DNA of 64,000 bases, from positions 744,001 through 808,000 of the forward strand of contig CP167917.1 of NCBI GenBank assembly GCA_041504365.1, given 5' to 3'. Position 1 is the first letter of the stretch. Each line of letters opens with the position of its first letter. This stretch comes from Dryocola sp. LX212. GTDB lineage: Bacteria > Pseudomonadota > Gammaproteobacteria > Enterobacterales > Enterobacteriaceae. The translations under genes were made by a program, and so were the position numbers. The notes under the pieces are model-generated. The model made no database searches. It was not told where the DNA came from and saw only the letters and a program-made list of their open reading frames with translations. This document shows, piece after piece, positions 1 through 64,000 of this stretch.

Positions 1-198
<198 letters not shown>

Positions 199-199
199 T

Positions 200-1036
200 A
201 TGTCACAGGCAGCCCTGAATGCGCGTAACCGCGAGGAAGAACAAGCAGCCAGCAGCAGCCGTCGCAGTAACGGCGGGCGCCTGGCGGGCATAATCTTCTT
301 GAGTGCGGTGCTGTTTACGGTGTTTATCGGCGGCTGGATTGTGGTCGGCTGGATGGAAGATGCTCAGCGTCTGCCGCTCTCTAAGCTGGTTGTCACGGGT
401 GATAGAAACTACACGCGCAACGACGACATTCGCCAGTCTATCCTGGCGCTGGGGCCTCCGGGCACCTTTATGACCCAGGATGTGAATATCATCCAGCAGC
501 AGATCGAACGTTTGCCGTGGATTAAACAGGCGAGCGTAAGAAAGCAGTGGCCGGACGAATTGAAGATTCATCTGGTTGAATTTGTTCCCATCGCGCGCTG
601 GAATGATCAGCATATGATTGACGCCGAAGGTGATTCCTTCAGCGTGCCGGCAGAACGCACAGGAAAGCAGACTTTACCGATGTTATCTGGCCCGGAAGGG
701 AGTGAAGGTGAAGTGTTGCAGGGCTATCGCGCAATGGGCGAAGTGCTGGCAAAGGATAAATTTACGTTGAAAGAAGCGGCAATGACCGCTCGTCGTTCCT
801 GGCAGCTGACGCTGAACAACGGCATCAAACTTAATCTTGGCCGGGGCGATACGATGAAACGCCTGAGTCGCTTTGTAGAATTGTATCCCATTCTGCAACA
901 GCAGGAACAAGCCGATGGCAAGCAGGTAAGCTACGTCGACTTGCGGTATGACTCTGGCGCGGCAGTGGGCTGGCAGCCCGCTCCCGTACAGGACGCTAAT
1001 CCTAATCAGCAACAGAATCAGGCACAGGCAGAATAA
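200..1036 (+). CDS. ftsQ: Cell division protein FtsQ
   Basis: FtsQ is a bitopic inner-membrane protein of the divisome that links FtsB/FtsL to the early division proteins. The 278-residue product has a basic, serine-rich cytoplasmic tail of about 45 residues, one membrane segment near residues 46-68 ([20 protein letters not shown]), then a periplasmic POTRA domain beginning near the [10 protein letters not shown] stretch and a beta domain. I chose the ATG at 200, which follows the ddlB stop directly and gives the family's usual N-terminus MSQAALN. The in-frame ATG at 170 lies inside ddlB. The C-terminus is Gln/Asn-rich. It is followed two bases later by ftsA. Confidence 0.97.
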
Positions 1037-1038
1037 CA

Positions 1039-2295
1039 ATGATCAAGGCGACGGACAGAAAACTGGTAGTAGGACTGGAGATCGGGACCGCGAAGGTCGC
1101 CGCTTTAGTAGGGGAAGTTCTGCCCGACGGTATGGTCAATATTATCGGTGTGGGTAGCTGTCCATCCCGTGGTATGGACAAAGGTGGCGTAAACGATCTT
1201 GAATCGGTCGTAAAATGCGTGCAGCGCGCGATTGACCAGGCAGAACTGATGGCGGACTGCCAGATTTCTTCGGTCTATCTGGCGCTGTCAGGCAAACATA
1301 TCAGCTGTCAGAACGAAATTGGTATGGTGCCTATCTCTGAAGAAGAGGTGACGCAGGAAGACGTTGAAAACGTCGTTCATACCGCAAAATCGGTGCGCGT
1401 TCGTGACGAACATCGCGTTCTGCATGTTATCCCGCAGGAATACGCTATCGATTATCAAGAAGGGATCAAAAATCCGGTAGGGTTATCTGGTGTGCGCATG
1501 CAGGCCAAAGTGCATTTGATCACCTGCCATAACGACATGGCAAAAAACATTGTTAAAGCCGTTGAACGTTGTGGTCTTAAAGTTGACCAACTCATTTTCG
1601 CCGGACTGGCAGCGAGCTATGCCGTATTAACGGAAGACGAACGTGAATTAGGCGTCTGCGTAGTTGATATCGGTGGTGGTACAATGGATATCGCGGTTTA
1701 CACTGGCGGCGCGCTGCGCCATACCAAAGTTATCCCTTATGCAGGAAACGTGGTGACCAGTGATATCGCTTATGCCTTCGGTACACCGCCAAGCGATGCC
1801 GAAGCCATTAAAGTCCGCCACGGTTGTGCGCTGGGGTCGATTGTTGGTAAAGACGAGAACGTTGAGGTGCCAAGCGTGGGTGGGCGCCCCCCTCGCAGCC
1901 TGCAGCGTCAGACGCTTGCTGAAGTCATTGAGCCGCGCTATACCGAGCTGTTAAACCTGGTCAATGAAGAGATATTGCAGTTACAAGAACAGCTTCGCCA
2001 GCAGGGTGTGAAGCACCACCTGGCGGCGGGGATTGTGTTAACCGGCGGCGCGGCACAGATTGAAGGCCTTGCGGCCTGTGCTCAGCGTGTGTTCCATACG
2101 CAGGTGCGTATAGGGCAGCCGTTAAATATTACTGGCCTGACTGATTACGCCCAGGAGTCGTATTACTCGACTGCCGTTGGCTTGCTGCACTACGGGAAGG
2201 AGTCTCATCTCAGTGGTGAAGCAGAAGTGGAAAAACGCACCTCCGTCAGTTCGTGGGTTAAGCGATTCAACAGCTGGCTGAGAAAAGAGTTTTAA
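1039..2295 (+). CDS. ftsA: Cell division protein FtsA
   Basis: FtsA is an actin-like ATPase that tethers FtsZ filaments to the inner membrane and recruits later divisome proteins. The 418-residue product starts with KLVVGLEIGTAKVAALVGEV (phosphate-1 region), has the second nucleotide loop VVDIGGGTMDIAVY near residue 210 and the adenosine loop LTGGAAQIEGL near residue 335. It ends in the amphipathic membrane-targeting helix VKRFNSWLRKEF. It starts two bases after ftsQ and lies 63 bases before ftsZ. Length and motifs match the enterobacterial protein. Confidence 0.98.
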   Translation: MIKATDRKLVVGLEIGTAKVAALVGEVLPDGMVNIIGVGSCPSRGMDKGGVNDLESVVKCVQRAIDQAELMADCQISSVYLALSGKHISCQNEIGMVPISEEEVTQEDVENVVHTAKSVRVRDEHRVLHVIPQEYAIDYQEGIKNPVGLSGVRMQAKVHLITCHNDMAKNIVKAVERCGLKVDQLIFAGLAASYAVLTEDERELGVCVVDIGGGTMDIAVYTGGALRHTKVIPYAGNVVTSDIAYAFGTPPSDAEAIKVRHGCALGSIVGKDENVEVPSVGGRPPRSLQRQTLAEVIEPRYTELLNLVNEEILQLQEQLRQQGVKHHLAAGIVLTGGAAQIEGLAACAQRVFHTQVRIGQPLNITGLTDYAQESYYSTAVGLLHYGKESHLSGEAEVEKRTSVSSWVKRFNSWLRKEF

Positions 2296-2358
2296 ATTTT
2301 ATAAGAGACCGGACAAAATTAGCGGTCTCAGGCGACAGGCACAAAACGGAGAGAAACT

Positions 2359-3516
2359 ATGTTTGAACCTATGGAACTGACCAACGACGCGGTGATTAAA
2401 GTCATCGGCGTCGGTGGCGGCGGCGGTAATGCCGTTGAACACATGGTGCGCGAGCGCATCGAAGGCGTTGAATTCTTCGCAGTCAATACCGATGCTCAGG
2501 CGTTACGTAAGACTGCTGTAGGCCAGACTATCCAGATTGGTAATGCTGTTACCAAAGGTCTGGGCGCTGGAGCCAACCCTGAAGTGGGCCGTACCGCTGC
2601 GGAAGAAGACCGTGATGCGTTACGTGCAGCTCTCGAAGGGGCTGACATGGTATTTATCGCTGCGGGCATGGGCGGTGGTACTGGTACGGGTGCAGCACCT
2701 GTTGTTGCTGAAGTAGCAAAAGATTTGGGTATCCTGACCGTTGCCGTTGTGACCAAGCCTTTCAACTTTGAAGGTAAGAAGCGCATGGCTTTCGCGGAGC
2801 AGGGTATCGCCGAGCTTTCCAAGCATGTGGACTCACTGATCACCATTCCAAACGACAAGCTGCTGAAAGTGCTGGGTCGTGGCATCTCTCTGCTGGATGC
2901 ATTCGGTGCGGCAAACGACGTGCTCAAAGGGGCGGTGCAGGGTATTGCAGAACTGATTACTCGTCCGGGTCTGATGAACGTCGACTTCGCTGACGTGCGT
3001 ACCGTGATGTCCGAAATGGGTTATGCCATGATGGGTTCCGGTGTTGCCAGCGGTGAAGACCGTGCAGAGGAAGCGGCCGAAATGGCTATCTCCAGCCCGC
3101 TGCTGGAAGATATCGACCTGTCTGGCGCGCGCGGCGTGCTGGTTAACATCACCGCTGGCTTCGACCTGCGTCTGGATGAGTTTGAAACCGTGGGTAACAC
3201 TATCCGTGCGTTCGCCTCTGATAACGCTACCGTGGTTATCGGTACCTCTCTGGATCCAGAGATGAACGATGAACTGCGCGTGACCGTTGTTGCTACCGGT
3301 ATTGGCATGGACAAGCGTCCAGAAATTACTCTGGTAACCAACAAGCAGCAGCAGGTTCAGCAACCTGTTATGGATCGCTACCAGCAGCACGGTATGGCGC
3401 CCCTGACTCAGGAGCAAAAACCAGCTGCGAAAGTGGTTAACGACAATACGCCACAGACTGCGAAAGAACCTGATTACTTGGATATTCCAGCATTCCTGCG
3501 TAAGCAAGCTGATTAA
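2359..3516 (+). CDS. ftsZ: Cell division GTPase FtsZ
   Basis: FtsZ is the tubulin-like GTPase that polymerises into the Z ring at midcell. The 385-residue product contains the glycine-rich nucleotide site [10 protein letters not shown] near residue 17, the tubulin signature [10 protein letters not shown] near residue 105, and the T7-loop region [15 protein letters not shown] near residue 207. A variable glutamine-rich linker follows, then the conserved C-terminal peptide [14 protein letters not shown] that binds FtsA and ZipA. A GGAGAG ribosome-binding site precedes the ATG. The spacer before it (2296-2358) contains the inverted repeat GAGACCG...CGGTCTC. Confidence 0.99.
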
Positions 3517-3613
3517 GAATAAACCGGAAGTTGGGCATCTCCGCTCTTTGTGCTAAACTGGCCCACCGTTAGTGATATACACTTCGGTTGGATAGTTAAT
3601 TTGGCGAGATTAA

Positions 3614-4534
<921 letters not shown>

Positions 4535-4549
4535 CGCCAACGCTCACGA

Positions 4550-5059
4550 TTACGACTGGTTTTTATTGGTACTCTCTCCGGCCAATGAAGCCAGTCGTTC
4601 TATCGCTGCTCTCAGTTTTTCCGGGCTACGTTTGGCCACCTCTCGTAATGCCTCCGCACTCTGCTCACTTAATTCCCGATTGACCTCAAACTGCCCATTT
4701 GGCATCTGAATGCTGTTTTCTTGTACGGAATCACTGCCAATTGCCGCAAGCGAGGGATTAATCGTGATGTCGATTGACGTCAATGATGGTAATATTTGTG
4801 CGCGTAATGCACTTAGCAGCGTGGATTGTTCATAGCGTAATCGCATCAACCAGCTGGCATTCGCCGTTTCGATAACGAGAACTCCCTGTCGGAAGTTTGC
4901 AATCCGGCACCAGGGATGCAGTTGAGCGGGTAATATGCCTCTCACTGCCTGGTTGAGCCGCAGCAAGGCCGTCGCGCGTTGCTGCACGTTTTGTAAAACG
5001 CTCTGAGCACCGGCCTCGTCGAACAGATTTTCTAAAGATTGCGGGCGACTATCGCGCAT
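4550..5059 (-). CDS. DUF721/DciA-like protein
   Basis: The 169-residue product carries a DUF721 domain of the DciA type near residues 38-105. Its signature is ILPAQLHPWCRIANFRQG followed by a stretch with ASWLMRLRYEQSTLL, which in DciA forms a KH-like fold. DciA loads or stimulates the replicative helicase DnaB in bacteria that lack DnaC. The C-terminal 65 residues are charged and low in complexity. GGAG lies seven bases before the ATG. It points away from secM (22 bases between starts) and converges on lpxC. As I recall, E. coli K-12 lacks a gene in this interval. The domain call is firm; a helicase-loading role in an organism that probably also has DnaC is inference. Confidence 0.8.
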   Translation of the reverse strand: MRDSRPQSLENLFDEAGAQSVLQNVQQRATALLRLNQAVRGILPAQLHPWCRIANFRQGVLVIETANASWLMRLRYEQSTLLSALRAQILPSLTSIDITINPSLAAIGSDSVQENSIQMPNGQFEVNRELSEQSAEALREVAKRSPEKLRAAIERLASLAGESTNKNQS

Positions 5060-5081
5060 ACATTAAGCTCCGGCGGAAAAA

Positions 5082-5585
5082 GTGATTGGTATTCTAAATC
5101 GTTGGCGACAATTTGGCAGACGTTATTTCTGGCCGCATCTCCTGTTGGGGATGGTCGCGGCGAGTTTTGGCATGCCTGCGCTCAGTGGAAACACCGAACA
5201 TGCAACCCCGGCGGAAACCTCTGCCAGCTCGCAGGACTATCTTAACCAGGTCAGCTTCAATAGCCTTGTATTATTGCAGGAAAGCACCCGACGACCGACG
5301 TTTACTGTGGATTACTGGCATCAGCATGCCATTCGCACGGTTATTCGCCACCTTTCTTTTGCCATGGCGCCTCAGGTGCTACAAGTGGAAGAGAGTCTGC
5401 CCCTTCAGGCTCAGCATCTCGCTTTGCTGGATACGCTCAATGCGTTGCTTACCCAGGAAAGCAAGCCACCGGTCATTATCCGCCACATCTCACTCTGGCA
5501 GCGTCCTGCAGTCGCGACATTTATGCCCGCGCTGTGGGTAAGCCAGGTGCAGGGGATCCGTGCCGGTCCCGAACGCCTCAGCTAA
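5082..5585 (+). CDS. secM: Secretion monitor SecM, translation-arrest leader of secA
   Basis: SecM is an exported regulatory peptide whose C-terminal arrest sequence stalls the ribosome when export is slow, unmasking the secA ribosome-binding site on the same mRNA. The 167-residue product starts with GTG and has a long signal sequence ([18 protein letters not shown]). The arrest motif [17 protein letters not shown] lies at residues 147-163. It keeps the Phe, Trp, Gly-Ile-Arg-Ala-Gly-Pro positions of E. coli, but Ile156 of E. coli is Val here. The middle of the protein diverges from E. coli while the ends are conserved. secA begins 66 bases downstream. Confidence 0.96.
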
Positions 5586-5651
5586 ACAAAATCTCCTTTA
5601 ATTATTACACTATTTGTCGATCTGCTTTGAGCAGGCGTTTGAGAATTTATT

Positions 5652-8357
5652 ATGCTTATCAAAATATTAACTAAAGTCTTTGGTAGTCGGAACGATCGTA
5701 CTTTACGTCGTATGCGTAAAGTTGTGACCATGATCAACGGTCTGGAACCGACCATGGAAAAGCTCACCGACGATGAGCTGAAGGCAAAAACCGTTGAGTT
5801 TCGCGCCCGTCTTGAAAAGGGCGAAGCGCTGGAAACCTTAATTCCTGAGGCCTTTGCCGTTGTGCGTGAAGCAAGTAAGCGTGTGTTCGGTATGCGCCAC
5901 TTCGACGTGCAGATGCTTGGCGGTATGGTGCTGAACGACCGCTGCATCGCGGAAATGCGGACGGGTGAAGGTAAAACTCTGACAGCGACGCTGCCTGCGT
6001 ATCTGAATGCGTTAAGCGGTAAAGGCGTACATGTGATTACCGTGAACGATTATCTTGCTCAGCGAGATGCCGAAAAGAACCGTCCGCTGTTCGAGTTCCT
6101 CGGCCTTAGCGTTGGCATCAACCTACCAGGCATGCCAGCACCGGCGAAGCGTGAAGCCTATGCGGCTGATATCACCTACGGAACCAACAACGAATACGGT
6201 TTTGACTACCTTCGCGACAATATGGCATTTAGTCCGGAAGAGCGCGTGCAGCGCAAACTTCATTACGCGCTGGTGGATGAGGTTGACTCAATCCTTATCG
6301 ATGAGGCCCGTACGCCGCTGATCATCTCCGGCCCGGCCGAAGACAGCTCCGAGCTGTACAAAAAAGTGAATAAAATCATCCCGCACCTGATCCGTCAGGA
6401 AAAAGAAGATTCCGACACCTTCGAAGGTGAAGGCCACTTCTCTGTGGATGAGAAATCTCGTCAGGTTAACCTCACCGAGCGCGGTCTGGTACTGATTGAA
6501 GAGCTGCTGATGAACGAAGGCATGATGGAAGAGGGCGAGTCTTTGTACTCCCCAACTAACATTATGCTGATGCACCATGTCACCGCTGCGCTGCGCGCCC
6601 ACGCGTTGTTCACCCGCGACGTTGACTACATCGTTAAAGATGGCGAAGTCATCATCGTTGATGAGCACACAGGCCGTACTATGCAAGGTCGCCGCTGGTC
6701 TGACGGTCTGCACCAGGCTGTTGAAGCCAAAGAAGGTGTGGATATCCAGAACGAAAACCAGACGCTGGCCTCCATCACCTTCCAGAACTACTTCCGTCTG
6801 TATGAGAAACTGGCTGGTATGACCGGTACCGCGGACACCGAAGCGTTCGAATTCAGCTCGATCTACAAACTTGATACCATCGTGGTGCCAACGAACCGTC
6901 CGATGATCCGTAAGGACATGCCTGACTTGGTCTACATGACCGAGCTGGATAAAATCGGCGCCATCATCGAGGACATCAAAGAGCGGACAACCAACGGCCA
7001 GCCGGTGTTGGTTGGGACCATCTCCATCGAGAAATCCGAAGTGGTTTCCGCTGAGCTGACGAAAGCGGGTATCAAGCACAACGTTCTCAACGCCAAATTC
7101 CACGCCAACGAAGCCGGCATCGTTGCCCAGGCGGGTTACCCGGCGGCAGTGACTATCGCAACTAACATGGCGGGTCGTGGTACGGATATCGTACTGGGCG
7201 GCAGCTGGCAGGAAGAAGTTGCTCAGCTTGAAGATCCAACCCCTGAGCAAATCGCCCAGATCAAAGCCGACTGGCAGATTCGCCACGACGCGGTTCTGGC
7301 ATCCGGTGGCCTGCACATCATTGGTACCGAGCGTCACGAATCCCGCCGTATCGATAACCAGCTTCGCGGCCGTGCTGGTCGTCAGGGGGATGCGGGTTCT
7401 TCTCGTTTCTATCTGTCGATGGAGGACGCCCTGATGCGTATTTTCGCCTCAGATCGCGTTTCCAGCATGATGCGTAAATTGGGTATGAAGCCCGGCGAAG
7501 CGATTGAACACCCATGGGTCACCAAAGCGATTGCTAACGCCCAGCGTAAGGTTGAAAGCCGTAACTTCGATATTCGTAAGCAGCTGCTGGAATACGATGA
7601 CGTGGCAAACGACCAGCGTCGCGCAATTTATTCCCAGCGTAACGAACTGCTGGACGTGAGCGACGTCAGCGAAACCATCAGCAGCATCCGTGAAGATGTG
7701 TTCAAAACCACGATTGATGCACACATCCCGCCGCAGTCGCTGGAAGAAATGTGGGACGTACAGGGTCTGGAAGAGCGTCTGAAAAATGACTTCGACCTCG
7801 ATATGCCAATCAAAGAGTGGCTGGACAAAGAGCCAGAGCTGCATGAAGAGACGCTACGTGAGCGCATTCTGCATAATGCGATAGAAGTTTATCAGCGCAA
7901 AGAGGAAGTAGTCGGCGTCGAGATGATGCGTCACTTTGAGAAAGGTGTCATGCTGCAGACTCTGGATTCCCTGTGGAAAGAGCACCTGGCGGCAATGGAC
8001 TATCTGCGTCAGGGCATCCACCTGCGCGGTTATGCGCAGAAGGATCCGAAGCAGGAATACAAGCGCGAGTCCTTCTCGATGTTTGCTGCAATGCTTGAAT
8101 CGCTGAAGTACGAAGTGATCAGTACGCTGTGTAAAGTCCAGGTTCGCATGCCGGAAGAAGTGGAAGCGATGGAGCAGCAGCGCCGCGAAGAAGCTGAGCG
8201 CCTGGCTCAGATGCAGCAGCTAAGCCACGTTGACTCAGATACACAGGCAGCACAGGAACTGGCAGCGGAAACCGGTGAGCGTAAAGTGGGCCGTAACGAT
8301 CCGTGCCCATGCGGTTCCGGTAAGAAATTTAAACAGTGTCATGGCCGTTTGAGCTAA
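5652..8357 (+). CDS. secA: Preprotein translocase ATPase SecA
   Basis: SecA is the motor that pushes unfolded preproteins through SecYEG. The 901-residue product has the length of the E. coli enzyme. It shows Walker [12 protein letters not shown] near residue 102, the [12 protein letters not shown] box near 209, helicase motifs around [14 protein letters not shown] near 503 and [10 protein letters not shown] near 575. The C-terminal zinc motif is [13 protein letters not shown], which binds SecB and lipid. It is co-transcribed with secM, whose ribosome stalling controls access to its start site. Confidence 0.99.
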
Positions 8358-8421
8358 GCACGCAGTGTTTGATCGAGGCGCAGCTTGCTGCGCCTTTTTT
8401 ACAGGGATCATCTGAACAAAA

Positions 8422-8811
8422 ATGAAACAGTTGAAAATTGCCGCCGGGATTATTCGCAATCCTCAGGGTGAAGTTTTTATCACGCGACGTCCCGCCGATG
8501 TGCATATGGCGAATAAACTGGAATTCCCGGGTGGAAAAATTGAAGCCGATGAAACGCCCGAGCAGGCGCTGGTCAGGGAGCTGGAAGAGGAAATTGGCAT
8601 CACAGCCACGAGCTTCTCGCACTATGAAACCATTATCTGGGAAAAGGAAGAGCTGAATATCACCCTGTGGTTCTTTATGGTAGACAAATGGCAGGGTGAG
8701 CCCTGGGGCAGAGAAGGCCAGCATGGGCAATGGATTGCGGTGAATAAACTGGTCGCCAGCGAATTCCCTCCCGCCAACGAACCCGTCGTTAAAAAACTTC
8801 AGCAGCCTTAA
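8422..8811 (+). CDS. mutT: 8-oxo-dGTP diphosphatase MutT
   Basis: MutT removes mutagenic 8-oxo-dGTP from the nucleotide pool. The 129-residue protein is exactly the E. coli size and has a complete Nudix box between Gly38 and Ile60 (G-x5-E-x7-RELxEE-x-GI). It follows secA after a hairpin at about 8371-8400. Its last four bases overlap the end of yacG on the opposite strand. Confidence 0.98.
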
Positions 8812-9005
8812 GGCTGCTGTTCTTCACTCCAGCCGTCGCTATCGGAAAGGTCGCTGCTGCTGGGGATGCGTTTTTCTTCTGCAGCCCATTCGCCTAAATC
8901 AATCAGCTGGCAGCGCTTGCTGCAGAATGGACGGTAAGGGCTGGTTTCGTTCCAGATCACGGCTCGGCCGCAGCCCGGGCAATTTACAACGGTTTGTTCA
9001 GACAT
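8808..9005 (-). CDS. yacG: DNA gyrase inhibitor YacG
   Basis: YacG is a small zinc protein that binds GyrB and inhibits gyrase in E. coli. The 65-residue product has the four zinc cysteines Cys9, Cys12, Cys28 and Cys32 (VNCPGCG and PFCSKRC) followed by [11 protein letters not shown]. It is the last gene of the leftward coaE-zapD-yacG operon, nine bases after zapD, and its stop codon overlaps that of mutT. Confidence 0.96.
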
Positions 9006-9014
9006 TACGCCTCC

Positions 9015-9758
9015 TTAACAGCACGCCAGATCAAAATCCAGACGCTCGGGAATAATTCCATGCTCGCTATCCAGCGGCAGAAAACGGATCGCAAAACGGC
9101 TCTTATGGCCTGAGATCTGCGGGTAAACCTGATCCACCAGTTCCATGCGCAATCGCAGCAGATCGGCGTCATCACCGTTGTCCTGGTAGAAGCCACTAAG
9201 GCTGGTCTGTTTACGCAGCGGTGCGGAATTACGAATGATATCAAGCAGTAAGTCCAGCGAGCTCTTAATCGGTTGCAGGCTGTTACGCCAGAGCTCTATT
9301 TGCTCGTCGCGCTTAGCCTGTGGCAGATGCAGCCAGAGATGCAGCGTAGGTAGGTCGAAGCTACAGCAGCCGCCGGGGATGCTGAGACGCTGACGGACAA
9401 GGGCGATAAGGCGGTCTTCACGCAAGTACTGCCCGATGCGCGGCGCTGACATTAACATGCTGCCGCGTTCTTTCAGCTGGCTGCGCATGGAATCTATAAG
9501 CTGCATATCGACGCCCGGTACCTCTGCCCAGTTCAGCAGCTTGCGCTGCTGGCGCTCAAGCTCTTTCAGAATGTCGGTACGGATCTCACCTCGCTCGAAC
9601 ACGTCAAGCAGTTCGCCGATACTGCGGAAAAAATGCAGGGCGCTGGCAGAGTCGGTGATGGGCAAAGCAGTTTCGAACTGCTGGATCAGAAATTCAATGC
9701 GCAGCCAGGTGCGCATTTTTTCATTCAGGGGGTGCTCATAAAGGATCTGAGTGGGCAT
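9015..9758 (-). CDS. zapD: Cell division protein ZapD
   Basis: ZapD bundles FtsZ filaments and stabilises the Z ring by binding the FtsZ C-terminal peptide. The 247-residue product begins with the conserved [20 protein letters not shown] stretch. The N-terminal half is predicted helical and the C-terminal half beta-rich, as in the family. Its first 23 bases overlap the end of coaE, so translation is probably coupled. It is unrelated in position to the dcw cluster but acts on the ftsZ product encoded 6 kb upstream. Confidence 0.96.
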
Positions 9759-10377
9759 TATTTTTGTCCAGTTGTGCGGCCTGACTCGCCAGCTTCAGGT
9801 AATGGCGGTGCAAACGGTCAACGTGTACGGCAACCTCATGGGGAGAGCCGTCGTTATTAATCACATCATCGGCAACGGCCAGGCGCTGTTCACGGGTTGC
9901 CTGTGCGGCAATGATCTGCTCGGCATGCTGGCGGCTAACCTTATCGCGGCCTGTGGTTCGCGCGATTTGTATTTCTGGCGATACATCTACCACCAGCACA
10001 CGGTCCGCTTTATGCTGGAGGTGATTTTCGACCAATAGCGGCACCACCCATAGCGCATAGGGCGAACGGGCGTTACGAAGTTCTGTTTGAGTACGCTGGT
10101 GGATAAGCGGATGTAAAAGGGCATTAATCCACTGCTTTTCCTGCGCGTCAGCAAAGATTTTCTCGCGCAGCAGTCGGCGATTAAGTGAGCCGTCCGGCAG
10201 TAATATATCGTGACCAAAATGTGCTGAAATTTCACTCAGCGCAGGCTGCCCAGGTTCAACAACCTGACGGGCGATGACGTCAGCGTCTATTACGGCGATA
10301 CCCAGGTGTGAAAAACTATTGGCGACGGTCGTTTTTCCGCTGCCTATTCCACCTGTTAATGCCACCGTATAAACCAT
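9736..10377 (-). CDS. coaE: Dephospho-CoA kinase CoaE
   Basis: CoaE phosphorylates dephospho-CoA in the last step of coenzyme A synthesis. The 213-residue protein starts with the P-loop [15 protein letters not shown] (residues 6-20) and contains [10 protein letters not shown] and the lid region. It is a few residues longer at the C-terminus than I remember for E. coli (206); the extension is the part that overlaps the zapD start. It is the first gene of coaE-zapD-yacG. Confidence 0.97.
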
Positions 10378-10530
10378 ATGTGCAGGACCTTAAATCTATT
10401 TTTAATCAATAAGATATGAAATTTTATGACCGGATAGAGTAAAGCAAAAAAAATGCATGAATGAAAATTCAGACTCCCCAGGCATCCTTTTGCTCTTTCA
10501 CGGGTAAATTTTAACGATTGTAGCGTAAAA

Positions 10531-10550
10531 AAGACTGTTTTCGCAGTCTT
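10531..10550 (-). terminator. Hairpin with leftward T-run upstream of guaC
   Basis: AAGACTG and CAGTCTT form a 7-bp stem with a 6-base loop. Read on the minus strand it is followed by TTTTTT, so it would stop leftward transcripts entering coaE from the guaC side. Alternatively it folds in the guaC 5' leader. The 272-base gap 10378-10649 holds no other feature I can support. Confidence 0.4.
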
Positions 10551-10649
10551 GCGAAGCCATTATTAGTGCGTATGATAGCGTCACTGGAGTTGGCAGTTGT
10601 ACCGCCGATAACGTTCCCGCGTCCATCGCCATTACCAGGAATCCGCAAC

Positions 10650-11693
10650 ATGCGTATTGAAGAAGATTTGAAGTTAGGTTTTAAAGACGTTCTGATTCGC
10701 CCGAAACGTTCCACGTTGAAAAGCCGCTCCGATGTAGAACTTGAGCGCCAGTTTACTTTCAAACATTCCGGTATTGCATGGTCTGGTGTGCCGATTATTG
10801 CGGCAAACATGGATACTGTGGGTACTTTCGGCATGGCGCAAGCGCTGGCCTCCTTCGATATCCTTACTGCTGTACACAAGCACTACTCCGTCGAGCAGTG
10901 GAGCAGCTTCGTTAAATCCGTCCCTGAAAATATTCTGCGCCACGTGATGGTGTCTACCGGGACGTCTGAAGCCGATTTCAATAAAACTAAACAGATTCTG
11001 GCGCTGCATCCTGGCCTTACCTTTATCTGTATCGATGTGGCTAACGGCTACTCTGAGCATTTTACCCAGTTCGTCAGCAAAGCGCGTGAAGCATGGCCAG
11101 ACAAAACCATCTGCGCGGGTAACGTTGTGACAGGCGAGATGTGTGAAGAGCTGATTCTCTCCGGCGCAGATATCGTTAAAGTTGGCATCGGTCCAGGTTC
11201 CGTCTGTACGACGCGCGTGAAAACCGGCGTCGGTTATCCTCAGCTTTCTGCAGTCATTGAGTGTGCGGATGCGGCGCACGGCCTCGGCGGCCAAATCGTC
11301 AGTGACGGTGGTTGTACCGTCCCGGGCGACGTGGCAAAAGCCTTCGGTGGCGGCGCAGATTTCGTGATGCTCGGCGGTATGCTGGCTGGCCACGAAGAAA
11401 GCGGCGGTACCGTGGTTGAGGAGAACGGTGAGAAATTTATGCTGTTCTATGGCATGAGCTCTGAGTCCGCTATGACCCGTCACGTTGGTGGCGTTGCGCA
11501 GTACCGTGCGGCTGAAGGTAAAACTGTTAAGCTGCCGCTGCGTGGCCCAGTTGAAAACACGGCACGTGACATTATGGGCGGCCTGCGTTCAGCCTGTACC
11601 TATGTTGGCGCATCTCGTCTGAAAGAGCTGACTAAACGCACCACCTTTATCCGCGTTGCGGAACAAGAAAACCGCGTATTTAACAGTCTGTAA
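10650..11693 (+). CDS. guaC: GMP reductase GuaC
   Basis: GuaC converts GMP to IMP with NADPH, allowing guanine nucleotides to feed adenine synthesis. The 347-residue product is the E. coli length. It contains the IMPDH-family catalytic loop [20 protein letters not shown] with the catalytic Cys near residue 186 and the phosphate loop around [21 protein letters not shown] chose the ATG at 10650 ([15 protein letters not shown]), preceded by an AGGA site. The in-frame upstream ATG at 10566 would add 28 unconserved residues. Confidence 0.98.
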
Positions 11694-11700
11694 GTTAAGT

Positions 11701-11724
11701 ATGGCGCAGCGCCCGCTGCGCCAT
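11701..11724. terminator. GC-rich palindrome between convergent guaC and hofC
   Basis: ATGGCGCAGCG and its reverse complement form a near-perfect hairpin just after the guaC stop and touching the hofC stop. It has no clear T-run, but its place between convergent ends suggests it serves as a terminator for both. Confidence 0.55.
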
Positions 11725-12929
11725 TATCCTCCGTTCATTGCATCCCCCAGTTGAAATATCGGCAAATACATAGCGATGACAAGCGTGCCGATAATTAACC
11801 CAATGACTATCATCATGACGGGCTCAAGGGCCGCAGCCAGATTGTCGGCAAGCTCCTGCGTCTGACCATGGTGCCAGATAGCCAGCTTCTCCAGCATTAA
11901 ATCCAGCGCGCCTGACTCTTCTCCGATGCGTATCATTTGTGCGCACAGGGGGGAAAAGCATCCGGCTGAACTTACTAATTGCCAGAAGGGCATGCCCTGC
12001 GCGACGTGGCGACCAAGCTGATTCATTACGTTTTTCCAGAAAATCGCAGGAATGGTCTGTTCCACAGCCGCCAGTCCCTGGAGGAGTGGAATACCTGCCT
12101 GCTGAGAAAGGGTAAGCGTCGTATAGATTTGGCTGAGCATTTGGCCCCGCCACAAAGGCGCAACCAGAGGGAGCCTGAGCAATAGCTTTTGCTCTTGCTC
12201 CTGCCAGTGAGGTTTTTGCTGGCGCAGGATCCCCCAGGATGTTACCAGAAGTATCAGTCCCGCAAGCCACCATGCACCCTGTGATATCACCCATTCTGAC
12301 ATCGCCATTACCCCGAGCGTGATGGCGGGCAGAGGTGCGTTAAACGAACGATATATTGTTGCAAACTCGGGAAGTACAAATCCCATCATGCCCGCCGTCA
12401 CCGCTATTGCCACAGCCATAATAAAGAGCGGATAGCGCAATGCTTTCATCACTTTTTTATGCAGCTGATAAAGCTGCTCCTGTTGCTCTGCCAGGCGACG
12501 GGTGCATTCATCGAGCCTGCCCGTTAGCTCACCGATATGGACCAGGGCGATAAACAGTGGAGGAAATATCCCAGGCCACTGGCGAAGTGAATCAGAGAAT
12601 GACATTCCCTGAGAGACCTGCTGCCCAATTCGCTGCAGCAACACTCGCCACTCGCTGTAAGGATGCTGGTTTGCCATTAGCGCCAGCCCATCGGCAAGCG
12701 AGATACCCGCCTGGAGAAGCGTAGCAAGCTGCCGAAAGAGCTGGATTTTCTGCTGGATATGCCAGCAACCGCGTCGCGCGTGGTCACTTTTATGTAAGCT
12801 AACTACCTGCAACTGTTGTTCCAGCAGTTGCATTACCAGCCCGGCCCGATCCTCTGCAAGCGTTGCGCCCTTCTGAAGCTGTCCGTGTTGATCGACGGCT
12901 TTCCAGTGCCAGATAACCACTTTAGCCAT
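11724..12929 (-). CDS. hofC: GspF/PilC-type inner-membrane assembly protein HofC
   Basis: HofC belongs to the family of polytopic inner-membrane platform proteins of type IV pili and type II secretion. The 401-residue product has two T2SSF repeats (near residues 65-185 and 270-390) and three hydrophobic segments, including AVAIAVTAGMMGFVLPEF and the C-terminal VMMIVIGLIIGTLVIAMYLP. The ATG at 12929 gives the usual start MAKVVIWHW and overlaps the hofB end by eight bases; longer in-frame starts lie inside hofB. With hofB and ppdD it forms the ppdD-hofBC operon, often poorly expressed in E. coli. Confidence 0.95.
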   Translation of the reverse strand: MAKVVIWHWKAVDQHGQLQKGATLAEDRAGLVMQLLEQQLQVVSLHKSDHARRGCWHIQQKIQLFRQLATLLQAGISLADGLALMANQHPYSEWRVLLQRIGQQVSQGMSFSDSLRQWPGIFPPLFIALVHIGELTGRLDECTRRLAEQQEQLYQLHKKVMKALRYPLFIMAVAIAVTAGMMGFVLPEFATIYRSFNAPLPAITLGVMAMSEWVISQGAWWLAGLILLVTSWGILRQQKPHWQEQEQKLLLRLPLVAPLWRGQMLSQIYTTLTLSQQAGIPLLQGLAAVEQTIPAIFWKNVMNQLGRHVAQGMPFWQLVSSAGCFSPLCAQMIRIGEESGALDLMLEKLAIWHHGQTQELADNLAAALEPVMMIVIGLIIGTLVIAMYLPIFQLGDAMNGG

Positions 12930-14307
12930 GGGATACCCCCAGCACGCGGTAGACCTCTTCCAGGGTTGTCTGCTCCTGCGACACGGCCAGGCAGCCGCTT
13001 TCAAAAAGGCTGACCATGCCCTGCTGGCGGGCGATATTTTCAAGTTCGCTCAGTGGCGCTCCACTGGCAATAGCGATACGCAGCGCGTTATCTATCTGCA
13101 GGATTTCGAACAGGGCGGTACGGCCATAAAATCCGCCATAACAACGCTCGCAGCCTACGGCTTGCAATTCTGGAAGAGGATTGGGCCAGCTGCCCGGCGG
13201 TAGGATGTTTTTATGTGTCCCACTTCTTTTACAGTAGGGACAAAGTTTGCGCACCAGACGCTGGGCAATCACCAGATTAAGTGCGGAGGCCAGCAGCCAG
13301 CGGGCGATACCCATCTGTTCAAGGCGAATCACCGTTTCGATTGTCGAGTTTGTATGCAGCGTTGAGAGAACAAGGTGTCCCGTCTGGGCTGCCTTGATCG
13401 CTATTTCTGCCGTGTCGCCATCGCGTATCTCCCCAATCATAATGACATCGGGATCCTGACGCAGTAGGGCGCGAAGCACGTTCTGAAAATTCAGCCCGGC
13501 TTTAATATTGACCTGAGTCTGGTTGAGTCCTGGCAGTGGAATCTCTACTGGATCCTCAACGCTGCAAACGTTGGTACCTGTTTGGTTTAACGCATTGAGA
13601 GCGCTGTAGAGGGTAATTGTTTTGCCGCTGCCCGTTGGGCCGGTCACCAGGATCATGCCCTGCGGCCAGGCCAGCGCCGACTGGAACAGTTTTGTGTCGC
13701 GAGACGACATGCCCAGCGCACAAATATCCAGCGGCTGTTCGGTTTGCTGGAGAAGTCGCAGGACGACCTTTTCCCCATAGCGAACCGGAAGGGTTGAGAT
13801 ACGGAAGGAGGCTTTACTGCCTCCGATGTCCATGTCCATTTGCCCGTCCTGCGGCAGGCGGCGTTCAGCAATATCAAGATTACCGAGCACCTTAAGCCTG
13901 GCCGTAAAGGCAGCAGAGAGGTGGATGGGCAGAGCAGGCTGTAACTGCAACACGCCATCGATACGCAGACGGATCCGGTAATGCTGCTCCGTGGGTTCAA
14001 AATGAATGTCAGAGGCGCGCAGCGAGATGGCCTTTTGCAACGTCTCGTTCAGTAAGGTTACAACCGACAGGCCACCTTCCGGCGATGCCTCGGGTTGTAC
14101 CCTTGCGGCAAGGTGCATGGCCTTCTCCAGCCGCTCCATAGGCCAGACCTCAAGTTCAATATGCTTGTCGCTGACAAAGCGGAGCGCCTCAAACATCTGT
14201 GCCGGAGGATTCGGCGCGGCTGCAATCCTCAGGCGAGTCTCCTCTTCGGCCAGCAGTACAGCGTTGAACTGCGAGCATAAAGCGAGGATCTGCGGGCTGG
14301 TCTGCAT
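12922..14307 (-). CDS. hofB: GspE/PilB-type assembly ATPase HofB
   Basis: HofB is the cytoplasmic ATPase that powers assembly of type IV pilin-like fibres. The 461-residue protein shows an N-terminal MshEN/GspE-N-like region, Walker A GPTGSGKT at residues 223-230, an Asp box and Walker B around DPDVIMIGEIRD, and a His box STLHTNST. It also has the paired CxxC zinc motif (CPYC and CERC) of GspE-type ATPases. All core ATPase motifs are intact. It lies two bases after ppdD and overlaps hofC. Confidence 0.96.
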   Translation of the reverse strand: MQTSPQILALCSQFNAVLLAEEETRLRIAAAPNPPAQMFEALRFVSDKHIELEVWPMERLEKAMHLAARVQPEASPEGGLSVVTLLNETLQKAISLRASDIHFEPTEQHYRIRLRIDGVLQLQPALPIHLSAAFTARLKVLGNLDIAERRLPQDGQMDMDIGGSKASFRISTLPVRYGEKVVLRLLQQTEQPLDICALGMSSRDTKLFQSALAWPQGMILVTGPTGSGKTITLYSALNALNQTGTNVCSVEDPVEIPLPGLNQTQVNIKAGLNFQNVLRALLRQDPDVIMIGEIRDGDTAEIAIKAAQTGHLVLSTLHTNSTIETVIRLEQMGIARWLLASALNLVIAQRLVRKLCPYCKRSGTHKNILPPGSWPNPLPELQAVGCERCYGGFYGRTALFEILQIDNALRIAIASGAPLSELENIARQQGMVSLFESGCLAVSQEQTTLEEVYRVLGVSHG

Positions 14308-14309
14308 GG

Positions 14310-14765
14310 TTATTCCCCTGCTGGCGCTGGCTCGTTGTCAAAACGGAAGACTTCTTCACAGGCTTGTTTTAACGAGCCGTCGTCCGCCACGGAGCAGGCG
14401 CGGGTCCAGCTTTTTACGCCTTCGGCATTTGACCAGACGGGCGTCAGCGTGACGGAGAGGCCATTGAGGGTTTCCTGTCCGTTCAAAGCGATCACGCCCT
14501 GATTAACCGTCAGGCTGCTGACATAACGCGTTGACCTGACGGCTGGAATGCTGTTGCTGCCTGCATTACACGGCGTGACGCTTCCCCGGTCGATGGCGCA
14601 AAGCTCTACCGCCGTTCGATAAGGGAGGAAGGTTTGCAGCATATCGGTGAGCGCCGCTTTGCGAAGGTAGTTCTGGTAGGCAGGTATGCCGATGGCGCTA
14701 AGAATGGCAATGATGCCAATGACAACCATCAGTTCGATGAGGGTAAATCCCTGCTGTTTTTGCAT
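14310..14765 (-). CDS. ppdD: Prepilin peptidase-dependent major pilin PpdD
   Basis: PpdD is a type IV pilin subunit. The 151-residue product starts MQKQQ and continues with the class III signal GFTLIELMVVIGIIAILSAI: cleavage after Gly6 and the invariant Glu at +5. The globular part has four cysteines (AVELCAID, VTPCNAG, TRACSV, KQACEEV), consistent with two disulphides as in enterobacterial PpdD. I chose the ATG at 14765, preceded by AAGGAGC. The upstream in-frame start would put 12 residues before the leader. It is slightly longer than I recall for E. coli (146). Confidence 0.95.
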   Translation of the reverse strand: MQKQQGFTLIELMVVIGIIAILSAIGIPAYQNYLRKAALTDMLQTFLPYRTAVELCAIDRGSVTPCNAGSNSIPAVRSTRYVSSLTVNQGVIALNGQETLNGLSVTLTPVWSNAEGVKSWTRACSVADDGSLKQACEEVFRFDNEPAPAGE

Positions 14766-14953
14766 ATGTCGCTCCTTGTGAAAGAAATGACACTTTGCCA
14801 ATGGTGATCTCCTCTGGCGAGAAGCAAAAGGGACTTCAGGAAGAGGCCTTCCAGCCTTTTTTCATGAGTTGCAGAAACTGACAGATACTGTGCGAGGCGT
14901 TACGCAAAACGAGAGGTTCAGACGGGCCAGATGGCCCATCTGAAGGAAAAGCA

Positions 14954-15865
<912 letters not shown>

Positions 15866-15925
15866 TTAAGGTCGAAACATGCTACTCTGATGCGACGTCG
15901 AGTACCACTCAAAGGAGAACCCCGC

Positions 15926-16489
15926 ATGCAGCTTTTAGACGGCTGGCTGGTGGACGTGAAGCATGTCCCTTCCCCCCATTTTGATTGCCGACCAGAGGAT
16001 GAATCCCCTTCGCTGCTGGTGGTGCATAACATCAGTTTGCCACCGGGTGAATTTGGTGGTCCATGGATTGATGCGCTGTTTACCGGCACGCTGGATCCTG
16101 ACGCACATCCGTATTTTGCCGATATCTCACATTTGCGCGTCTCCGCGCATTGCCTGATTCGCCGCGACGGTGAGATTGTGCAGTATGTTCCGTTTGATAA
16201 ACGAGCCTGGCATGCGGGAGTCTCGGTTTATCAGGGACGCGAACGCTGTAATGATTTTTCCATCGGCATTGAGCTGGAGGGAACGGATACCATCCTCTAC
16301 ACTGACGAGCAATATCAGCAGCTTGCTGCGCTTACCCGTCTATTAATCGTCTCTTATCCCGCCATGGTGGATAACATGACAGGCCACTGCGATATCGCGC
16401 CCGTACGAAAAACCGATCCGGGCCCCTCTTTTGATTGGCCGCGTTTTCGCCAGTCGGTAGAAATTAAGGCGAATAAGGAAATGAGATGA
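15926..16489 (+). CDS. ampD: 1,6-anhydro-N-acetylmuramyl-L-alanine amidase AmpD
   Basis: AmpD is the cytosolic zinc amidase that cleaves stem peptides from anhydro-muropeptides during cell-wall recycling. In Enterobacter-type species with inducible AmpC beta-lactamase, its loss causes derepression of ampC. The 187-residue product is intact. The zinc ligands are His34 (VVHNIS) and the His and Asp of [15 protein letters not shown], with the catalytic Lys of that motif present. The ATG at 15926 follows AAGGAG; an in-frame longer start lies inside nadC. ampE overlaps the end by four bases. Confidence 0.97.
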
Positions 16490-17340
16490 CGCTGTTTACC
16501 CTTTTGCTGGTCATTATCTGGGAACGGTTGTTCAAGATGGGGCAGCACTGGCAGTTGGATCATCGCCTGGAGGTGGTATTCGGACGCATGAAGCACTTTT
16601 CGCTGTTCCGCACGCTGCTGATGACGGCACTCTGCATGCTGGTTGTGTACCTGTGTATTCGGGGCCTGCAGGGGCTGTTCTTTAACGTGCCGCTGCTGGT
16701 GTTCTGGATTGCTCTGGGTGTCCTGTGCATCGGCGCAGGCCCGGTTCGTATGCATTATCATGAGTATCTGAAAGCTGCGGGCCATGACGATCTCCCCGCC
16801 AGAGAAAAAATGGCCGGGGAGCTTACGCTGATTCACGGCATTCCTCCTGAGTGTGACGAACGCGAGTATCTGAAAGAGTTACAAAACGGCCTGCTGTGGA
16901 TTAACTTTCGCTATTACCTTGCACCGCTGTTCTGGTTTGTCGTCGGCGGCGTGTGGGGGCCGGTTACGCTTGCGGGTTACGCGTTTTTGCGCGCCGGGCA
17001 AACATGGCTTGCCCGGCACCATACGCCGCACCAGCGTCTGCTTTCTGGCATCGATGTGATATTGCACGTGCTTGACTGGGTGCCGGTGCGTTTGGTGGGG
17101 GTAGTCTACGCACTGATTGGGCACGGCGAGAAAGCGCTGCCTGCATGGTTTGCTTCTCTTGCGGACCGCCATACCCAGCAGTATCAGGTTCTGACGCAGC
17201 TGGCGCAGTATTCGCTGGCTCGTGAGCCCCATCTGGACAAGGTCAAAACGCCAAAAGCGGCGGTTTCTATGGCTAAGAAAGCGTCGCTCGTGGTGGTGGT
17301 TGTAGTGGCTCTGCTGACAATATACGGGACTCTCGTTTAA
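16486..17340 (+). CDS. ampE: Inner-membrane protein AmpE
   Basis: AmpE is a polytopic inner-membrane protein encoded with ampD; it belongs to the CobD/CbiB-like family and its biochemical role is unsettled. The 284-residue product begins [19 protein letters not shown] and has hydrophobic segments near residues 40-60, 65-80, 140-160 and at the C-terminus ([19 protein letters not shown]). ATGA overlap with ampD implies coupled translation. The length equals that of E. coli. Confidence 0.95.
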
Positions 17341-17360
17341 GAGAGGTCGTATGATTTTAT

Positions 17361-18311
17361 TCAGTGACTGTCGGCAGGCGGTATGCCAAATACGGGCACA
17401 CCATCATCATTCCAGCTAATGATTTTCAGGCGTGTATGGCGATTCGGGTCGTATAGCGGGTCGCCCTCGATTTCCGTGTAGTTTCTTGCGTGATAAACCA
17501 GCACGTCCTCACCGTCTTTCGTTCTGGTAAAACTATTGTGGCCCGGGCCGTACTGCTTGTTTTCGTAGCTGGTGGTGAATACCGGCTGCGGGGATTTGTG
17601 CCAGTTCTCCGCTTTTGTGGGGTCCGCCGCCATATCAATCCACAGCAGCCCGATACAGTAGTTCTCATCGGTGGCGCTGGCGGAATAGCTCACAAATAGC
17701 CTCTCCCCGTGCGTGATAACCGCTGGACCTTCATTAACCAAAAATCCCCGACATTCCCACTCCTGCTCTGGTTTACTCAGCATGACCGGCTCGCCTTTTA
17801 TTGACCACGGCGTGTCCATTTCGGCGAGATAAATATTAGAGTTGCCCGGTATGTGCGGGGATTTTTGCGCCCACAAATACCACTGCCTGCCCTGATGGTT
17901 AAATGTCGTCGCGTCCAGACAGAAGGTGTCGAAATGGGTTTTTACCTGGCCCTTCTCAATCCATTTTCCCGTCAGCGGGTCCGCATCCGCGCATTCCAGC
18001 GCAAACATGCGGTGCTGGAACATCCCCAAAGAATCGAACGCTTTGGTGTGGGCTGCCGCGAAATAGATGTACCACTTGCCTTCGATGACGTGCAGCTCAG
18101 GTGCCCAGATGAGCTCGCTCATCGGCCCGTTTTCATGTTTACGCCATACCACCACCGGGTTTGACTGCGGCAGGGCTTCCAGCGACGAGGCCCGGCGGAT
18201 CTCCAGCCGATCGTATTCAGGTACCGAAGCAATAAAGTAGTACCAGCCGTCATGGAGCAGAATAAACGGATCGGCCCGCTGTTCGATAAAAGGATTTGCC
18301 CAGTTACTCAT
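17361..18311 (-). CDS. Cytoplasmic glycoside hydrolase family 43 protein
   Basis: The 316-residue product is a five-bladed beta-propeller glycosidase of family GH43, whose members remove arabinose or xylose from plant polysaccharide fragments. The three expected carboxylates are visible: Asp14 in RADPFI (base), the Asp of CLDATTF near residue 132 (pKa modulator) and the Glu of LVNEGPAV near residue 194 (acid). There is no signal peptide, so it should act on imported oligosaccharides. The ATG overlaps the symporter stop by one base (TAATG), implying coupled translation. GH43 subfamily resemblance suggests an exo-arabinofuranosidase, but substrate cannot be read from sequence. As I recall, E. 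coli K-12 has no gene here. Confidence 0.88.
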   Translation of the reverse strand: MSNWANPFIEQRADPFILLHDGWYYFIASVPEYDRLEIRRASSLEALPQSNPVVVWRKHENGPMSELIWAPELHVIEGKWYIYFAAAHTKAFDSLGMFQHRMFALECADADPLTGKWIEKGQVKTHFDTFCLDATTFNHQGRQWYLWAQKSPHIPGNSNIYLAEMDTPWSIKGEPVMLSKPEQEWECRGFLVNEGPAVITHGERLFVSYSASATDENYCIGLLWIDMAADPTKAENWHKSPQPVFTTSYENKQYGPGHNSFTRTKDGEDVLVYHARNYTEIEGDPLYDPNRHTRLKIISWNDDGVPVFGIPPADSH

Positions 18312-19717
18312 TACACGTTCCTCAGGTTTTCAGTTGGGTGGATCTCCGGGCGATCGTTTAGCTCGCGGTAGCTGATGCGGCGTTTTTCCAGATCCAGCTG
18401 AATTTGTTTCATTAATTCACGATCGACTTTCAGCAGGCGGACCACGCCCGCAGTGATGAGATAGCCCACGCCGGGGATAATAGTAAACAGCATCACGATG
18501 CCGTTAAGCGCTTCCGGCCCCTGTTGTTTTAAGCTCGCATCATAACCATACCAGGAGAGCAGGAAGCCAACCATCGCGCCCGCCACGGCCAGGCCGCATT
18601 TAAGGAAGAACAGGTTGCCGGAAAAGCTGATCCCGGTGATGCGTTTGCCGGTTTTCCACTCACCGTAATCATCTACGTCGGCCATCAGTGACCAGTGAAG
18701 CGGGGAAGGAAGCTGGTGCAGGATGTTCAGTATGAAATAGGCGACCAGAATCAGCGTCGTGGCATGCGGGTCAAGGAAATAGAAGCCGCAGGAGAAAAGG
18801 GTCAGGATGATGTTGGTCCAGAAGAACACTTTGAGTTTGCAGTATTTATCGGTAAGCGGTTTTGCAAGCGCACTACCAATCATCATGCCGACCACGCCAA
18901 GGCTGATAAACATACTCGCAAACGAGGTGGATTTTTCCATCACCCATGTTACGTAGTACATGGTGGCGGCCATACGAATAAAGCCGGGACACACGTTGCA
19001 GAAGGTTAACAGGAGGATCCGCACCCACTGATCGTTTTTCCAAACATCTTTTAGATCGGCCTTCAGAGCATGTTTCGACGGAATGGCTGGCTTAATACGT
19101 TCTTTCACCGTGGCGAAGCAGAACAGGAACATGAAGAGAGCGATGATCGCCATCACGCCCATCGACATTTGATACCCTTTGGCCTTATCCGCGCCCCCAA
19201 ACCAGTCCGCCATCGGCAACAGGGTGGAGGAGAGAATCAGCGTCGCAATACCTACCATAAAGAAGCGGTATGACTGGCAGGCCACGCGTTCATGCGGATC
19301 GGCTGTTATCACACCGCCCAGCGAGCAGTAAGGAATGTTGATGGCGGTATAGGTGAGCGACATAAGGAAATAGGTCACAAAGGCATAGACAACCTTGCTA
19401 TCGTAGCTCCACTCTGGCGTGGTGAACATCAGGACGCTAAACAGAACGTACGGCAGGGAAATCCACAGCAGCCAGGGACGAAATCTCCCCCAGCGCGAAG
19501 TAGTACGATCGGCGATAGCTCCCATAATCGGGTCGGTTACGGCATCAATCACCCGCACGGATAACAGCAGCACGCCGACCAGCGCCGGGGCCAGCCCAAA
19601 TACATCAGTATAAAAATAATTAAGAAACAGCATGATGGCGCCGCCAATCATGTTGCATCCGGCATCGCCCATCCCGTAGCCGATTTTTTCACGGACAGAT
19701 AATTTACTGTTTTCCAT
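18311..19717 (-). CDS. Glycoside-pentoside-hexuronide:cation symporter
   Basis: The 468-residue product is a 12-segment inner-membrane transporter of the GPH family (MelB/XynP/YicJ type). It has the typical opening KIGYGMGDAGCNMIGGAIM with the conserved GD-G motif, the loop DRTTSRWGRFRPWLLW after helix 2, and LMADVDDYGEWKTGKRITGI in the second half, where the Asp residues belong to the family's cation-site region. I chose the ATG at 19717, preceded by GGAG at eight bases; a TTG ten codons upstream is possible. It is transcribed leftward before the GH43 gene and most likely imports the oligosaccharide that enzyme cleaves. Confidence 0.9.
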   Translation of the reverse strand: MENSKLSVREKIGYGMGDAGCNMIGGAIMLFLNYFYTDVFGLAPALVGVLLLSVRVIDAVTDPIMGAIADRTTSRWGRFRPWLLWISLPYVLFSVLMFTTPEWSYDSKVVYAFVTYFLMSLTYTAINIPYCSLGGVITADPHERVACQSYRFFMVGIATLILSSTLLPMADWFGGADKAKGYQMSMGVMAIIALFMFLFCFATVKERIKPAIPSKHALKADLKDVWKNDQWVRILLLTFCNVCPGFIRMAATMYYVTWVMEKSTSFASMFISLGVVGMMIGSALAKPLTDKYCKLKVFFWTNIILTLFSCGFYFLDPHATTLILVAYFILNILHQLPSPLHWSLMADVDDYGEWKTGKRITGISFSGNLFFLKCGLAVAGAMVGFLLSWYGYDASLKQQGPEALNGIVMLFTIIPGVGYLITAGVVRLLKVDRELMKQIQLDLEKRRISYRELNDRPEIHPTENLRNV

Positions 19718-19840
19718 CGCTACCACTCCAGAACTTGATATGGACAAGATTATTGTGCCGAAGCTTCAGAAATGCGCGGCAGGAAACCGTCAAAGGGATG
19801 GACAATCGTGTCATGAAGGGGAAAGTGTGAAGCAGATAAC

Positions 19841-19868
19841 AAAGCGCCCGGACTGACCGGGCGCTTTT
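19841..19868 (-). terminator. Terminator hairpin downstream of aroP
   Basis: AAAGCGCCCGG and CCGGGCGCTTT form an 11-bp stem with a 5-base loop, 14 bases after the aroP stop on the minus strand. The T-tract is short, but the stem is perfect. It separates aroP from the symporter promoter region (19718-19840), in which I see no convincing operator. Confidence 0.75.
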
Positions 19869-19881
19869 CACTGCCTGAAAA

Positions 19882-21255
19882 TCAGGCTCTTACGGATTTA
19901 CGGCTTTGTTGAGTTTTAATCCAGTAGCCGATGGCCAGGATCAGTACCCAAACCGGGATCAGCCAGACTGAAATCGCCATCCCCGGCGTAATCGCCATAA
20001 TCACCAGAATCGCGGCCATGAATATCAGGCAAACCCAGTTCCCCAACGGATAGAAGAGGGCAGGAAAACGCGTTTTCACACCCTGCTGATCTTTCTTACG
20101 GCGGAACTTGATGTGCGCGAGGCTAATCATGGCCCAGTTGATCACCAGCGCGGAAACCACCAGCGCCATCAGTAGGCCGAAGGCTTCGCCCGGCATCAGA
20201 TAGTTAATCAGCACGCACAGGGCGGTTGCGATGGCAGAAACCAGAATCGTCGTTACCGGTACGCCGCGGCGGTCAACTTTTAGCAGCGCTTTCGGGGCGT
20301 TGCCCTGCTGTGCCAGGCCGAACAGCATGCGGCTGTTGCAGTAGACGCAGCTGTTATAAACGGACAGCGCCGCCGTCAGAATGACGATGTTCAGCGCGTT
20401 GGCTACGAACGAATCGCCCAACTCATGGAAGATAAGAACGAACGGGCTGGTATCTGCGGTTACGCGAGTCCACGGCATCAGGGACAGCAGTACGGCCAGC
20501 GAGCCAACATAGAAAATCAGGATACGGTAGATAACCTGGTTAGTAGCTTTTGGAATGCTGACCTCAGGGTTGTCGGCTTCGGCAGCGGTAATACCAACCA
20601 GCTCCAGGCCGCCAAACGAGAACATTATAATGGCCATCATCATGACCAGCCCCGTCATGCCGTGGGGCAAGAACCCGCCCTGTTCCCACAAATTGCGCAC
20701 TGTTGCCTGTGGTCCAGCGGTATCGCTGAACAGCAGCCAGCCGCCGAAGAGAATCATTGCTACAACGGCAACAACCTTGATGATTGCAAACCAGAACTCC
20801 ATTTCGCCAAACACTTTGACGTTGGTGAGGTTGATGGCGTTGATCAGCACAAAGAAGGCGGCAGCGGAAGCCCAGGTTGGAATTTCAGGCCACCAGAACT
20901 GCACGTATTTGCCCACAGCGGTCAGCTCAGCCATAGCTACCAGCACGTAAAGCACCCAGTAGTTCCAGCCGGAAGCAAAGCCCGCAAATCCGCCCCAGTA
21001 TTTATAGGCAAAATGGCTGAATGAACCGGCTACGGGCTCTTCTACGACCATTTCGCCGAGCTGGCGCATAATTAAAAACGCGATAAATCCTGCGATTGCG
21101 TAGCCGAGAATAATCCCCGGACCCGCCGACTGGATGACGGATGCGCTGCCCAGAAACAGGCCTGTGCCGATTGCTCCACCTAACGCGATGAGCTGAATAT
21201 GGCGGTTTTTAAGGCCGCGCTTTAGCGTGTCGCCGCCCTGCTGATGACCATCCAT
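19882..21255 (-). CDS. aroP: Aromatic amino acid permease AroP
   Basis: AroP imports phenylalanine, tyrosine and tryptophan by proton symport across the inner membrane. The 457-residue product belongs to the amino acid-polyamine-organocation superfamily. It has the helix-1 motif LIALGGAIGTGLFLGSASVI, the conserved PVAGSFSHFAYKYWG and about 12 hydrophobic segments. The N-terminal 120 residues are nearly identical to E. coli AroP as remembered. It is divergent from pdhR across a 553-base gap holding TyrR-type boxes. Confidence 0.96.
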   Translation of the reverse strand: MDGHQQGGDTLKRGLKNRHIQLIALGGAIGTGLFLGSASVIQSAGPGIILGYAIAGFIAFLIMRQLGEMVVEEPVAGSFSHFAYKYWGGFAGFASGWNYWVLYVLVAMAELTAVGKYVQFWWPEIPTWASAAAFFVLINAINLTNVKVFGEMEFWFAIIKVVAVVAMILFGGWLLFSDTAGPQATVRNLWEQGGFLPHGMTGLVMMMAIIMFSFGGLELVGITAAEADNPEVSIPKATNQVIYRILIFYVGSLAVLLSLMPWTRVTADTSPFVLIFHELGDSFVANALNIVILTAALSVYNSCVYCNSRMLFGLAQQGNAPKALLKVDRRGVPVTTILVSAIATALCVLINYLMPGEAFGLLMALVVSALVINWAMISLAHIKFRRKKDQQGVKTRFPALFYPLGNWVCLIFMAAILVIMAITPGMAISVWLIPVWVLILAIGYWIKTQQSRKSVRA

Positions 21256-21303
21256 CGATAAACCTCGTGATTGTGGTTGTTCTTATACGCTCGTAACGGC
21301 GTG

Positions 21304-21344
21304 TGTAATTTTGTGGTTCCGTAAGGTGTAGTCTTTATTTTACG
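21304..21344. promoter_or_regulatory. Pair of TyrR boxes upstream of aroP
   Basis: TGTAGT-CTTTAT-TTTACG at 21327-21344 matches the TyrR consensus TGTAAA-N6-TTTACA well. A weaker TGTAAT-N6-GTTCCG lies at 21304-21321, keeping the essential G-N14-C. The two are five bases apart, the strong/weak arrangement known for E. coli aroP. Repression by TyrR with aromatic amino acids is therefore likely. The rest of the gap up to the PdhR site (21345-21759) is A+T-rich and shows nothing else I can name. Confidence 0.7.
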
Positions 21345-21759
21345 GTTGTTAATTTCAATATTTTTAGTAAGGGGGTACCGCAGCGCCAAGAATAGTGGTA
21401 AGTGGCGGTGTTTGCACCTGCTTTCTATAGCTGTCGCAACCGGTTGGATAAAAAGAGAGCAGCGTGAGGTCTGCGTCTTAGTGCACCTGTCCATTATTTA
21501 TGGAATATAAGTGGTTTTTTTTGAATTTATATTCATCTTTTTAGCTATTGAATCGGTTCAGTCTGCAAAAAAACGCAAGTTTTGTCGTTTACGGAACGTT
21601 AAATAGCGTCCGCCGTGGTGAACATAAAATTTGTGCAAAGTTACAGGTATGAAACGGCGGTTCTGGAATGTTGTTAAAATGTGTCCGCTTTAATGATTTC
21701 AATCAAAACCAGGATGGACAGAAGGTGAATACTTTGTTACTTTAGCGTCACGAATGTGA

Positions 21760-21776
21760 AATTGGTCATACCAATT
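21760..21776. promoter_or_regulatory. PdhR operator before pdhR
   Basis: AATTGGTCATACCAATT is a perfect palindrome matching the PdhR consensus ATTGGT-N3-ACCAAT. It lies 32 bases before the pdhR start codon, so PdhR should repress its own operon until pyruvate releases it. Confidence 0.92.
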
Positions 21777-21808
21777 GACTCTGGGCTAAATGGCAGAGAT
21801 AGGGAAGA

Positions 21809-22573
21809 ATGGCCTACAGCAAAATCCGCCAACCAAAATTATCCGATGTGATTGAGCAGCAGTTGGAGTTTCTCATCCTTGAGGGCACCTTGCGTCCCGG
21901 CGAAAAACTTCCACCCGAACGTGAACTGGCAAAGCAGTTTGACGTTTCTCGTCCTTCCCTGCGCGAGGCTATCCAGCGTCTCGAGGCGAAAGGACTTCTG
22001 CTTCGTCGTCAGGGCGGTGGCACTTTTGTCCAAAACAGCCTCTGGCAGAGCTTAAGCGACCCGCTTGTAGAACTGCTTTCTGACCATCCCGAATCCCAGT
22101 TTGACCTGCTTGAAACCCGCCATGCCCTCGAAGGGATCGCCGCTTACTACGCCGCACTGCGTGGGACGGACGAAGACCTCAAGCGTATCGGCGACTGCCA
22201 CTTAGCGATTCAGCAGGCCCAGGAATCAGGCGATTTAGACGCCGAATCCGATGCCGTTATGCAGTACCAAATTGCAGTAACTGAAGCCGCACACAACGTT
22301 GTGCTACTACACTTGTTGCGCTGCATGTCGCCTATGCTCGAACAAAACGTTCGTCAGAATTTTGAATTGCTCTACGCGCGCCGTGAAATGCTGGCGCAAG
22401 TGAGCAGCCATCGCGCCAGCATTTTTGCGGCGATTATGGCTCGTCAGCCGGAGCAGGCGCGTGAAGCGTCGCACCGTCACCTGGCGTTTATTGAGGAAAT
22501 ATTGCTGGATCGCAGCCGTGAGGAGAGCCGTCGTGAACGTTCTCTGCGCCGCCTTCAGCAACGTAAGGAATAA
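21809..22573 (+). CDS. pdhR: Pyruvate-responsive transcriptional repressor PdhR
   Basis: PdhR is the GntR-family (FadR subfamily) repressor of the pyruvate dehydrogenase operon; pyruvate is the inducer. The 254-residue product has an N-terminal winged helix: residues 10-75 with [20 protein letters not shown] and [10 protein letters not shown]. The C-terminal FCD ligand domain contains the metal-binding His/Asp set ([27 protein letters not shown]). It is the first gene of pdhR-aceE-aceF-lpd and is preceded by its own operator. Confidence 0.98.
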
Positions 22574-22627
22574 GAGCCAGATTTTGGGCTCTCAAGCGCC
22601 AATCTTAGAGCGCGGCAACTAAACGCA

Positions 22628-22675
22628 GAACCTGTCTTATTGTGCTTTTCAGGGAAAGCACAATGGGACAGGTTC
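22628..22675 (+). repeat. Long perfect hairpin in the pdhR-aceE spacer
   Basis: Bases 22628-22648 pair completely with 22655-22675 (21 bp, two G-U pairs when read as RNA) around the six-base loop TCAGGG. It lies in the mRNA leader of aceE, 42 bases before its start codon. The same spacer hairpin exists in E. coli as I recall. It may act as a processing or stability element that uncouples aceEF from pdhR. Confidence 0.85.
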
Positions 22676-22716
22676 CAGATAATCAACGTATTAGACACAG
22701 ATAAGGAATACCACCC

Positions 22717-25380
22717 ATGTCAGAACGTTTCCCAAATGACGTGGATCCGATCGAAACTCGCGACTGGCAACAGGCGATCGAATCGGTCATCCGTGAAGAA
22801 GGTGTTGAGCGTGCTCAGTATCTCATCGACCAGCTACTGTCCGAAGCCCGCAAAGGCGGCGTTAAAGTGGCAGCTGGCACAGGTGCAGCCAACTACGTAA
22901 ACACTATTGCCGTTGAAGATGAACCGGAATACCCGGGCAATCTGGAGCTGGAGCGTCGTATTCGTTCTGCTATCCGCTGGAATGCCATCATGACCGTGCT
23001 GCGTGCGTCTAAAAAAGACCTCGAGCTGGGCGGTCACATGGCATCTTTCCAGTCTTCCGCAACTGTCTATGATGTGTGCTTCAACCACTTCTTCCGTGCT
23101 CGCACAGAAAAAGACGGCGGCGATCTGGTGTACTTCCAGGGCCACATCTCTCCGGGCGTGTACGCGCGTGCCTTCCTGGAAGGTCGTCTTACTGAAGAGC
23201 AGATGAACAACTTCCGTCAGGAAGTCCACGGCAACGGCCTGTCTTCTTACCCGCACCCGAAACTGATGCCTGAGTTCTGGCAGTTCCCGACCGTCTCTAT
23301 GGGTCTGGGTCCAATCGGTGCGATTTACCAGGCTAAATTCCAGAAATACCTGGAACACCGTGGTCTGAAAGACACCTCCGCTCAGCGCGTTTACGCGTTC
23401 CTGGGCGATGGCGAGATGGATGAGCCAGAATCTAAAGGCGCCATCACTATCGCTACCCGTGAAAAGCTGGACAACCTGTGCTTCATCATCAACTGCAACC
23501 TGCAGCGTCTTGATGGCCCGGTCACCGGCAACGGCAAAATCATTAACGAACTGGAAGGTATCTTCGCGGGCGCCGGCTGGAACGTTATCAAAGTCATGTG
23601 GGGTTCCCGCTGGGACGAGCTGCTGCGTAAAGATACCAGCGGTAAACTGATTCAGCTGATGAACGAAACCGTTGACGGCGATTATCAGACCTTCAAATCC
23701 AAGAACGGCGCTTACGTGCGTGAGCACTTCTTCGGTAAATATCCTGAGACTGCCGCACTGGTTGCTGACTGGACTGACGAGCAGATCTGGGCGCTGAACC
23801 GCGGTGGCCACGATCCGAAGAAAGTCTACGCTGCACTGAAAAAAGCGCAGGAAACCAAAGGCAAAGCAACCGTGATCCTGGCTCATACCATCAAAGGGTA
23901 TGGCATGGGTGACACCGCTGAAGGGAAAAACATCGCTCACCAGGTTAAGAAAATGAACATGGACGGCGTGCGCTATGTCCGCGATCGTTTCAATGTGCCT
24001 GTGGCTGATGCCGACATCGAAAAACTGCCGTACGTTAAGTTCGAAGAAGGCAGCGAAGAATACAAATACCTGCACGGCCAGCGTGAAAAGCTGAACGGCT
24101 ACCTGCCGTCTCGTATGCCTAAGTTCACCGAGAAACTTGAGCTACCTAAGCTTGAAGATTTCAGCCAACTGCTCGAAGAGCAGAATAAAGAGATCTCCAC
24201 CACTATCGCTTTCGTTCGTGCTTTGAACGTGATGCTGAAGAACCCGTCTATCAAAGATCGTCTGGTTCCAATCATCGCCGATGAAGCGCGTACCTTCGGT
24301 ATGGAAGGTCTGTTCCGTCAGATTGGTATTTACAGCCCGAACGGCCAGCAGTACACCCCGCAGGACCGTGAGCAGGTTGCTTACTACAAAGAAGACGAGA
24401 AAGGTCAGATCCTGCAGGAAGGTATTAACGAGCTGGGCGCAGGTTCTTCCTGGCTGGCTGCTGCGACCTCTTACAGCACCAACAACCTGCCGATGATTCC
24501 GTTCTATATCTACTACTCCATGTTCGGTTTCCAGCGTATCGGCGACCTGTGCTGGGCAGCAGGTGACCAGCAGGCACGTGGCTTCCTGGTAGGCGGCACT
24601 TCCGGTCGTACCACGCTGAACGGTGAAGGTCTGCAGCACGAAGATGGCCACAGCCATATTCAATCTCTGACTATCCCGAACTGTATCTCTTACGATCCTT
24701 CTTACGCTTACGAAGTGGCTGTCATCATGCATGACGGTCTGGAGCGTATGTACGGTGAAGCGCAAGAGAACATTTACTACTACATCACGACCCTCAATGA
24801 AAACTACCACATGCCTGCGATGCCGCAGGGTGCGGAAGAAGGTATCCGTAAAGGTATCTACAAACTGGAAACCGTTGAAGGTAGCAAAGGTAAAGTTCAG
24901 CTGATGGGCTCTGGTTCTATCCTGCGTCACGTACGTGAAGCAGCGCAGATCCTGGCTAAAGACTACGGCGTAGGCTCTGACGTATTCAGCGTCACCTCCT
25001 TCACCGAACTGGCCCGTGACGGTCAGGACTGTGAGCGCTGGAACATGCTGCACCCAACTGAAGAACCACGCGTACCGTACGTTGCTCAGGTTCTGAGTGA
25101 TGCGCCTGCGGTGGCATCTACTGACTATATGAAACTGTTCGCTGAGCAGATCCGTAACTTCATCCCGGCAAGCGACTACCGCGTACTGGGCACTGATGGC
25201 TTCGGTCGTTCAGACAGCCGCGAAAACCTGCGTCACCACTTCGAAGTTGACTCATCCTACGTGGTTGTTGCCGCGCTGGGCGAGCTGGCTAAACGTGGCG
25301 AAATCGATAAGAAAGTGGTAGCGGAAGCCATCACTAAATTCAATATCGATGCAGATAAAGTTAACCCGCGTCTGGCGTAA
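22717..25380 (+). CDS. aceE: Pyruvate dehydrogenase E1 component AceE
   Basis: AceE is the thiamine diphosphate-dependent homodimeric E1 of the pyruvate dehydrogenase complex; it decarboxylates pyruvate and acetylates the AceF lipoyl groups. The 887-residue product has the E. coli length. The thiamine-diphosphate motif is GDGEMDEPESKGAITIA near residue 230, ending in the NCNLQRLDGPV segment. The conserved histidines are present in GHISPGVYARAFLEGR and the HEDGHSHIQ loop. It lies 15 bases before aceF. Confidence 0.99.
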   Translation: MSERFPNDVDPIETRDWQQAIESVIREEGVERAQYLIDQLLSEARKGGVKVAAGTGAANYVNTIAVEDEPEYPGNLELERRIRSAIRWNAIMTVLRASKKDLELGGHMASFQSSATVYDVCFNHFFRARTEKDGGDLVYFQGHISPGVYARAFLEGRLTEEQMNNFRQEVHGNGLSSYPHPKLMPEFWQFPTVSMGLGPIGAIYQAKFQKYLEHRGLKDTSAQRVYAFLGDGEMDEPESKGAITIATREKLDNLCFIINCNLQRLDGPVTGNGKIINELEGIFAGAGWNVIKVMWGSRWDELLRKDTSGKLIQLMNETVDGDYQTFKSKNGAYVREHFFGKYPETAALVADWTDEQIWALNRGGHDPKKVYAALKKAQETKGKATVILAHTIKGYGMGDTAEGKNIAHQVKKMNMDGVRYVRDRFNVPVADADIEKLPYVKFEEGSEEYKYLHGQREKLNGYLPSRMPKFTEKLELPKLEDFSQLLEEQNKEISTTIAFVRALNVMLKNPSIKDRLVPIIADEARTFGMEGLFRQIGIYSPNGQQYTPQDREQVAYYKEDEKGQILQEGINELGAGSSWLAAATSYSTNNLPMIPFYIYYSMFGFQRIGDLCWAAGDQQARGFLVGGTSGRTTLNGEGLQHEDGHSHIQSLTIPNCISYDPSYAYEVAVIMHDGLERMYGEAQENIYYYITTLNENYHMPAMPQGAEEGIRKGIYKLETVEGSKGKVQLMGSGSILRHVREAAQILAKDYGVGSDVFSVTSFTELARDGQDCERWNMLHPTEEPRVPYVAQVLSDAPAVASTDYMKLFAEQIRNFIPASDYRVLGTDGFGRSDSRENLRHHFEVDSSYVVVAALGELAKRGEIDKKVVAEAITKFNIDADKVNPRLA

Positions 25381-25395
25381 GAGGTAAAGAAGATA

Positions 25396-27279
25396 ATGGC
25401 TATCGAAATCAACGTACCGGACATCGGGGCTGATGAAGTTGAAATCACCGAGATCCTGGTCAAAGTGGGCGACAAAGTTGAAGCTGAACAGTCGCTGATC
25501 ACCGTAGAAGGCGACAAAGCCTCTATGGAAGTTCCGTCACCGCAGGCTGGCGTCGTTAAAGAGATTAAAGTCTCCGTTGGCGACAAAACCGAAACTGGCA
25601 AACTGATCATGATTTTCGATTCCGCCGAAGGTGCAGCAGCCGCTGCACCTGCTCAGGCAGAAGAGAAGAAAGAAGCAGCGCCAGCAGTTGCTCCTGCAGC
25701 TGCGGCAGCAAAAGAAGTGAACGTACCTGATATCGGCGGTGACGAAGTAGAAGTTACCGAGATCATGGTTAAAGTTGGCGACAAAGTAGAAGCAGAGCAG
25801 TCTCTGATCACCGTTGAAGGTGACAAAGCTTCTATGGAAGTCCCGGCGCCGTTCGCAGGCGTTGTGAAAGAGATCAAAATCAATACCGGCGACAAAGTGT
25901 CTACCGGCTCCCTGATTATGGTCTTCGAAGTGGCGGGTGCTGCACCTGCTGCAACAGAATCTAAAGCTGAAGCCGCTCCGGCAGCAGCAGCGCCAGCGGC
26001 ATCCGGCTCGAAAGAAGTGAACGTGCCCGATATCGGCGGCGACGAAGTAGAAGTCACCGAAGTGATGGTGAAAGTGGGCGACAAAGTTGCCGCTGAACAG
26101 TCGTTGATCACCGTTGAAGGTGACAAAGCTTCTATGGAAGTGCCGGCTCCGTTTGCGGGCGTGGTTAAAGAGATCAAAATCAGCACCGGTGACAAAGTGT
26201 CTACCGGCTCCCCGATCATGGTCTTCGAAGTTGAAGGCGCAGCGCCAGCTCCGGCGGCTAAGCAAGAAGCGGCAGCTCCGGCTCCTGCGGCAAAAGCTGA
26301 AAAACCAGCGGCTGCATCAGCTGCGGCTTCCGGCAAAACTGAATTCGCTGAAAACGACGCTTACGTCCACGCGACTCCGCTGATTCGCCGCCTGGCGCGC
26401 GAGTTCGGTGTGAATCTGGCGAAAGTGAAGGGCACTGGCCGTAAAGGCCGTATCCTGCGCGAAGACGTTCAGGCTTACGTGAAAGACGCTGTTAAACGCG
26501 CTGAAACTGCTCCGGCAGCGACGGGCGGCGGTCTGCCAGGCATGCTGCCATGGCCGAAAGTCGACTTCAGCAAGTTTGGTGAAATCGAAGAAGTGGAAAT
26601 GGGCCGCATCCAGAAAATTTCTGGTGCCAACCTGAGCCGTAACTGGGTGATGATCCCGCACGTTACCCACTTCGACAAAACCGACATCACCGATCTGGAA
26701 GCGTTCCGTAAGCAGCAGAACGAAGAAGCGGCTAAGCGTAAGCTGGACGTGAAGTTCACTCCTGTGGTGTTCATCATGAAGGCGGTTGCAACTGCACTTG
26801 AGCAGATGCCTCGCTTTAACAGCTCCCTGTCCGAAGACGGCCAGAAGCTGACGCTGAAGAAATACATCAACGTCGGCGTGGCGGTTGATACGCCAAACGG
26901 CCTGGTGGTTCCGGTGTTCAAAGATGTGAACAAGAAGAGCATCACCGAGCTGTCCCGTGAACTGATGGCTATCTCCAAGAAAGCCCGTGACGGTAAGCTG
27001 ACCGCTGGCGAAATGCAGGGCGGCTGCTTCACTATCTCAAGCCTGGGCGGTATCGGGACGACTCACTTCGCGCCAATCGTTAACGCGCCGGAAGTGGCTA
27101 TCCTCGGTGTCTCCAAGTCCGCGATGGAGCCTGTGTGGAACGGTAAAGAGTTCGTGCCGCGTCTGATGATGCCAATGTCTCTCTCCTTCGACCACCGCGT
27201 GATTGACGGTGCTGATGGTGCGCGCTTTATTACCATCATCAACAACACCCTGGCAGATATTCGTCGCCTGGTGATGTAA
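25396..27279 (+). CDS. aceF: Dihydrolipoamide acetyltransferase E2 AceF, three lipoyl domains
   Basis: AceF forms the core of the pyruvate dehydrogenase complex and transfers acetyl groups to CoA. The 627-residue protein has three tandem lipoyl domains (about residues 1-80, 105-185, 207-287), each with the lipoylation lysine in EGDKASMEV. Ala/Pro-rich swinging linkers separate them. A peripheral E1/E3-binding domain ([20 protein letters not shown] near 325) and the catalytic domain ending in [15 protein letters not shown] (His and Asp catalytic) follow. The lipoyl repeats are also visible as long DNA repeats at 25396-26245. Confidence 0.99.
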
Positions 27280-27282
27280 GCC

Positions 27283-27312
27283 AAAAAGCCGGCCTGCTGG
27301 TCGGCTTTTTTC
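27283..27312 (+). terminator. Terminator after aceF
   Basis: AAAAGCCG and CGGCTTTT form a stem with a long T-run right after the aceF stop. It probably gives partial termination so that lpd can also be expressed from its own promoter. Confidence 0.75.
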
Positions 27313-27379
27313 TGATAATCTCATGATGCTGTTTGGGATTATCTGCTGCATAGGACAAAACGTTTGCCGTTTGTTGTTT

Positions 27380-27399
27380 CAAAATTGTTAACAATTTTG
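27380..27399. promoter_or_regulatory. Palindrome upstream of lpd, possible ArcA site
   Basis: CAAAATTGTTAACAATTTTG is a perfect 20-base palindrome about 100 bases before lpd, with a further TTTGTTGTTT upstream. The GTTAAC/TGTTA content resembles ArcA-binding sequence, and E. coli lpd has ArcA control of its own promoter. Assignment to ArcA is inference. Confidence 0.45.
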
Positions 27400-27497
27400 T
27401 AAACTGCACGCGGATAGAACGTCCCGGTGGATGATGGGCGTTGTGATACATCAGAAAAATAACGTCAGACCCGCCGGAAATAAATTAAGAGGTCATG

Positions 27498-28922
27498 ATG
27501 AGTACTGAAATCAAAACTCAGGTCGTGGTACTTGGGGCTGGTCCTGCTGGTTACTCCGCTGCATTCCGTTGCGCTGATTTAGGTCTGGAGACCGTCATTG
27601 TTGAACGTTACAGCACCCTTGGTGGTGTTTGTCTGAACGTTGGCTGTATCCCTTCTAAAGCTCTGCTGCACGTTGCTAAAGTTATCGAAGAAGCGAAAGC
27701 TTTGGCCGAGCACGGCATCGTTTTCGGCGAGCCGAAAACCGACATCGATAAAATCCGTACCTGGAAAGAAAAGGTTATCAACCAGTTGACTGGTGGCCTG
27801 TCCGGTATGGCGAAAGGTCGTAAAGTTAAGGTCGTTAACGGTCTGGGTAAATTTACCGGCGCTAACACTCTGGTTGTCGAAGGCGAAAACGGCCCGACTA
27901 CCATCAACTTTGATAACGCGATTATCGCGGCGGGTTCCCGTCCGATTCAGCTGCCATTCATTCCGCATGAAGATCCGCGCGTATGGGATTCCACCGACGC
28001 TCTGGAACTGAAATCCGTACCAAAACGCATGCTGGTTATGGGCGGCGGGATCATCGGCCTGGAAATGGGTACCGTTTACCATGCGCTGGGTTCAGAGATT
28101 GACGTGGTTGAGATGTTCGACCAGGTTATCCCTGCCGCCGACAAAGACGTGGTTAAGGTGTTCACCAAGCGTATCAGCAAGCAGTTCAACCTGATGCTGG
28201 AAACCAAAGTGACCGCCGTTGAGGCCAAAGAAGACGGTATCTACGTCTCTATGGAAGGCAAAAAAGCCCCGGCAGAAGCGCAGCGTTATGATGCGGTGCT
28301 GGTTGCTATCGGCCGCGTACCTAACGGTAAGCTGCTGGACGCGGGCGCTGCCGGGGTTGAAGTAGACGACCGTGGCTTCATCCGTACCGACAAGCAAATG
28401 CGCACCAACGTGCCACACATCTACGCAATCGGCGATATCGTCGGTCAGCCGATGCTGGCGCACAAAGGTGTTCACGAAGGTCACGTTGCCGCAGAAGTTA
28501 TCGCTGGCATGAAGCACTACTTCGACCCGAAAGTGATCCCATCGATTGCTTATACCGAACCAGAAGTTGCGTGGGTTGGTCTGACCGAGAAAGAAGCGAA
28601 AGAGAAAGGCATCAGCTACGAAACTGCCACCTTCCCGTGGGCTGCTTCTGGCCGTGCTATCGCTTCCGACTGCGCAGACGGTATGACCAAGCTTATCTTC
28701 GACAAAGAGACTCACCGTGTTATCGGTGGTGCAATTGTCGGGACTAACGGCGGTGAGCTGTTAGGCGAGATTGGCCTGGCTATCGAAATGGGTTGTGACG
28801 CAGAAGACATCGCGCTCACCATCCATGCGCACCCGACTCTGCACGAGTCAGTGGGTCTGGCCGCCGAGATCTTCGAAGGTAGCATCACCGACCTGCCAAA
28901 CCCGAAAGCGAAGAAAAAGTAA
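27498..28922 (+). CDS. lpd: Dihydrolipoamide dehydrogenase E3
   Basis: Lpd is the FAD flavoprotein that reoxidises dihydrolipoamide for the pyruvate and 2-oxoglutarate dehydrogenase complexes and glycine cleavage. The 474-residue product has the FAD motif VLGAGPAGYSAAFRCADLG, the redox-active disulphide GGVCLNVGCIPSK, the NAD motif GGGIIGLEMG, and the dimer-interface catalytic HAHPTLHESVG. Two ATGs are adjacent. I chose the second (27498), which sits five bases after GAGG and gives the usual MSTEIKTQ start. Confidence 0.98.
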   Translation: MSTEIKTQVVVLGAGPAGYSAAFRCADLGLETVIVERYSTLGGVCLNVGCIPSKALLHVAKVIEEAKALAEHGIVFGEPKTDIDKIRTWKEKVINQLTGGLSGMAKGRKVKVVNGLGKFTGANTLVVEGENGPTTINFDNAIIAAGSRPIQLPFIPHEDPRVWDSTDALELKSVPKRMLVMGGGIIGLEMGTVYHALGSEIDVVEMFDQVIPAADKDVVKVFTKRISKQFNLMLETKVTAVEAKEDGIYVSMEGKKAPAEAQRYDAVLVAIGRVPNGKLLDAGAAGVEVDDRGFIRTDKQMRTNVPHIYAIGDIVGQPMLAHKGVHEGHVAAEVIAGMKHYFDPKVIPSIAYTEPEVAWVGLTEKEAKEKGISYETATFPWAASGRAIASDCADGMTKLIFDKETHRVIGGAIVGTNGGELLGEIGLAIEMGCDAEDIALTIHAHPTLHESVGLAAEIFEGSITDLPNPKAKKK

Positions 28923-28940
28923 CTTTTCGAGTTTGATGAA

Positions 28941-28965
28941 ACGGCCCTGCGGGGCCGTTTTTTTT
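28941..28965 (+). terminator. Terminator of the pdh operon after lpd
   Basis: ACGGCCC-TGCG-GGGCCGT is followed by eight T residues, a strong intrinsic terminator 18 bases after the lpd stop. Confidence 0.93.
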
Positions 28966-28970
28966 GGCTA

Positions 28971-28993
28971 AAAGGCCGCCCTTGCGGGCGGCC
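28971..28993 (-). terminator. Terminator of the 39-codon ORF, minus strand
   Basis: GGCCGCCC and GGGCGGCC pair around a four-base loop. On the minus strand this is followed by TTTT, seven bases after the stop of the small ORF 29000-29119. It faces the lpd terminator almost directly. Confidence 0.8.
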
Positions 28994-28999
28994 AGTAGC

Positions 29000-29119
29000 T
29001 TAATTGCCCTGGTTCAGCACCAGCAGAATCGTGATGTCTGAAATATTCCAGCCACCCTGACTCAGCGCGATAACCGAACCCAACACAAGGATAAGCGCGT
29101 AAAGCAGACGCATTTCCAT
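29000..29119 (-). CDS. Possible small membrane peptide, 39 residues
   Basis: This ORF encodes 39 residues. They begin MEMRLLYALILVLGSVIALS, a short charged start and one hydrophobic helix, followed by QGGWNISDITILLVLNQGN. No family recognised. Support for expression comes from its own intrinsic terminator seven bases after the stop and from its place in an otherwise empty 778-base gap (28923-29700). A second ATG lies two codons in (29113). The ribosome-binding site is weak (no clear GGAG). It could instead be a leader peptide or a short sRNA gene with fortuitous coding potential. Confidence 0.45.
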   Translation of the reverse strand: MEMRLLYALILVLGSVIALSQGGWNISDITILLVLNQGN

Positions 29120-29461
29120 TGCGTGTTTCCGTAAAAACTACGGCGATCCTTTCTTCACCGGGAAAGGCAGAACCAGGCAAGCGTATTAGATTTTCCACGT
29201 AGGATGGATGAACTGCTTCCGGACCCGGTGACTGGCTGCTACACCAGCGAAGCAGGCCGCTGGTGAATATAGATAAAAGCGGTGTGCTTGAATATGGCGT
29301 TTTAATGTTTGCAAAGAGTTGCATCCACTTTTTGGCAGGTGTGCACAAAATGAACAGTTTAACTTGCGCCTGATGATTTCAGGAGGCAAAATAGTTTTCG
29401 TATTAGGTTTGCCACAAAACATTTCTCCGCATCGTGTGCTACCACTTTGCAGAGACAAACG

Positions 29462-29482
29462 AACCGCCGAAAGGCGGTTTTT
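29462..29482 (+). terminator. Orphan rightward terminator between lpd and acnB
   Basis: AACCGCC-GAAA-GGCGGTT is followed by TTTTTTT on the plus strand, but no rightward gene ends nearby. It could end a short untranslated RNA from about 29330 or be a remnant of a lost gene; in E. coli K-12 this interval holds yacH. Confidence 0.7.
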
Positions 29483-29566
29483 TTGTGAACAAAATTCATT
29501 TCCGGAAAGGTAAACCTAATCCGTAACGATTCAGCAAAAATAGTATGTTGCTTTTTTGTAAACAGA

Positions 29567-29595
29567 TTAACTCCCCCTGAAAATCCTGCTATGCT
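29567..29595 (+). promoter_or_regulatory. Predicted acnB promoter
   Basis: TTAACT (29567-29572) and TATGCT (29590-29595) are separated by exactly 17 bases, 105 bases before the acnB start. This is the same placement as the known E. coli acnB promoter, as remembered. Confidence 0.6.
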
Positions 29596-29700
29596 GCCCG
29601 ACGCGGTATCGGGCATTTACCCTACAAACTGCTGTCTCACAGGAGCGTGAAGAGATTAGCCTGGTGGCGCCATATGACAATGAGAGCGAGGAGAACCGTC

Positions 29701-32298
29701 GTGCTAGAAGAATACCGTAAGCACGTAGCTGAACGTGCCGCCGAGGGGATTGTTGCAAAACCATTAGATGCAACCCAAATGGCCGCACTGGTTGAGCTGC
29801 TGAAGAATCCGCCTGCTGGCGAAGAAGCATTTCTGTTAGATCTGATCACCAACCGCGTTCCACCAGGCGTCGATGAAGCCGCCTACGTTAAAGCCGGTTT
29901 CTTGGCTGCCCTCGCCAAAGGCGACGCTACTTCCCCATTAATCTCCCCTGAAAAAGCAGTCGAACTGCTTGGTACCATGCAGGGCGGATACAACATTCAC
30001 CCGCTGATTGACGCGCTGGACAACGATAAGCTGGCTGCCATTGCCGCCAAAGCGCTATCTCATACGCTGCTGATGTTCGACAACTTTTATGACGTTGAAG
30101 AGAAGGCGAAAGCGGGCAACACCCACGCGCAGCGGGTTCTGAAATCCTGGGCTGACGCCGAGTGGTTCCTGTCTCGTCCAAAGCTGGCCGAGAAAATCAC
30201 CGTTACCGTCTTCAAAGTGACCGGTGAAACTAACACCGATGACCTGTCTCCTGCGCCGGATGCCTGGTCCCGTCCGGACATTCCACTGCACGCTCTGGCG
30301 ATGCTGAAAAACGCCCGTGAAGGCATTGACCCGGATCAGCCGGGCAGCGTCGGTCCAATCAAGCAAATCGAAGCCCTGAATGAGAAAGGCTTCCCGCTGG
30401 CGTATGTTGGTGATGTTGTCGGTACCGGTTCATCCCGTAAATCCGCCACTAACTCCGTGCTGTGGTTCATGGGTGACGACATCCCTAACGTGCCGAATAA
30501 GCGCGGCGGCGGTGTGGTTCTGGGCGGTAAAATTGCGCCAATCTTCTTCAACACCATGGAAGATGCCGGTGCGCTGCCGATTGAAGTGGACGTTAACGAC
30601 CTGAACATGGGCGATGTTATCGACATCTATCCGTATAAAGGCGAAGTGCGTAACCACGACACCAACGAAATTATCGCTAATTTCGAACTGAAAACTGACG
30701 TGCTGCTTGATGAAGTGCGCGCCGGTGGCCGTATTCCGCTGATCATTGGTCGCGGTCTGACGACTAAAGCACGTGAAGCGCTCGGCCTGCCGAACAGCGA
30801 AGTCTTCGTCCAGGCAAAAGACGTGGCGGCCAGCACCCGTGGCTTCTCTCTGGCGCAGAAAATGGTTGGCCGTGCCTGCGGCGTGGACGGCATCCGTCCT
30901 AACCAGTATTGCGAACCAAAAATGACGTCCGTCGGCTCTCAGGACACCACCGGTCCAATGACCCGTGATGAACTGAAAGACCTGGCGTGCCTGGGCTTCT
31001 CAGCCGACCTGGTGATGCAGTCCTTCTGCCACACCGCGGCTTATCCTAAGCCTGTGGATGTGACCACACACCACACTCTGCCTGACTTCATCATGAACCG
31101 TGGCGGCGTGTCGCTGCGTCCGGGCGATGGCGTTATCCACTCCTGGCTGAACCGCATGCTGCTGCCGGATACCGTAGGTACCGGTGGTGACTCCCACACC
31201 CGTTTCCCTATCGGCATCTCCTTCCCGGCTGGTTCCGGTCTGGTGGCGTTTGCCGCTGCGACCGGGGTTATGCCGCTGGATATGCCTGAGTCGGTGCTGG
31301 TGCGCTTCAAAGGTAAAATGCAGCCGGGTATCACCCTGCGTGACCTGGTACACGCTATCCCGCTGTACGCTATCAAGCAGGGCCTGCTGACCGTTGAGAA
31401 GAAAGGTAAGAAGAACATCTTCTCCGGCCGCATTCTGGAAATTGAAGGTCTGCCAACGCTGAAAGTCGAGCAGGCGTTTGAGCTGACGGATGCTTCCGCA
31501 GAGCGTTCCGCTGCGGGTTGCACCATCAAGCTGGATCGCGAGCCGATCGAAGAGTACCTGAACTCCAACATCGTGCTGCTGAAGTGGATGATCGCAGAAG
31601 GCTACGGCGACCGCCGCACGCTGGAGCGCCGTATCCAGGGCATGGAGAAATGGCTGGCGGATCCGCAGCTGCTGGAAGCTGACGCAGACGCGGAATACGC
31701 AGAGATCATCGAAATCGATCTGAACGATATCAAAGAGCCGATCCTGTGCGCACCGAATGACCCGGACGACGCGCGACTGCTGTCTGACGTTCAGGGCGAG
31801 AAAATCGATGAAGTGTTTATCGGCTCCTGCATGACCAACATCGGCCACTTCCGCGCGGCGGGCAAGCTGCTGGACAGCCACAAAGGCCAGCTGCCAACTC
31901 GTCTGTGGGTTGCACCGCCAACGCGAATGGATGCGGCACAGCTCACCGAAGAAGGCTACTACAGCGTATTCGGCAAGAGCGGGGCGCGTATCGAAATCCC
32001 TGGCTGTTCACTGTGCATGGGTAACCAGGCGCGTGTGGCTGACGGCGCGACGGTAGTATCGACTTCTACCCGTAACTTCCCGAACCGTTTAGGGACCGGC
32101 GCGAACGTCTTCCTGGCCTCCGCAGAGCTTGCCGCAGTCGCCTCACTGCTGGGGAAACTGCCAACGCCTGAGGAATACCAGACCTTTATGGCGCAGGTCG
32201 ATAAGACAGCGGTAGATACCTATCGCTACCTGAACTTCGACCAGCTTTCCCAGTACACCGAGAAAGCAGACGGCGTGATTTTCCAGACTGCCGTATAA
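29701..32298 (+). CDS. acnB: Aconitate hydratase B
   Basis: AcnB is the main TCA-cycle aconitase, interconverting citrate and isocitrate through a [4Fe-4S] cluster; the apo form can bind mRNA. The 865-residue product has the E. coli length. It begins with the HEAT-like domain ([15 protein letters not shown]) and contains the swivel domain near residues 170-370. Cluster ligands lie in the C-terminal part (one Cys in [11 protein letters not shown] context near 710, two in [13 protein letters not shown] near 770). I chose the GTG at 29701, preceded by GAGGAG. The longer reading frame from 29647 would add 18 unconserved residues. Confidence 0.98.
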
Positions 32299-32318
32299 GG
32301 TTTATACAAACCTGACAG

Positions 32319-32343
32319 AGGGAGGCTCAGGCCTCCCTTTTTA
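32319..32343 (+). terminator. Terminator after acnB
   Basis: GGGAGGC-TCAG-GCCTCCC is followed by TTTTTATT, about 20 bases after the acnB stop. Confidence 0.9.
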
Positions 32344-32450
32344 TTCTCGGTCTGAAGGTTTCCACGCTGTTTTTCGTTGTCTTTACTGCGATACTTACCC
32401 TATACGCGACGAGGGTGCTGGCTTTCCCTCAGCAGGCAGAGGAAAACACC

Positions 32451-32813
32451 ATGGAATATGAATTTTTGCGCGATGTCACAGGACTTGTGAAGGTGCGTAT
32501 GTCGATGGGCCACGAAGTGGTGGGCCACTGGTTCAACGAGGAAGTAAAAGACAATCCGGGCCTGCTTGATGAAGTGGAACAGGCAATGGCGTCGGTGAAG
32601 GGCAGCGAGCGCCAGTGGCAGACCATCGGGCATGAATACACCCTGTGGCTTGACGGCGAAGAAGTCATTATCCGCGCCAACCAGCTGGAGATTTCGGGCG
32701 ACGAGATAGAAGAAGGAATGAGCTATTACGACGAAGAGAGCCTGTCATTCTGCGGAGTGGAAGATTTCCTGCAGGTCATGAATGCCTACCGGGAATTTAT
32801 CGCTGGCAGATAA
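32451..32813 (+). CDS. yacL: UPF0231 family protein YacL
   Basis: YacL is a small conserved enterobacterial protein of unknown function. The 120-residue acidic product begins [20 protein letters not shown] and contains the near-invariant [12 protein letters not shown] and [18 protein letters not shown] stretches. The ATG at 32451 gives the family length; an upstream in-frame start adds 12 residues. No signal peptide or membrane segment is present, so it should be cytosolic. It converges with the FKBP-like gene across a shared hairpin. Confidence 0.93.
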
Positions 32814-32818
32814 GTTAC

Positions 32819-32840
32819 ATCAGGCCCTGACGGGCCTGAT
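32819..32840. terminator. Hairpin between convergent yacL and the FKBP-like gene
   Basis: ATCAGGCCC-TGAC-GGGCCTGAT is a perfect 9-bp stem between the two stop codons. An A/T-rich tract follows on the plus side, so it most clearly serves yacL and perhaps both genes. Confidence 0.75.
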
Positions 32841-32842
32841 AA

Positions 32843-34438
32843 TTATTTCTTTTTTCCCACTTCCACTATGCGAACGCTATAGGTCATGGTAGATCCCGGT
32901 GGGATTTTAGGCGGCACGCCTTTGCTACCATAGGCAAGTTCCGGTGGCACAACGATCGTTACGCTACCGTGGTCTTCCAGTCGCTCAAGAGGCGCGCGGA
33001 AGATAGCTGGATAATCGCTCAGCGGCTGCGACCAGACTTTTCCTGCAACTTCCATATCGCTCACTACGGTGCCGTCAGTCAGGGTTTCTTTCATTACTAC
33101 CGTTACCGTATCGTCGGGTTTAATTTCCCCTTTACCGGCATAATCTATTCGACTGTAAACACCCTCTTTAAACTGCACATTTTTTTGTTTTTTAAACTTT
33201 TCGAGGTATTTTTTTCCTTCGTTTAATGCCTGTTTTTCAAGTTTATTCAGATTATTAAAAACTTCTTCGGTTGCTGCGAGCAAGGCTTTTTTGCGGGTTT
33301 GCTCATCCAGCGCTACGTTATCTGCGAAAACGTCTTCAATTCCTTTTAATACGGCAACGCGATCCATTTTAACACCCTGGATTTCCCGGGTTAATAACTC
33401 TTGTAAAACATCATCACCAAGCGATACGCCAACCGAGTAAGCCTGCTGCTGCGGGATCTTATCCAGATCGAGTTTAGGGGGATGGCTGCCAGCTATTTTT
33501 TGTAGTTCTGCCAGTTTTGCCGTTAAGGTCGCAACGCTATTGGTTTCTACCTTCAGAGCTTCTTTTTCCCGAGCAAACAGAGAGTTGAGCGTCTCTAGAT
33601 CGGCGGCCAGCTTTTGCTTCTCGGCCATCGCGGTGTTGAGTGATTCCTGCAGAGTTTCTTTTTCCTTACCTGACTGGTTTTTGATTATTTCAAGCTCAGC
33701 GGCCAGCTTTTGCTTCTCGGCCATCGCGGTGTTGAGTGATTTCTGCAGAGTTTCTTTTTCCTTACCTGACTGGTTTTTGATTGTTTCAAGCTCAGCGGCC
33801 AACTTTTGCTTCTCGGCTGTTACGGCGTTGAATGAAGTCTGCAGGTTTTCTTTTTCCTTACCTGACTGGTTTTTGATGGCTTCAAGCTCGACGGCCAATT
33901 TTTGCTTCTCGGCCATCACGGCATTAATTGAGGCCTGCAGGCCTTCTTTGTTTTGGCTTAAATGGGCTTTCGTTTCTTCAAGCTGATTGGCAATTTTTAT
34001 CTTGTCAGCCATCAGTTCATCAAGCGAAGCCTGCAGCCTGCTTATTTTCGCAAGCAATACTTGTTCTTTCTTTAGTGCCACTTCAGCCGCAGCAGATTTA
34101 TTTTCCAGCTGCGCCTGCAGTTGATTGATCTTTTCATCTTTACGCGTTAACCAACCCTGTTGACTATTTTCTCTTTTGCCCGGTTGAGCGGAGGGATTCT
34201 GGCGGACTAAGGGTTTTTTTTTCTTTTCAACAGGTTTTGTTTCCGTTGCATCATGAATGTTATTATTACGCGCATAATTAAGTATGGCTGGAATGGCATT
34301 GTCATCATTGATCTGTGAGGTAATACTCACAAGCGCATCATCTTCTTGCGCGACAACGGCACAAGACACGATCAGCAAACCTGTCAAAATCGCAGATAAA
34401 GAAAAAGATGTTGGCTTCAGCTTGCCGAGAACATTCAT
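32843..34438 (-). CDS. Exported coiled-coil protein with FKBP-type domain
   Basis: The 531-residue product has a hydrophobic export signal near residues 10-30. It includes a possible lipobox IVSC with Cys26; signal peptidase I cleavage after AVVA is the alternative. Then come a basic linker, a long coiled coil (about 100-318) built on a 32-residue unit, an FkpA/Mip-type dimerisation domain (about 324-420, QQQAYSVGVSLGDDV) and a C-terminal FKBP domain (about 425-527, PPELAYGSKG and PPGSTMTYSVRIVEV). Several residues of the prolyl isomerase pocket are replaced, so catalysis is doubtful. The ATG overlaps the upstream lipoprotein stop (ATGA). I recall nothing here in E. coli K-12. The function is not known; a periplasm-spanning scaffold or chaperone is inference. 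Confidence 0.85.
   Translation of the reverse strand: MNVLGKLKPTSFSLSAILTGLLIVSCAVVAQEDDALVSITSQINDDNAIPAILNYARNNNIHDATETKPVEKKKKPLVRQNPSAQPGKRENSQQGWLTRKDEKINQLQAQLENKSAAAEVALKKEQVLLAKISRLQASLDELMADKIKIANQLEETKAHLSQNKEGLQASINAVMAEKQKLAVELEAIKNQSGKEKENLQTSFNAVTAEKQKLAAELETIKNQSGKEKETLQKSLNTAMAEKQKLAAELEIIKNQSGKEKETLQESLNTAMAEKQKLAADLETLNSLFAREKEALKVETNSVATLTAKLAELQKIAGSHPPKLDLDKIPQQQAYSVGVSLGDDVLQELLTREIQGVKMDRVAVLKGIEDVFADNVALDEQTRKKALLAATEEVFNNLNKLEKQALNEGKKYLEKFKKQKNVQFKEGVYSRIDYAGKGEIKPDDTVTVVMKETLTDGTVVSDMEVAGKVWSQPLSDYPAIFRAPLERLEDHGSVTIVVPPELAYGSKGVPPKIPPGSTMTYSVRIVEVGKKK
33563..33946 (-). repeat. Four tandem 96-bp units inside the FKBP-like gene
   Basis: Four direct in-frame copies encode residues 165-196, 197-228, 229-260 and 261-292, each with the core AEKQKLA. 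The spacing is exact: the GGCCA-C/A-TTTTTGC-type core recurs at 33605, 33701, 33797 and 33893. A weaker fifth copy precedes them (residues 133-164). Adjacent units are nearly identical in DNA, so recombination could change the number without a frameshift. Confidence 0.95.
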
Positions 34439-34947
34439 CGTACGGCGTTCTCCCCGCGCGCAACCAGACTGTCCATTAACTCTTTATCAATGTCAGCACA
34501 GAGTTTTGCTGCTTTAAATTGATACATTGAATCAACGGCCTGGCGGGTCGATGTGGCGACCTGATCGCGTACCGAATTATATTGTGATGCGGCGCTGACC
34601 AGTGAATTAAAGCTAGTGTTATATTTGTAAGCCTGCTTTGCGTTGATCTGTTTAAGCGAATCCAACGCCTTTCTGCAGTAGTTAATCTTTGCCTGCTCGC
34701 TATTTTTTGCCTGATTAGACTCCGGCTGTACAACTGACTGCACTGCTGGTACCGGTGAATGTGTTGACGTTGACGTTGACGTTGACGTTGACGTTGACGT
34801 TGACGTTGACGTTGACGTTGACGTTGACGTTGACTTTGACGTTGCCGGGGGAGGCGTTTTCTTGTGTGAAATAAGGCTGCATCCAGCCAGTAACAGAATC
34901 GCCACGGGCAGCAGTCGAATTAAAGGTTTAGTGTCCAATATGTTCAT
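34435..34947 (-). CDS. Lipoprotein with Ser-Thr repeat linker
   Basis: The 170-residue product has a lipoprotein signal with lipobox LLAGC (Cys23) and Ser at +2, so outer-membrane sorting is expected. After a Lys/Pro stretch comes a linker of 12 Ser-Thr pairs (residues 39-62). A Pro/Val/Gln-rich spacer and a helical domain of about 90 residues follow, with two cysteines (INYCRKAL and AKLCADID). No family recognised. It overlaps the FKBP-like gene by ATGA, so the two are translated together. The ribosome-binding site is weak and the gene looks richer in A+T than its neighbours. Confidence 0.85.
   Translation of the reverse strand: MNILDTKPLIRLLPVAILLLAGCSLISHKKTPPPATSKSTSTSTSTSTSTSTSTSTSTSTSTHSPVPAVQSVVQPESNQAKNSEQAKINYCRKALDSLKQINAKQAYKYNTSFNSLVSAASQYNSVRDQVATSTRQAVDSMYQFKAAKLCADIDKELMDSLVARGENAVR
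34763..34840. repeat. Hexanucleotide microsatellite (GTTGAC x12)
   Basis: Twelve perfect GTTGAC units run from 34763 to 34834, followed by the variant TTTGAC. On the coding strand they encode the Ser-Thr linker of the lipoprotein. Changes in number by slipped-strand mispairing would lengthen or shorten the linker in two-residue steps without breaking the frame. Confidence 0.97.
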
Positions 34948-34963
34948 TCCAGTGATCGATGAA

Positions 34964-34991
34964 ATTATCCCTATAAATATCAGTGTAACAA
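34964..34991 (-). promoter_or_regulatory. Candidate promoter for the lipoprotein/FKBP operon
   Basis: On the minus strand TTGTTA (34991-34986) and GATAAT (34969-34964) are 16 bases apart, 17 bases before the start codon. The leader would be very short. Prediction by eye only. Confidence 0.35.
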
Positions 34992-35052
34992 ATTAGGCTT
35001 TTGGGTATATCCCCGGAGGATTATTTCAGAATCCTTCTGCTGACATTGTCTT

Positions 35053-35090
35053 AAAAAAACCGACAGTTTATTGCCGGCTTTTATAGATAT
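35053..35090 (-). terminator. Terminator after speD
   Basis: On the minus strand CCGGCA-ATAAAC-TGTCGG (one G-U pair) is followed by seven T residues, about 20 bases after the speD stop. It separates the speE-speD operon from the lipoprotein operon. Confidence 0.8.
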
Positions 35091-35109
35091 TTGAGCGTAG
35101 TCAAAGGAA

Positions 35110-35904
35110 TCAGATTGCCGGAATATTGCGTCCGTAATAAATTTCGCGCATCTCTTTCCAGAGCATATCCGTAATTGCCTTGCGTTCCTCTTCGCCCAAA
35201 TCCTCCGGACGGGTGTGGAACATGTAGTGCTTCAGATCGAACTCTTTCAGCAGCATTTTAGTGTGGAAGATGTTCTCCTGATAAACGTTCACATCCATCA
35301 TGTCGTACAGTGCTTTCATGTCCCGGGACATAAAGTTCTGAATTGAGTTAATCTCATGATCGATAAAGTGTTTTTTTCCGTGCACGTCGCGGGTAAAGCC
35401 GCGTACGCGGTAATCCACGGTCACGATATCGGACTCAAGTTGATGAATAAGGTAGTTCAGCGCATTTAGCGGTGAAATGACTCCACATGTTGACACCTCT
35501 ATGTCGGCCCGGAAGGTACATAATCCACCTTCGGGGTGGCTTTCCGGATAGGTGTGTACGCAGATGTGACTTTTATCCAGATGGGCGACAATGGCGTCCG
35601 GCAGCGGGCCGGGATGCTCGGACTGGTCAATGCTCTGCGGATCGACGGGTTCTTCGCTCACCAGCACGGTCACGCTCGCGCCCTGCGGCTCGTAGTCCTG
35701 GCGGGCGATATTCAGGATATTCGCGCCGATTATCGAGCAGGTTTCGCTGAGGATCTCCGTCAGACGATTGGCGTTATACAGCTCGTCGATGTAGGCGATG
35801 TAGCCGTCCCGCTCCTCGGCGGTCTTGACGTAGCAGATGTCGTAGATACAAAAACTCAGGCTTTTAGTCAGGTTGTTAAAGCCGTGCAGCTTCAGTTTTT
35901 TCAA
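35110..35904 (-). CDS. speD: S-adenosylmethionine decarboxylase proenzyme SpeD
   Basis: SpeD decarboxylates S-adenosylmethionine to give the aminopropyl donor for spermidine. The 264-residue proenzyme cleaves itself between Lys111 and Ser112 (in [16 protein letters not shown]), turning the serine into the pyruvoyl cofactor. [19 protein letters not shown] contains the catalytic Cys region. Length and sequence match E. coli closely. It is the second gene of speE-speD, 14 bases after speE. Confidence 0.98.
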
Positions 35905-35918
35905 TTTTTATCACCTCC

Positions 35919-36785
35919 TCAGGATGACTGGTTCACCAGCGCATCCAGCAGATACTGCGGCAAAGCAAAGGCTGCCGTATGGATTGCCGGATTGTAATAG
36001 CGGCACTTTATCCCGGCTTTATGGAATCGCGCCTGGAGCGTTTCCGTGGGCAGATGGCGCAGTGCTGGGTTATCGGTCGCCCAGGCAAAGGTCATGATAC
36101 CGCCGAAGTAGGTCGGAATGGCCGCCTGGTAAAAGCTCACGTCGGCAAAGTAATGGCTAAGTTTACGGTGGCTATCCAGCGCTTCGGCCTGCTGCAGGAA
36201 ACAGACGCCGTTCTGCGCCACAAAAATCCCGCCTGGGTTCAGGCAGCGCTTGCAGCCTTCATAAAACGCGGAGGTAAACAGGCTTTCACCCGGCCCGATG
36301 GGATCCGTACAGTCGGAGATAATGACATCAAAGGTTTGTGCGGTCTGGCTGACAAAGTTAACGCCGTCGTCGATGATCAGATTAAAACGCGGGTCGTCAT
36401 AACTGCCAGCGTTATGATTGGGCAGGTATTGGCGACAGAATGAGACCACATCAGCATCAATTTCCACCATCGTGATGGATTCAACGCTCTGATGGCGAGT
36501 CACTTCTCGCAGCATCGCACCGTCACCCCCGCCGATGATCAGCACATGCTTTGCCTGCCCGTGAGCCAGCAGCGGTACGTGGGTCATCATCTCATGATAG
36601 ATAAACTCGTCGCGCTCGGTGGTTTGCACTACGCCATCCAGCGCCATCACGCGGCCAAAAGCTGCATTCTCGAAGATAACCAGATCCTGGCAATCGGTCT
36701 TTTCGCGGTACAGGACGTTGTTCACGGCAAAGTACTGACCAAACTCGTTATGCAGCGTTTCCTGCCACACTTTTTTCTCGGTCAT
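35919..36785 (-). CDS. speE: Spermidine synthase SpeE
   Basis: SpeE transfers the aminopropyl group from decarboxylated AdoMet to putrescine. The 288-residue enzyme has the methyltransferase-like fold with the nucleotide motif [15 protein letters not shown] near residue 80, the acidic MVEIDADVV, and the catalytic [15 protein letters not shown] region near 155. I chose the ATG at 36785, spaced six bases from GAGGTG. An in-frame GTG three codons upstream is part of that ribosome-binding site. Confidence 0.97.
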
Positions 36786-36892
36786 GATGGACACCTCGTT
36801 GGTAACACTCTTGCAAAATTAGCGCAACATCATAGCCAACAACAGCCGTGGGTGCACGGCTGTTATTTCATCAAAGAGGCAGGAAAGGCGGG

Positions 36893-37240
36893 TTACTTAA
36901 CGTAGGCGAGCAGGCTTAACGAGTCACGGGCCAGCGATTTGCATTTGTTTGCCGTCGGGATGGCGATGCCGCTCAAATCTCGGTAGCTGTCCTCGCCGAG
37001 CGCTTTCATATTAAAGCTATCGTAGTTGCTCAAATCCCACTGGTTCTGCTGAGCAAAAAAGACCAGCGCGCGGCGAATTTGTCCGTTTGGGAGATTCTGG
37101 TAGCCGCAATCATTTTTTAAAAAAACAAATACCGCAGTAAGATCGGCCATATCTTCCGCTTCAGATTCGCTAAGGGCCTGACTGCTGGTAGAAAATGCCA
37201 GCAAAACACCCAACATTAATGCCTTAACTCCCGTCTTCAT
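36893..37240 (-). CDS. yacC: Conserved exported protein YacC
   Basis: YacC is a small periplasmic protein of unknown function found across enterobacteria; it has been related to the PulS/OutS pilotin family. The 115-residue product has a signal peptide ending in SSQALS. A highly conserved mature part follows (DMADLTAVFVFLKNDCGY, LARDSLSLLAYVK at the end) with two cysteines. I chose the ATG at 37240 for agreement with the E. coli length; an in-frame GTG four codons upstream is possible. Confidence 0.92.
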   Translation of the reverse strand: MKTGVKALMLGVLLAFSTSSQALSESEAEDMADLTAVFVFLKNDCGYQNLPNGQIRRALVFFAQQNQWDLSNYDSFNMKALGEDSYRDLSGIAIPTANKCKSLARDSLSLLAYVK

Positions 37241-37320
37241 TACACCTACCACTTTTTATCAGATAAGAAACGTTAACACAGTTAAATAGGGCACGACGAT
37301 ATTTATTCTTTGCTGCAATC

Positions 37321-37351
37321 TTGACCTTCCCGTTAGGGAAAGGTTTATGCT
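37321..37351 (+). promoter_or_regulatory. CueR-type copper promoter of cueO
   Basis: The dyad ACCTTCC-N7-GGAAAGGT-like sequence at 37324-37344 lies between a -35 TTGACC (37321-37326) and a -10 TATGCT (37346-37351). The spacer is 19 bases, the overlong spacing typical of MerR-family activation. It matches the CueR sites of E. coli copA/cueO in form. Confidence 0.88.
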
Positions 37352-37384
37352 TTCAGGCACGACAGCTAACAAAAGGAACTGAAA

Positions 37385-38959
37385 ATGCATCGCCGTGATT
37401 TTATAAAATATTCCGCTGCTTTTGGCGCGTTTAGCGCGCTGCCGCTCTGGAGCCGTGCGGCCCTGGCGGCGGATCGTCCCGCTTTACCTGTCCCGGAACT
37501 CTTACTTCCGGATGCCAGGAATACGCTTCGTCTTACGGCCCAGGCCGGGAAATCCGTCTTCGGCGGTAAACCGGCGACAACCTGGGGCTACAATGGCAGC
37601 CTGCTGGGACCTGCACTGCGGCTTACCCAGGGAGAAAGTGTTACCGTAGATATTCATAATAGCCTAGCTGAGGAAACCACGGTGCACTGGCACGGACTTG
37701 AAGTGCCCGGCGACGTAGACGGCGGCCCGCAGAGCGTAATTGCCGCCGGGGGAAAACGCACCGTCAAATTTACGCCTCAGCAGCGTGCAGCCACCTGCTG
37801 GTTCCATCCCCATCAGCACGGTAAAACCGGGCACCAGGTGGCAATGGGCCTCGCGGGTCTGGTGCTGATTGAGGACACCGAAAGCCGCAAGCTTATGCTG
37901 CCAAAGCAGTGGGGCATCGATGATGTACCGCTGATCATTCAGGATAAGCGTTTTGGCGCCGACGGCGAGATTGATTACAAGCTGGACGTGATGAGCGCCG
38001 CCGTTGGCTGGTTTGGTGACACTCTGCTGTGCAACGGGGTCAAATATCCGCAGCATGCTAACCCGCGCGGCTGGCTACGTTTACGTCTACTGAACGGCTG
38101 CAATGCCCGATCGCTGAACATTGCCGCCAGCGACAATCGCCCTCTGTATGTCATCGCCAGTGACGGTGGCCTGCTGGGCGAACCGGTTAAAGTCACTGAG
38201 CTACCGCTGCTGATGGGCGAGCGTTTTGAAGTGCTGGTGGATACCAGCGACGGTAAGCCGTTTGATATCGTGACCCTGCCAGTGAAGCAAATGGGCATGA
38301 CCATCGCCCCGTTCGACCAGCCGCAGCCGATTGTGCGTATTCAGCCGGTGCGTATTGCCTCATCTGGCGAACTCCCGGATAAGCTGGTGGATCTTCCCGC
38401 TTTACCTGCGCTTGATGGCCTGACCGAACGCTGGTTACAGCTGATGATGAACCCGATGCTCGACATGATGGGCATGCAGGCGCTGATGGAAAAATATGGC
38501 GAGAAAGCAATGGCGGGCATGAGCATGGCCGGGCATGGCAACATGGGCGGTATGAAACATGGCGGTATGGATCACGGCAAGATGCATCATGGTCAGATGG
38601 GCCACGGTTTCGACTTCCACAATGCCAACAAGATCAATGGCAAGGCTTTTGATATGGCCACCCCGGCTTTCGCCGCGCAGAAGGGGAAATACGAGAAATG
38701 GACCATTTCCGGGGAAGGGGACATGATGCTGCATCCGTTCCACATTCACGGCACGCAGTTCCGCATTCTGAGCGAGAACGGTCAGCCGGTTGCTGCACAT
38801 CGTCAGGGCTGGAAAGATACGGTTCGTGTGGAAGGGGCGCGAAGCGAGGTATTAGTACGCTTCGATCACGAAGCCTCGAAAGAACATGCTTATATGGCCC
38901 ACTGTCATCTGCTGGAACATGAAGATACCGGCATGATGCTTGGTTTTACCGTGGCATAA
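37385..38959 (+). CDS. cueO: Multicopper oxidase CueO
   Basis: CueO oxidises Cu(I) to the less toxic Cu(II) in the periplasm. The 524-residue product has a twin-arginine signal ([18 protein letters not shown]). The copper-binding motifs are [31 protein letters not shown] and [14 protein letters not shown], giving type 1, 2 and 3 sites. The methionine/histidine-rich insert near residues 355-415 ([12 protein letters not shown] onwards, then repeated HG-M units) is the Cu(I)-binding flap. It is slightly longer than E. coli CueO (516), the difference being in that insert. Confidence 0.97.
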
Positions 38960-38963
38960 AAAA

Positions 38964-39025
38964 GGCGGATAAAGCTTTCGCTCATCCGCCCTGTGTCAGG
39001 TCGGATAAGCTTAGCGTCATCCGAC
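38964..39025. repeat. REP-like inverted repeats after cueO
   Basis: Two hairpins follow the cueO stop: GGCGGAT (38964-38970) with ATCCGCC (38984-38990), and GTCGGAT (39000-39006) with ATCCGAC (39019-39025). The second has the GGATAAG...GCGTCATCCGAC form of enterobacterial REP elements. Confidence 0.75.
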
Positions 39026-39033
39026 ATTCTCAG

Positions 39034-39066
39034 GCGGGTAAACATTCATGCGTTACCCGCTTTTTT
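39034..39066 (+). terminator. Terminator between cueO and gcd
   Basis: GCGGGTAA and its partner GTTACCCGC form a stem, followed by TTTTTT on the plus strand. It ends cueO transcripts two bases short of the convergent gcd stop. Confidence 0.85.
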
Positions 39067-39067
39067 A

Positions 39068-41449
39068 TTACTTAGCGTCGTCCGGCAAAGCGTAAGCAAC
39101 AATGTAGTCGCCCATCTTCGTCCCGAAGGAGCCGTGGCCACCCGCGGAAATCACGACGTACTGCTTGCCGTTCGCTTCATAGGTCATCGGCGTTGCCTGG
39201 CCACCGGCCGGCAGACGCGCTTCCCACAGCTTGTCACCGTTGCTCATGTTGTACGCGCGCAGATAGTTATCTGCGGTTGCGCCAATAAACAGCACGTTAC
39301 CCGCGGTAGAAATCGGACCGCCCAGCATCGGCATACCCATTTTGAACGGCAGCGGAAGCGGTGAGCTGTCGCGCACGGTACCGATACGTTTTTTCCATAC
39401 CACTTCGTTGGTTTTCAGATCCAACGCGGAGATATAGCCCCATGCCGGCTGCTTACAAGGTAAGCCGAACGGCGACAGGAACGGGTTAAGCGTTACGCCA
39501 TACGGCACGCCGTACTGCGGCTGAATGCCACTCTCGGAGCCTGAACCTTTCGCGTCTTTTGGCGGTTCCATAGGATTACCAGGACCACGCGGCATCAGTT
39601 TAGAGACAAACGGCAGTGCCATTGGGTTAGCAATCGCTACCTGGCGGCTTGGATCAACGGAAATACCGCCCCACTCGAACATTCCCAGGTTACCCGGGAA
39701 CACCAGCGTGCCCTGTTCAGAAGGTGGCGTGAAGATGCCTTCATAACGCAGCTTGTGGAAGATAATGCGGCAGACCATCTGGTCGTACAGCGTCGCACCC
39801 CACATATCCGCGCCGCTCAGATCTTTCTTCGGACGGAAGCTCAGATCGGAGAACGGCTGGGTTGGCGTGACGTAATCACCTTTAGCTGCGCCCTGCGGGA
39901 CCGGTTTTTCCGGAGCAGGGACAACCAGCTTGCCGTCACGACGGTCCAGCACGAAGATGTTGCCGGTTTTCGCCGGAGCGTAAATCACCGGAACAACGTT
40001 ACCGTTTTTATCCTGGATATCCGCAAGCGTCGGCTGGGAAGGCATATCCATATCCCACAAATCGTGGTGGACAGTCTGATAGGACCACGCAAGCTTACCG
40101 GTAGTTGCGTTCAGCGCCACGATGCTGCTGGCGAAACGCTCCTGCTCAGGGGTACGGTTACCGCCCCAGATGTCCGGCGTGGTGACGCCCATCGGCAGAT
40201 AAACCATATCCAGCTTGGCATCGTACGCAGCCGGTGCCCAGGAGTTCGGTGAGTTGATGGTGAAGTGATGCTCGTCACTCGGGATCGCATTCGGGTCTTT
40301 TGCACCCGGATCGAAGGCCCACAGCAGCTTGCCGGTATTCACATCAAAACCACGAATAACGCCCGACGGTTCACGAGTTGAGAAGTTATCCGTTACCGCC
40401 CCCGCAATCACGATCACTTTGTCGGTGACGATTGGCGGAGAAGTTGGTTCGTACATGCCCGGAGTGGTTACCGGCATGTTGGTTTGCAGATTCAGAATGC
40501 CTTTGTTAGCGAAGCTTTCGCACAGCTTGCCGGTATCGGCATTGAGCGCAAACAGGCGGCCATCGTTCACCGGCAGCAGAATACGACGCGGACAGTCGGC
40601 TACCCCATCCGGGCTGGCGTTATCTGCTGTCGCTTCATGATACGAAACGCCACGGCAGGTCACGTGCTGGAAGGAAGGGTTGGTATCCAGACGCGGGTCG
40701 AATTTCCACTTTTGTTTACCGGTAGCCGCATCCAGCGCAAACAGCTGCTGGTGCGCGGTGCAGAGGTAAAGTGTGTCACGAATTTTAATCGGGGTGACTT
40801 CGTTAGTGATTTCACCCGGATCGGTAGGACGCTTAAGATCGCCGGTCTGGAATCTCCAGGCCTCTTTCAGCTGGCCAACGTTTTTGTCGTTGATCTGCTT
40901 CAGAGGGGACCAGCGCTGGCCTTCCTGGTTACGGCCATAGGCAGGCCAATCGGCATCAGGAATGGTGGACGAGGCTGCGGCAGGTGCGGAAGCGTCGGCG
41001 CTCAGGGTGCCGTTGATTTCCTGCGGATCGTTGAACACTGCCCAAATCAGCACCACCACGGTGGCGGCCAGCACAACGCCAAGCGCCGGAGCCGCGCCAG
41101 CGGAAGGCAGAATGAACTGACGATAAACAAACGGCAGCACCAGCCACACGCCGAAGAAGAACAGAACATCTAAACGCGGCGTCAACGCCCAGAAGTCGAA
41201 ACCGACTTCCCAGATGCTCCATAAAACGGTGCAGAGCAACAGCGCGGCGTAAATCCAGAGTGCCAGCGCTTTACGTTGCCAGAGTAACCATGCGGTGACG
41301 AGCATCACCACCCCTGCAATTGGGTAGTACCAGGACCCACCAATTGCGACTAACCATATCCCGCCAATAAGTAAATACAGTCCTGTAAGCACGGCAAACA
41401 GGGCTGATAAGGTCGCGATTACCCGCGATCCAGATTTATTTGTTTTCAC
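39068..41449 (-). CDS. gcd: Membrane-bound PQQ glucose dehydrogenase Gcd
   Basis: Gcd oxidises glucose to gluconolactone on the periplasmic side and passes electrons to ubiquinone; it needs pyrroloquinoline quinone. The roughly 793-residue product has five N-terminal membrane segments (about residues 10-140). An eight-bladed PQQ propeller follows, with WPAYGRNQEGQRWSPLKQIN, the vicinal-Cys-free HVTCRGVSYHE region, SYQTVHHDLWDMD and SAGGHGSFGTKMGDY. I chose the GTG at 41449 (VKTNKSGSR), close to the E. coli length of 796; the frame is open 17 codons further upstream. Whether this organism makes PQQ cannot be judged here. Confidence 0.95.
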   Translation of the reverse strand: MKTNKSGSRVIATLSALFAVLTGLYLLIGGIWLVAIGGSWYYPIAGVVMLVTAWLLWQRKALALWIYAALLLCTVLWSIWEVGFDFWALTPRLDVLFFFGVWLVLPFVYRQFILPSAGAAPALGVVLAATVVVLIWAVFNDPQEINGTLSADASAPAAASSTIPDADWPAYGRNQEGQRWSPLKQINDKNVGQLKEAWRFQTGDLKRPTDPGEITNEVTPIKIRDTLYLCTAHQQLFALDAATGKQKWKFDPRLDTNPSFQHVTCRGVSYHEATADNASPDGVADCPRRILLPVNDGRLFALNADTGKLCESFANKGILNLQTNMPVTTPGMYEPTSPPIVTDKVIVIAGAVTDNFSTREPSGVIRGFDVNTGKLLWAFDPGAKDPNAIPSDEHHFTINSPNSWAPAAYDAKLDMVYLPMGVTTPDIWGGNRTPEQERFASSIVALNATTGKLAWSYQTVHHDLWDMDMPSQPTLADIQDKNGNVVPVIYAPAKTGNIFVLDRRDGKLVVPAPEKPVPQGAAKGDYVTPTQPFSDLSFRPKKDLSGADMWGATLYDQMVCRIIFHKLRYEGIFTPPSEQGTLVFPGNLGMFEWGGISVDPSRQVAIANPMALPFVSKLMPRGPGNPMEPPKDAKGSGSESGIQPQYGVPYGVTLNPFLSPFGLPCKQPAWGYISALDLKTNEVVWKKRIGTVRDSSPLPLPFKMGMPMLGGPISTAGNVLFIGATADNYLRAYNMSNGDKLWEARLPAGGQATPMTYEANGKQYVVISAGGHGSFGTKMGDYIVAYALPDDAK

Positions 41450-41501
41450 AATTATCACGCTCTTAAAAGTTTGATAGCAATTAATTATAGTTATTAACAA
41501 G

Positions 41502-41517
41502 TGTGATATGCATCACA
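41502..41517. promoter_or_regulatory. CRP consensus site between gcd and hpt
   Basis: TGTGA-TATGCA-TCACA is an exact match to the CRP core consensus. It lies 52 bases before the gcd GTG and 128 bases before hpt. E. coli gcd is under cAMP-CRP control, so gcd is the likely target. Confidence 0.85.
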
Positions 41518-41645
41518 TAAATGGCTTTTTTACCGATAGCGCATAGCAATGTGTTTTGCTGTTATACTGCTGACCTGAATATTTTGTGCTGGCCGACGCT
41601 GAGTCAGCATTAAGTGATTTGTTTTAAAATCATGTGGTTATAGAT

Positions 41646-42182
41646 ATGAAACATACTGTAGAAGTAATGATCCCGGAAGCGGAGATCAAGGCCCGTATCG
41701 CGCAATTAGGTAGTGAAATAACTGAACATTACCGTGATAGCGGCAGTGATATGGTGCTGGTAGGCCTGCTGCGCGGCTCGTTTATGTTTATGGCGGACCT
41801 GTGCCGTGAAGTTCATGTGCCCCATGAAGTCGATTTTATGACCGCCTCCAGCTACGGTAGCGGCATGTCCACCACTCGCGATGTGAAAATCCTCAAAGAC
41901 CTGGATGAAGACATTCGCGGCAAAGACGTGCTGATCGTCGAAGACATCATTGATTCCGGCAATACGCTGAGCAAAGTGCGTGAAATCCTCAGCCTGCGCC
42001 AGCCAAAGTCACTGGCTATCTGTACGCTGCTCGACAAGCCTGAGCGCCGCGAAGTGGACGTCAACGTTGAGTGGGTGGGATTCTCCATTCCTGATGAATT
42101 CGTGGTGGGCTACGGCATCGACTACGCCCAGCGCTATCGCCATCTGCCGTACGTCGGCAAAGTCGTCCTGTTAGATGAGTAG
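41646..42182 (+). CDS. hpt: Hypoxanthine phosphoribosyltransferase Hpt
   Basis: Hpt salvages hypoxanthine (and weakly guanine) using PRPP. The 178-residue product has the E. coli length and shows the PRPP-binding loop [15 protein letters not shown] near residue 100 and the flexible loop [16 protein letters not shown] chose the ATG at 41646 ([18 protein letters not shown]); an upstream in-frame start adds only four residues. Confidence 0.98.
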
Positions 42183-42201
42183 TGGATGGTGTAGGCCATT
42201 G

Positions 42202-42226
42202 AAAAAGGGCCTTTAAGGCCCTTTTT
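42202..42226. terminator. Bidirectional terminator between hpt and can
   Basis: AAAAAGGGCC-TTTA-(A)GGCCCTTTTT is symmetrical, with A and T tracts on both sides. It sits between the convergent stops of hpt and can. Confidence 0.9.
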
Positions 42227-42236
42227 GCTATCTGTT

Positions 42237-42917
42237 TTACTGGGAAGGCGTTCTATTCTTGTGGCTGGTGTTGGCCTGCTTCATATTGGAAATCCCGCTG
42301 CGGTAGCCCTGTTCGAGCGATTCGCGGCTGGTGGCGGTCACTTCCAGGTCGCGCAGGCGGCCATCGTGAATGCCGTAGGCCCAGCCGTGGATGGTCACTT
42401 TCTGCCCGCGTTTCCAGGCGGACTGCATAATAGTGGAGTGGCCCAGGTTGTAGACCTGTTCCATCACGTTCAGCTCACACAGCGTATCAAGGCGTTGTTC
42501 CGGCGGAAGCTCTCCCAGCAGCGAACTATGCTTGAACCAGATATCACGGATGTGCAGCAGCCAGTTATTAATCAGCCCTAAATCCGGGTTTTCTACCGCC
42601 GCCTGTACGCCACCGCAGCCGTAATGACCGCAGATGATGATGTGCTCAACTTCCAGCACGTCCACCGCGTACTGCACTACTGAGAGGCAGTTTAAGTCAG
42701 TATGGATAACGAGGTTGGCCACGTTACGGTGAACAAAAAGCTCGCCGGGTTCAAGGCCGGTAAGGCGTTCTGCCGGTACACGGCTATCAGAGCAGCCAAT
42801 CCACAAATAACGGGGTTTTTGTGCCTGGGATAAACGTTCAAAAAAGCCAGGGTCTTCATCCTCCATCAGTTTTGACCATATCTGGTTATTGCTGATGAGG
42901 GTATCTATATCATTCAT
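42237..42917 (-). CDS. can: Beta-class carbonic anhydrase Can
   Basis: Can interconverts CO2 and bicarbonate and is needed for growth in air. The 226-residue product carries the beta-class zinc site: Cys and Asp in [12 protein letters not shown] near residue 42, and His/Cys in CGHYGCGG near residue 98. The ATG at 42917 gives the usual start ([12 protein letters not shown]); a longer frame runs 17 codons upstream. The C-terminus (SHKNRTPSQ) is a few residues longer than in E. coli. It is divergent from yadG. Confidence 0.97.
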
Positions 42918-43022
42918 GGAGGCTAACAACCTGTCACCGGAGAAATGCGATAAGGTAATATAGGGCAACTCGGAAAATTTTTATACTGATAACAAGTGCA
43001 TCGCGAAAGGTAACCCCAAACA

Positions 43023-43946
43023 ATGACCATTGCATTAGAACTGGAAAAACTCACCAAGACCTATGCGGGCGGCGTTAAAGCGCTGCGCGGCATCGATCTC
43101 AGTGTCGAGGCGGGAGATTTCTACGCTCTGCTTGGCCCTAACGGCGCAGGCAAGTCCACCACCATCGGCATCATCAGCTCACTGGTAAACAAAACCTCCG
43201 GTAAGGTACGCGTCTTCGGTTACGATCTGCAAAGCGATGTAGTGAACGCCAAGCGCCAGCTCGGGCTGGTCCCGCAGGAGTTTAACTTCAACCCGTTTGA
43301 AACGGTGCAGCAGATTGTCGTTCATCAGGCTGGCTACTATGGCGTTGAGCGCGATGAAGCGATAGCGCGCAGCGAAAAGTATCTTAAACAGCTCGACCTG
43401 TGGGAAAAGCGTAGCGAAAGAGCGCGGATGTTGTCCGGCGGTATGAAACGTCGTCTTATGATCGCCCGTGCGCTGATGCATGAGCCCAAGCTGCTGATTC
43501 TTGATGAGCCGACGGCCGGGGTGGATATCGAACTCCGTCGTTCCATGTGGGGCTTCTTAAAAGACCTGAACGACAAGGGCACCACCATCATTCTGACCAC
43601 CCACTATCTGGAAGAAGCAGAAATGCTCTGCCGCAATATCGGCATTATCCAGAGCGGTGAGCTGGTAGAAAACACGTCGATGAAGTCGCTACTCTCCAAG
43701 CTCAAGTCAGAAACGTTCATTCTGGATCTGGCACCGAAGAGCCCGCTGCCAAAGCTCGATGGCTATCAATACCGCCTGGTGGACACCGCGACGCTTGAGG
43801 TTGAAGTGCTGCGCGAACAGGGCATTAACAGCGTGTTCAGCCAGCTAAGCGCACAGGGGATTCAGGTATTAAGTATGCGTAACAAGGCCAACCGTCTGGA
43901 AGAGCTGTTCGTCACGCTGGTAAATAAACAAGGAGACCAGGCATGA
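43023..43946 (+). CDS. yadG: ABC transporter ATPase YadG
   Basis: YadG is the ATPase half of a putative ABC exporter with YadH; the substrate is unknown. The 307-residue product has Walker A GPNGAGKST near residue 40, signature LSGGMKRRL, Walker B LLILDEPTAG, and the H-loop TTHYLEEAE. It belongs to the ABC-2 type drug/polysaccharide group. yadH overlaps its end by four bases. Confidence 0.95.
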   Translation: MTIALELEKLTKTYAGGVKALRGIDLSVEAGDFYALLGPNGAGKSTTIGIISSLVNKTSGKVRVFGYDLQSDVVNAKRQLGLVPQEFNFNPFETVQQIVVHQAGYYGVERDEAIARSEKYLKQLDLWEKRSERARMLSGGMKRRLMIARALMHEPKLLILDEPTAGVDIELRRSMWGFLKDLNDKGTTIILTTHYLEEAEMLCRNIGIIQSGELVENTSMKSLLSKLKSETFILDLAPKSPLPKLDGYQYRLVDTATLEVEVLREQGINSVFSQLSAQGIQVLSMRNKANRLEELFVTLVNKQGDQA

Positions 43947-44713
43947 TGCACCTCTACTGGGTAGCGTTAAAAAGTATCTGGACCAAAGAGATCCACCGCT
44001 TCACCCGCATCTGGATCCAGACGCTGGTGCCGCCGGTTATCACCATGACGCTCTACTTCATCATCTTCGGTAACCTGATCGGTTCGCGCATCGGTGAAAT
44101 GCATGGCTTCACCTATATGCAGTTCATCGTGCCGGGTCTGATCATGATGGCGGTGATCACTAACGCTTACGCCAACGTTGCCTCCTCTTTCTTCAGCGCC
44201 AAATTTCAGCGTAACATTGAAGAGCTGCTGGTTGCCCCGGTGCCGACGCACGTGATAATCGCCGGTTACGTAGGCGGCGGCGTTGCGCGCGGCCTGTGCG
44301 TTGGCGTGTTGGTAACGGCTATTTCCTTGTTCTTCGTGCCGTTCCAGGTTCACTCCTGGCTGTTCGTCGCGCTGACGCTGGTGCTAACGGCGATTCTGTT
44401 CTCGCTGGCGGGCCTGCTTAACGCCGTGTTTGCCAAAACGTTCGACGACATCAGCCTGATCCCGACATTCGTGCTGACGCCGCTGACCTATCTGGGCGGG
44501 GTGTTCTACTCTCTGACCCTGCTGCCGCCGTTCTGGCAGGCGTTGTCACACCTGAACCCGATCGTCTACATGATCAGCGGCTTCCGCTACGGCTTCCTCG
44601 GCATCAGCGACGTTCCGCTGCTGTTTACCGTCGTGGTGTTGATTGCGTTTATTGCGGCGTTCTATCTGCTGTGTTGGTACCTCATCCAGCGCGGTCGCGG
44701 TCTGCGCACCTGA
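43943..44713 (+). CDS. yadH: ABC-2 type transporter permease YadH
   Basis: YadH is the six-segment inner-membrane permease paired with YadG. The 256-residue product contains the ABC-2 signature region (FSAKFQRNIEELLVAPVP) and hydrophobic segments including LVPPVITMTLYFIIFGNLIG, FVALTLVLTAILFSLAGLL and the C-terminal LFTVVVLIAFIAAFYLLCW. ATGA overlap indicates coupled translation with yadG. Confidence 0.95.
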   Translation: MMHLYWVALKSIWTKEIHRFTRIWIQTLVPPVITMTLYFIIFGNLIGSRIGEMHGFTYMQFIVPGLIMMAVITNAYANVASSFFSAKFQRNIEELLVAPVPTHVIIAGYVGGGVARGLCVGVLVTAISLFFVPFQVHSWLFVALTLVLTAILFSLAGLLNAVFAKTFDDISLIPTFVLTPLTYLGGVFYSLTLLPPFWQALSHLNPIVYMISGFRYGFLGISDVPLLFTVVVLIAFIAAFYLLCWYLIQRGRGLRT

Positions 44714-44720
44714 TCGTTTC

Positions 44721-44740
44721 GCTTCCCCTGCGGGGGAAGC
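44721..44740 (+). terminator. Hairpin after yadH
   Basis: GCTTCCCC-TGCG-GGGGAAGC follows the yadH stop by seven bases; the T-tract is weak (ATTT). Confidence 0.7.
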
Positions 44741-44831
44741 ATTTCAGACATTTCCCGCACTCATTTGACGAACGTCAGCACGCGCGACGATCTTTCTGGC
44801 AGACTACCCTCTCGTTTACGGGAGATACGCG

Positions 44832-45263
44832 ATGTTGGGATGGGTGATCACGGGCCACGACTACTATGCTCAGGATATGCTGGACGCGCTTGAAAAGCGC
44901 TTCGGCCCGCAGACCCAGTGCTGCGCGGTGAACTTCTGGAAAGGGTTAAGCACCAATATGCTGAGCCGGATGCTGTGCGACGCGCTTTATAACTGTGACT
45001 CCGGCGACGGCGTCATCTTTCTGACCGATAAAACGGGCGCGGCTCCCTACCGTACCGCCGCCCAGCTGAGCCACACTCATTCCCACTGCGAAGTTATTTC
45101 CGGCGTTACGCTACCGCTTCTGACGGCTATTTTTGACCAGCGCGATAAGCTGACCAGCGAAGCCTTTCGCCAGCTCATCGTCGTGCAGGGCGGAGAGACG
45201 GTTACCAGCCTCTGGCATCAGCAGAGTAAAAACCCGCCATTTGTCTTACTGCATCAATATTGA
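44832..45263 (+). CDS. yadI: Mannose-family PTS EIIA-like protein YadI
   Basis: YadI is an orphan phosphotransferase-system IIA domain of the mannose family. The 143-residue product starts MLGWVITGHDYYAQDML, with His9 in the position of the phosphorylated histidine, and has the Rossmann-like EIIA-Man layout. No IIB, IIC or IID genes are nearby, so any phosphate acceptor is unknown. The start follows GGGAGA. Confidence 0.9.
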   Translation: MLGWVITGHDYYAQDMLDALEKRFGPQTQCCAVNFWKGLSTNMLSRMLCDALYNCDSGDGVIFLTDKTGAAPYRTAAQLSHTHSHCEVISGVTLPLLTAIFDQRDKLTSEAFRQLIVVQGGETVTSLWHQQSKNPPFVLLHQY

Positions 45264-45346
45264 TCTGAAAGGTTGGTATTGACGCCGTAAATGCTAAAAT
45301 AGCCGCCTCCCTCACTGGATGTGCAAAAAGTGCTATTTAATCCGCT

Positions 45347-46597
45347 ATGTTAACCCGCCTCATGTTTTGCCTGATGGCACTGTTTTGTGCATCCCAGGCA
45401 CACGCCAGCCTGCTCAGCAGCCATGAAATTCCCGCGCAGTATATGCAGACCACTGAAGATGCCGATATTTGGGCGCAGGTCGGGGATAAAGTCATTTCCG
45501 TTGGCTCCATCGAGGAAGGACAGATCTTGGCGGTGGTCCCGACGGCGGCGGATTACTACGAGTTCCGATTCGGCTTCGGCACCGGGTTTATCGATAAGAG
45601 CCACCTGGGGCCGGTGGCAGGAAAGCAAAGGGTAGAGGACAGACTAGGGGATTTAAACAAGCCGCTGAGCAACCAGAATCTGCTGACCTTCCGGGATGTG
45701 CAGGTTTATAACGCGCCGAACAGCGGCAGCGCGCCCTTTGGTACCCTGGCAGACAACATCCGCTATCCCATTAGCGCTAAGCTAAAAGACCGGCTGAATC
45801 AGACCTGGTTCCAGATCCGTATCGGTAACCGTCTGGGCTACGTCAGCAGTCTTGATGCGCAGCAGGATAACGGCATCCCGGTGCTGACCTACCACCACAT
45901 CCTGCGCGATGAAGAAAACACGCGTTTTCGTCATACTTCCACGACAACCTCCGTCGTGGCGTTCAGTAATCAGATGACCTGGCTGCGCGACAGAGGCTAC
46001 AGCACGCTGACGATGTATCAGTTGGAAGGCTACGTGCGCAACCGCATGAATCTGCCCGCACGCTCGGTAGCGATTACGTTTGATGACGGGCTGAAGTCCG
46101 TATACCGCTATGCGTACCCAATTTTGAAAGAGTACGGCTTTAAAGCGACGTCGTTTATCATCTCGTCGCGCATCAAGCGTCATCCGCAGAAGTGGAATCC
46201 TAAATCACTGCAGTTTATGAGTATTTCGGAACTGCAGGCCAGCCAGGATGTGTTTGACGTGCAGTCCCACACCCACTTCCTCCACCGCGTGGACGGCTAC
46301 CGCCGGCCTATTTTGTTGAGCCGCAGCTACCATAATATCCTGTTCGATTTTAAACATTCCCGACGCGCGCTGGCGCAGTTCAACCCGCACGTGCTCTATC
46401 TGTCCTATCCATTTGGCGGCTATGACGACAAGGCGGTGAAGGCTGCGAACGACGCGGGTTTCCATATGGCGGTCACCACGGTAAGGGGCAAGGTCAAACC
46501 GGGAGATAATCCGTTCCTGCTGAAGCGGCTTTATATTCTGCGTACGGACTCGCTGGAGACGATGTCACGGTTGATAACGAATCAGCCGGAGTCCTGA
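45347..46597 (+). CDS. yadE: Polysaccharide deacetylase family protein YadE
   Basis: YadE is a predicted exported or membrane-anchored carbohydrate esterase 4 (NodB-type) protein of unknown substrate. The 416-residue product has a signal segment ([16 protein letters not shown]), an SH3-like N-terminal half (about residues 25-170), and the deacetylase domain from about 175. Its motifs are [13 protein letters not shown] (catalytic Asp-Asp), [10 protein letters not shown] (zinc histidines) and [13 protein letters not shown]. The SH3-like part suggests cell-wall binding, which is inference. Confidence 0.9.
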
Positions 46598-46604
46598 GTT
46601 TATA

Positions 46605-46690
46605 CCCTCACCCCGAAAAGGAGAGGGTGAATAACGGAAACAACTCGATCGATCCCCTCGCCCTTTTGGGGAGAGGGTAAGGGTGAGGGG
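46605..46690. repeat. Nested inverted repeat between yadE and panD
   Basis: CCCTCACCC at 46605-46613 is the reverse complement of GGGTGAGGG at 46681-46689, with inner copies of the same motif (GGAGAGGGTGA and CCCTCGCCC...GGGGAGAGGGT). It fills the convergent space between yadE and panD and looks like one member of a dispersed extragenic palindrome family rather than a simple terminator. Confidence 0.8.
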
Positions 46691-46698
46691 AAAACTTC

Positions 46699-47079
46699 TT
46701 ACGCCACCTGAACCGGTACGGCTTTCGCCAGGCGTTTCATCTCGTTGTCACCGTCAAAATAGGCGACTTTCGGCTGCCAGCTGCGCGCCTGCTCGTCCGG
46801 CATCGTCACGTAGCTGGCGATAATCAGGATGTCACCCACGCTTGCGCAGTGTGCAGCCGCGCCGTTAACAGAGATAATTTTCGATCCGCGCTCACCGGCA
46901 ATCGCGTAAGTTGAGAAACGCTTACCGTTGGTCACGTTGTAGATATCGATGGCTTCATATTCCAGAATGCCTGCCGCCTCGAGGAAGTCCTGATCGATGG
47001 CGCAGGAGCCTTCATAATGCAAGTCCGCCTGGGTCACTTTCACGCGGTGGAGCTTGCCCTGCAGCATGGTGCGAATCAT
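46699..47079 (-). CDS. panD: Aspartate 1-decarboxylase proenzyme PanD
   Basis: PanD makes beta-alanine for pantothenate. The 126-residue proenzyme has the self-cleavage site Gly24-Ser25 (HYEGSCAID), the serine becoming the pyruvoyl group, and the conserved [13 protein letters not shown] and ISVNGAAAH stretches. The first residues [17 protein letters not shown] are typical. It lies 94 bases downstream of panC on the same strand; the yadD gene found between them in E. coli K-12 is missing. Confidence 0.98.
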
Positions 47080-47173
47080 AAAATTAAACCTTTGTGTCTG
47101 GGCTTAAACCGGACCGATTTTCATCGATCCCATGAATATATTGGCGCAGTATTGCCCGTTTTTACAGGGCTGT

Positions 47174-48028
47174 CTACTGCCCTAAATCAACCTGAATGTT
47201 ATCAATCAGACGCGCCTGACCAAGCCATGCGGCCATGAGAACGACGGCGCGTTTGCTGTCGTCATTAAGCTCCAGCAGCGTGTCGGCATCACGGATTTGC
47301 AGATCGTCAGAACGCAGGCCTTTTTCGTTAAGCTCGGTTGCCGCAATCGCCAGAAGCTCTTCCGTATCGCGCTCACCTGCTCGCAGCTTATCGGCAATGG
47401 AGTTCATGACCTTACTGAGGTTTGGGGCAATTTTACGCTGCTCGGCGGTCAGGTAACCATTGCGGGAGCTGAGCGCGAGGCCATCTTTCGCCCGCACGGT
47501 TGGTACGCCAATAATCTCAATGTCGTAGCCCATATCCGCCGTCATCTTGCGGATAAGCTGAAGCTGCTGGTAGTCCTTCTGCCCGAAGCAGGCGACGTCC
47601 GGCTGAACCAGGTTGAACAGCTTGCTGACGATGGTGGAGACGCCACGGAAGTGGCCCGGACGGCTTGCACCTTCCAGCATGGTGGATAGGCCCGGCACGT
47701 CAACATAGGTCTGGATGTCCATGCCCTGCGGATAGACATCGGCAGGAGCGGGGGCAAACACCAGATCGACCTTACGACGATTGAGCTTTTCGCAATCTTC
47801 CTGCAGCGTGCGCGGATAGCGCGACAGATCGTCCGGACGGTCGAACTGCATTGGGTTAACAAAAATGCTCACCACAACCACATCAGCCACGGCCTTCGCT
47901 TCTTCAACCAGCGTCATATGGCCGTCGTGCAGGTTACCCATGGTCGGCACCAGCGCAATGCGCTTGCCTTCCTGGCGCCAGCGGCGGATTTGCTGGCGGA
48001 GCAGCGGTAACGTTTCGATTATCAGCAC
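47174..48028 (-). CDS. panC: Pantothenate synthetase PanC
   Basis: PanC condenses pantoate and beta-alanine with ATP. The 284-residue product has the nucleotidyltransferase motif [16 protein letters not shown] near residue 25 and [14 protein letters not shown] (KMSKS-like) near residue 180. The start is the GTG at 48028, placed seven bases after AGGAG; the longer open frame runs into panB. It follows panB by 13 bases. Confidence 0.97.
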
Positions 48029-48041
48029 AACCTTTCTCCTG

Positions 48042-48836
48042 TCAGTGGAAACTGTGTTCTTCGCCCGGATAGCTGCCGGACTCAACTTCAGCGGCGTACT
48101 GGCGCACGGCGGCGCGCATGTCACCCGCTTCGGTCAGGAAGTTTTTAGCAAATTTCGGAATATGGCCGCCGGTAATACCGAACGCGTCGTGCATCACCAG
48201 AATCTGCCCGTCCGTGACGTTGCCCGCGCCGATGCCAATGACCGGAATAGTCAGCGCTTCGGTGATGCGTTTTGCCAGCGCCACCGGGACGCATTCCAGT
48301 ACCAGCAGCTGTGCGCCAGCGGCCTCGAGGGCGACGGCATCGTCAAACAGAGTCTGAGCTGCCTGCTCATCGCGTCCCTGAACCTTATAGCCGCCGAAAA
48401 TATTCACCGACTGCGGCGTCAGCCCCAGGTGACCACAAACCGGCACGGCACGCTCGGTAAGCATTTTAACGGTTTCAACCAGCCATTTTCCGCCTTCGAT
48501 TTTTACCATGTTCGCCCCAGCACGCATCACTTCTGCGGAGTGGGTAAAAGCCTGTTCCGGCGTGGCATAAGCCATGAAGGGCAGGTCGGCCAGCAGCAGG
48601 CAGTGCGGTGCACCGCGACGCACTGCGCGCGTGTGGTAGGCAATATCTTCTACGGTTACCGGCAGCGTGGAGTCGTGCCCCTGAACGGTCATCCCTAATG
48701 AATCGCCAACCAGCATCACGCCGATGCCCTCTTCGGCAAACAGTTTGGCGAAGCTGAAGTCATAGGCGGTGATGGTGGCGAATTTACGCTGGGCCAGTTT
48801 CCACTGGCGCAGCTGAGACATCGTGATTGGTTTCAT
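48042..48836 (-). CDS. panB: Ketopantoate hydroxymethyltransferase PanB
   Basis: PanB adds a hydroxymethyl group from methylenetetrahydrofolate to 2-oxoisovalerate, the first step of pantothenate synthesis. The 264-residue product has the metal-site motifs [19 protein letters not shown] and MVKIEGG, and the catalytic Glu region [15 protein letters not shown]. It is first in the panB-panC operon. folK lies only 57 bases upstream on the same strand. Confidence 0.98.
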
Positions 48837-48893
48837 GGCGGTCCCTGGATAAGGAAGGGGGAATCGATTGCTACTTTATCAAAAAATTGGGCG

Positions 48894-49373
48894 TTACCAG
48901 TATGAAATGCCTGCGCGGGACAGCGTGGCCAGCACGTCTGCGGCTCTTTCGCCGTTCGGGAAAGCGCAGTCAGGGGCGATTTCCAGCAGGGGAACCAGCA
49001 TAAAGGCGCGGTTTTTCATATCGTAGTGGGGGACGGTCAGGCGCGGAGTGGCGATCGTTTCTGCGCCGAACAGCATGAGATCCAGGTCTAACGTTCGCGG
49101 GCCCCAGCGTTCAGCTTTGCGAACGCGCCCCTGCTCCAGCTCGATGCGCTGGGTATGATCAAGCAGTGCTTCGGCTGAAAGATCAGTTTCCAGCGCCACT
49201 GCGGCGTTCAGGTAATCGGGCTGATCCTGCGGGCCGAGCGGCGGGGTACGATAATAAGAGGAAGTGGCAACCACCCGGCTGTGCGGAATGGTTGCAATGG
49301 CGTCAAGTGCCTGAGCGACCTGCTCAAGCGGCGACGCCTGGTTGCTGCCGAGGGCGATAAACGCCAGGGTCAC
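48894..49373 (-). CDS. folK: HPPK, 6-hydroxymethyl-dihydropterin pyrophosphokinase FolK
   Basis: FolK transfers pyrophosphate to 6-hydroxymethyl-dihydropterin in folate synthesis. The 159-residue protein has the opening [14 protein letters not shown], the catalytic loop [26 protein letters not shown], and the ATP-binding signature [15 protein letters not shown] with the two catalytic aspartates. Its first four bases overlap the pcnB stop. Confidence 0.98.
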
Positions 49374-50767
49374 GCGGTACCACCACTGCGTGGCGCTCGT
49401 TTACGAGGACGGCGGTGGCGACGGCGTGCTGCCGGTTCGTCACCCAGATCGTCGAGCATGCCTTTCTGCAGCGGCGGCGCGGCAACCTGGAACTCGCCCC
49501 ACCATTTGGTCAGACGCAGCAGTTCCTGATTATTTTCCACTTCGGCGCGCAGGGCCAGCAGATCGTAGGCGGCCCGGAATTTTGGATGCTCCATTAATTT
49601 CCAGGCGCGCTTGCCCTGGCGGCGGGAGAGGCGCAGCTGAAGCGTCCAGATATCGCGCACCAGGGTAGTAATACGTTTTGGAATCGCCAGCGCACGGCAG
49701 GCTTCATCCAGCACTTCGTTCATTGCCAGGGCGAAGGCGTCCATATAGGCAAGGCCGCTTTCCTGGGTGAGCTTCTGGGCCATCTCCAGCTGCGGATACC
49801 AGAACATGGCGGAGAAGAGGAACGCCGGATTCACGCGCATATCGTTCTGGATACGGTTGTCGGTATTCTTCAGCACTTGGGCAATCATCAGCTCCATCGG
49901 GCTGTCGCCCTGCTCGGTAAAGCAGCGGGTGATGCTCGGGAACAGCGGCTGGAACAGCTGGTATTCACGCAGCAGTTCGTAGGTCGGATAGCCGTGGCCT
50001 GCCTGCAGCAATTTGAGAGACTCTTCAAACAGGCGGGCAGGAGGAACGTCGTTAATCAACGTTGCCAGGCGCGGAATAGGTTCACCGGTTTCAGGGCTGA
50101 TGGTCATGTTCAGCTTGGCGGCAAAGCGCACGGCGCGAAGCATACGTACCGGATCTTCACGGTAGCGCGTTTCCGGGTCGCCAATCAGGCGAATCACGCC
50201 GTTACGCAAGTCACGCAGACCGCCGACGTAATCACGGATTGCAAAATCCGCCACGCTGTAATAAAGGCTGTTGATGGTGAAGTCGCGGCGCTGGGCATCT
50301 TCTTCTATAGAGCCGAAGATGTTATCGCGCAGCAGCATGCCGTTCTGACCGGTTTGTGAGGTCTGGCGATCGGATTTTTGCTCTTCGTGATGGCCGCGGA
50401 AGGTGGCGACCTCAATGATTTCCGGCCCGAACATGACGTGAGCCAGGCGGAAGCGGCGGCCAACCAGACGGCAGTTACGGAACAGTTTACGGACCTGGTC
50501 CGGCGTGGCGCTGGTGGTGACGTCGAAATCTTTCGGTTTTTTGCCCAGCAGGAGGTCACGCACGCCGCCGCCAACAAGGTATGCCTCGTAGCCCGCTTTA
50601 TTCAAACGGTAGAGCACCTTCAGGGCGTTTTCACTGATATCTTTGCGGGAGATAGCATGCTGGTCACGCGGAATGACCGTGATTTGCGGGAGATCTTCGT
50701 TCTCCTCAGCCACGACATCATCGCGGTTAAGCACCTTGCGGCAAAAATTAGCGACTCGGGTAAAAAT
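49370..50767 (-). CDS. pcnB: Poly(A) polymerase I, AUU start codon
   Basis: PcnB adds poly(A) tails that mark RNA for decay and sets ColE1-type plasmid copy number through RNA I. The 465-residue product has the nucleotidyltransferase signature [22 protein letters not shown] (catalytic DFDV near residue 80), [12 protein letters not shown], and a basic C-terminus [13 protein letters not shown]. The chosen start is ATT at 50767, three bases after GAGGTGG. It gives [12 protein letters not shown] with exactly the E. coli length, and E. coli pcnB is known to use AUU. An in-frame TTG seven codons upstream lacks a good ribosome-binding site. Confidence 0.93.
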
Positions 50768-50824
50768 GGTCCACCTCGGCAGTGTCAATCATTAGGGACA
50801 AAAAAAACAGCGGCTAATCATAGC

Positions 50825-51721
50825 TCAGTGCGGCGCATTTGAGAATGACGTATTCACGGCAGCTTTAAGTGGAATGTCACCCGGCGCCCAATTTTTTACC
50901 GCTTCGCTTAACAGGCTGTCCAGCGACAGATCCTGCCAGCGGGGGATAAGCGGCTGATTTAAGAATGCTAAGGCATTGATAAGTACAGGGCGTGGGTCGC
51001 CCTGCGGCAGCGCCGGAGCGTGGTTTTGCTTGGATAACTTATTGCCCTGCTCGTTGACTGCCAGCGGCAGATGCACGTACTGCGGCACCCGCCAGCCAAA
51101 CTGCTGGTACAGCGAAATCTGGCGTACGGTGGGCTCGATCAAATCCGCGCCGCGTACAATCTCCGTTACGCCCTGAAAGTTATCGTCCACCACTACGGCC
51201 AGATTATAGGCAAACAGGCCGTCGCGGCGGTGAATGATAAAGTCTTCCCGCGCAAGCTGTTCGTCCGCCAGCAGCGTGCCGCGTAGTTTATCTTCAAAAC
51301 TTAATACCGGATGCTGTTGCACCAGGCGCACGGCTGCGTTTTCCGGACCGTGATTGAGCGTCCGGCAATGGCCGTCGTAAAAGCCGCCAATTTGCTGAAT
51401 ACGGCTGCGGGAACAGGTGCAGAAATAGCTGAGATGCTGGTCGCGTAGCCAGGCCAGCGCTTCGCGATAGGCCTCATGGCGCCGGGACTGCCAGACAACG
51501 TCGCCATCCCACAGCAAACCATAATGTTCAAGCTGGCGCAGAATCGTATCGGCAGCCCCCGGCACTTCTCTGGGCGGATCGATATCTTCGATGCGCACCA
51601 GCCACCGGCCGTGGTTAGCCCGGGCCTGCAGATAGCTACCCAGGGCGGCAATCAGCGAGCCGAAATGAAGTTCACCGGAGGGTGAGGGGGCGAATCGCCC
51701 GATGTAATGGGGAGCTGTCAT
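50825..51721 (-). CDS. gluQ: Glutamyl-Q tRNA(Asp) synthetase GluQ
   Basis: GluQ is a truncated glutamyl-tRNA synthetase paralogue that attaches glutamate to the queuosine base of tRNA(Asp). The 298-residue protein lacks an anticodon-binding domain, as expected. It shows the HIGH-type motif [22 protein letters not shown], zinc ligands in YFCTCSRSR and YDGHC, and the KMSKS-type [10 protein letters not shown]. It is downstream of dksA, as in E. coli, with a hairpin in between. Confidence 0.97.
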
Positions 51722-51738
51722 GAGTCTACAAATAAGTA

Positions 51739-51761
51739 AGGCGGGAGAAACTCCCGCCTTT
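51739..51761 (-). terminator. Terminator between dksA and gluQ
   Basis: GGCGGGAG-AAA-CTCCCGCC is a strong stem with short T-tracts, 24 bases after the dksA stop on the minus strand. It should give partial or full termination before gluQ. Confidence 0.8.
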
Positions 51762-51784
51762 GAAAGTGGTGAAATCGCGTGCTG

Positions 51785-52240
51785 TTAGCCAGCCATCTGT
51801 TTTTCGCGAATTTCTGCCAAAGTTTTGCAGTCGATACACAAATCAGCTGTCGGACGCGCTTCAAGACGACGAATACCAATCTCAACGCCGCAGGATTCGC
51901 AGTAGCCGAAATCTTCGTCTTCTACTTTCTTGAGCGTCTTCTCGATCTTCTTGATCAGCTTACGTTCGCGATCGCGGTTGCGCAGCTCCAGGCTGAACTC
52001 CTCTTCCTGGGCGGCACGGTCGACCGGGTCCGGGAAGTTAGCAGCTTCATCCTGCATGTGCGTGACGGTGCGATCAACTTCGTCCATAAGTTGGTTACGC
52101 CAGGCTTCAAGAATACGCCTGAAGTGCGACAGCTGGGCTTCGTTCATGTATTCTTCGCCCGCTTTCTCCTGGTAAGGTTCCACCCCAGCGATGGCGAGGA
52201 TACTCAGGGACGATGTTTTACGCTTTTGCCCTTCTTGCAT
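51785..52240 (-). CDS. dksA: RNA polymerase-binding factor DksA
   Basis: DksA enters the RNA polymerase secondary channel and works with ppGpp to reprogramme transcription. The 151-residue product has the coiled coil with the tip motif PDPVDRA (the two aspartates Asp71 and Asp74), and a zinc finger with YCESCG and LCIDCK. The ATG at 52240 follows AAGGAG and gives the E. coli length; a frame start six codons upstream is not conserved. The 193-base region 52241-52433 upstream is A+T-rich, with a TATAAT at about 52330 on the minus strand. Confidence 0.98.
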
Positions 52241-52433
52241 GTTGCTTCTCCTTAACACGCACTATCGGTCCCCTGTTGGGGGAAAATCAGGTCGCTATAA
52301 ATAGCAGATGCTTTTCAGGATGGCAATTATATAAATTTCGCTATTGACAACCCTGTGAGGAAAAGCGTATTTACGCGAGCGACCAGAACACAAAACATAC
52401 AAAAAGCGTTAACCGTTCTTTGTAAGTGAGATG

Positions 52434-53138
52434 TTATAAACAGACAGGTAACGGCGAGGTTAGCGTCAGCCCTCTGGCAGAAAGTTCTGCCCGAAAGGCC
52501 AATATTTCTACCCCGCATTCCTGCGCCTCGCACAATAATTGCGCATATTTTGCGTCGATGTGGCGTGCCGGAGAGACACGAGTGATGGCGGAGTGTAACA
52601 CTGCAAACAGCAGCACTGCGCGCTCTCCATGCCTGACCACGCTCATCAATTCCCGGAGATGTTTCTGCCCGCGAAGGCTCACAGCATCAGGGAAAAAGCC
52701 ACTTCCCTGTTCGGATAACGTGACCGATTTCACTTCAATATAGCAGTTAACTTTGTTATCCGCCTGTAACATAAAATCGATCCGGCTGCGCTCTGCGCCG
52801 TACTTCACTTCGCTGTAGATTTTTGTGTAACCGCTTAATTCTGAAAAATGATTTCCGACCAGCGCTTCCTTCACCACGTTATTGGCCTGCAGCGTATTCA
52901 CGCAGATAAAATCGCCGTTTTGCGTTTCGGTAATCTCCCAGGTATGGGCATATTTACGCTTCGGATTGGCCGAGGTGGAATACCAGACGGTATCACCAGG
53001 CGTGGCGCAGCCGGTCATAGCGCCGGTATTGGGACAGTGTAAGGTCAGTAATTCGCCCTGTGGCGTGACCACATCCGCCAGAAAGCGCTTATAGCGTTGA
53101 ATTAAAGTGGCTGACTGCAGCGCCGGGGAAAACTCCAT
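52434..53138 (-). CDS. sfsA: Sugar fermentation stimulation protein SfsA
   Basis: SfsA is a conserved DNA-binding protein reported to stimulate maltose gene expression; its present role is unclear. The 234-residue product contains [35 protein letters not shown] and [10 protein letters not shown]. The acidic and lysine residues resemble a nuclease-like core. It begins directly after the thpR stop with no gap. Confidence 0.95.
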
Positions 53139-53678
53139 TTACTCTTCCTTATTATGTAAGGGCCAACGCTCCAGCGGCTGGTAACGGGTGCGGCCCTGGC
53201 TGAAAATTGACTCGTAAAGCGCAAACTCCTCAACTTTAAACTGCCAGCGGAAGTTGGGCTGCGGAATGGCGACGGCCTGGGTCACGTTGCGATAGAGCGT
53301 AACGTGAGGATGGTAAGGCTGCGGGCTTTGGTAGCAACCGTTACGCGCGGCCTGGGCGCGCAGCATATTGGCTAACTGGATAAGCCCCAGCGACGCATGG
53401 CGTGGGCCGAGCCAGACGACTTTTGAGCGAGCCCACAGCCCGGCATCGTCGAGCGTTAGCGTAAAGCCAGACTGCTGGATACGTCCCGCCAGCCGGCTTA
53501 GCGCACGCTGTTTTTCGGCGCTGACGTCACCCAAAAAGGCGAGCGTCAGGTGCAGATTCGCTGCCGCAACGGGGCGGCCCGCATCGCCAGGAAAGTTCTC
53601 AGCGCGCCAGCTGACGATCTGCTGTTGCACCCCGGCGGGCATGGCGAGGGCGAAGAACAGACGGCGAGTGTCGGCCAT
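53139..53678 (-). CDS. thpR: RNA 2',3'-cyclic phosphodiesterase ThpR (LigT)
   Basis: ThpR belongs to the 2H phosphoesterase family and opens 2',3'-cyclic phosphates; it was first described as a 2'-5' RNA ligase. The 179-residue product has both catalytic motifs, LHLTLAFLG near residue 43 and HPHVTLYRN near residue 130. I chose the ATG at 53678 (MADTRRLFFALAMP). The longer open frame extends into hrpB. It is divergent from hrpB by 73 bases and immediately precedes sfsA. Confidence 0.95.
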   Translation of the reverse strand: MADTRRLFFALAMPAGVQQQIVSWRAENFPGDAGRPVAAANLHLTLAFLGDVSAEKQRALSRLAGRIQQSGFTLTLDDAGLWARSKVVWLGPRHASLGLIQLANMLRAQAARNGCYQSPQPYHPHVTLYRNVTQAVAIPQPNFRWQFKVEEFALYESIFSQGRTRYQPLERWPLHNKEE

Positions 53679-53751
53679 GGGGGTCTCTCGGTTATGTGTG
53701 TACGGAATGCTACAATGCGCGATTACGTATGTTAACCCTTTGGAGCTGTTT

Positions 53752-56184
53752 GTGTCGTCATTACCTGTCGCCGCGGTCTTACCCGATGTTCTCAGCGCGC
53801 TGCAAGTCGCGCCGCAGGTGCTGCTCAACGCGCCTACCGGGGCAGGGAAATCCACCTGGCTCCCGCTGCAAATCCTCAAAGAGGGCCGGCTGAGCGGAAA
53901 AATTCTGCTGCTTGAACCGCGCCGCCTCGCTGCCCGCAACGTTGCCCAGCGCCTGGCGGAGCTTCTTGGCGAAAAGCCCGGCGAAACGGTCGGCTATCGG
54001 ATGCGGGCGGAAACCTGTATCGGACCTGATACAAAGCTCGAAGTGGTGACCGAAGGGATTTTGACCCGCCTGATCCAGCGCGATCCTGAACTCACCGGCA
54101 TCGCGCTGGTTATTCTCGATGAATTCCACGAGCGCAGCCTGCAGGCCGATCTGGCGCTCGCGCTTCTGCTGGACGTGCAGCAGGGGCTGCGTGAAGATTT
54201 GAAGCTGCTGATTATGTCGGCCACGCTGGATAACCAGCGCCTGCAAAAATGCCTGCCGGACGCGCCCGTCATCAGCTCCGAAGGCCGCGCGCATCCTGTC
54301 GAGCGGCGCTACAGTCCGCTGGCGACCCATCAACGTTTTGACGAAGCCGTCGCGGTCGCGGTGGCAAACCTGCTGCGTGAAGAGCCGGGTTCGCTGCTTC
54401 TGTTTTTGCCGGGCGTCGGGGAAATCCAGCGCGTGCAGGAGCAATTGCGGGAGCGCGTAGCCAGCGACGTTCAGCTTTGCCCCCTGTACGGTGCGCTGCC
54501 GCTAAGCGAACAGCGTAAAGCTATACTTCCAGCCGTGTCGGGCACGCGCAAGGTCGTGCTGGCAACCAACATTGCCGAGACGAGCCTGACGATTGAAGGT
54601 ATCCGCCTGGTGGTGGACAGCGGGCAGGAGCGTGTCGCCCGTTTTGACGTGCGAACCGGGCTGACCCGCCTGGTAACCCAGCGCATCAGCCAGGCCTCCA
54701 TGACCCAGCGCGCGGGCCGCGCCGGGCGTCTCGAACCGGGTATTTGCCTGCATCTCACCAGCGCGGAACAGGCCGAACGCGCCGCCGCGCAAAGCGAGCC
54801 GGAAATCCTGCAAAGCGATCTTTCCGGCCTGCTGCTTGAGCTTTTACAGTGGGGCTGTCAGCAGCCGGAGCAGCTTACCTGGCTGGATCTGCCGCCTGCG
54901 GCTAATCTGCATGCGGCACGGAAGCTTTTACGTCAGCTGAACGCGCTGGATGAGCAGGATCGCCTGACCCCGGCGGGCCAGAAAATGGCGCAGCTTGGCA
55001 ACGATCCCCGTTTAGCGGCAATGTTGATTGCCGCCAGAACACCCGATGAACAGGCCACCGCGGCCAGGCTGGCGGCAATTCTGGAAGAGCCGCCGCGCGG
55101 TCAGGACAGCGATTTACGCAACGCCTTCAGCCGCCGTCAGGATAACTGGCAGCAGCGCAGCGCCAGGCTTCTGAAGCGTCTGAACAGTCGTGGCGGTCAG
55201 GCGGATATCTCGCTGGCAGGGCCGCTGCTCGCCTGCGCCTTTGCCGACCGCATTGCCCGCAGACGTGGGCAGGAAGGTCGCTACCAGCTGGCGAACGGCA
55301 TGGGCGCAATGTTAAATCAGGATGATGCGCTCACCCGCTATGAATGGCTGTTAGCGCCGCTGCTTTTACAGGGCAGCCAGACGCCGGATGCGCGAATGCT
55401 TCAGGCTTTGCCGCTGGACATCGACGAGCTCATTGCCAGCGTGCCTGCGCTGCTCGGGCAAAGCGACTCCGTGGAGTGGGACGAAACGCAGGGCACGCTG
55501 AAGGCGTTTCGCCGCCAGCAGATTGGCCAGCTGGTGGTAAAAGTGCAGCCGCTGGCGAAACCGTCTGAAGAGGAGCTGCATCGGGCGATGCTCAACGGTA
55601 TTCGCGAGCGGGGGCTGAGCGTGCTGAACTGGACGCCGCAGGCGCAGCAGCTGCGTATTCGGCTGGCCTGCGCGGCAAAATGGCTGCCTGAGCAAGAATG
55701 GTCTGAAATGAGCGACGAGGCGCTGCTGCGTGATTTAGAGGACTGGCTGCTGCCGGAAATGAACGGCGTCCATTCCCTGCGCGCCCTGAAAAATATCGAT
55801 CTTACCAGGGCGATACAAAACTGGCTCGGCTGGTCACAGCGTCAACGTCTGGATACTGTGCTGCCAACTCATTACACTGTGCCGACCGGTAGCCAGATTA
55901 CCATTCGTTACGATGAGGACAATCCTCCCGCGCTGGCGGTACGAATGCAGGAAATGTTTGGCGAAGCGCAAACCCCGGTGATTGCCGAGGGGCGCGTACC
56001 GCTGGTGCTTGAGCTGCTCTCTCCCGCGCAGCGCCCGCTACAGGTCACGCGTGACTTGACCGCGTTCTGGAACGGGGCATACAGGGAGGTGCAAAAAGAG
56101 ATGAAAGGGCGCTATCCGAAGCATGTATGGCCGGACTCTCCGGCCGATGCGCTGCCGACAAGGCGTACCAAAAAGTACCAGTGA
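53752..56184 (+). CDS. hrpB: ATP-dependent helicase HrpB
   Basis: HrpB is a DEAH-type helicase of the HrpA/HrpB group; its substrate is not established. The 810-residue product has motif [12 protein letters not shown] near residue 25, [19 protein letters not shown] and [14 protein letters not shown], followed by the HA2 region and an HrpB-specific C-terminal domain ending PTRRTKKYQ. The GTG at 53752 is six bases after GGAG, giving [12 protein letters not shown]; the frame stays open upstream into thpR on the other strand. Confidence 0.95.
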
Positions 56185-56263
56185 CTTTGAGAGATTTCTT
56201 CTTCCGCAAGCCGTGGAAGAAAGGAGAATCAGGCCGTGCGCCTTATATTTGGTGGAGAAAGCA

Positions 56264-58807
56264 ATGGCGGGGAATGACCGCGAACCTATTGGACGCAAGG
56301 GGAAACCCTCTCGTCCCGCGAAAGAAAAAGTAAGCCGTCGTCGGGTCAGGGAAGAAGAGTATGACGATGATTACGAAGATGATTATGAAGACGAGGAACC
56401 GATGCCACCACGTAAAGGGAAGGGGGGCGGTAAAGGCCGTCCGCCACGGAAGAAACACCGCTGGCTATGGTTCCTGCTGAAGCTGTTCGTCGTCTTTGTG
56501 GTGCTGTTTGTGATCTACGGGGTCTATCTGGACCAGCAGATCCGCAGCCGCATCGACGGTAAAGTCTGGCAGCTCCCAGCGGCAGTCTATGGCCGCATGG
56601 TGAACCTTGAGCCGGACATGCCGTACAGCAAAAAAGAGATGGTGAACCTGCTGGAAGCCACGCAGTACCGCCAGGTCACGCGCATGACGCGGCCGGGTGA
56701 GTTTACCGTGCAGGCCAACAGCATCGAGATGATCCGTCGGCCGTTTGATTTCCCGGACAGCAAAGAAGGACAGATCCGCGCGCGCCTTGTCTTTGACGGC
56801 GACCGCCTCGAGTCGATCCAGAACATGGATAACAACCGCAGCTTCGGTTTCTTCCGTCTGGATCCGCGCCTGATCACCATGCTCTCTTCGCCAAACGGCG
56901 AACAGCGTCTGTTCGTGCCGCGTACGGGCTTCCCGGATCTGCTGGTGGATACGCTGATTGCCACCGAAGACCGCCACTTCTACGAGCACGACGGCATCAG
57001 CCTTTATTCTATTGGCCGTGCCATGCTGGCGAACCTGACGGCAGGCCGTACGGTGCAGGGGGCGAGCACCCTGACGCAGCAGCTGGTGAAGAACCTGTTC
57101 CTCTCCAGCAAAAGAACGTACTGGCGTAAGGCGAACGAAGCGTACATGGCGCTGATCATGGATGCCCGCTACGGCAAGGATCGTATTCTTGAGCTGTACC
57201 TGAACGAGGTCTACCTCGGCCAGAGCGGCGACAACGAAATTCGTGGTTTCCCGCTCGCGAGCCTCTACTACTTCGGCCGCCCGGTTGAGGAGCTGAGCCT
57301 CGATCAGCAGGCGCTGCTGGTGGGCATGGTGAAAGGGGCGTCGATCTATAACCCGTGGCGTAATCCGAAGCTGGCGCTTGAGCGTCGTAACCTGGTGCTG
57401 CGCCTGCTGCAGGAGCAGAAGGTTATCGATCAGGAGCTTTACGACATGCTGAGCGCGCGTCCTCTGGGCGTGCAGCCGCGCGGTGGGGTGATTTCACCGC
57501 AGCCAGCCTTTATGCAAATGGTGCGTAACGAACTGCAGGCGAAGCTGGGTGACAAAGTGAAAGATCTCTCCGGCGTGAAGATCTTCACCACCTTCGATTC
57601 GGTGTCTCAGGATGCGGCGGAAAAAGCAGTGAGCGAAGGCGTACCGGTATTGCGTGCCTCCCGTAAGCTGAAGGATCTGGAAGCGGCAATGGTTATCGTT
57701 GATCGCTATACCGGTGAAGTGCGCGCGATGGTCGGCGGGGCGGAAACGCAGTTTGCAGGCTTTAACCGTGCCATGCAGGCGCGCCGTTCAATCGGCTCGC
57801 TGGCGAAACCGGCGACCTATCTGACCGCCTTAAGCAAGCCGGATACCTATCGCCTGAACACCTGGATTGCGGATGCGCCAATCTCCCTGCGCCAGCCTAA
57901 CGGCCAGGTCTGGTCCCCGCAGAACGACGATAAACGTTTCAGCGGCCAGGTTATGCTGGTGGATGCGTTAGCGCGCTCCATGAACGTGCCAACGGTTAAC
58001 CTTGGCATGGCGATTGGCCTGCCGGCCATCACGGATACCTGGACTAAACTGGGCGTGCCGAAAGATCATCTGAACCCGGTACCGGCCATGATTCTGGGTG
58101 CGCTGAACCTGACGCCAATTCAGGTCGCACAGGCGTTTCAGACCATCGCCAGCGGCGGCAGCCGCGCAACGCTTTCCGCGCTGCGCTCGGTTATCGCCGA
58201 AGACGGCACGGTGCTGTATCAGAGCTTCCCGCAAGCAGAGCAGGCGGTGCCACCGCAGGCGGCTTACATGACGCTCTATACCATGCAGCAGGTTATGGCC
58301 CGTGGTACAGGGCGTGCGCTGGGCGGTAAATATCCGAAGCTTCACCTGGCCGGTAAAACGGGGACCACCAACAACAACGTGGATACCTGGTTTGCGGGCA
58401 TTGATGGCAAAGAAGTGACCATCACCTGGGTGGGGCGCGATAACAACCAGCCAACGAAGCTGTACGGCGCAAGCGGTGCGATGGCGCTTTACCAGCGCTA
58501 TCTCGCGGCGCAAACGCCGATCCCGCTGACGCTAACGCAGCCGGAAGATATTGTGGATATGGGTGTGGATGACGCGGGTAACTTCCAGTGCAGCGGCGGT
58601 CAGACGCGTACCCTGCCTGTCTGGACAACGAACCCGGATGCGCTTTGCCAGCAGAGCCTGCAACAGCAGCAGACGAACAACCCGTTCGACCAGTCTTCTG
58701 AGCAGCCTCAGCAGCAGCCACAACAGCAGCAACAGCAGCAGCCTCAGAAGCAGGAAGAGAGCGACGGCGTTGCCGGCTGGATCAAGGATATGTTTGGCAG
58801 TAAATAA
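56264..58807 (+). CDS. mrcB: Penicillin-binding protein 1B, MrcB
   Basis: MrcB is a bifunctional peptidoglycan glycosyltransferase and transpeptidase anchored in the inner membrane. The 847-residue product has a charged cytoplasmic tail with Asp/Glu/Tyr runs, one membrane helix near residues 68-90, a UB2H domain, the GT51 domain ([12 protein letters not shown] near residue 230, [14 protein letters not shown]), and the transpeptidase domain with [16 protein letters not shown] and GKTGTTNNN. The C-terminus is Gln-rich (repeated CAG/CAA codons near 58700-58750) and ends [11 protein letters not shown]. The ATG at 56264 follows GGAG; the Met at residue 47 matches the internal start of the short form in E. 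coli. Confidence 0.97.
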
Positions 58808-58827
58808 TCAGGCCTGATATGCCCGCA

Positions 58828-58860
58828 AAGCCCTCGTTTCCCACGGGGGCTTTTCTTTTT
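58828..58860 (+). terminator. Terminator after mrcB
   Basis: GCCCTCGT and ACGGGGGC pair (one G-U) and are followed by TTTTCTTTTTT, 20 bases after the mrcB stop. Confidence 0.88.
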
Positions 58861-58962
58861 TCTATCCCCGCACAATCCCTCTGGTTAATTATTATTCCCT
58901 CAGCCCCGTCAGGGTTGTGATCCGCTTGCTATGCGCTTTCCGTTTCGTCTATTATTCTGCGG

Positions 58963-58981
58963 CATAATAATAATTATCGTT
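58963..58981. promoter_or_regulatory. Fur box candidate before fhuA
   Basis: CATAATAATAATTATCGTT matches about 13 of the 19 positions of the Fur consensus GATAATGATAATCATTATC. It lies 36 bases before the fhuA start, where iron repression is expected. Confidence 0.75.
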
Positions 58982-59017
58982 TAGGTTATCATTCTTCACT
59001 TCATCAGAGATTATACA

Positions 59018-61222
59018 ATGGCGCGTTCACTCGTGGGACTTACAGTTAACACCTCAGTTCGTCAACTTGCACTGTTCGTTGCGGCCACCCTGGGCGGCGT
59101 CAGCGTATCGAGCTTCGCCGCGGATACCGCAACCAAGAAAGAAGACACCATTACCGTTATTGCGGCACCTGTCGCGCAGGAAGATCCGCTGGGCCCTGCT
59201 GCTACCGTTGCGGCAAAACGTACCGTGACCGCCACCAAAACCGACACGCCAATTGAAAAGACGCCGCAGTCTATTTCTGTTGTGACACGTGAAGAGATGG
59301 AAACCAAACAGCCGCAGACCGTTAAAGACGCTCTGAGCTATACGCCGAGCGTATTTTCTACTCGCGGCAGCTCATCTGCCTATGACGTTGTGTCTATCCG
59401 TGGCTTCACGACCTCTTCGACCGTCAATACCAACCAGTATCTGGACGGCATGAAACTTCAGGGCGATAACTACTCCGAAGCCTCCATGGACCCTTACTTC
59501 CTGGAGCGCGTTGAGCTGCTGCGCGGCCCGGTATCCGTCCTTTACGGGAAGAGCAACCCGGGTGGCGTTGTCAGCATGGTCAGCAAGCGTCCGACTACCG
59601 AACCGCTGAAAGAAATCCAGTTCAAAATGGGCACTGATAACCTGTGGCAGACTGGTTTTGACTTCAGCGACGCGCTGGACGACGACGGCGTGTACTCCTA
59701 TCGTCTGACCGGCCTTGCCCGCAGTGAAAACGCGCAGCAGGAAATGGTGAAGTCTAACCGCTACGCTATCGCCCCCTCTTTCAGCTGGCGTCCGGATGAC
59801 AAAACCGACTTCACCTTCCTGAGCAACTTCCAGAGCGACCCGCATGCCGGTTACTACGGCTGGCTACCGCGTGAAGGCACTGTGGTGCCCTATAAAGACG
59901 CGAACGGTAACGAACACAAGCTGCCAACTGATTTCAACGAAGGTGAAGACAGCAACAAGCTGGCGCGCCGTCAGCAGATGGTGGGCTACAGCTTCGCACA
60001 CGAATTTAACGATACCTGGACTGTGCGTCAGAACCTGCGCTACACGCAGGTTCATACGCTGTACGACTCCGTGTATGGCAACGGCTATATCTCCCCGGGC
60101 AAAATCAGCCGCGCCTACGTGCGTTCCGATGAAGACCTGAACAACTTCACCGTTGATACCCAGGCGCAGGCTAAATTTGCAACCGGCGCGGTCGACCACA
60201 CCCTGTTAACCGGTGTGGATTACATGCGTATGCGTAACGACATCGATGCGGATTATGGCTCTGCCAGCCCAATCGATATGCATAACCCGCAGTATGGTAA
60301 TGCTAACGTGGTGACTTTCTTCCCGTACGAAGTCCTGAACCGTCAGGAGCAGACCGGTCTGTACGTACAGGATCAGGCAGAATGGAACAAATTTGTGCTG
60401 ACCCTGGGCGGTCGTTACGACTTTGCGAAAACGTCTACCCTGACGCGCTCCAGCAATACTACTGCGGAAATCAACGACGAGCAGTTCACCTGGCGCGGCG
60501 GCCTGAACTACGTGTTCGATAACGGTATCGCGCCGTACATCAGCTACAGCGAATCTTTCGAGCCGGTATCGGGTGCGACCAAACAGGGTAAACCGTTCGA
60601 TCCTTCGATGGGCAAACAGTACGAAGCGGGTGTGAAATACGTACCGAAAGATCTACCGGTTGTGATTACCGCAGCGGTGTACCAGCTGACGAAAGACAAC
60701 AACCTGACTGTCGATCCTACTGACAACGCCTTCAGCGTGCAGGGTGGCGAAATTCGCTCCCGCGGCTTTGAGCTGGAAGCGAAAGCGGCCGTTAACGCGA
60801 ACATCAACGTGACCGCGGCCTACAGCTTTACCGACGCCGAGTACACCCACGACACGCTGTATGAAGGCAAGCGTCCTGCGGAAGTGCCGCGCAACATGGC
60901 CTCCCTGTGGGCTGACTACACCTTCCACGAAACGGCGCTCAGCGGATTAACCTTTGGCGCAGGTGCGCGCTATGTTGGCTCTACGTCCAGCTTCTATACT
61001 ACTGGCCCGCAGACTAACGAAGCCTTCAACGTAGCGAGCTACACGGTAGCGGATGCGATGGTGAAATACGATCTGGCGCGCTTCGGTATGCCTGGCTCGT
61101 CCGTTGGGGTGAACGTTAACAACCTGTTCGATCGTGAGTATGTCTCCAGCTGCTACCGCGACTACGCCTGCTACTGGGGTGCAGAACGTCAGGTGGTTGC
61201 AACCGCGACCTTCCGCTTCTAA
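59018..61222 (+). CDS. fhuA: Ferrichrome outer-membrane receptor FhuA
   Basis: FhuA is the TonB-dependent outer-membrane receptor for ferrichrome and, in E. coli, for phages T1, T5 and phi80 and for colicin M. The 734-residue product has a signal peptide ending SVSSFAAD, the TonB box DTITV, a plug domain (PQSISVVTREEME, LLRGPVSVLYGKSNPGG) and a 22-strand barrel ending in the C-terminal motif ERQVVATATFRF. The region matching E. coli gating loop L4 (about residues 353-370 here) is some 18 residues shorter and lacks its two cysteines. It is first in fhuACDB. Confidence 0.97.
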   Translation: MARSLVGLTVNTSVRQLALFVAATLGGVSVSSFAADTATKKEDTITVIAAPVAQEDPLGPAATVAAKRTVTATKTDTPIEKTPQSISVVTREEMETKQPQTVKDALSYTPSVFSTRGSSSAYDVVSIRGFTTSSTVNTNQYLDGMKLQGDNYSEASMDPYFLERVELLRGPVSVLYGKSNPGGVVSMVSKRPTTEPLKEIQFKMGTDNLWQTGFDFSDALDDDGVYSYRLTGLARSENAQQEMVKSNRYAIAPSFSWRPDDKTDFTFLSNFQSDPHAGYYGWLPREGTVVPYKDANGNEHKLPTDFNEGEDSNKLARRQQMVGYSFAHEFNDTWTVRQNLRYTQVHTLYDSVYGNGYISPGKISRAYVRSDEDLNNFTVDTQAQAKFATGAVDHTLLTGVDYMRMRNDIDADYGSASPIDMHNPQYGNANVVTFFPYEVLNRQEQTGLYVQDQAEWNKFVLTLGGRYDFAKTSTLTRSSNTTAEINDEQFTWRGGLNYVFDNGIAPYISYSESFEPVSGATKQGKPFDPSMGKQYEAGVKYVPKDLPVVITAAVYQLTKDNNLTVDPTDNAFSVQGGEIRSRGFELEAKAAVNANINVTAAYSFTDAEYTHDTLYEGKRPAEVPRNMASLWADYTFHETALSGLTFGAGARYVGSTSSFYTTGPQTNEAFNVASYTVADAMVKYDLARFGMPGSSVGVNVNNLFDREYVSSCYRDYACYWGAERQVVATATFRF

Positions 61223-61273
61223 TCGCTCTCAGGATGCGGCGGTTCGCCGCATCCATCAACAAGTTGGGTTCCC

Positions 61274-62071
61274 ATGCAGGACAAACACCCCCATCCCGAT
61301 ACCACATTCAGCCTTTCTGACGTCACCTTCCGCGTGCCGGGTCGTACGCTGCTCCATCCCCTCTCGTTCACCTTCCCGATGGGGAAAGTCACGGGCCTGA
61401 TTGGCCACAACGGTTCCGGTAAGTCCACGCTCCTGAAAATGCTTGGCCGCCACCAGAAGCAGTCGGACGGGGAGATCCTGCTTAACGATAGGCCTCTGGA
61501 CGACTGGAACAGCAAGGCGTTCGCCCGCCAGGTGGCTTATCTTCCGCAGCAGCTGCCTGCCGCAGAAGGCATGACGGTGCGTGAGCTGGTGGCGATAGGA
61601 CGCTACCCGTGGCACGGGGCGCTAGGGCGCTTTGGCGCGGCGGACCGCGAGCTTGTTGAAGAGGCGATTTCGCTGGTTGGCCTTAAGCCTTTTGCCCACC
61701 GTCTGGTGGACAGCCTTTCGGGCGGCGAGCGGCAGCGCGCGTGGATTGCCATGCTGGTCGCCCAGGACAGCCGCTGCCTGCTGCTGGATGAACCCACCTC
61801 CGCACTTGATATTGCCCATCAGGTCGACGTGCTGGCGCTGATTCATCGCCTGAGCCAGCAGCGAGGCCTGACGGTGATCGCCGTTCTGCACGACATCAAT
61901 ATGGCCGCCCGCTACTGTGATCATCTGGTGGCGCTGCGCGGTGGGGAAATGATTGCCCAGGGAAATCCGGCTGAGATCATGCAAAGCGAAACGCTGGAGC
62001 ATATTTACGGCATCCCGATGGGCATCCTGCCACACCCGGCAGGGGCTGCACCGGTGAGCTTCGTTTACTGA
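61274..62071 (+). CDS. fhuC: Ferrichrome ABC transporter ATPase FhuC
   Basis: FhuC powers hydroxamate siderophore import across the inner membrane through FhuB. The 265-residue product has Walker A GHNGSGKSTLLK near residue 44, signature LSGGERQRAWIAM, Walker B CLLLDEPTSALD and the switch His in VLHDINMA. Its TGA stop shares one base with the fhuD ATG. The 51-base gap after fhuA holds no terminator I can support. Confidence 0.98.
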   Translation: MQDKHPHPDTTFSLSDVTFRVPGRTLLHPLSFTFPMGKVTGLIGHNGSGKSTLLKMLGRHQKQSDGEILLNDRPLDDWNSKAFARQVAYLPQQLPAAEGMTVRELVAIGRYPWHGALGRFGAADRELVEEAISLVGLKPFAHRLVDSLSGGERQRAWIAMLVAQDSRCLLLDEPTSALDIAHQVDVLALIHRLSQQRGLTVIAVLHDINMAARYCDHLVALRGGEMIAQGNPAEIMQSETLEHIYGIPMGILPHPAGAAPVSFVY

Positions 62072-62970
62072 TGCCTGAATATCTCAATCCCCCTGTGAGC
62101 CGTCGTCAGCTGTTGACTGCGCTGGCGCTGTCGCCGCTCCTGCTGAAGGCCGGTTTCGCCCAGGCGGCCCCGGTTGATGTCAGCCGCGTTGTGGCCCTTG
62201 AATGGCTGCCCGTTGAGCTCCTGCTTGCGTTAGGCGTCACACCTATGGCGATGGCGGACAAACTAAATTATCACGCCTGGGTAGGCGAACCGAAACTGCC
62301 CGAAAGGGTCATTGACGTCGGGCTGCGCACGGAACCGAATCTCGAACTGCTTACCCAGCTGAAACCGTCGCTGATAATCTATTCCGCAGGCTACGGTCCG
62401 TCGCCCGATAAAATGGCCCGCATCGCGCCGGGAATGGGGTTTAACTTCAATGATGGAACGGGCAAGCCCCTGAGCGTAGCCCGCAAATCGCTGGTTGAGC
62501 TCGGTGTGACGCTGGGCAGACCGCAGGCCGCAGCCGAGCATCTGGCGAAGTTTGACCGTTTTATTGCCGATATGAAGCCGCGCTTTGCCGCACGGGGCGA
62601 TACGCCGGTGCTGTTGATGACGCTGCTCGACCCCCGCCATGCGCTGGTGGTCGGCGAAAACAGCCTGTTCCAGGAGGTCATGGATCTGCTGGGGGTGAAA
62701 AATGCCTGGCATGGCGAAACCAACTTCTGGGGTACGGCGGTGGTCGGCCTTGAGCGGCTTGCCGCCATCAAAGATGCGGACGTTATCTGCTTCGATCACA
62801 ACAACGATGCCGAAATGGAAAAAGTCATGGCGACCCCGCTGTGGAAAGCGATGCCGTTCGTGCGTCAGCAGCGTTTCCAGCGCGTGCCTGCCGTGTGGCT
62901 GTACGGCGCAACCCTCTCCGCCATGAACTTCACAACGATGCTGGCAAAAGCCGTAGGGAGCGAAGCGTGA
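62071..62970 (+). CDS. fhuD: Ferrichrome-binding periplasmic protein FhuD
   Basis: FhuD binds ferric hydroxamates in the periplasm and delivers them to FhuB. The 299-residue product has a twin-arginine signal (SRRQLLTALALSPLLLK, ending in AQAA). The class III binding-protein fold shows VVALEWLPVELLLALGV, VIDVGLRTEPNLELL and ETNFWGTAVVGLERLA. It overlaps fhuC by one base and fhuB by four. Confidence 0.97.
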   Translation: MPEYLNPPVSRRQLLTALALSPLLLKAGFAQAAPVDVSRVVALEWLPVELLLALGVTPMAMADKLNYHAWVGEPKLPERVIDVGLRTEPNLELLTQLKPSLIIYSAGYGPSPDKMARIAPGMGFNFNDGTGKPLSVARKSLVELGVTLGRPQAAAEHLAKFDRFIADMKPRFAARGDTPVLLMTLLDPRHALVVGENSLFQEVMDLLGVKNAWHGETNFWGTAVVGLERLAAIKDADVICFDHNNDAEMEKVMATPLWKAMPFVRQQRFQRVPAVWLYGATLSAMNFTTMLAKAVGSEA

Positions 62971-64000
62971 GGCGTCATCATGTCCTGTTTCCGGTCGTGC
63001 TGCTTGCGTTGCTGTTTATCGCGGCCCTCTGGCTGACGCTGCATAACCTGAACGTACAGCTCCCTTCGGCGCAATGGTCAAAAGCCTGGTGGCAGCCGAA
63101 TATCGACGATATCAGCCAGATGCTGTTCCATTACAGCTCCCTGCCTCGCCTGGCGATTTCGCTGCTGGTCGGGGCCGGGCTGGGGCTGGTGGGCGTGCTG
63201 TTCCAGCAGGTATTACGTAACCCCCTTGCCGAACCGACGACCCTTGGCGTGGCGAGCGGCGCGCAGCTCGGCGTTACCGTCGCAACCCTCTGGGCCTTGC
63301 CGGGCGGTTTCGAAACGCAACAGTTTGCTGCGCTGATTGGCGCGGGCGTGGTCGGCCTGCTGGTCTTTGGCGTGGCGTGGGGCAAGCGCCTCTCACCGGT
63401 CACGTTGATCCTGGCGGGGCTGGTCGTCAGCCTTTACTGCGGCGCGGTGAACCAGCTGCTGGCAATTTTCCACCATGACCAGCTGCAAAATATGTTCCTG
63501 TGGAGCACCGGGGCGCTGAACCAGACGGACTGGAGCATCGTTAACGGCCTGTGGCCGCGCCTGGTGGGCGGAATGCTGCTGACGCTCCTGCTGCTGCGTC
63601 CGCTTACGCTGATGGGGCTGGATGACGGCGTTGCCCGTAATCTGGGCCTGGCGCTCTCGCTGGTCCGCCTTGCGACGTTAACTCTCGCCATCGCCATGAG
63701 TGCCTTACTGGTTAACGCGGTAGGCATCATTGGCTTTATCGGCCTGTTTGCCCCTTTGCTGGCGAAGATGCTCGGCGCCCGACGCCTGGTGGCCCGGCTT
63801 TTCCTGGCCCCGCTGATTGGCGCGCTGATCCTCTGGCTTTCGGATCAGGCTGTCATCTGGCTGACCGGCGCGTGGCGTGAAATCTCTACCGGCACGGTTA
63901 CCGCTCTGATTGGCGCTCCACTGTTGCTGTGGCTGCTGCCGCGCCTGCGTACCGTCGGCACGCCTGCTTTGAATGCGGGGGATAACGTCCCGGCGGAACG
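62967..64000 (+). CDS. fhuB: Ferrichrome ABC transporter permease FhuB, 5' part
   Basis: FhuB is the inner-membrane permease of the system, a fusion of two BtuC-like halves. The window holds 344 codons, covering the first half and the start of the linker. The start is GTG in GTGA overlapping the fhuD stop. The sequence has the hydrophobic segments LFPVVLLALLFIAALWLTL, LLVGAGLGLVGVLFQQVLRN, and the cytoplasmic loop NAVGIIGFIGLFAPLLAKML that contacts FhuC. The gene continues past the window end. Confidence 0.97.
   Translation, partial: MRRHHVLFPVVLLALLFIAALWLTLHNLNVQLPSAQWSKAWWQPNIDDISQMLFHYSSLPRLAISLLVGAGLGLVGVLFQQVLRNPLAEPTTLGVASGAQLGVTVATLWALPGGFETQQFAALIGAGVVGLLVFGVAWGKRLSPVTLILAGLVVSLYCGAVNQLLAIFHHDQLQNMFLWSTGALNQTDWSIVNGLWPRLVGGMLLTLLLLRPLTLMGLDDGVARNLGLALSLVRLATLTLAIAMSALLVNAVGIIGFIGLFAPLLAKMLGARRLVARLFLAPLIGALILWLSDQAVIWLTGAWREISTGTVTALIGAPLLLWLLPRLRTVGTPALNAGDNVPAE

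Follow-up and report, generated by a model that had tools for sequence, protein, structure and literature searches.

The closest described relatives of the proteins considered here are FkpA of E. coli (1q6h), a general periplasmic chaperone, and Mip of Legionella (1fd9), both of which are exported and carry an FKBP_N domain followed by an FKBP_C domain. Two other described systems bear on the locus: chaperone-usher fimbriae, a textbook pathway that usually comprises a periplasmic chaperone and an usher and whose P-type clusters include papJ-type accessory genes, and the pilotins (PulS/AspS), which are small lipoproteins that have a helical domain and a pair of conserved cysteines.

In the 64-kb stretch of DNA analysed here (the window), two minus-strand genes, FK (531 aa, 32843..34438) and LIP (170 aa, 34435..34947), form an unnamed two-gene module of Enterobacterales. 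FK resembles FkpA and Mip, its best sequence and fold matches, in predicted export and in domain order, but differs from them in having a long rod in front, a lipoprotein partner gene and an isomerase pocket that 77 of 78 members have replaced. Among E. coli and Salmonella relatives, FK and LIP share clusters with papJ-like, usher, chaperone and subunit genes, although by Pfam FK is neither a pilin nor a PapD-type chaperone, and the window copy is without such neighbors. LIP resembles the pilotins in being a small lipoprotein, in its helical domain and in its paired conserved cysteines, but it gave no family or fold match. Among open full texts, titles and the opening parts of abstracts pointed to no paper about this pair; coverage in print may be wider. 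The reading we favor, though with somewhat more doubt than belief, is that the window carries an orphan chromosomal copy of an accessory module linked to fimbriae, namely an outer-membrane-anchored, non-catalytic assembly factor.

The original prediction of two coupled genes with an ATGA overlap between yacL and speD is borne out by the open reading frames of the window. The stop/start overlap of LIP and FK occupies 34435..34438 (minus strand), and the pair is flanked by yacL (32415..32813, plus strand) and speD (35110..35904, minus strand); profiles of relatives match both genes (E 5.6e-93 for FK and 2.1e-36 for LIP). The pair had also been thought absent from this site in E. coli K-12, which agrees with a search of 5,426 E. 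coli genomes using the window region as query: 5,375 matched, no single place covered 80% of the query, and the flanks were at most 342 bp apart in nine of the ten matches listed (in the tenth, strain R32_14_1F, a tetratricopeptide gene separates them and the distance is within 1,710 bp). As claimed, both genes are A+T-rich relative to their surroundings, with G+C contents of 0.452 (FK) and 0.476 (LIP) versus 0.546 for the window. This is not constant across the family, since the copies in Klebsiella pneumoniae ATCC 13883 (0.545 and 0.551) are near the G+C of their locus (0.560). Scans for promoters (6 sites versus 4.1 expected) and terminators (10 versus 5.0, several of them the hexamer array described below) carry no weight in our conclusions. 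Points new beyond the first reading are the chaperone-usher link, the loss of the isomerase pocket, a 96-bp repeat in the rod and the hexamer array.

The FkpA/Mip-like dimer domain and FKBP fold proposed for FK were both recovered above Pfam cut-offs, as a dimerization-type FKBP_N domain at residues 330-422 (33173..33451, minus strand; 39.4 bits, cut-off 22) and an FKBP_C domain with a replaced isomerase pocket at residues 437-524 (32867..33130, minus strand; 35.3 bits, cut-off 21.1). The best solved relative of FK by sequence is FkpA (1q6h, E 6.2e-28), FkpA and Mip headed a Foldseek search with the FK model (FkpA E 4.5e-16), and the AlphaFold2 model contains the FKBP_N helices and an FKBP fold, with pLDDT near 90 over most of residues 400-500. 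These matches, together with public records that label relatives as FKBP-type isomerases, are what an active periplasmic isomerase, a FkpA paralogue on a long stalk, would show. We nevertheless regard that reading as very improbable: the FkpA equivalog model requires 215 bits and FK scored 95.6, the genome has a distinct FkpA-like gene of its own (G000:C1:366898-367530), and the pocket residues are gone from nearly every member.

Among the nine pocket positions (given in FKBP12 numbering, and mapped via seven sequences labelled FkpA-like from their likeness to 1q6h), one residue is kept in 73 of the 78 members, none in four and two in one, counts that depend on the alignment for very divergent members. 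The seven FkpA-like sequences keep all nine. The window FK keeps one of nine, Tyr82, which is present in 73/78 members. Its loss of Asp37 is no alignment slip, because the surrounding stretch aligns with FkpA without gaps. An Asp-Met pair just after the Asp37 position is invariant in 19 aligned members, and further invariant residues occur elsewhere in the domain. The FK head is probably a conserved, non-catalytic FKBP domain (a pseudo-FKBP), and the term "FKBP-like" in the original prediction was apt, with the fold kept and the isomerase pocket lost.

At its N-terminus, FK has a probable signal peptide (residues 1-30; 34349..34438, minus strand) that reads as a basic n-region, a hydrophobic core and an AVVA-Q-type site. 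Cleavage by signal peptidase I rather than lipidation is the more likely fate of the protein because, although the window FK also holds a lipobox-like IVSC, such a site occurs in the first 45 residues of only 5/116 members. Beyond the signal lies the motif NAIPAILNYAR (residues 47-57; 34268..34300, minus strand), with a predicted short helix at 51-58 in a low-confidence stretch of the AlphaFold2 model. The pattern P[AVQ][ILVM]L occurs in the first 110 residues of 69/116 FK members versus 5/508 later 110-residue windows, and this common form is missing from many divergent members. A broad form of the motif is present in four FKs whose LIP lies elsewhere in the cluster (L090, L091, L094, L143), and three FKs without LIP (L235, L263, L265), too few for a judgment, lack the motif or have a degraded form. 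One further locus (L257/L112) was first counted as being without LIP, but a LIP-matching frame exists there (G190:C1:81820-82143).

The proposed 220 residues of coiled coil correspond to a predicted rod of about 230 residues (88-317; 33488..34177, minus strand), which AlphaFold2, run on 15 sequences, modelled as helices 88-220 and 225-317 with one short break between them (mean pLDDT 71.5, pTM 0.40). The periodicity of the rod peaks at 3.54 residues, but at least one shuffle gave higher power, so the rod call rests on structure prediction. Within the rod, TRF found 3.3 copies of a 96-bp (32-residue) repeat with 90% matches (33603..33921, minus strand). If fully helical, 230 residues would extend about 34 nm, and such a long predicted helix with a lipoprotein anchor as partner fits a structural spacer or tether whose coil length lets it bridge from the outer membrane to another layer of the envelope. 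We consider this improbable, and the fixed-length envelope spacer of the first reading did not hold up, because FK length is so variable: it differs about fivefold, from 301 to 1,566 aa (median 569), among 115 distinct pairs. The rod grows by repeats, two members (L051, L052) carry long Pro- and Lys-rich repeats ahead of the coil, and the longest members would exceed any periplasm and so could not stand across it. In the assembly-factor reading that we prefer, the rod would instead supply reach and avidity.

LIP carries the lipobox LLAGC (Cys23) followed by Ser at +2. None of the 103 members with a recognized lipobox has Asp at +2, in line with outer-membrane sorting by the +2 rule; the other 13 of the 116 members have no lipobox by pattern, several of them with a doubtful start codon. 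LIP would be located in the outer membrane. It had been described as a lipoprotein without a recognized domain, and indeed nothing scored above the curated cut-offs of Pfam or NCBIfam, all matches near E 0.001 falling below them. An AlphaFold2 model built with 20 lipoproteins is of low confidence over its N-terminal half and predicts with confidence a three-helix domain (residues 79-169; 34441..34713, minus strand), with pLDDT about 95 from residue 91 onward. C23, C91, Y123 and C150 are invariant in 20/20 aligned sequences, a pattern suggestive of one disulfide and a lipid anchor. A hexamer array (34763..34844, minus strand; 13.7 copies by TRF, reading GTTGAC on the plus strand) encodes the Thr-Ser tract of LIP and is missing from nine aligned relatives. 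Slippage in this array would alter the length of the LIP linker and not its frame, because the six-base unit keeps frame.

Two other identities for LIP were considered. It may be a pilotin (PulS/AspS type), but this idea has no family or fold support: no Pfam match was over cut-off in a table of E-values up to 0.1, Foldseek gave no match at E 0.001 or better, and the best VIA-align Z (8.7) was to a designed bundle, such values being uninformative for helical bundles. A Klebsiella record labels the nearby yacC "YacC family pilotin-like". A role in anti-phage defence was rejected: PADLOC was empty for three of four proteins and gave one marginal match, to the window LIP (E 0.00099); PHROGs likewise gave one marginal match, to the window LIP (E 0.00095), and none for the other three. 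We judge both to be low-complexity noise, and a search of phage records with LIP gave no match.

Within the family, 106 of 392 sampled genomes carry a match to the LIP profile (E 0.001 or better, some weakly). A draw of 295 genomes from the order gave 14 LIP matches, four of them outside the family (one strong, 4.3e-22, and three weak), and at 1e-8 a draw of 274 genomes from the class yielded the window's own genome alone. A tblastn search of a plasmid collection with LIP returned 23 records, of which 19 were typed as conjugative and one is evidently a chromosome. FKBP-domain loci (the best 80 of 94) come from Buttiauxella, Klebsiella, Kluyvera, Serratia, Erwinia, Pantoea, Edwardsiella, Citrobacter and others.

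The pairing of the two genes argues for the original prediction of an accessory envelope operon whose products belong together. FK is directly downstream of LIP on the same strand for 71/127 LIP ORFs (with a 4-bp overlap in 45), LIP is directly upstream in 65/80 FK loci (the best 80 of 94; 4-bp overlap in 46), and the 4-bp overlap recurs in 77 of the 115 distinct pairs, to which 137 were cut by identical LIP 3-prime ends. The 120 relative regions taken included two chosen by FK (L057, L059), and weaker LIP-profile matches were left out. The first reading had named separation of the genes as evidence against a joint role; mostly they are paired, but 56/127 LIP ORFs and 15/80 FK loci (again the best 80 of 94) are not directly so. 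Many of the 56 LIPs are solitary. The adjacency count required an FK of at least 300 aa lying no more than 260 bp from LIP, and so passed over clusters with an intervening gene; in the four clusters with separated genes named above, FK is upstream of LIP with fimbrial genes between them, and in three others (L104, L123, L140) FK is short or broken. The 15 unpaired FK loci include five ORFs that start at a contig end, three broken copies, one whose distance of 271 bp exceeds the cut-off of 260, and one fragment on a contig of 4.3 kb. LIP and FK have the same nearest relative in 59/116 cases, and in 80/116 the closest relative of FK ranks within the top three for LIP, an agreement in line with joint descent, if not decisive.

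Relatives of the pair sit in fimbrial clusters more often than expected by chance. By profile, an usher lies within 6 kb of 42/115 pairs versus about 4.5 (3.9%) expected from 337 usher matches in 30 genomes, an enrichment of about ninefold. Across those 30 genomes, an usher was within about 9 kb of 17/42 pairs (window pair included) where 2.0 would be expected, and none of 200,000 random draws exceeded 11. The test presumes uniform placement and takes no account of relatedness; 8 of 17 genera showed the link and 9 did not. Clustering of neighboring genes within 6 kb of the 115 pairs placed subunits near 48, ushers near 40 and chaperones near 39, and a GerE (LuxR-type) gene was near 32 at a median distance of 13 bp. 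By profiles, 51/115 pairs had a fimbrial gene within 6 kb, and this context is more likely under- than over-counted because only six or seven sequences each went into the profiles for usher, chaperone and subunit.

In some of these clusters, FK is interleaved with subunit genes. E. coli MS1657 has, in order, two subunits, usher, chaperone, pilus-assembly fibrillin, subunit, FK, subunit, PapB-like regulator, LIP (annotated "hypothetical protein"), another hypothetical protein, PapI-like regulator and DsbA, with FK overlapping the fimbrial subunit genes on its two sides by 8 and 4 bp. Copies on an E. coli IncI1 plasmid and in NCTC8623 have a similar arrangement, and on two Salmonella plasmids FK lies between subunit genes with LIP behind. 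At the DNA level, the E. coli plasmid form matches 14/5,426 E. coli genomes, two of them over at least 80% of the query. Another, divergent pair is carried by the window's own genome on a contig of 52,765 bp; genes for a DsbA-like protein, a chaperone, subunits and an usher lie within about 7 kb. A 15.9-kb query from this contig had no near match among plasmids, giving no support for calling it a plasmid.

The window copy itself has a different setting. A profile search found no usher, chaperone or subunit in the 64-kb window, and none of the seven Pfam usher matches of the genome falls within it, the nearest on the chromosome being about 165 kb off. In a quick FKBP-domain tree that carried long-branch warnings, the 16 loci from the yacC-yacL site formed one branch (SH-aLRT 100), in which the window copy grouped with those of Buttiauxella and a second genome of its own genus (G005; support 84), and fimbrial and non-fimbrial relatives both fell outside this branch. 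The fimbrial label needed 14 changes on the tree, at least nine of them forced by well-supported branches. The single branch suggests that the window copy stems from one old arrival at the yacC-yacL site. Gene order at this site is yacC-LIP-FK-speE-speD-yacL in Klebsiella, yacC-LIP-FK-yacL in Buttiauxella, Kluyvera and G005, and yacC-speE-speD-LIP-FK-yacL in the window. Another four species of the genus carry speED with no pair at that place, and this FK occurs in two of the six genomes of the genus.

The main doubt about a fimbrial reading arises because 64/115 pairs have no recognized fimbrial gene within 6 kb (15 at the yac site, six near cysS and 43 elsewhere, 10 of the 43 with a LuxR-type gene). 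The strongest rival, which we consider unlikely, takes these pairs at face value: LIP and FK would have a general role, as a periplasmic holdase or in the quality control of outer-membrane proteins, without a mechanistic tie to fimbriae. Fimbrial clusters would carry the pair because both are accessory envelope genes, and orphan sites such as yacC-yacL would show the pair's own role. The stable orphan clade at the yac site and the general chaperone role of FkpA, the nearest relative, both suit this account. It fits poorly with FK genes that overlap and interleave with subunit genes, with the usher enrichment and with the GerE gene that adjoins many pairs.

Our preferred reading, a fimbria-linked assembly factor, can be sketched as follows. 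LIP would be anchored in the outer membrane, displaying its three-helix domain, and exported FK may dock on it through the short N-terminal motif and dimerize through the coiled coil and the FKBP_N domain. At the end of the rod, the FKBP-fold heads, their isomerase pocket gone, would offer another conserved surface that may bind a subunit or usher. In fimbrial operons, FK would most likely act as a non-catalytic periplasmic holdase or adaptor that takes a subunit or usher to the outer membrane. The window copy could serve fimbriae encoded elsewhere in its genome, a client suggested by its relatives only.

Stated for the family as a whole, and held with considerable reserve, this amounts to an unnamed accessory machine of the chaperone-usher pathway, in which LIP would hold a coil of hypervariable length and the FKBP heads would form a non-catalytic clamp for subunits or usher, found on Enterobacterales chromosomes and conjugative plasmids and also as orphan copies. 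If this is true, a conserved lipoprotein and pseudo-isomerase module present in many fimbrial clusters, P-type clusters of E. coli included, would be an added component of the pathway. The pair also supplies a naturally occurring series of FKBP domains whose enzyme pocket appears to have been swapped for another conserved surface.

The arrangement of speE and speD (speED) and the pair of lipoprotein (LIP) and coiled-coil FKBP-like (FK) genes at the yacC-yacL site varies by genus, as a comparison of the window (32813-37252) with the relatives' loci L041, L096, L119, L203, L286, L288 and L289 revealed. The pair lies on the yacL side of speED in the window and on the yacC side in Klebsiella, while in Buttiauxella, Kluyvera and G005 (a genome of the same genus as the window) it occupies the site without speED there. 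Whole-genome searches at E 1e-60 found no speE anywhere in G005, in the Buttiauxella genomes G024, G277 and G343, or in G170.

The gap between speD and yacL looks like a variable spot. Genes seen there include regulator-like and lysozyme-like genes among others in G002 (L287 7130-10995), a four-gene metabolic-type cluster in two Klebsiella-group genomes (L133 12986-16996; L212 12549-16580), with functions in both cases assigned by eye, and a tetratricopeptide gene in one E. coli strain.

Within the window's LIP gene, a GTTGAC array (34763-34844; 13.7 copies, 97% matches) encodes a Thr-Ser tract, which none of nine aligned relatives contained; the length of this array is possibly variable among strains.

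Two FK proteins of genome G007 (L051 7461-9920; L052 6652-8613) carry long tandem Pro-/Lys-rich repeats preceding the coil, and these repeats are a further type of length variation. Klebsiella pneumoniae strain 176 (L093 5857-9254) has LIP, but its FK is reduced to short hypothetical ORFs, behind which lies an ISKpn18 element; in contrast, the FK copy of K. pneumoniae ATCC 13883 is intact.

The divergent second LIP/FK pair of the window's own genome, which lies on a 52.8-kb contig, is followed by an 824-aa exported protein (L095 4433-6907) that, judged by eye, resembles inverse autotransporters and seems to contain Ig-like repeats.

Solitary LIP relatives, found without FK, are numerous (L042, L053 and L055, among others), and the one at L053 adjoins what appear by eye to be flagellar fli genes. 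These FK-less relatives may represent a distinct lipoprotein branch.
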